Of a stretch of 33,105 nucleotides of DNA, positions 1-33,105 are shown in pieces. The notes beneath the pieces were generated by a model, which did not search any database, was not told the DNA's origin, and was given only the letters and a program-made list of their open reading frames with translations. This stretch comes from Gammaproteobacteria bacterium. Its GTDB lineage: Bacteria; Pseudomonadota; Gammaproteobacteria; Steroidobacterales; Steroidobacteraceae. The position numbers were made by a program, and so were the translations under genes. Positions within the stretch are counted from its first letter, which is position 1. Each line of letters opens with the position of its first letter. The stretch covers positions 1 to 33,105 of the forward strand of contig JAOUGW010000010.1 of the NCBI GenBank assembly GCA_029865465.1, given 5' to 3'.

Positions 1-78
1 GAACGCGCCATCAGCGTGGCGAAGGGCGTTTCCGGCGTGAAGCAAGTCGTCGACGCGCTGTTCGTCAAACCCGAGTAA
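1..78 (+). CDS. C-terminal fragment of a BON-domain-like protein (5' truncated by window)
   Basis: Open frame from base 1 to TAA at 76-78, ERAISVAKGVSGVKQVVDALFVKPE; resembles the 'a..v.GV..V.n.l.v' end of BON/OsmY domains. Confidence 0.55.
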   Translation, partial: ERAISVAKGVSGVKQVVDALFVKPE

Positions 79-112
79 CCCGGCATCGAGCGACACGTCG
101 ACGCGGCTCGAA

Positions 113-135
113 GAGGCCCCGGTCGTCGGGGCCTC
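113..135 (+). terminator. Terminator-like hairpin without a clear U-tract
   Basis: GAGGCCCCG-gtcgt-CGGGGCCTC, perfect 9-bp stem 35 nt after the BON-like stop codon. Confidence 0.4.
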
Positions 136-161
136 CTGCGGTAGGGGAAAGCTGCGAGGCG

Positions 162-962
162 ATGAAAAGACTGCTGCAACTTGTGACGATCGCGGTCTGC
201 GTGCCGACGCTGGCCCTGGCCGTGCCTGCCGCCGCTCATGCGGACGAACCGGTCGCGGCGGTAACTCTCGAAGCGCTCGCTGCCGCGATCGCGGCGAAGA
301 CGGATGCGCGAGTCGACGAACTGCTGCCGCGCATCGACGGCGTCGGGAGAAGGCTGCTTGCGCTGCGCTCATACATTCGCAGCGGCGGTCACCTGTCCGA
401 GCGCTGGAGCTGGACGCAGGAGCGGATCGCGGCGTACGAAGGCTCGATCGAGCAACAGGAGCTGGACGCGGAAGTTCAGCGCGTGCGCGAGGCCTTCGAG
501 CGATCGAATCCGGGATACGAGCTGTTCGTGAACCCGCAGGTGCGCAGCCTCGACCTCCAGCTTGCGAACTGGAATCACAACGAGTCCGTCGCTGCCGCCT
601 CGGTCCGGCTGCTGCAGGACGCGGTTGCGCACCTCGGCAAGGCGCCCCGGGATGCCGTACCTGCCGACATGCTCGAGGCTTTTCTCGGGTCATACGTACC
701 AGAGCCCGTGCCGACCGTGGCCGCGCCGGGGCTGTCGCCGCACGGACAGATGCGCGCGATCGATTTCCAGGTGCACAGGGGCGCCGAGATCGTCGCCGGA
801 CCCGACACGCAGACGATCGGGTCGACCTGGGAGCAGGGCGGCTGGGCCGCCCGGCTCGATACTGCAGTGCGTGAGGCCAGCCGTAGGTTCGTCGGACCGC
901 TCGTTTCCCCGCGCGAGCCCTGGCATTACACGTACACCCCGGTCGCCGTCGCCGACCAGTAG
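162..962 (+). CDS. Secreted M15/LAS-type (VanY-like) zinc peptidase family protein
   Basis: Signal peptide MKRLLQLVTIAVCVPTLALAVPAAAHA; SPHGQMRAID fits SxHxxxxAxD and REPWH fits ExWH, the zinc-ligand motifs of D-Ala-D-Ala carboxypeptidase-like enzymes. Confidence 0.6.
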   Translation: MKRLLQLVTIAVCVPTLALAVPAAAHADEPVAAVTLEALAAAIAAKTDARVDELLPRIDGVGRRLLALRSYIRSGGHLSERWSWTQERIAAYEGSIEQQELDAEVQRVREAFERSNPGYELFVNPQVRSLDLQLANWNHNESVAAASVRLLQDAVAHLGKAPRDAVPADMLEAFLGSYVPEPVPTVAAPGLSPHGQMRAIDFQVHRGAEIVAGPDTQTIGSTWEQGGWAARLDTAVREASRRFVGPLVSPREPWHYTYTPVAVADQ

Positions 963-1001
963 CTCCGCGACCGGAACTGCGCGCAGCGGCTGCCTCCCGG
1001 T

Positions 1002-1029
1002 TTGATCCGCGGCCGCGTTCAGCTACCAT
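1002..1029 (+). promoter_or_regulatory. Candidate sigma70 promoter for hpd
   Basis: TTGATC (1002-1007), 16-bp spacer, TACCAT (1024-1029), upstream of the hpd start at 1075. Confidence 0.35.
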
Positions 1030-1074
1030 GCGCGCCTACAGTTTCATTCGTAACTAACCTGCGGGAGGGCTGCC

Positions 1075-2121
1075 ATGGCCGACCTCGGCGAAAACCCGAT
1101 GGGTACCGACGGCTTCGAGTTCGTCGAATACACCGCGCCCGACCCCGAACTGCTGCGCTCGCTGTTCGAGCGCATGGGTTTTCCCGTCACGGCGCGTCAC
1201 CGCAGCAAGAACGTCACGCTGCACAAGCAGGGCGACGTCAACTTCATCATCAACGCCGAGCCGGGCAGTTTCGGCCAGCGTTTCGCGCAGCAGCACGGGC
1301 CTTCTGCCTGCGCCATGGCGTTTCGCGTCAAGGATGCCGCGAAGGCATTCAAGCGCGCGGTCGAGCTGGGCGCGCAGCCGGTCCAGAGTGCCGTGGGGCC
1401 AATGGAGCTCAACATCCCGGCCATCGAGGGCATCGGCGGCAGCCAGGTGTACCTGGTGGATCGCTACGGCGAGAGTACGATCTACGACGTCGATTTCGTC
1501 CCGGTGCAGGATCGCGGTACGTTGCGTTCGACGGGCCTGTCGGTCATCGATCACCTGACCCACAACGTGCATCGCGGCAACATGGACAAGTGGGCGGGCT
1601 ACTACGAGCGGCTGTTCAACTTCCGTGAGATCCGCTACTTCGATATCGAAGGCAGGAAGACCGGCCTGTTCAGCAAGGCGATGACCAGCCCCTGCGGCAA
1701 GATCCGCATCCCCATCAACGAGTCGCAGGACGACAAGTCGCAGATCGAGGAATACCTGCGCGAGTACCACGGCGAGGGCATCCAGCACATCGCGCTGCAC
1801 ACGCCGGACATCTACTCGACCGTGGACGCACTGCGCGCCAACGGCATCAAGTTCCAGGAGACGCCGGCGACCTACTACGAAGGAGTGCCGGCCCGCGTGG
1901 AAGGACACCGCGAGTCGCTCGAGGAACTGTCGAAGCGCGGCATCCTGATCGATGGCAGCGCCAAGGACGGCATCCTGCTGCAGATCTTCACCACCAACGT
2001 CATCGGCCCGATCTTCTTCGAGGTCATCCAGCGCAAGGGCAATGAAGGCTTCGGCGAAGGCAACTTCCGCGCGCTGTTCGAGTCGATCGAACTCGACCAG
2101 GAGCGGCGTGGCGTCATTTGA
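1075..2121 (+). CDS. hpd: 4-hydroxyphenylpyruvate dioxygenase
   Basis: 348 aa; MGTDGFEFVEYTAPD, SVIDHLTHNVHRGNMDKWAGYYERLFNF, GEGIQHIALHTPDIY, FFEVIQRKGNEGFGEGNFRALFESIE are typical HPPD motifs. Confidence 0.95.
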   Translation: MADLGENPMGTDGFEFVEYTAPDPELLRSLFERMGFPVTARHRSKNVTLHKQGDVNFIINAEPGSFGQRFAQQHGPSACAMAFRVKDAAKAFKRAVELGAQPVQSAVGPMELNIPAIEGIGGSQVYLVDRYGESTIYDVDFVPVQDRGTLRSTGLSVIDHLTHNVHRGNMDKWAGYYERLFNFREIRYFDIEGRKTGLFSKAMTSPCGKIRIPINESQDDKSQIEEYLREYHGEGIQHIALHTPDIYSTVDALRANGIKFQETPATYYEGVPARVEGHRESLEELSKRGILIDGSAKDGILLQIFTTNVIGPIFFEVIQRKGNEGFGEGNFRALFESIELDQERRGVI

Positions 2122-2218
2122 AGGGGTTGGGGGACAGGGGATAGGGGTTAGTCGGAGCTCCGGAGCGGGCGCATCGCGGCCTTCCGACTATCCCCTAACG
2201 CCTAACCTCTAACCCCTT
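2121..2218. repeat. G-rich heptamer palindrome, copy 1 (G-quadruplex motif)
   Basis: Arm 1 AAGGGGTTGGGGGACAGGGGATAGGGGTTAGTCGGA; the reverse complement of arm 2 is AAGGGGTTAGAGGTTAGGCGTTAGGGGATAGTCGGAA. Gapless imperfect inverted repeat of about 38 nt made of (GGGGNNN)4-GTCGGA units. A second copy lies at 14434-14519. Confidence 0.85.
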
Positions 2219-2235
2219 TGCACTGAGGTTACGAC

Positions 2236-3363
2236 GTGAAACATTACATACCAGTGTCACGCGTCGAGGGCGTTGCCTCGCGGCAGGCACACTGCGACCT
2301 GCCCGCAGGCACGTACGAACGCGAGATGAGCAAGGAAGGGTTCTTCGGTCCGGCCGCGTTCTTCCACCATCGGCACCCGCCGACGGGCTGGACCGAGTTC
2401 GAGGGCCCGCTGCGTCCCCGTGCGCTCGACCTGGCGCAACTGTCGCCCGGTGCGGCCAGCCCCTGGTCGGCCGCCGAGGTGCTTGCGAATGCGGCCTGCC
2501 GCGTGCGCTTCTGGCGCCTGCCGCAGAGCATGGACAAGCTCGCACGCAACGCGGATGGCGACGACCTGCTGTTCGTGCACAACGGCGAGGCCGATCTCTA
2601 CTGCGATTTCGGGCACCTGGCCCTGCGTGCCGGCGACTACCTCATGCTGCCGCGCGGGACGATGTGGCGGCTCGAGATCGCCGCACCGATCGACGTGCTG
2701 TTGATCGAGTCCACCAACGCGAGCTACATGCTCCCCGACAGGGGCCTGGTCGGTCCGCACGCGATCTTCGATCCGGCGATCCTCGATACGCCGCGCATCG
2801 ACGATGCGTTCAAGGCGCAGCAGTCGGCCACGCAGGGTTGGCAGGTCGAGGTCAAACGCCGCGGCGCAATCTCGCGCATCACCTACCCGTTCAATCCGTT
2901 GGATGCCATCGGCTGGCACGGCGAACTCGCGCCGGTGCGGCTCAACGTGCGCGACATCCGCCCGCTGATGAGCGATCGCTATCACCTGCCGCCGTCGGCA
3001 CACACGACGTTCCTGTCGTCGCGCTTCGTCGTCTGCACGTTCGTGCCGCGACCGTTCGAGACGGACCCGAAGGCGCTGAAGGTGCCTTTCTTCCACAACA
3101 ACGACGACTACGACGAAGTCATTTTCTATCACGCGGGCGACTTCTTCAGCCGCGACAACATCCACCCGGGAATGCTCACGTATCACCCGGCGGGATTCAC
3201 GCACGGCCCGCACCCGAAGGCGCTCGCGCGGATGTTCGAGCAGACCAGGCCCGCGACCGACGAGTACGCGGTGATGATCGACACGCGCGATCCAATCGAC
3301 GTCAGCGCAGCCGGGCTCGCGGTGGAGTGGGCCGGGTACGTCGACAGCTGGAAAGGCAAATGA
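2236..3363 (+). CDS. hmgA: Homogentisate 1,2-dioxygenase-like protein (short form, 375 aa)
   Basis: MSKEGFFGPAAFFHHRHPPTGWTEFEGPL, FFHNNDDYDEVIFYHAGDFFSRDNIHPGMLTYHPAGFTHGPHP; located between hpd and a FAH-family gene. Confidence 0.85.
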   Translation: MKHYIPVSRVEGVASRQAHCDLPAGTYEREMSKEGFFGPAAFFHHRHPPTGWTEFEGPLRPRALDLAQLSPGAASPWSAAEVLANAACRVRFWRLPQSMDKLARNADGDDLLFVHNGEADLYCDFGHLALRAGDYLMLPRGTMWRLEIAAPIDVLLIESTNASYMLPDRGLVGPHAIFDPAILDTPRIDDAFKAQQSATQGWQVEVKRRGAISRITYPFNPLDAIGWHGELAPVRLNVRDIRPLMSDRYHLPPSAHTTFLSSRFVVCTFVPRPFETDPKALKVPFFHNNDDYDEVIFYHAGDFFSRDNIHPGMLTYHPAGFTHGPHPKALARMFEQTRPATDEYAVMIDTRDPIDVSAAGLAVEWAGYVDSWKGK

Positions 3364-4361
3364 AGCTCGCAACGCTGCGCAACGGCACGCGCGACGGCCA
3401 GCTGGTCGTCGTCAGCCGTGATCTCGACTGGGCGATGCCCGTGCCGGCGATCGCGCCGACGTTGCAGTCCGCGCTGGACGACTGGTCGCGCATTTCGCCG
3501 CTGCTGCTCGAGGCCGCTCAGCAACTCGCCGATGGCGGTGCGCGGGGTGCATTGCCGTTCGATCAGAAAGCCGCGCTGGCGCCGCTGCCGCGTTCGTACC
3601 ACTGGGCCGACGGCTCGGCGTACGTCAACCACGTCGAACTCGTGCGCAAGGCGCGCAATGCCGACATGCCGCCGAGCTTCTGGACCGATCCGCTCGTGTA
3701 CCAGGGCGGCTCGGACGATTTTCTCGCGCCAACCGCGGACGTGCCGGTGCCGAGCGAGGATTACGGCATCGATCTCGAGGGCGAACTCGCGGTGATCACC
3801 GACGACGTGCCGATGCTGGCCACTGCCGGCGAAGCGTGCGGCCACATCAAGCTGATCATGCTCGTCAACGACTGGTCGCTGCGGAACCTGATCCCGGACG
3901 AACTGGCCAAGGGGTTCGGCTTCTACCAGTCGAAGCCCGCCACCTCGTTCTCTCCCTGTGCGATCACGCCGGATGAGCTCGGCGCGGCCTGGCAGGGCAA
4001 CAAGGTGCACTTGCCGCTGGTGTCGCACATCAACGGCAGGCCGTTCGGCCGGCCGAACGCGGGCGTCGACATGACGTTTGATTTCGCGCAGCTCATCGCG
4101 CACGTGACCAGGACGCGTCGGCTAGGCGCCGGGGCGGTGATCGGTTCGGGGACGGTTTCGAATTACGACCGCTCCAGCGGGTCGTCCTGCCTCGCGGAAA
4201 CCCGCGCGCTCGAGCAGATCGCCTACGGCAGGCCGACCACGCCGTTCCTGCGTTTCGGCGACCGCGTGCGGATCGAGATGTTCGGCCGCGACGGCGCGAG
4301 CCTGTTCGGCGCGATCGATCAGCAGGTGGTCGCGGCCGTGGCTCGTACCAACGGCGGCTGA
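3360..4361 (+). CDS. fahA: Fumarylacetoacetase / FAH-family hydrolase
   Basis: ATG at 3360 overlaps the hmgA TGA (ATGA). MKLATLRNGTRDGQLVVVSRDL, DYGIDLEGELAVITDDVP, LIMLVNDWSLRNLIPDELAKGFGFYQSKPATSFSPCAITPDELG, GAVIGSGTVSN are FAH-family motifs. ORF-track start 2664 is too far upstream. Confidence 0.9.
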   Translation: MKLATLRNGTRDGQLVVVSRDLDWAMPVPAIAPTLQSALDDWSRISPLLLEAAQQLADGGARGALPFDQKAALAPLPRSYHWADGSAYVNHVELVRKARNADMPPSFWTDPLVYQGGSDDFLAPTADVPVPSEDYGIDLEGELAVITDDVPMLATAGEACGHIKLIMLVNDWSLRNLIPDELAKGFGFYQSKPATSFSPCAITPDELGAAWQGNKVHLPLVSHINGRPFGRPNAGVDMTFDFAQLIAHVTRTRRLGAGAVIGSGTVSNYDRSSGSSCLAETRALEQIAYGRPTTPFLRFGDRVRIEMFGRDGASLFGAIDQQVVAAVARTNGG

Positions 4362-4414
4362 CTCGCGGCGCCAGACTCGGGCATCATGCGGCGATTATCC
4401 GCACGGGTGCCACC

Positions 4415-5605
4415 ATGTTCGAAACGCTGGAGCAACTCGCGCCCGACTCGATCCTCGGCGTGACCATTGCTTTCCGCCGCGATCCCTCGCCACTGAAGGT
4501 GGACTTGGGCGTCGGCGTTTACCGTGACGATGCAGGCAACACGCCGGTGCCCGGAGCCGTGCGCGAGGCCGAGCGCGCGTTGATTGGCGCGCAGACCACG
4601 AAGAGTTACGTAGGTCCGGCGGGCAACCTCGATTTCAACGAACGGATCATAGCCCTCGCGCTCGGGCCACTCGCGGCCGGGCTCGCGGACCGGGTTGCTA
4701 CGATCCAGACCGTCGGCGGCTGTGGCGCGCTCCGGCTCGGCGCCGAACTCGTCAAGGTCGCGCGGCCGGGCACCGTCGTGCACGTGAGCGATCCGACCTG
4801 GGCCAACCACGAGCCGCTCATCGGCAGCTCCGGCATGCGGCTCGAGCGCTACCCGTATTTCGACGCCGCGCGTCGCGCCGTGGCGTTTGACGCCATGCTC
4901 GCGCACCTCGGCACGCTGCCAGCGGCATCGCTGGTGCTGCTGCACGCCTGCTGCCACAACCCGACGGGTGCCGACCTGTCGCCCGACCAGTGGCGGGCGC
5001 TCGCCGAAGTGATCGAGCGCAGGGGGCTGGTGCCCTTCGTCGACCTCGCCTACCAGGGGTTCGGCGACGACCTCGAGACCGACGCCATCGGCCTGCGTAC
5101 GCTCGCGGGGCGGGTGCCTGAACTCCTGCTCGCGGTGTCGTGCTCGAAGAATTTCGGCCTCTACCGTGAGCGGACCGGTGCCCTGGCCGTCATTTCGGCC
5201 AGCAGTGGGGCCAAGGCTGCCGTAGCCACGCACCAGGCCCGGCTGGCCCGGCGCATGTATTCAATGCCGCCGGATCACGGCGCGGCGATCGTCGCCCGCG
5301 TGCTGGCCGATGCGTCGCTGCGGCGGCACTGGGAGGAGGAGGTCGGCTCCATGGTGGCCCGCATGAAGTCGTTGCGCGCGCTGTTCGCGGCCCGCCTGGC
5401 CGCTCGCCTCCCGGGCCACGATTTCGGCTGGGTCACGCGCCAGCGCGGCATGTTTTCGTTGCTCGGGCTGCCGGAGGCCGACATCGCGCGGCTGCGGGAC
5501 GAGCACCACATCTACATGCCCCCCGACGGGCGCGTGAACGTGGCGGGCATCAGCGAGGCCAACGTGGACTACGTGGTCGACGCGGTCGCGAGCCTGCTCG
5601 CCTGA
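4415..5605 (+). CDS. Aromatic amino acid / aspartate aminotransferase (class I, AspC/TyrB type)
   Basis: 396 aa; MFETLEQLAPDSILGVTIAFRRDPSPLKVDLGVGVYRDDAGNTPV, VLLHACCHNPTGADLS, FVDLAYQGFGDDLETDA, SCSKNFGLYRERTGAL. Confidence 0.9.
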   Translation: MFETLEQLAPDSILGVTIAFRRDPSPLKVDLGVGVYRDDAGNTPVPGAVREAERALIGAQTTKSYVGPAGNLDFNERIIALALGPLAAGLADRVATIQTVGGCGALRLGAELVKVARPGTVVHVSDPTWANHEPLIGSSGMRLERYPYFDAARRAVAFDAMLAHLGTLPAASLVLLHACCHNPTGADLSPDQWRALAEVIERRGLVPFVDLAYQGFGDDLETDAIGLRTLAGRVPELLLAVSCSKNFGLYRERTGALAVISASSGAKAAVATHQARLARRMYSMPPDHGAAIVARVLADASLRRHWEEEVGSMVARMKSLRALFAARLAARLPGHDFGWVTRQRGMFSLLGLPEADIARLRDEHHIYMPPDGRVNVAGISEANVDYVVDAVASLLA

Positions 5606-5671
5606 GTCCCCGGCGTTCCGGGCGGACTGGGGTGCCTGCCGGAAGCGACTAGCCGGAGCGGGCATCCTTAC

Positions 5672-5680
5672 TATACAATT
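5672..5680 (+). promoter_or_regulatory. Candidate -10 region of the rimP-nusA-infB operon
   Basis: TATACAATT in otherwise GC-rich DNA about 100 nt upstream of a strong terminator; no convincing -35. Confidence 0.3.
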
Positions 5681-5781
5681 CGTGGTCCGAGGTATCCGCG
5701 TTGCCCGTTGGGCGGGGCGGGCCTTGGCCGGTTCAGGGCACCTCGCGGCGCCTTGGGGCGGCGGGTGATTCGCCAAAGAGG

Positions 5782-5807
5782 TCCCCGCAAGCGGGGATTT
5801 TTCTTTT
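5782..5807 (+). terminator. Intrinsic terminator (leader of rimP operon), first of two
   Basis: TCCCCGC-AA-GCGGGGA followed by TTTTTCTTTT. Confidence 0.8.
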
Positions 5808-5840
5808 GCGAAGACCGGTGCGGCCGGTTGCAGGAAGAAG

Positions 5841-5867
5841 AAATGGGCCGCGGGCCCATTTTTCGTT
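5841..5867 (+). terminator. Intrinsic terminator / attenuator hairpin, second of two
   Basis: AAATGGGCC-GCG-GGCCCATTT followed by TTCGTTTG; ends about 27 nt before rimP. Confidence 0.7.
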
Positions 5868-5893
5868 TGTGGGGTTCGAGCGAGGACGGAGCG

Positions 5894-6349
5894 ATGCTCA
5901 GGGACAAGCTGACGGCGCTGCTGCAGCCGGTCATCGCCGGTCTCGGGTATGACCTCTGGGAACTCGAGTACCTGCCGGGCCGTGGCAACTCACTGCTCCG
6001 CATCTACCTCGACACGGACGTCCATGCGGGCATCACGGTCGAGGACTGCGAGCGGGCGAGTCGAGCGGTCAGCGAAGCGCTCGACGCAGCGGATCCGATC
6101 CCGGGCAACTACACGCTCGAGGTGTCGTCGCCGGGCGTCGAGCGGCCGCTGCGCGTGGCGCGGCATTTCGCGCCGTACGCGGGCGAACGGGTTTTCGTGG
6201 AGATGGTGCATCCCGTCGAGGAGCGCCGCCGGTTCAAGGGCCGGCTGGTCGCGACCGGGGACGACACGATCGAGGTCGAGGTGGACGGCCGGCTTTACCG
6301 GCTGCCGATTGCGGGAATCAGGAAGGCGCATCTCGCGCCCGACTTCTGA
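5894..6349 (+). CDS. rimP: Ribosome maturation factor RimP
   Basis: MLRDKLTALLQPVIAGLGYDLWELEYLPGRGNSLLRIYLD, VEDCERASRAVSEALDAADPIPGNYTLEVSSPGVERPL; immediately upstream of nusA. ORF-track start 5708 runs through the leader terminators. Confidence 0.93.
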   Translation: MLRDKLTALLQPVIAGLGYDLWELEYLPGRGNSLLRIYLDTDVHAGITVEDCERASRAVSEALDAADPIPGNYTLEVSSPGVERPLRVARHFAPYAGERVFVEMVHPVEERRRFKGRLVATGDDTIEVEVDGRLYRLPIAGIRKAHLAPDF

Positions 6350-6377
6350 CCGCAGACGATTCAGAGGGCGACGAGCG

Positions 6378-7874
6378 ATGAACAAAGAGATCCTGATGGT
6401 CGTGGATGCCGTCTCGAACGAGAAAGGCGTCGAGAAGGACATCATCTTCGAGGCGCTCGAAGCCGCGCTCGCGTCCGCAACGCGCAAGAAGTACGGCGAA
6501 GAGATCGACGTCCGCGTGTCCATCAACCGCAAGACGGGCGATTACGATACGTTCCGGCGCTGGAAGGTCTTCGCCGATGACTCGACCGAACTCGAGTTCC
6601 CGGACAAGGAACTGCGCCTCGAGGACGGCCTCGACGTTTCGCCGGATGCCGAGCCGGGTGGCTATGTCGAAGTGCCGCTCGAGTCGGTGGCGTTCGGCCG
6701 CATCGCGGCGCAGACCGCGAAGCAGGTCATCGTGCAGAAAGTGCGCGAGGCGGAGCGCGCGCAGGTCGTCGAAGTCTACAAGGCCCGCATCGGCACGCTC
6801 GTGTCCGGCCTGGTGAAGCGCGTCGACCGCAACGGCATCTTCGTCGACCTCGGCGGCAACGCCGAAGGCTTCATCCCGCGCGACCAGATGATTCCGCGCG
6901 AGCCGGTCCGCACGCAGGACCGCATCAAGGCTTTCCTGAAGGACGTGCGTTCCGAGCCGCGCGGTCCCCAGCTGTTCCTGAGCCGCACTGCACCGGAGTT
7001 CCTGATCGAGCTGTTCAAGCTCGAAGTGCCGGAAGTGGGCCAGGGCCTGATCAACATCCTCGGCGCAGCGCGCGATCCGGGCGCCCGGGCCAAGATCGCC
7101 GTACGCAGCAACGACCCGCGCATCGACCCGGTCGGCGCATGCGTCGGCATGCGCGGTTCGCGCGTGCAGGCCGTGTCGAACGAGATCGCCGGCGAGCGCG
7201 TCGACATCATCCCGTTCGACGACAACCCCGCGCAGTTCGTGATCAACGCGATGCAGCCGGCGGAAGTCAGCTCGATCGTCATGGACGAGGAGTCGCATTC
7301 GATGGACATCGCCGTGGCGGAGGAAAAGCTGTCGCAGGCCATCGGCCGCGGCGGCCAGAACATCCGGCTCGCGAGCGAGCTCACCGGCTGGAGGCTCAAC
7401 ATCATGAGCGAGCAGGCGGCCGAGGAGAAGAGCGAGTCCGAGCAGAAGGTGCTGCGCGAGCTGTTCATGCAGCAGCTCGACGTCGACGAGGACGTCGCGG
7501 CAATCCTGGTGCAGGAAGGGTTCTCGAGCATCGAGGAAATCGCCTACGTGCCGCAGTCCGAGATCGCGTCGATCGAGGAATTCGACGAGGCGATCGTGCA
7601 GGAACTGCGCAATCGCGCGCGTGACGTGCTGCTGACGCAGGCGATCGCGAGCGAAGAGACGGTCTCGGCCCCGGCGGCCGACCTGCTCGAAGTCGAAGGC
7701 ATGGACGGCACCCTGGCCGCGGAGCTCGCGCGGCACGGCATCGTCACTCGTGAGGACCTGGCCGAGCAGGCGATCGACGACCTCGCCGAGATCCCGAATC
7801 TCGACGGGCAGCGCGCGGGCGAGCTGATCCTCGCTGCGCGCAAGCACTGGTTCGAACAGGGCCAGCAGGCGTGA
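6378..7874 (+). CDS. nusA: Transcription termination/antitermination protein NusA
   Basis: [40 protein letters not shown]1/KH region [45 protein letters not shown]-terminal acidic repeats. Confidence 0.98.
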
Positions 7875-7890
7875 GCGGAGGTCTGATCAC

Positions 7891-10443
<2,553 letters not shown>

Positions 10444-10448
10444 GGCAG

Positions 10449-10919
10449 ATGCCACGCGAGGTACCACGTGCGCGGCGCATCGCGGAGCAGGTGCAGCGCG
10501 TCCTCGCGCAGCTGCTGCTGCGGGAGGTGCGCGATCCGCGCCTCAAGCCGATGACGGTCACCCACGTCAAGGTGTCGCCGGACCTCACCCACATGTGGGT
10601 CATGTACACCTTGCTGTCCGGCGATTCGCACGACGAGTTGCAGCAGGAAATCCTGGACGAGGCAGCGGTGTACCTGCGTGGTCCGCTGGGACGCGCACTG
10701 AAGCTGCGGCTTGCGCCCCAGCTGCATTTCGCTCCGGACGAGGAGCTCGAACGCGGCAATCGCCTCGACGACCTGATCGGCCGGGCCGTCCGTGACGACA
10801 AGGCGCGCCACGTCGATGACTGCGAGCCGGACGCTGCCAACGCCGCGGCGGGCGAAGACGACGACCTCGCGCATTACGACAGCGATCTCGACGACGAAGC
10901 CGGCGACAAACGCCCTTGA
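10449..10919 (+). CDS. rbfA: Ribosome-binding factor A
   Basis: MPREVPRARRIAEQVQRVLAQLLLREVRDPRLKPMTVTHVKVSPDLTHMWVMYTLL; position between infB and truB; acidic C-terminal tail. Confidence 0.93.
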   Translation: MPREVPRARRIAEQVQRVLAQLLLREVRDPRLKPMTVTHVKVSPDLTHMWVMYTLLSGDSHDELQQEILDEAAVYLRGPLGRALKLRLAPQLHFAPDEELERGNRLDDLIGRAVRDDKARHVDDCEPDAANAAAGEDDDLAHYDSDLDDEAGDKRP

Positions 10920-11887
10920 GCACGACCGGCACGGGACCCGCCACCCCGGCACGCCGGCGCTGGCGGGCGGTGGACGGCATCGTCCTGCTCGATAAACCGC
11001 AGGGACTCACTTCCGCGCAGGCGCTGCAACGCGTGCGCCGCCACCTGCAGGCCGCGAAAGCCGGTCATGCCGGCACGCTCGATCCCATGGCCACCGGCAT
11101 GCTGCCGCTCTGTTTCGGCCAGGCGACCAAGGCTTGCGGCACGCTGCTCGGCCGGCGCAAGGCGTATCGCGCCACGGTGCGGCTCGGCATCGCGACCGAC
11201 ACGGGCGATGCGGCAGGGCAGCCGGTCGCCGAGGTCGGGGTGCCGGACTTCGACCCGGACCGGCTCGAGCTGGCGCTCGCCGCGGTGCGCGGCGCACGTC
11301 TCCAGGTCCCGCCGATGTATTCCGCGCTGAAGCGCGACGGGCGACCGCTTTATGAGCTGGCCCGGCAGGGCATTGAAGTCGAGCGCGCGGCGCGCCCGAT
11401 CACGATCGAGTCGCTGGTCGTGACCGGGCACGGCGATCGTACCCTCGACATCGAGGTGGTCTGCTCCAAGGGCACCTATGTGCGGGTCCTGGCGGAAGAG
11501 ATTGCCGAGGGCCTCGGCACGCGCGCCCACCTGGTCGCCCTGCGGCGACTCTGGGTCGAGCCGTTCGAGACAGCAGCCATGGTCACCCTCGCCGCAATCG
11601 AGGCGACTCCCGCGGCGGCGGCGGCTCACGCGCCCTGGCTCGCAGCCGTGGACGCCGCTTTTCCGGACGTGCCGGTCCTGGCGCTCGACGCCGGACAGGC
11701 GCTCCACCTGTGCCAGGGACGCTCGCTGCCTTGCCCGGCCGGCTTGCCGAGGGCCGCTCATTACCGGGCTTACGACCCTGCGGGACGCTTCCTCGGGCTG
11801 GTCGAGCCAGGGGTGGAAGGGCGGCTGCAGGTGCAGCGCCTCTTCGTGCCGGGAGTCGGCGCGGACGGAAACGGCCCAAAAACTTGA
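10916..11887 (+). CDS. truB: tRNA pseudouridine(55) synthase TruB
   Basis: TTG start overlapping the rbfA stop; GIVLLDKPQGLTSAQALQRVRR, AGHAGTLDPMATGMLPLCFGQATK, VCSKGTYVRVLAEEI. Confidence 0.95.
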   Translation: MSTTGTGPATPARRRWRAVDGIVLLDKPQGLTSAQALQRVRRHLQAAKAGHAGTLDPMATGMLPLCFGQATKACGTLLGRRKAYRATVRLGIATDTGDAAGQPVAEVGVPDFDPDRLELALAAVRGARLQVPPMYSALKRDGRPLYELARQGIEVERAARPITIESLVVTGHGDRTLDIEVVCSKGTYVRVLAEEIAEGLGTRAHLVALRRLWVEPFETAAMVTLAAIEATPAAAAAHAPWLAAVDAAFPDVPVLALDAGQALHLCQGRSLPCPAGLPRAAHYRAYDPAGRFLGLVEPGVEGRLQVQRLFVPGVGADGNGPKT

Positions 11888-11913
11888 GTAAGAGGGTGCC
11901 GTGCAGCTAAGAT
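11884..11913 (+). promoter_or_regulatory. Candidate promoter for rpsO
   Basis: TTGAGT (11884-11889), 18-bp spacer, TAAGAT (11908-11913); overlaps the truB stop. Confidence 0.4.
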
Positions 11914-11962
11914 GCGCGGCTCACAAAGGCAAACATTTCCAGGTTTCGAGGTCTTATCACCG

Positions 11963-12232
11963 ATGGCACTGTCCACCGAGCGCAAATCCGAGATCGTAGG
12001 CGACTTCAAGCGCGGAGCAGCCGACACGGGCTCCCCCGAGGTCCAGATTGCATTGCTCTCCGCCCGCATCAACGGTCTGGGCGAACATTTCACCGCGCAC
12101 AAGCGCGACCACTCATCGCGCCGCGGGCTGCTGAAGCTCGTCACGCAGCGCCGCAAACTCCTGGACTACCTGAAGGACAGCGACCCGTCGCGCTACCAGG
12201 AAGTCGTCGCGCGGCTCGGCCTGCGCCGCTGA
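11963..12232 (+). CDS. rpsO: 30S ribosomal protein S15
   Basis: [89 protein letters not shown]. Confidence 0.98.
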
Positions 12233-12247
12233 CCGTCGCCTGCGTGT

Positions 12248-12275
12248 CCGGCCCGCCTTGCGGGCCGGTTTCGTT
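12248..12275 (+). terminator. Intrinsic terminator between rpsO and pnp
   Basis: CCGGCCCGC-CTT-GCGGGCCGG followed by TTTCGTTTTC. Confidence 0.75.
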
Positions 12276-12320
12276 TTCGCCCCTCGTCGGGCCACCGCAC
12301 TCATCCGGACACCTCTAATC

Positions 12321-14405
12321 GTGAACGTCCACAAGACCAGCTTCCAGTACGGCCCCCACACCGTCTCGATCGAAACCGGCCGTCTCGCCCGCCAGGCCGA
12401 CGGTTCCGTGCTCGTTTCCATGGGCGACACCGTGGTGCTCGTCACCGCAGTCGGCCGCCGTGAAGCGCAGCCAGGCAAGGATTTCTTCCCGCTCACCGTC
12501 AACTACATCGAGAAGACGTACGCGGCGGGCCGCATCCCGGGCGGCTTCTTCAAGCGCGAAGGCCGTCCGTCCGAAAAAGAGACGCTGATCTCGCGCCTGA
12601 TCGACCGCCCGATCCGCCCGCTCTTCCCCGAGTTCTTCTTCAACGAAGTGCAGGTGGTGGCGACGGTCGTCTCGCTCGACCCGGAGATAGACTCGGACAT
12701 TCCCGCGATGCTCGGCGCGTCTGCTGCGCTTGCCATTTCGGGCATCCCGTTCAAGGGCCCGATCGGTGCCGCGCGCGTGGGCTACATCGAAGGCAAGTAC
12801 CAGCTGAACCCCACGACCAAGGACATGAAGGTCTCGGACCTCGACCTGGTCGTGGCCGGCACAGCCGACGCGGTGCTGATGGTCGAATCCGAAGCCGAAC
12901 TGCTGTCCGAGTCCGTGATGCTCGGCGCCGTCGTGTATGGCCACGAGCAGATGCAGGTCGCCATCAACGCGATCCGCGAACTCGCGGCCAAGACGGCCAA
13001 GCCGTCGTGGGACTGGCAGGCGCCGGCGCTCGACGCCGAGCTCGCCAGGGCGGTCGCGGCGCAGGCGGAAGCCGAACTGGTCAAGGCCTACCAGGTCACC
13101 GAGAAGCAGGCGCGCCACACGCGCGTCGGCGAGATCAAGAAGGCACTGGTCGAGTCGCTGGCCACCGGCGACGGCGCCAAGTACCAGCCGCGCCAGGTCA
13201 CCGACGAACTCGGCCGCCTCGAATACAACATCGTCCGTCGCCGCATCATCGCGGGCGAGCCGCGCATCGACGGCCGCGACATGCACACCGTGCGCAAGAT
13301 CACCGTCGAGACGGGCGTGCTGCCGCGCACCCACGGCTCGGCGCTGTTTACGCGCGGCGAGACACAGGCGCTGGTCACGACGACGCTCGGCACCGGCCGC
13401 GACGCGCAGATCATCGATGCGCTCGCCGGCGAGCGCAAAGAGCCGTTCATGCTGCACTACAACTTCCCGCCGTTCTCGGTGGGCGAGACGGGCATGATGG
13501 GTTCGCCCAAGCGGCGCGAAATCGGCCACGGCAACCTGGCCCGCCGCGGCGTGTCGGCAGTGATGCCGGACATGACGACGTTCCCGTACATCATCCGCAT
13601 CGTGTCCGAGATCACTGAATCCAATGGTTCGAGCTCGATGGCCTCGGTCTGCGGCACCAGTCTCTCGCTGATGGACGCGGGCGTGCCGCTCAAGGCGCCG
13701 GTGGCAGGCGTCGCCATGGGCCTCGTGCTCGAAGACGGCAAGTTCCAGGTTCTCACCGACATCCTCGGTGACGAAGACCACCTCGGCGACATGGATTTCA
13801 AGGTGGCCGGTTCCGCCACGGGCATCACTGCCCTGCAGATGGACATCAAGATCGAGGGCATCACCAGGGAAATCATGCAGGTCGCGCTGGATTCGGCGCA
13901 CAAGGCCCGCTTGCACATCCTCGGCGAGATGAACAAGGTCCTGTCGAGCGCGCGTCCGCAGATGTCGGAATGGGCGCCCACGATCATCACCATGAAGATC
14001 GATCCGGAGAAGATCCGCGAAGTCATCGGCAAGGGCGGCGCCGTCATCCGTGCGATCACGGAAGAGACCGGCACCACGATCGACATCGAGAACGACGGCA
14101 CGGTCAAGATCGCGTCGGTCAGCGGCGCGGCTGGCCGCGAAGCGCAGCGTCGCATCGAGCTGATCACTTCCGAAGTGGAAGTCGGCTCGATCTACGAAGG
14201 CAAGGTCGTCCGCCTGATGGACTTCGGCGCGTTCGTGCAGATCCTGCCGGGCAAGGACGGCCTCGTCCACATCTCGCAGATCAGCGAAGAGCGCGTCGAG
14301 CGCGTGAGCGACAAGCTGAAGGAAGGCGACGTCGTGCGCGTGAAGGTGCTCGAAGTCGATCGCCAGGGCCGCGTGCGGCTCTCAATGCGGAATGTCGACG
14401 GCTGA
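12321..14405 (+). CDS. pnp: Polyribonucleotide nucleotidyltransferase (PNPase)
   Basis: GTG start, [37 protein letters not shown]; two RNase PH domains, KH ([21 protein letters not shown]), S1 ([34 protein letters not shown]). Confidence 0.97.
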
Positions 14406-14433
14406 CGCCGTCGACCACCGCATTGAAGTGAGC

Positions 14434-14519
14434 AGGGGTTAGGGGATAGGGGTTAGTCGGAGCAGGGCGCGCTTAGCGCGCTTTCGACTATCCCCCAACC
14501 CCCATCCCCTAGCCCCTCA
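14434..14519. repeat. G-rich heptamer palindrome, copy 2 (G-quadruplex motif)
   Basis: Arm 1 GGGGTTA-GGGGATA-GGGGTTA-GTCGGA; reverse complement of arm 2 GGGGCTA-GGGGATG-GGGGTTG-GGGGATA-GTCGAA; inner hairpin GCGCGC-TTA-GCGCGC. Same architecture as 2121-2218. Confidence 0.85.
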
Positions 14520-15062
14520 CTCCCGGTCGTCCCGGCCAAACGGCCGCGGCAGGCGCGAGAACACCTCTTCCTGCAGTGCCTTCCAGCGCTGGTAGTTCTT
14601 CTGCGCCACCTGGGTCACGGTCTCGAGCGGATCGATGCCCACCACGTTCTTGAAGCGGTCGCGCAGCTCGCGCTGTTCCTTGGCGAAGAGCTGGATGCTC
14701 TCGTCGAGATAGCGCCCCACGAAATCCTGCAGCCCGCTGCCGTAACTGCGGATCACGTGCGACAGGAAATCGCGGCTCATCAGCGACTCGCCGCCGCCTT
14801 CCTGCTCGGCGATCACCTGCAGCAGGATGCTGCGCGTGATGTCCTGCTGCGACTTGCGGTCGAGCACGACGAAGTCGATGCGTTCGACGACCAGGCGGCG
14901 GATGTCCGCCAGCGTGACGTAGCGGCTCTCGACCGTGTCGTAGAGCCGGCGGTTGGGATACTTGCGGATGACGCGCGGCCCCTTGCCGCTGCCTCCACCA
15001 CCGGCGGCATCACCGCCTCTCGATTTCTTCGTCCTGGTCTTCGTAGCCGCAGTCGTCGCCAT
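14517..15062 (-). CDS. phaR: Polyhydroxyalkanoate synthesis repressor PhaR-like
   Basis: RVIRKYPNRRLYDTVESRYVTLADIRRLVVERIDFVVLDRKSQQDITRSILLQVIAEQE; start taken at MATTAATKTRTKK. Confidence 0.9.
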   Translation of the reverse strand: MATTAATKTRTKKSRGGDAAGGGGSGKGPRVIRKYPNRRLYDTVESRYVTLADIRRLVVERIDFVVLDRKSQQDITRSILLQVIAEQEGGGESLMSRDFLSHVIRSYGSGLQDFVGRYLDESIQLFAKEQRELRDRFKNVVGIDPLETVTQVAQKNYQRWKALQEEVFSRLPRPFGRDDRE

Positions 15063-15093
15063 CGTGCTCTGTCCTCGGCCGGCGGTGCCGGCG

Positions 15094-16020
15094 CTAGCAA
15101 GCCACTTGCGGAGCCGCGCGCGCCGCGCAACCCGCAAAACCCTCCACGCGCCAATGCTCGCGTGCCCAGTCCCAGATCGCGCGCAGCGGCGCGCGTGTCA
15201 GCGCTGCCGGCGGCGATTGCCCGAGAAACTCGAGCGCCGCAACCAGCTGCCCGGCCTGCCCGACCCGTCCCCGGAGGGCTGGCGCATCTGCCGACTTGGA
15301 GAGCTTAAGGCCTCGGTCGTCCACGGCAAGGGGCAAATGCAGGTATCGCACCGGCGGCAGGCCGAGCGCACGCTGCAGCAGGACCTGCCGGGCTGTGCTC
15401 GACAGCAGGTCGCAGCCACGCACCACGTCGGTGATGCCCTGTGCCGCGTCGTCCACGACGACCGCCAGCTGGTATGCGTAGAGGCCGTCCCGGCGCCGCA
15501 GCACGAAGTCGCCCACCGTGGCTGCGACATCGATGGATTGCGGGCCCAGGCTGCGGTCGTCGAAGCCGATTGCGCCGGCCGGAACACGCAGCCGCAGCGC
15601 CTGGCCCGGGACGAGAGCCCCCTCGACTGCGAGGCATTCCGCGGGATGAAACAGTTCCTCGCCGGTGCCGGTCGGACGAGACTGATTCTCGGGCAGGCGG
15701 GCGAGGGCGGAGCGGGTGCAGGAGCATTGGCGCAGGCAATGCGCGTGGGCGAGGCGTTCGATGGCCTCGGCGTAGACGGCGAACCGGGAACTCTGCTGCA
15801 GGACCGGCCCGTCCCACTCCATGCCGTAGGCTTCGAGCGCGGCCAGGATCTGCCCGGCGGCGCCGGGGCGCGTGCGCGGCGGGTCGAGATCCTCGATGCG
15901 CACGAGCCACTGGCCGGCATGGGAACGCGCGTCGAGGTAGCTGCCGACTGCGGCGACGAGGGAACCGAAATGCAAGGAGCCGCTGGGGGAGGGGGCAAAG
16001 CGCCCGCGATACGGCGTCAT
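15094..16020 (-). CDS. gluQ: Glutamyl-Q tRNA(Asp) synthetase
   Basis: MTPYRGRFAPSPSGSLHFGSLVAAVGSYLDARSHAGQWLVRIEDLDPPR, LKLSKSADAPAL (KMSKS-like); adjacent to dksA. Start trimmed from the ORF track. Confidence 0.93.
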   Translation of the reverse strand: MTPYRGRFAPSPSGSLHFGSLVAAVGSYLDARSHAGQWLVRIEDLDPPRTRPGAAGQILAALEAYGMEWDGPVLQQSSRFAVYAEAIERLAHAHCLRQCSCTRSALARLPENQSRPTGTGEELFHPAECLAVEGALVPGQALRLRVPAGAIGFDDRSLGPQSIDVAATVGDFVLRRRDGLYAYQLAVVVDDAAQGITDVVRGCDLLSSTARQVLLQRALGLPPVRYLHLPLAVDDRGLKLSKSADAPALRGRVGQAGQLVAALEFLGQSPPAALTRAPLRAIWDWAREHWRVEGFAGCAARAAPQVAC

Positions 16021-16081
16021 GCCCGCACCCGGGCGCCTGGTCGCTCCCGCTGCAGCCGAGGTCCCGGAAGGCCCGGAAGGA

Positions 16082-16798
16082 TCAGCGGTAGAAGTCGTCC
16101 CGGTCGCCAAACTGCTTTTCGCGGCGTTCGCGGCGTTCCTGCGCCTCTACGCTCAGCGTTGCCACCGGGCGGGCTTCGAGGCGCTTCACGCCGATTGGCT
16201 CGCCGGTCTCGAGGCAGTAGCCATAACTGCCGTCCTCGATGCGCTTGAGCGCCTCGTCGATCTTGCGGATCAGCTTGCGCTCGCGGTCGCGCGTGCGCAG
16301 TTCGAGGCTGAATTCGGACTCCTGCGTGGCGCGGTCGTTGGGGTCGGGGAAGTTGGCAGCTTCGTCCTTCATGTGGAGCACCGTGCGATCCACCTCCTGC
16401 ATCAGGTCCTGCTTCCAGCTGGACAGGATGGTGCGGAAGTGTTCGAGCTGCTCCTTGCTCATGTACTCCTCGCCCTTGCTGACCTGGTAGGGCTGGACGT
16501 TGCGCGGGCCGGAAAGCAGGCTCGGGTTCATTGCGAGATCAGCATCCGCGGAGCGCTTGACGGCGCTGACCGGCTCCGGCATTCGCTTCGGCTTGGTCTT
16601 CGCAGCAGCGGGCTTCGGCGCTGGCTTGGCAGCGGCGGTAACGGTCTTGCGTGGCACGGCCTTTTCCTTGGCAGTCACTGGCTTGTGAGCCGCTTTCGCC
16701 GCGGGCTTGGCAGCGGGCTTGGCGGCGGGCCTGGCAACCTTCGCAGAAACGGTCTTCTGGGCCTTCGACGGCTTGGCAGACGGTTTCTTGACGGGCAT
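16082..16798 (-). CDS. dksA: RNA polymerase-binding transcription factor DksA with long basic N-terminal extension
   Basis: EEYMSKEQLEHFRTILSSWKQDLMQEVDRTVLHMKDEAANFPDPNDRATQESEFSLELRTRDRERKLIRKIDEAL; N-terminus MPVKKPSAKPSKAQKTVSAKVARPAAKPAAKPAAK. Confidence 0.93.
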   Translation of the reverse strand: MPVKKPSAKPSKAQKTVSAKVARPAAKPAAKPAAKAAHKPVTAKEKAVPRKTVTAAAKPAPKPAAAKTKPKRMPEPVSAVKRSADADLAMNPSLLSGPRNVQPYQVSKGEEYMSKEQLEHFRTILSSWKQDLMQEVDRTVLHMKDEAANFPDPNDRATQESEFSLELRTRDRERKLIRKIDEALKRIEDGSYGYCLETGEPIGVKRLEARPVATLSVEAQERRERREKQFGDRDDFYR

Positions 16799-16831
16799 CG
16801 ACGAACTCCCCACTCCGGTTGGAGGCGCGCG

Positions 16832-16837
16832 ATTATA
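16832..16837 (-). promoter_or_regulatory. Consensus -10 (TATAAT) for dksA
   Basis: Minus strand reads GCCTGTATAATCGCGC, about 34 nt upstream of the dksA ATG; -35 not obvious. Confidence 0.4.
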
Positions 16838-16986
16838 CAGGCGGAACCGCGGTCGTCCACCCCGAAAAAAACAGGTCGTCCGGGCCGCTGACCCGGCTGG
16901 ACCCGGCGTCCGGAACTGCTGTGAGGCGAGTTCGATTCTTTTAGAATTCGCCTTTCGCTGCGCCACGCAGTTTTCCCGGGTGAGTG

Positions 16987-19900
16987 ATGCGCCTGACCAA
17001 GATCAAGCTGGCCGGTTTCAAGTCGTTCGTGGACCCGACCTCGGTCGGTTTCCCGACGAACCTGGTCGGTGTCGTCGGCCCGAACGGCTGCGGCAAGTCC
17101 AACATCATCGACGCCGTGCGCTGGGTGATGGGCGAAATCTCGGCCAAGCACCTGCGCGGCGACTCGATGGCGGACGTGATCTTCAACGGGTCCGGCACGC
17201 GCAAGCCCGTCGGCACCGCGTCGGTCGAGCTCATCTTCGACAACAGCGACGGCAAGCTCGGCGGCGAGTACGCGAGCTATGCCGAAGTCTCGCTGAAGCG
17301 GGTCGTTTCGCGCGACGGCCAGTCGTCGTATTTCCTGAACGGCGTGCGCTGCCGCCGCAAGGACATCACGCAGCTGTTCCTCGGCACCGGCCTCGGCTCG
17401 CGCAGCTACGCGATCATCGAGCAGAACATGATCTCGCGCGTGATCGAAGCGAAGGCCGACGACATGCGCGCCTTCCTCGAAGAAGCCGCGGGCATCTCGC
17501 GCTACAAGGAGCGTCGCAAGGAGACGGAAAGCCGCATCGCGCAGACGCGCGAGAACCTGGCGCGCCTGTCCGACCTGCGTGACGAGGTCGAAAAGCAGCT
17601 GCGTCACCTGCAGCGCCAGGCCGCCACCGCGCGCCGTTACCAGGCGCTGAAGCAGGAAGAACGGCAGACACACGCCGAACTGCTCGCGCTCAAGTTGCGC
17701 GAAGTCGAGAGCGAAGCGAGCGCGCGCCAGGCGATCCTGAGCGAGCGTGACCTTGCGCTGCAGGCGGCGCTGGCGGGGCAGCGATCGATCGAAGCCGCCA
17801 TCGAACGTGCGCGGCAGGAGCACGACGCGCAGGCGGCCGTGCTGTCCGAGGTGCAGGGGCGGTACTACCAGGTCGGCGCGGACATCTCGCGCACCGAACA
17901 GGCCATCGACCACGCGCGCGAAATCCGCGCGCGCCAGCGACAGGAACTCGACCAGATCGCTCAGGGCGTCCAGGACGCGGACCTGCACCGCGTGCGCGAT
18001 CGCCAGCTCGCCGCCGAACTGGCAGCGGCGCTGGCCGAGATGGGTCCGGGCCTCGAGCAGGCGCGCGCCACGGAACAGGCCGCCGCAGCCGAACTCGCAG
18101 CGGCCGAAACCGCGATGGCAGGCTGGCAGGAGAACTGGGAAGGCTTCAACCAGTCGCTGCGGCAGGCCTCATCGGCCGCAGGCGCCGAGCGTGCCCGTCT
18201 CGAAGTGATGGAAAACCAGCTGCGCGGCCTGCTCAATCAGCAGGACCGCGCCACCCAGGAGCACGGCACGTTGTCGGCGGCTGACGTCGCCGCCACGCTC
18301 GCAGCGCTCGAGGGCCAGGAGGCCGAGGCGCGCGCGCAAAACGAGGCCGCACGCCAGCACATGGACGAACTCGTCGCCACGCTGCAGGCCGAACGCGGCC
18401 GCGAGCGTGAACTCGCCCAGGCTGCGCAGGCCGCGCGTCGCGAAACTCAGGAAGTCGAAGGCCGCATCGTCTCGCTCGAGGCGCTGCAGCGCGCGGCGCT
18501 CGGGCAGGGGCAGGGCAAGGTCGTCGACTGGCTCAAGTCGCGCGGTCTCGAGCACAGTCCGCGCCTGGCGCAGCAGCTTTCGGTCGACAAGGGCTGGGAT
18601 CGCGCGGTCGAAACGGTGCTCGGCGGCTACCTCGAAGCTGTCTGCGTCGACTCATTGGACGATGTGGCCGCCACGCTCGAAAGCTTCACGACCGGCACCG
18701 TCACGTTCTTTGCCGGGGCCCAGGGCCCGGTTTCCGCAGGTCACACCGGGCGAACGCTGCGCTCGCGCGTGCGCGGTCCTGCCGGCCTCGACGCCCTGTT
18801 CGAAGGCATCGTCGCCACGGATACCCTGCACGAAGCGCTGCGCCTGCGGCCCGAACTGCGCGCGGGCCAGTCGGTCATCACGCGCGACGGCATCTGGATC
18901 GGCCCGGACTGGCTGCGCGTCAGCCGCGACAAGGATGCCCACGAAGGAGTGATCGAGCGCGAAGAGCGCCTGCGCGCCGAACGTTCCGCACTCGATACGC
19001 AACAGACGAAACACCGCACCGCCGAGTCCGACCTCGAAGCGCTGCGCGGCCGCGTGCGTGACCTGGAAGATCGCCTGGCGAGCCACCAGGCGGTGGTGTC
19101 GCGCAGTGGTTCGAGCCACATGAGCCTGCGTTCGCAGATTGACAGCCTGCGCGCCCGTGCCGAGCAGCGCAGCCAGCGCATGCAGCAGCTCGCGTTCGAG
19201 ATGACGGAAGTCGCGGGCGCACTCGAGGCCGCCAACGCCGGCAACCGTGCCGCACGCAGTCGCCTCGAGGAAGCCGTCAATGCGATGGGCGAACTCGAAG
19301 AGCGTCGCGTCGCGCTCGAAGCGGAGCGCGAAGTCCTGCGCGGCCGCCTGGCCGCGACGCGCGAAGCGGCGCAGACAGCGCGCACCGCCGCCAGCGAGGC
19401 CGCGATCCGCGTCGAATCGCGCCGCACCAGCTACCAGTCCCTGCTGTCGGGTCTCGAACGCCTCGACGCGCAGGTTGGCCAGTTCGAAGCGCGCCGGCAG
19501 GATCTCGATGCGCAGCTCGCCAGCGGCGAGGAGAGCGAGGCCCAGCTGAAGGCCACGCTCGAAGTGGCGCTGCAGCGTCGCGTCGCGGTCGAAACCGAAT
19601 TCTCGGCCGCGCGCCACGGGATGGAAGAGGTCGACGCGAACCTGCGTGGACTCGATGAGCGCCGGCTCGGCGCGGAGGGCGCGGTCGAGGCCGCGCGGTC
19701 CGCCCTCGAGAACGTGCGCTTCTCGGTGCAGGAACTCAAGCTGCGCCGCGAGACCTACCTGGAGCAGTTCACGCAGACCCGCCTCGAATTGCCGGTCGTC
19801 GTCGCCGCCCTGGTCGACGGGGCCAGCGTTCCGGCGTGGGAGCAGCGCCTGGCCGAGACCAGCGAGAAGATCGAGCGGCTCGGTGCAGTGAACCTCGCGG

Positions 19901-20493
19901 CGATCGACGAGTTCGCCGAACAGAGCGAGCGCAAGGAATACCTCGACCGCCAGTTCGCCGACCTCAACGACGCGCTCAACACGCTCGAGGATGCGATCCG
20001 CAAGATCGACCGTGAGACGAAGTCGCGCTTCCAGGATACTTTCGACCGCGTGAACGCCGGCCTGGGCAAGAAGTTTCCGCGCCTGTTCGGCGGCGGCCAG
20101 GCTTATCTCGAGCTCGTCGGCGACGACGTGCTCGAGGCCGGTGTCGCGATCATGGCGCGTCCGCCAGGCAAGCGGAACAGCTCGATCAGCATGCTGTCCG
20201 GCGGCGAGAAGGCGCTCACGGCGGTCGCGCTCGTATTCTCGATCTTCGAACTCAACCCCGCGCCGTTCTGCCTGCTGGACGAAGTCGACGCGCCGCTCGA
20301 CGAGAACAACGTCGGCCGGTTCTGCGACATCGTCCGCGAGATGTCCGACCAGGTGCAGTTCATCTTCGTCACGCACAACAAGACGACGATGGAGCTTGCC
20401 AACCAGCTGCTCGGCGTTACCATGAACGAGCCCGGCTGCTCGCGCCTCGTCGCTGTCGACGTCGACGAAGCCGTGCGCATGGCGGCAATGTGA
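16987..20493 (+). CDS. smc: Chromosome segregation protein SMC
   Basis: MRLTKIKLAGFKSFVDPTSVGFPTNLVGVVGPNGCGKSNIIDAVRWVMGE; hinge; C-terminal LSGGEKALTAVALVFSIFELNPAPFCLLDEVDAPLDENN. Confidence 0.97.
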   Translation: MRLTKIKLAGFKSFVDPTSVGFPTNLVGVVGPNGCGKSNIIDAVRWVMGEISAKHLRGDSMADVIFNGSGTRKPVGTASVELIFDNSDGKLGGEYASYAEVSLKRVVSRDGQSSYFLNGVRCRRKDITQLFLGTGLGSRSYAIIEQNMISRVIEAKADDMRAFLEEAAGISRYKERRKETESRIAQTRENLARLSDLRDEVEKQLRHLQRQAATARRYQALKQEERQTHAELLALKLREVESEASARQAILSERDLALQAALAGQRSIEAAIERARQEHDAQAAVLSEVQGRYYQVGADISRTEQAIDHAREIRARQRQELDQIAQGVQDADLHRVRDRQLAAELAAALAEMGPGLEQARATEQAAAAELAAAETAMAGWQENWEGFNQSLRQASSAAGAERARLEVMENQLRGLLNQQDRATQEHGTLSAADVAATLAALEGQEAEARAQNEAARQHMDELVATLQAERGRERELAQAAQAARRETQEVEGRIVSLEALQRAALGQGQGKVVDWLKSRGLEHSPRLAQQLSVDKGWDRAVETVLGGYLEAVCVDSLDDVAATLESFTTGTVTFFAGAQGPVSAGHTGRTLRSRVRGPAGLDALFEGIVATDTLHEALRLRPELRAGQSVITRDGIWIGPDWLRVSRDKDAHEGVIEREERLRAERSALDTQQTKHRTAESDLEALRGRVRDLEDRLASHQAVVSRSGSSHMSLRSQIDSLRARAEQRSQRMQQLAFEMTEVAGALEAANAGNRAARSRLEEAVNAMGELEERRVALEAEREVLRGRLAATREAAQTARTAASEAAIRVESRRTSYQSLLSGLERLDAQVGQFEARRQDLDAQLASGEESEAQLKATLEVALQRRVAVETEFSAARHGMEEVDANLRGLDERRLGAEGAVEAARSALENVRFSVQELKLRRETYLEQFTQTRLELPVVVAALVDGASVPAWEQRLAETSEKIERLGAVNLAAIDEFAEQSERKEYLDRQFADLNDALNTLEDAIRKIDRETKSRFQDTFDRVNAGLGKKFPRLFGGGQAYLELVGDDVLEAGVAIMARPPGKRNSSISMLSGGEKALTAVALVFSIFELNPAPFCLLDEVDAPLDENNVGRFCDIVREMSDQVQFIFVTHNKTTMELANQLLGVTMNEPGCSRLVAVDVDEAVRMAAM

Positions 20494-20518
20494 GTCACGC
20501 AAGGAAGCCTGCGATTCG

Positions 20519-21439
20519 ATGAACGAACTGCGCTGGATCCTGCTCGCCGCCGGGGTGCTGCTCATCGCCGGCCTGTACCTGTGGGGCACGCGTACCCGCT
20601 GGCAGGGGCGAGGCGAGACCGAAGGCTCGCGGCGTCCCGCCGTCTTCACGGGCGGCGCCAGGGGTTTCGAGACTGAAGCACCGGTGCCGCTCGACGACGT
20701 CGATGCCGACAGCGAAGAACCTGGATTCCTGGTCGAAGCTCGTGCGGAGGGTCGCGTCGAGCCAGGCTTCGGCCAGGACGAAGTCGACACGCTCGATGCG
20801 CCGGCACCGCGCCGCGCTGATTTCGACGACGACAGCGTGTTCGAAACTCCTGCGATCGGGCGGCGCGAGCCCACGCTGTCCTCGACGCGGACCGATTCAG
20901 TGCCGACACTGCGACCGGAGCCGACGTTGCGTGTCGAGCCCACGTTGAGCACGCGCCCGCTCGAAGAGCCCGGGCCACCAGAGGCCGTGCCTGGCGAAGC
21001 GCCGGCACCGGCGCCGCGCAGGGCGCAGAAGATCCTTGCCATCCGCGTAACGGCTGCGGCGCCCGCGCGCTTCGACGGCACGGAATTGCTCGCCGCGTTG
21101 CGCTCGGAAGGCCTGGGATTCGGTCGCTACGAGATCTTCCACCACCTGCATGACGACGGCCGGCCGATCTTCAGCGTCGCCAGCCTGCGCGAGCCGGGCA
21201 CGTTCGACATCGAGGCGATGCCGACCACGTACTACCCCGGCGTTGCCATGTTCGCGGTGCTGCCCGGTCCGGTGCCGGCGGCCGAAGCCTTCGACGAGAT
21301 GATTTTTGCGGCCCGCGCCCTGGCCACGTACCTGAACGGTTCGCTGACCGACGAGCGCGGAGCGCCGCTCACGGCACTGCGCGTCGGCCGGCTCCGCGAG
21401 GAAGCGCTCGAGTTCGAGCGCGGCGCCGGTTCGAGCTGA
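20519..21439 (+). CDS. zipA: Cell division protein ZipA
   Basis: N-terminal TM MNELRWILLAAGVLLIAGLYLWGTR; P/E/T-rich linker; C-terminal FtsZ-binding-like domain (GLGFGRYEIFHHLHDDGRPIFSVASLREPGTFD); located smc-zipA-ligA. Confidence 0.9.
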   Translation: MNELRWILLAAGVLLIAGLYLWGTRTRWQGRGETEGSRRPAVFTGGARGFETEAPVPLDDVDADSEEPGFLVEARAEGRVEPGFGQDEVDTLDAPAPRRADFDDDSVFETPAIGRREPTLSSTRTDSVPTLRPEPTLRVEPTLSTRPLEEPGPPEAVPGEAPAPAPRRAQKILAIRVTAAAPARFDGTELLAALRSEGLGFGRYEIFHHLHDDGRPIFSVASLREPGTFDIEAMPTTYYPGVAMFAVLPGPVPAAEAFDEMIFAARALATYLNGSLTDERGAPLTALRVGRLREEALEFERGAGSS

Positions 21440-23482
<2,043 letters not shown>

Positions 23483-23503
23483 CGCCGGGCGCGGGCTGAA
23501 GCG

Positions 23504-24427
23504 ATGCTGCGTTACGCGCTCGGTCGCTTGCTCGGCATCGTGCCAACGTTGCTCGTGATCGTCACGGCGGCGTTCTTCGTCATGAGGCTGGCGCCGGGCG
23601 GGCCATTCGACGAGGAGCAGGCGATCCCGCCAGAGATCGAGGCGAACCTGCAGGCGGCCTATGGCCTCGATCAGCCGGTCCTGGTGCAATACGGCCGCTA
23701 CCTGCAAGGCCTGGCGCACGGCGATCTCGGTCCGTCGTTCAAGTACAAGGATTACCGCGTCTCGGAACTCATCGCGCGTGGCTTGCCGGTCACGCTGACG
23801 GTCGGGACGCTGGCACTGCTGCTCGCGCTCGCGCTCGGTGTGCCGCTGGGGCTTGCCGCCGCATTGCGTCATGACACCGCGCTGGATCACGCCGTCATGA
23901 CCGTCGCGCTCGCCGGTATCGCCATTCCGGGATTCGTGCTCGCCCCGGTGCTGGCGCTGTTCTTTGGCGTCAAGCTCGACTGGCTGCCGGTGGCGGGCTG
24001 GGAGCCGGGCAGCGTGCAGCACATGGTCCTGCCGGTCGTCACGCTGGCGCTGCCGTTCGTCGCCTACATCGCGCGCCTCACGCGCGGCAGCCTGCTCGAG
24101 GTGCTGCAGGCGCCGTACCTGCGTGCCGCGCGTGCCAAGGGCCTCGATCGCAACGCGCTGATCCGCCGCCACGCGCTGAAGCCGACGCTCCTGCCGGTCG
24201 TGAGCTTCCTCGGGCCGGCCGCGGCGGCGCTGCTGACGGGCTCGCTTGTCGTCGAGCAGGTATTCGGCCTGCCTGGCGTGGGACGGTATTTCGTGCAGGG
24301 TGCGATCAATCGCGACTACACGCTGGTGATGGGCATGGTGATCTTCTATGCCGCGCTGATCCTGCTGCTGAACCTCGCGGTCGACCTGCTGTACGGCTGG
24401 CTCGATCCGAGGATCCGGCATGGTTGA
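23504..24427 (+). CDS. oppB: Oligopeptide ABC transporter permease OppB
   Basis: MLRYALGRLLGIVPTLLVIVTAAFFVMRLAPGGPFDEEQAIPPEIEANLQAAYGLDQPVLVQYGRYLQGLAHGDLGPSFKYKDYRV; RAKGLDRNALIRRHALKPTLLPV. Confidence 0.93.
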   Translation: MLRYALGRLLGIVPTLLVIVTAAFFVMRLAPGGPFDEEQAIPPEIEANLQAAYGLDQPVLVQYGRYLQGLAHGDLGPSFKYKDYRVSELIARGLPVTLTVGTLALLLALALGVPLGLAAALRHDTALDHAVMTVALAGIAIPGFVLAPVLALFFGVKLDWLPVAGWEPGSVQHMVLPVVTLALPFVAYIARLTRGSLLEVLQAPYLRAARAKGLDRNALIRRHALKPTLLPVVSFLGPAAAALLTGSLVVEQVFGLPGVGRYFVQGAINRDYTLVMGMVIFYAALILLLNLAVDLLYGWLDPRIRHG

Positions 24428-25304
24428 GGTCGCGCCCGCCGACGCCCGCAGACAGGGCCTGTGGGGCGACGCCTGGCAACGCCTCAAGCGCAGCCGCGCG
24501 GCGATCGTGGCCGCGTCGCTGCTGCTGCTCGTTTGCGCGCTGGCGCTCGTCGGCCCATGGCTCAGTCCATACACGGTCGAGCAGGTCGACTGGACCCAGG
24601 CGACGCTCGCAACGCCGCCGTCGCTTGCGCACGGTCACTGGTTCGGCACCGACGCCAACGGCCGCGACCTGTTCGCGCGCGTCTGGGTCGGCGCGCGCGT
24701 GTCCCTGCTCGTGGCGCTGCTCGCGACCATCGTCAGCGTCGTCATCGGCGTTGCGTGGGGCGCGACGGCGGGTTACCTGGGCGGGCGCGTGGACGGCTGG
24801 ATGATGCGGTTCGTCGACGTTCTCTACGCGCTGCCGTACATGTTCTTCGTGATCATCCTGACCGTCGTGTTCGGCCGCAGCCTGGTCCTGATCTTCCTCG
24901 CGATCGGCGCCGTCGGCTGGCTGACGATGGCGCGCATCGTGCGCGGCCAGGCGCTCGCCCTGCGAAGCCGCGAGTTCGTCGAGGCCGCGATCGCCCTCGG
25001 CTTGCCGCCCGCCACGATCATCGCCCGTCACATCGTGCCGAACGTGCTCGGCACGGTGATCGTGTATGCGACGCTCACGGTGCCGCAGGTGATCCTCTTC
25101 GAGAGCTTCCTGAGCTTCCTCGGCCTCGGCGTGCAGGAGCCGCTCACGAGCCTGGGCCGGCTCGTGGCGGAGGGTGCGCTCGAAATGGAGTCCTCGCCGT
25201 GGCTGCTGCTGGTGCCCTCGACCGTGCTCGCCATCGTGCTGCTGTGCCTGAACTTCCTGGGGGACGGGCTGCGCGACGCGCTCGACCCGAGGCAACGACG
25301 ATGA
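24420..25304 (+). CDS. oppC: Oligopeptide ABC transporter permease OppC
   Basis: HWFGTDANGRDLFARVWVGARVSLLVALLATIVSVVIGVAWGATAGYLGG; overlaps oppB by 8 nt. Confidence 0.92.
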   Translation: MVEVAPADARRQGLWGDAWQRLKRSRAAIVAASLLLLVCALALVGPWLSPYTVEQVDWTQATLATPPSLAHGHWFGTDANGRDLFARVWVGARVSLLVALLATIVSVVIGVAWGATAGYLGGRVDGWMMRFVDVLYALPYMFFVIILTVVFGRSLVLIFLAIGAVGWLTMARIVRGQALALRSREFVEAAIALGLPPATIIARHIVPNVLGTVIVYATLTVPQVILFESFLSFLGLGVQEPLTSLGRLVAEGALEMESSPWLLLVPSTVLAIVLLCLNFLGDGLRDALDPRQRR

Positions 25305-26341
25305 CCAGTGCGCCGTTGCTGCGCGTGCGCGACCTGGGCGTGGATTTCTCCACGTCGCAGGGCGTAGTGCAGGCCGTGTCCGGCGTTTCGTTCGACGTTC
25401 GTGCCGGTGAATGCCTTGCCGTCGTCGGTGAGTCGGGGTCCGGCAAGACCCAGGTGCTGCTGGCGTGCCTGGGCCTGCTCGCGTCGAACGGCACGGCACG
25501 AGGATCCGCCCTGTTTGCAGACCGGGAACTGATCGGTGCGGGCGAACGCTCGCTCAATGCGGTGCGCGGCACCGGCATCGGCTTGCTGACGCAGGACCCG
25601 CTGAGTTCACTCACGCCGCACCTGCGCATCGAGACGTTGCTGACCGAAGGCCTGCTCGATCGCGGTCTTGCCACTCGCGCTGCCGCCCGTGAGCGCGCGC
25701 TGCAGGCGCTGCGCGACGTGGAGATCGCCGATCCGGAGTCGCGCCTGCGGCAGTATCCGCACGAACTGTCCGGCGGCATGCGCCAGCGCGTCGCGCTCGC
25801 GGCTGCCCTCATGTGCGGTCCGCAGCTGCTGTTCGCGGACGAGCCGACCACCGCGCTCGACGTCAGCGTGCAGGCACGAGTGCTGGAACTGCTCGCGCTC
25901 GTGCGCAGCCGTGGCGTCGGCATGTTGCTCGTCACGCACGATCTCGGCGTGGTCGCGGGGCTCGCGGATCGGGTCGCGGTCATGTACTCGGGCCGGATCG
26001 TCGAGACCGCGACCACGGACGAGTTGTTCCGCGCACCAAAGCATCCTTACACGGCGGCGTTGCTGGCGGCCGTGCCGCGACTGCACGGCGTGGCTCAGTC
26101 GCGGCTCGTCGGGATCGCGGGGGATCCGCCACAACCGTCGGCGCGTCCGCCGGGTTGCGCGTTTGCGCCGAGGTGCGGGCGGGCGGTCGATCGATGCAGC
26201 GATTCGCGCCCCGAACTGACAGCGAGCGCTGAAGTCAGTCCATTGACGACCGCGCAGGGCGACTCGATGGACGGACGAGCCTGGCCCATCACCGCGGTCG
26301 CGTGCCATCGGCCGTTGCAGGATCGGGCGGAGATTGCATGA
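25301..26341 (+). CDS. oppD: Oligopeptide ABC transporter ATPase OppD
   Basis: ATG 25301 overlaps the oppC TGA. Walker A GESGSGKT, LSGGMRQRVALAAAL, C-terminal GDPPQPSARPPGCAFAPRCGRAVDRC. ORF-track start 24461 is too far upstream. Confidence 0.92.
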   Translation: MTSAPLLRVRDLGVDFSTSQGVVQAVSGVSFDVRAGECLAVVGESGSGKTQVLLACLGLLASNGTARGSALFADRELIGAGERSLNAVRGTGIGLLTQDPLSSLTPHLRIETLLTEGLLDRGLATRAAARERALQALRDVEIADPESRLRQYPHELSGGMRQRVALAAALMCGPQLLFADEPTTALDVSVQARVLELLALVRSRGVGMLLVTHDLGVVAGLADRVAVMYSGRIVETATTDELFRAPKHPYTAALLAAVPRLHGVAQSRLVGIAGDPPQPSARPPGCAFAPRCGRAVDRCSDSRPELTASAEVSPLTTAQGDSMDGRAWPITAVACHRPLQDRAEIA

Positions 26342-26388
26342 GCACCGGCTTGCTGCTGCTGCTGCCGCACGACAGGGAGATCGCGTGA
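26338..26388 (+). CDS. Candidate 16-aa linker mini-ORF (MSTGLLLLLPHDREIA)
   Basis: ATG overlaps the oppD stop (ATGA); its TGA overlaps the GTG start of oppF (GTGA); preceded by GGCGGAG. Confidence 0.4.
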   Translation: MSTGLLLLLPHDREIA

Positions 26389-27242
26389 GCACGACGTCGA
26401 CCCTGTTGCAGGTGGAGCGGGTCAGCGTGCGCTATACGCTGCGGGGTGCCGGGCTGCTCGCGCCGGCACGCGCGCTGGAAGCGCTGTCCGACGTCTCCAT
26501 CGCGATTCCCGAAGGCGGCCGGCTCGGCGTCGTCGGTGAGTCCGGGTCGGGCAAATCGACGCTCGCGCGGGTCCTGCTCGGGCTCGTGCGCGCGCAGGCA
26601 GGGCGAGTGGCGTGGGAAGGTCGCACGGTCGATTACGACGACGCGACGGCGATGCGCTCGCTGCGGCGCGAGCTGCAGGTGGTTTTCCAGGACCCGTTCG
26701 GCAGCCTCGATCCACGCATGACGGCGGGGCAGGTGGTCGGCGAGGCATTGCAGGCGTTGGCCGGTCCGGTGGCTACGGTCGCGGCACAGGACCGCATTCG
26801 GGCGGCGTTGTCGGAGGTCGGGCTCGCGCCGGCTTTCGCCAACCGCTACCCGCACGAAATGAGCGGCGGGCAGTGCCAGCGGGTCGCGATTGCACGCGCG
26901 ATCGTCGCGCGACCGCGCCTGCTCGTCTGCGACGAGGTCGTGAGCGCGCTCGACGTGTCGGTGCAGGCCCAGATCGTCAACCTGCTGCACGAGCTGAGCG
27001 AGCGGTACCAGATGTCGCTGCTCTTCATCAGTCACAACCTCGCCGTGGTGCGGCATCTCTGCGACGACGTCGCCGTGTTGTGCCAGGGGCGGGTGGTGGA
27101 GCAGGGTAGTCGTGACGCCATCTTTGGCGACCCGCAGGTGCAGTACACGCGCGAACTGCTGGCGGCCGTGCCTGAGCCGGATCCGACGTTGCAGCGGGCT
27201 CGTATCGCGTTGGCGGTGAACGTGAGCCGGGTGAAGCGATAG
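26385..27242 (+). CDS. oppF: Oligopeptide ABC transporter ATPase OppF (short C-terminus)
   Basis: GTG start with AGGGAGA upstream; GESGSGKSTLARVLLGL, VFQDPFGSLDPRMTAGQVV, MSGGQCQRVAIARAIVARPRLLVCDEVVSALDVSVQAQ. Confidence 0.9.
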   Translation: MSTTSTLLQVERVSVRYTLRGAGLLAPARALEALSDVSIAIPEGGRLGVVGESGSGKSTLARVLLGLVRAQAGRVAWEGRTVDYDDATAMRSLRRELQVVFQDPFGSLDPRMTAGQVVGEALQALAGPVATVAAQDRIRAALSEVGLAPAFANRYPHEMSGGQCQRVAIARAIVARPRLLVCDEVVSALDVSVQAQIVNLLHELSERYQMSLLFISHNLAVVRHLCDDVAVLCQGRVVEQGSRDAIFGDPQVQYTRELLAAVPEPDPTLQRARIALAVNVSRVKR

Positions 27243-27253
27243 AAGGCGGCGTG

Positions 27254-27393
27254 TTCGGTGTCTTTTCCGGCCCGCGGAAAGGCAGATACGCGGGCCGGAA
27301 AAGACACCGAACCCACCGCTCGAAACGCAGCGCGTGAGCTCGTTCCCGCCGTTGGCGGGAAACACGCACGGCGCCCGCAGCCTGAACCGGATT
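27254..27393 (+). repeat. Two-hairpin structured element, copy 1
   Basis: Hairpin A: TTCGGTGTCTTTTCCGGCCCGCG-gaaaggcagata-CGCGGGCCGGAAAAGACACCGAA (perfect 23-bp stem, 27254-27311). Linker ACCGCTCG...GAGCTCG. Hairpin B: TTCCCGCC-GTT-GGCGGGAA (27343-27361). Then CGCACGGCGC (27365-27374). Confidence 0.8.
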
Positions 27394-27528
27394 CGAATCA
27401 GACGGTCGATTTTACCAATCGGAGGCTCCGCAACCCGGTAGCGTGTAGCGGTTCCTATTACGGACTGACGGCGCCACAACCACGTATCCGCGCACGGCCC
27501 TGCGAGCCGGGTGTGGCTGGTGACGCTG

Positions 27529-27668
27529 AACCTGGTTGATGTCGCTTGCGCCGTGCGACGTTTTCGGTCCTCGAAAACGAGCGCAGGCGCGGCCTCGCGA
27601 GCGGTCGATCCAGTGGTTCTTCCCGAGCGCATGTCTGTCTTTCCGCGCCCGGGAAGAACCACTGGGTC
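27529..27668 (-). repeat. Two-hairpin structured element, copy 2 (inverted relative to copy 1)
   Basis: Hairpin A: 27607-27625 pairs with 27650-27668 (19 bp, one T/G). Minus-strand loop CGCGGAAAGACAGACATGCGC matches copy-1 CGCGGAAAGGCAGATACGCG. Hairpin B: CGTTTTCG-gtcct-CGAAAACG (27559-27579). GCGCCGTGCG (27548-27557) is the reverse complement of copy-1 CGCACGGCGC. Confidence 0.8.
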
Positions 27669-27819
27669 GGCCGCCGGGACTTCGGCGCCGAATGCCGCTT
27701 TACAGACCGGAAAACACCCTGAGGACCGTAGGGAAATCCCGCGGTTGGAATCCGTCCAGCGCTGTGGTTATCTGCGAACTTGATTGTTGCGCCAGCGAGG
27801 CGCAGCGACGGAGCGACGC

Positions 27820-28545
27820 ATGCACATGGAACTTGGCCTGCTGGTGCTGACGGCCGTTTCGATCGGCTTCGTCCACACCGTGCTCGGGCCCGACCATTAC
27901 CTGCCGTTCGTCGCGATGTCGGCGGCACGCAACTGGACGCGCCGCAAGACCATGCTCGTCACCGCGTTCTGCGGCGCCGGACACGTGCTCGGCTCCATCG
28001 TCATCGGCTTCATCGGCATCGCGATCGGCGCGTCGCTGCACCGCCTGCAGTGGCTCGAGGGCCTGCGGGGCGACCTCGCGGCCTGGGCGCTGATCGCATT
28101 CGGTCTCGTCTACATGGCATGGGGACTCAAGCAGGCCTGGCGCAGCCGGAAACACTCTCACGAACACGTCCACGCGGACGGCACGCGCCACCGGCACGTG
28201 CATGGCCATCACACGCAGGACGAACATGCCCACGTCCACATCCAGCTCGACACCGACAACGTCCGCAGCATCACGCCGTGGGCGCTGTTCGTGATCTTCA
28301 TCCTGGGCCCTTGCGAGACGCTGATCCCGCTGCTGATGTATCCGGCCGCCCAGCACAGCTGGTGGGGGCTCACGGCGGTGGTCCTGGCCTTCGCGACGGC
28401 GACGATCGCTACGATGATGGCGGTCGTCTACCTCGCCACGCGCGGCCTGGAACGCCTCCCGCTGGCCCCGGCCGAGCGGTACGTCCACGCCCTGGCCGGC
28501 GCTGCCCTAAGCCTTTGTGGAGTGGGCATCGTCCTCGGCCTCTGA
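27820..28545 (+). CDS. NicO/RcnA-like (nickel/cobalt or related cation) membrane transporter with His-rich loop
   Basis: MHMELGLLVLTAVSIGFVHTVLGPDHYLPFVAMSAARNW; loop HSHEHVHADGTRHRHVHGHHTQDEHAHVHI; FVIFILGPCETLIPLLMYPAA; SD-like GGAG before the ATG. Confidence 0.7.
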   Translation: MHMELGLLVLTAVSIGFVHTVLGPDHYLPFVAMSAARNWTRRKTMLVTAFCGAGHVLGSIVIGFIGIAIGASLHRLQWLEGLRGDLAAWALIAFGLVYMAWGLKQAWRSRKHSHEHVHADGTRHRHVHGHHTQDEHAHVHIQLDTDNVRSITPWALFVIFILGPCETLIPLLMYPAAQHSWWGLTAVVLAFATATIATMMAVVYLATRGLERLPLAPAERYVHALAGAALSLCGVGIVLGL

Positions 28546-28590
28546 CTGGTGCGATAATCGCCAGACGCTTTCCCGCCAGGCATCGCGACC

Positions 28591-29859
28591 ATGTCCACAC
28601 GCTCCGTCCGGCCGAGCCCCGGCCTCGCCAACGTCCGCTACGAGATCCGCGGCAAGCTTGCGCGTCGCGCCCAGGAAATGGAGCGCATGGGTTACGACAT
28701 CGTCTCGCTCAACATCGGCAACCCGGGCGCCTTCGGCTTCCGCACGCCGGAGACCATGCGGCTTGCGATGATCGAGAACCTGCGCGCGGCCGAGGGCTAC
28801 TGCCACCAGAAGGGCATCTTCCCGGCACGCGAGGCCGTGGTGATGCAGCAGCAGGAGCGCGGCATCCGCGGCGTCACGGCCGACGACGTCTTCATCGGCA
28901 ACGGCGTCAGCGAACTGATCGACCTCACGCTGCGGGCGCTGCTCGCTGCTGACGAGGAAGTGCTCGTCCCGAGCCCCGACTACCCGCTCTGGACCGCCGC
29001 GGTGAACCTGAACCGTGGCCGCGCCATCCACTATCCGTGCCGCCCGGAGCGTGGCTTCGTGCCGGACCCGGAAGAAATCGAGTCCCTGATCACGAAGCGC
29101 ACGCGCGCCATCGTCGTGATCAACCCGAACAACCCGACGGGTGCGGTCTATCCGCGGGAAGTGCTCGAGGCGATCGCGCGCGTCGCGGAGAAGCACCACC
29201 TGGTGATATACGCCGACGAAATCTACGACCAGATGACGTATGACGGCGCCGAGTTCGTGCCGATGGCCACGCTGGCACAGCACACGCTCTGCTGCACCAT
29301 GAGCGGCCTGTCGAAGGTCTACCGGGCCTGCGGCTATCGCGTGGGCTGGGCCGTGTTCTCGGGAGACCTCGAGAACGCCCGTGAATACCTGTCGGCGCTC
29401 GAGCTCCTGTCGTCACTGCGCCTCTGCAGCAACGTCGCCGGCCAGTGGGCCGTGCAGACGGCGCTCGGCGGTTACCAGAGCGTCAGGGAGCTGGTTCGTC
29501 CCGGCGGACGCCTGTACGAGTCCCGCAAAGCCATCGTGGACGCCGTGGCGCGCAGCAAGTACCTGCGGCTCACCGTGCCGCGCGGTGCGATGTACGCCTT
29601 CGTAGGCGTCGACACGCAGCGTCTGCCGGGCTTCGACGACCGCCGGTTCGCCATGGACCTGCTCGAGCACAAGCACGTCCTGGTCGCCCCGGGCACCAGC
29701 TTCAACGTGGCGTACAACACCCATTTTCGCGTCACCAACCTGCCGGAACCCGAGGTGCTGTCCGACGTATTCGGCCGGATGGAAGAGTTGCTCGATAATT
29801 ACGCGGCCGGCGACGAACCCGTTTCGCGGTCGACGCCGCTGCGGGCGGTCGAGGCCTGA
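28591..29859 (+). CDS. alaA: PLP-dependent aminotransferase, AlaA-like
   Basis: GLANVRYEIRGKLARRAQEMERMGYDIVSLNIGNPGAFGFRTPETM, VINPNNPTGAVYPREVLE, IYADEIYDQMTYDGAEFVPMATLA, MSGLSKVYRACGYRVGW. Confidence 0.88.
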   Translation: MSTRSVRPSPGLANVRYEIRGKLARRAQEMERMGYDIVSLNIGNPGAFGFRTPETMRLAMIENLRAAEGYCHQKGIFPAREAVVMQQQERGIRGVTADDVFIGNGVSELIDLTLRALLAADEEVLVPSPDYPLWTAAVNLNRGRAIHYPCRPERGFVPDPEEIESLITKRTRAIVVINPNNPTGAVYPREVLEAIARVAEKHHLVIYADEIYDQMTYDGAEFVPMATLAQHTLCCTMSGLSKVYRACGYRVGWAVFSGDLENAREYLSALELLSSLRLCSNVAGQWAVQTALGGYQSVRELVRPGGRLYESRKAIVDAVARSKYLRLTVPRGAMYAFVGVDTQRLPGFDDRRFAMDLLEHKHVLVAPGTSFNVAYNTHFRVTNLPEPEVLSDVFGRMEELLDNYAAGDEPVSRSTPLRAVEA

Positions 29860-29912
29860 CCTCGTGCAGGTTATTAGGTATATCCGGTAAATACCTGAGC
29901 TATAAAGGGAAA

Positions 29913-32573
29913 ATAGCCGTCTCGTCCGACGAGCTCCTGGCCGGCACGACCTACGTCGCGCCCACTCGCCGCCTCGCCCATTTCCTGCGCGCCCGCCACG
30001 ACGCGGCCTGCCAGGCCCGGGGCCTGGGCGTCTGGCCGACGCCGGATGTGGTCACCTGGCCCGAACTGCTGCGTCGCCAGTTCGACGTCGACCGCGCGGC
30101 AGGCCGGACGACTGCCCGCTGGCTCGACACGAGCCACGGCCTGATCGCGTGGGAGCAGATCGTCCGCCGCGACGTGGACCTGCGGCCGGTCCTGCTGCCG
30201 TCCGGTCTCGGGGCGGTAGCGCAACACTCCTGGGAACTGCTCCATGCCTACCGTATCCCCGTCCGGGCCCTGGCCGGGGACGAAGGCCCGGAGGTCCAGG
30301 CGTTCGCCCGCTGGGCGGCGGAATTCGGCCGGTGGCTGGAGCAGGGCGGCTGGCTCGATCCCGCCCTGGCTTCGCTGTCGGTCGGTCCGTTGCCCGCCGA
30401 CACGCCGGTCGAATTCGTCGGCTTCGACCGCTGGACGCCGGCGCAGGCGGCGTTCATCGAACGGGTCGCGGGCCAGGGCGCGCGCGTCGCGGTGCGTCCA
30501 GCCGTACCGGCGGATGCGCCCCTCGACGCCCGCGCCGTCGAGTGCAACGACTTCGACGCCGAACTCGATACCGCCGCGCGCTGGGCCGCGCAGCGGTTGC
30601 AGGAGCAGCCGGACGAACGACTGGCCCTGATCGTGCCGCAGCTCGCTCGTGAGCGCGCGCGCGTTCGCCGCGTGCTCGACCGCGTGCTCGTTCCAGCCGC
30701 TGCGTTCACCGGCGGGCCTGTGCCCGAATCGATGGCCTATGAACTCGCGGCTGCGCGACCGTTGCTGGAGCGACCGGTGGTGTCTGCGGCACTCGACTGG
30801 ATCGCTGCCTGCATTGCCACTCCCGAACTGTCGGCGGCCGGCGCGCTGCTGCGCGGCGCACACGACGGAGCTGCGGCCAGCGAGTCGTACGCGCGCGCCG
30901 AACTCGACGTGATGCTCCGCAAGTCCGGCGTTCCGCAGGCCGGCCTCGATTACCTGGCGCGCGAGGCTCGCGCTCACGGTTGTCCCGCCACCGCGGCGCA
31001 GCTGCAGGCAGCAGCAGCGCGCGCACGAACCTGGACGGGATCGCGACTGCCGAGCCAGTGGGCACCCGAGTTCTTCGAATTGCTGCGCGCAGTCGGCTGG
31101 CCCGGTCCCGATCCCGCCAGCGCCGAGCACCAGGCCGTGCAGCGTCTGCAATCACTGCTCGGCGAATTCGGGGCGAGCGATGACGTCGCCGGTCCGCTGC
31201 GAGTGTCGGTCGCATTCGCACACTTGCGCGAACTGGCCGCCGGGACTGCGTTCGAACCGCAGGAGATCGCGGCTCCGCTGCTGGTGATCGACCCGGAAAC
31301 GGCGCTCGGCATGCACTTCGATGCGATCTGGGTGTGCGGACTCGATGCTGCGCGCTGGCCGCCACCGGCGAACCCGGACCCGTTCCTGCCGCGCGAGTTG
31401 CAGGCGAGGCAGGGGGTCCCCGGAGCGACGGCAGCGCTGTCCGAGCAGCAGGCCCGACGCACGCTGCAACGACTCGTGGTCGCGGCGGCCACGGCAATCT
31501 GCAGCGTGTCGCGCTTCGAGGACGAAGCGCCGTTGCTGCCGAGCGCGCTGGTCACTGGCCTGCCGCGCCTCGACTCGATTCCCTTGTGGCCCGGGGCACA
31601 GGCGTCGTCGGCGCAATTCGATGCGCGTCCCGCTCTCGACACGCTGCTCGATGGGTCGCTTCCCGCGTTTGCCCGGCAAGAGGTCGTGAAGGGCGGCAGC
31701 CGGCTGTTCGAATTGCAGGGCGCGTGCCCGTTCCGTGCCGCCGTCGAATTGCGCCTGGGCGGCGTCGAACTCGAGAACCCGGCCGCGGGCATCGCCGCCA
31801 CCGAACGCGGCAGGCTCGCGCATGCCGTGCTGCAGGCTTTCTGGAACGAGGTACGCGAGCAGGCCGTGCTGCTGGCGATGTCCGCCGGGCAGCGCGTCGC
31901 GACCCTGCGCACGCACGTGCAGGCGGTGCTGGCGCCGCTGCGTGCGACGGCCGACGAAGTCGGCATGCGCTTGCTCGACCTCGAGGAACGCTGGCTCGCG
32001 GCGCGCGTGCTCGAGCTGTTGCAGCAGGACGCGGAGCGCGCACCGTTCACGGTCGAGCTGGTCGAGGATGCGCGCGTGATCGACGTGGGAGGCGTGCAGA
32101 CGAAGATCGTGCTCGACCGTGTCGATCGTCTCGCGGACGGCACGCTGGCTGTCATCGACTACAAGACCGGTGCGGGCGCGAAGCCCGCCGCGTGGATGGG
32201 CGAGCGCCCGGAACTGCCGCAGCTGCCGCTCTATGTGCGTGCGGTCGGCCAGCACGATGTCGGCGCAGTCGCGTTCGGCATCGTCTGCAAGGGCAGCACC
32301 GGCTACCGCGGCTTCGCGCGGGAAGGCGCGGTGTTCCCTCAACTCAAGGCGTTCGATGCGGCCAGGGCTCCGTTCAAGGACTACGCGAGCTGGGACGACC
32401 TGCTGCAGGCCTGGAACACGCGCCTGGAGTCGCTGGCGAGGGAGCACGCCCAGGGCGACGCACGACTCGCGCCGAATCCGGCCAGGGCGTGCCGCTACTG
32501 CCACCTGCCCGGGGTCTGTCGTTCGGCACAGGCGCTCCAGGAAGCCGAGGAGGGCGACGATGCAGCCGTCTGA
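29913..32573 (+). CDS. AddB-like PD-(D/E)XK nuclease / DNA repair protein (5' end uncertain)
   Basis: Frame of ORF 30048-32573 extends upstream with homologous-looking N-terminus SSDELLAGTTYVAPTRRLAHFLRARHDAACQARGLGVWPTPDVVTWPELL; nuclease motif LAVIDYKTG; Cys set ACPFRA ... CRYCHLPGVC (C-x2-C-x5-C), as in iron-sulfur AddB-type nucleases. Confidence 0.8.
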   Translation: MAVSSDELLAGTTYVAPTRRLAHFLRARHDAACQARGLGVWPTPDVVTWPELLRRQFDVDRAAGRTTARWLDTSHGLIAWEQIVRRDVDLRPVLLPSGLGAVAQHSWELLHAYRIPVRALAGDEGPEVQAFARWAAEFGRWLEQGGWLDPALASLSVGPLPADTPVEFVGFDRWTPAQAAFIERVAGQGARVAVRPAVPADAPLDARAVECNDFDAELDTAARWAAQRLQEQPDERLALIVPQLARERARVRRVLDRVLVPAAAFTGGPVPESMAYELAAARPLLERPVVSAALDWIAACIATPELSAAGALLRGAHDGAAASESYARAELDVMLRKSGVPQAGLDYLAREARAHGCPATAAQLQAAAARARTWTGSRLPSQWAPEFFELLRAVGWPGPDPASAEHQAVQRLQSLLGEFGASDDVAGPLRVSVAFAHLRELAAGTAFEPQEIAAPLLVIDPETALGMHFDAIWVCGLDAARWPPPANPDPFLPRELQARQGVPGATAALSEQQARRTLQRLVVAAATAICSVSRFEDEAPLLPSALVTGLPRLDSIPLWPGAQASSAQFDARPALDTLLDGSLPAFARQEVVKGGSRLFELQGACPFRAAVELRLGGVELENPAAGIAATERGRLAHAVLQAFWNEVREQAVLLAMSAGQRVATLRTHVQAVLAPLRATADEVGMRLLDLEERWLAARVLELLQQDAERAPFTVELVEDARVIDVGGVQTKIVLDRVDRLADGTLAVIDYKTGAGAKPAAWMGERPELPQLPLYVRAVGQHDVGAVAFGIVCKGSTGYRGFAREGAVFPQLKAFDAARAPFKDYASWDDLLQAWNTRLESLAREHAQGDARLAPNPARACRYCHLPGVCRSAQALQEAEEGDDAAV

Positions 32574-33105
32574 CCTGCTGCAGGCTGACCGTGAGGCGCG
32601 CGCGAAGGCGTTGCGGGTCGACCGCAGCTTCATCGTCCAGGCGCCGGCGGGCTCGGGCAAGACCGAGCTGCTCACGCAGCGCTTCCTCGCGCTGCTCGCC
32701 GTCGTGGACCGGCCCGAAGCGCTGCTGGCCATCACGTTCACGCGCAAGGCCGCAGCGGAGATGCGCAACCGCATCCTGGAGTCGCTGCGCCAGTGCGAGG
32801 ACCCGCGGGCGCAACTGCGCGACGAGACGCGCGACCTGGCCCGTCGCGTGCTCGACGTCGATGCCCGCAACGACTGGGGCCTGCTGCGCAATCCGAGCCG
32901 GCTCCGCGTGCTCACGATCGATGCTCTCAACCAGTCGCTCGCACGGCGCCTGCCGGTGCTCTCTGGACTCGGCGCAGGGCTGGGCATCGACGAGGACGGC
33001 CTCGAGCTGTACGAGGAAGCCGCCGAACGCTTGCTCGCGCACCTGCCGTCGGACGATCCGCGCGTCGCGGAAGCGATCGCCATCCTGCTCGAGCACCTCG
33101 ACAAC
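32560..33105 (+). CDS. AddA/UvrD-like ATP-dependent helicase-nuclease subunit (3' truncated by window)
   Basis: MQPSDLLQADREARAKALRVDRSFIVQAPAGSGKTELLTQRFLALLAVVDRPEALLAITFTRKAAAEMRNRIL (Walker A, motif Ia); RLRVLTIDALNQSLARRLP; open to the window end; overlaps the upstream gene by 14 nt. Confidence 0.9.
   Translation, partial: MQPSDLLQADREARAKALRVDRSFIVQAPAGSGKTELLTQRFLALLAVVDRPEALLAITFTRKAAAEMRNRILESLRQCEDPRAQLRDETRDLARRVLDVDARNDWGLLRNPSRLRVLTIDALNQSLARRLPVLSGLGAGLGIDEDGLELYEEAAERLLAHLPSDDPRVAEAIAILLEHLDN

Follow-up and report, generated by a model that had tools for sequence, protein, structure and literature searches.

A probably REP/BIME-like family of extragenic palindromes, dispersed in genomes of a single uncultured genus only, whose long hairpin appears to be exchanged as a module

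What kind of element gives rise to two inverted copies of a two-hairpin unit whose stems differ in sequence yet remain self-complementary? Such a pair occupies a gap between two genes in the window, the stretch of 33,105 nt of gammaproteobacterial DNA analyzed here. A sequence-only reading had described two inverted copies of roughly 140 nt, had attributed the covariation-like pattern of their stems to selection on structure, in RNA or single-stranded DNA, and had noted a resemblance to the inverted doublets of BIME/REPIN elements. The pair is real, and repeats, folding and covariance model concur on its bounds (Table 1). The units measure ~137 nt each, the model placing them slightly wider than described. 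The linker identity, the identical CGCACGGCGC and the different but self-complementary stems had been seen correctly. Unit 1 begins 3 nt past the stop of an OppF-like gene; the downstream gene, taken to be NicO-like in that reading, gave a weak DsbD_2 match below cut-off in Pfam and nothing else. Both units folded far more stably than shuffles (z of -7.2 and -7.5), and 0 of 200 shuffles matched either. A tRNA search of the window found none. The pair is also present at the orthologous locus of the congener G007, where both units align whereas the middle between them is hardly alignable; in G001, G003, G006 and G008 the gap between the corresponding genes yielded no unit.

Table 1. Coordinates of the unit pair, its parts and the adjoining genes in the window
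Feature	Position	Strand	Details
Unit 1 (hairpin A, linker, hairpin B)	27245..27381	+	covariance-model match 118 bits, E 1e-20
Unit 2, inverted	27541..27675	-	covariance-model match 122 bits, E 1.5e-21
Hairpin A, unit 1	27246..27319	+	31-nt arms (27246-27276 / 27289-27319), 94% complementary, around 12-nt loop GAAAGGCAGATA
Hairpin A, unit 2	27601..27674	-	30-nt arms (27601-27630 / 27645-27674), 90% complementary
Linker, unit 1	27315..27340	+	20/26 identical to unit 2 linker
Linker, unit 2	27580..27605	-	20/26 identical to unit 1 linker
Hairpin B upper stem, unit 1	27343..27361	+	TTCCCGCC gtt GGCGGGAA; arms TTCCCGCC/GGCGGGAA at 27343-27350/27354-27361
Hairpin B upper stem, unit 2	27559..27579	-	arms, in + coordinates, CGTTTTCG/CGAAAACG at 27559-27566/27572-27579
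Hairpin B conserved 3' base, unit 1	27365..27374	+	CGCACGGCGC
Hairpin B conserved base, unit 2	27548..27557	-	CGCACGGCGC on - strand
Middle between both units	27382..27540	.	from alignment with orthologous locus of G007
Upstream gene, OppF-like ABC transporter ATPase	26334..27242	+	Pfam ABC_tran 7e-32, oligo_HPY 4e-5
Downstream gene	27784..28545	+	possible ATG start 27820

The unit is repeated in the genome that carries the window (G000; 3.36 Mb in 367 contigs, 91% complete), where copies were counted through searches. A BLAST search gave 90 matches, and a direct loop-plus-stem search gave 65 hairpins. A covariance model (R1) built from an alignment of 29 units (A1) gave 107 matches, roughly half of them antisense readings of the same palindromes. 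The units are thus dispersed in about 55-65 copies, and with tens of further copies a chance origin of the pair in the window is excluded. In the consensus, hairpin A has a stem of ~31 bp around the loop GGAAAGGCAGACAC, which falls into a 12-nt or an 18-nt class. It is followed by the linker and by hairpin B, whose base GCGCC-TGA ... AC-GGCGC is invariant and whose upper stem is variable, short or long. Units occur singly or in inverted pairs. In pairs, hairpin A is always outermost; the spacing of the A hairpins ranges from 15 to 343 nt and the middles are mostly unconserved.

Several variants accompany the family. Full hairpins of the 18-loop class are often preceded, in a step of 57 nt, by a half copy made up of the 5' arm and the loop without the 3' arm; recombination between loop motifs in direct orientation would be expected to leave such half copies. 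Tandem half copies (arm plus loop, 57-nt period) lie outside the full hairpin at L117, L119, L122, L135, L152 and L154; since the partner arm is missing, these can no longer form a stem. The 12-loop single units L034, L035, L041, L046, L125, L128-L130 and L132 have ~200 nt of further common sequence downstream of hairpin B that stops near GCAGACGGTCAACGGGGAATAACGACCC; they may represent a longer form of the element. A second repeat, of the CCTCTCCCGC ... GCGGGAGAGG / CCCTCACCCG type, often adjoins units (L036, L047, L038, L188 and others), outside hairpin A.

The search of genome and relatives with a covariance model, which had been suggested as a check, turned up further copies in the congeners as well as in G000. 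Among the eight congeners searched, R1 found at least 55 matches in G007 (78% complete), 53 in G004 (85% complete), 27 in G006 and 1-6 in each of four others. No unit was found in the congener G003 (estimated 100% complete), in 51 further genomes of the family or order, or in 368 other genomes of the class sample. Across 84,980 species genomes the exact pattern occurred in two MAGs only, S06.Bin044 and LacPavin_0920_SED3_MAG_66_26, both proteobacterial and one labelled Gammaproteobacteria. The B-core pattern had one match in each of four other genomes outside the genus (1 match for a reversed control pattern), and the matches listed lacked the stem. In viral contigs the A-B pattern had no match and the B-core pattern 4. 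G006, a distant congener, has another loop but the same B base. Rfam 15 gave only matches below the gathering score, miRNA models first, as expected for any long hairpin, and no Rfam family was accepted. The family is previously undescribed, confined to one uncultured genus and without a credible Rfam match.

We next considered the genomic context. With gene calls from a GC-frame heuristic, 142 of the 157 detected A hairpins were intergenic. The 34 pairs with an assigned context lay between convergent (23), tandem (9) or divergent (2) genes; of the single units, 33 lay between convergent and 4 between divergent genes, and of those between tandem genes 13 came after the upstream gene and 4 were turned the other way. 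By orientation, 121 units follow a gene in the same orientation and 27 do not, a bias that follows largely from the convergent-gene setting. REP elements have a similar setting, one that would remain if purifying selection removed copies from promoters and genes.

The covariation between stems proposed from the window is genuine. In A1, 93.7% of the cells were paired, as opposed to 74.7% after shuffling, and two-sided changes occurred in 32 of 44 pairs. Sliding the partners destroyed the signal, which lies far above both controls. Its cause was addressed by three tests. Distinct mismatch events, counted in 150 hairpins of 92 orthologous groups, comprised 98 of A.C type, 40 of G.U type and 57 of transversion type. 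Most of the A.C excess arose at a handful of positions in the 18-loop class, and the 12-loop class was near even (19 vs 15). A sense-strand RNA under selection should show more G.U than A.C; the opposite was seen, which argues against stepwise RNA compensation. Second, 70 orthologous A pairs with nearly invariant loops showed 203 two-sided and 95 one-sided changes. Transitions and transversions were about equally frequent among the two-sided changes (100 and 103) but not among the one-sided ones (67 and 28; Fisher p 7e-4). Since G.U intermediates yield transitions only, half of the two-sided changes fall outside that route.

The third test concerned the replacement of entire hairpins. The loop class had changed at 21 of the 70 orthologous A positions. 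In 23 orthologous pairs with a swapped hairpin A, conservation of the B region was 0.76, compared with 0.775 in A-conserved pairs and a background of 0.64, and it exceeded the 95th percentile of the background in 15 of the 23. For example, L040 of G000 and L110 of G007 carry unrelated A hairpins, whereas the B hairpins next to them, on either side of the pair, are nearly identical. The reverse is seen as well: within one genome, identical A arms are found at separate loci beside different B hairpins, and in 48 of the 70 pairs the nearest A arm of one member was a same-genome paralogue, not the orthologue. At L049 and its counterpart G007:C221 (L201), G007 has a new complete hairpin and, behind it, no more than the 3' half of the old one, which may represent an intermediate in module replacement. 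Note that the genomes are fragmented metagenome assemblies, so that some apparent module swaps could stem from mis-joins at repeats; as a general cause mis-joins are unlikely, because unique flanks stand on both sides. The three tests speak against a sense-strand RNA hairpin that was selected step by step. Together, the wobble, spectrum and module-replacement results favor DNA copying between loci and between arms, by gene conversion or template switching. Template switching is an established mutational mechanism that makes and repairs perfect hairpins (PMC8794818). Purifying selection is visible mainly on the A loop and the B base. Of the earlier proposal, the covariation thus stands; selection on RNA structure is not supported in the form put forward, given changes that are concerted across both arms, indifferent to wobble and rich in transversions, and hairpins that are replaced whole at conserved positions.

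These results bear directly on readings in which the transcript is what matters. A structured RNA (3'-UTR stabilizer, RNase III site or antisense RNA) under compensatory selection would account for the strong covariation and for the preponderance of units that follow a gene in the same orientation, and on the antisense strand wobbles would exceed A.C mismatches by 98 to 40. However, wobbles are under-represented on the sense strand, transversions make up half of the two-sided changes and entire hairpins are swapped, while the orientation bias stems largely from the convergent setting, the single units between tandem genes being split 13 to 4. A bottom-strand RNA, in which the A.C mismatches would be wobbles, was rejected, as a few positions of the 18-loop class account for most of the excess, which is nearly absent from the 12-loop class. 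We therefore consider a structured RNA unlikely. Intrinsic transcription terminators of a peculiar kind would fit the location after genes, the stable stems and the convergent settings, but a T-tract follows hairpin A in 0 of 150 units on either strand, and a family of only about 55-65 copies, with none in one congener, makes this reading very improbable.

The explanation that we favor, with a probability of roughly 0.6, is a family of extragenic palindromic repeats, dispersed in one genus only and resembling REP elements and BIME mosaics, in which hairpin A is exchanged as a module. The family would have spread as non-autonomous DNA, with hairpin modules that would be recognized, or become exposed, in single-stranded or cruciform form. 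Copying of A modules between loci may occur by ectopic gene conversion or re-insertion, and the arms would be kept identical by templated copying from the other arm or from another copy, that is by template switching, rather than by successive selected compensations in RNA. The likeness to REP/BIME in behavior stands; conservation of the loop and of the B base might just as well reflect binding by a host protein. An unlikely variant is that hairpin A would be a self-contained DNA cassette, inserted into and removed from fixed intergenic addresses by an unrecognized hairpin-specific recombinase or repair route of the genus, with precise replacement of the old hairpin and B staying in place.

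Spread of REP-like repeats as non-autonomous DNA raises the question of mobility and of candidate movers. G000, G004 and G007 have most unit positions in common, flank identity being about 82-96%, and recent movement has therefore been limited. The sole clear empty site is at L189, where G000 has a unit and both G004 and G007 have ~40 nt of other sequence in its place; the boundaries are not clean and no target duplication is seen. Empty-site searches at L031 and L036 gave no clear counterpart in congeners and a left flank absent from congeners, respectively. The sequence-only reading had pointed to RAYT/TnpA-REP genes, and this link did not hold: no unit lies in the loci surrounding the 6 Y1_Tnp genes of the genus, and no Y1 transposase was detected in G004 (53 unit matches; 85% complete) or G007 (at least 55; 78% complete). 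Unit-free G003 has one Y1 transposase gene. The Y1 gene of G000 (G000:C186:5017-5352, L051) is flanked by 25-nt inverted repeats, AGGGAAAGGTGCCGGTGTTACGTTT, 88% complementary, in a TIRYT-like arrangement. A retron or other reverse-transcriptase element was rejected, as RVT_1 was present in G004 and G007 only and not found in G000 (91% complete). No transposase or recombinase tied to the family, and no autonomous copy, was found around the Y1, integron-integrase and reverse-transcriptase genes examined.

Two readings invoke a mobile element of another type. In a MITE-like element, the inverted pair would be one element with the units as terminal repeats, moved by a transposase in trans. The inverted ends with A always outward, the dispersal, the copy-number differences between congeners and the empty site at L189 are all consistent with this. 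Against it, units are often single, the A spacing within pairs varies widely around mostly unconserved middles, the ends vary from copy to copy, the one empty site lacks a target duplication and no autonomous partner adjoins the genes examined, so that we regard this reading as improbable. Alternatively, the units might be attC-like sites of the G000 integron integrase (G000:C14:226-1167, L237; 456 bits). A partial match exists in G004 (G004:C340:10352-10984, L238; 261 bits, below the curated cut-off) and none over the cut-off in unit-free G003, and attC sites likewise keep structure while their sequence varies. However, RYYYAAC...GTTRRRY boxes occur in 0 of 150 units, the units are dispersed between ordinary genes with none near the integrase genes, and the G004 integrase is adjoined by a HigBA-like cassette and ordinary-looking attC sites of another kind. 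An integron-related origin is thus hardly credible.

Covariation in hairpins is usually taken as proof of a functional RNA. A palindromic repeat family of the type favored here is a natural bacterial counter-example: its strong covariation goes along with mismatches that do not favor wobbles, two-sided changes rich in transversions and module swaps, all of which point to copying of DNA. Three close congeners with many common positions provide a test bed for palindrome upkeep by template switching and gene conversion, and the family provides one for the origin and spread of REP-like repeats without an evident transposase.

Among known systems, REP and BIME elements (PMC3733652, PMC2817692) are likewise dispersed, extragenic, palindromic and mosaic, often in inverted pairs and strongly uneven between related species. 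The proposed likeness to BIME/REPIN doublets holds in this respect, the units being dispersed, mostly extragenic palindromes in inverted pairs with A outward. The suspicion that they differ from described REP families was also borne out on the features tested, by the missing GTAG tag, linked RAYT and credible Rfam match. GTAG families have stems of 5-13 bp and CGTC families stems of 8-9 bp (PMC3733652, PMC2817692); in contrast, the present family has variable stems of ~31 bp and a conserved loop of 12-18 nt. In 150 units, GTAG was found at 6 5' feet and 1 3' foot and CTAC at 4 and 4, and with neither tag nor associated RAYT, membership of the GTAG type was rejected. CGTC was found at 19 5' feet and 14 3' feet, and the CGTC type (stem 8-9 bp, loop 4-5 nt) was rejected on stem and loop length.

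REPINs share the inverted doublet as unit and compensatory changes in the hairpin, described there between conserved parts (Bertels and Rainey 2011, PMC3116915). The REP palindromes of REPINs keep their sequence and have associated RAYTs (PMC3116915), whereas here the long outer palindromes themselves vary, and no Y1 transposase gene was detected in G004 and G007, the genomes richest in units after G000. TIRYT-associated terminal inverted repeats (PMC3733652) are similar as longer palindromic repeat families in genomes with Y1 transposases, but the G000 Y1 transposase has terminal repeats of its own, different from the unit. Integron attC sites also keep structure over sequence; in contrast, the present units have no R boxes or cassette array and do not adjoin an integrase. 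Hairpins maintained by template switching (PMC8794818) show the same multi-base symmetric changes and perfect stems without G.U intermediates. These were described in RNA genes, whereas the present family also exchanges hairpin modules between loci. Thus, very long variable stems, a conserved loop, a second hairpin with a conserved base and the replacement of hairpin A set this family apart.
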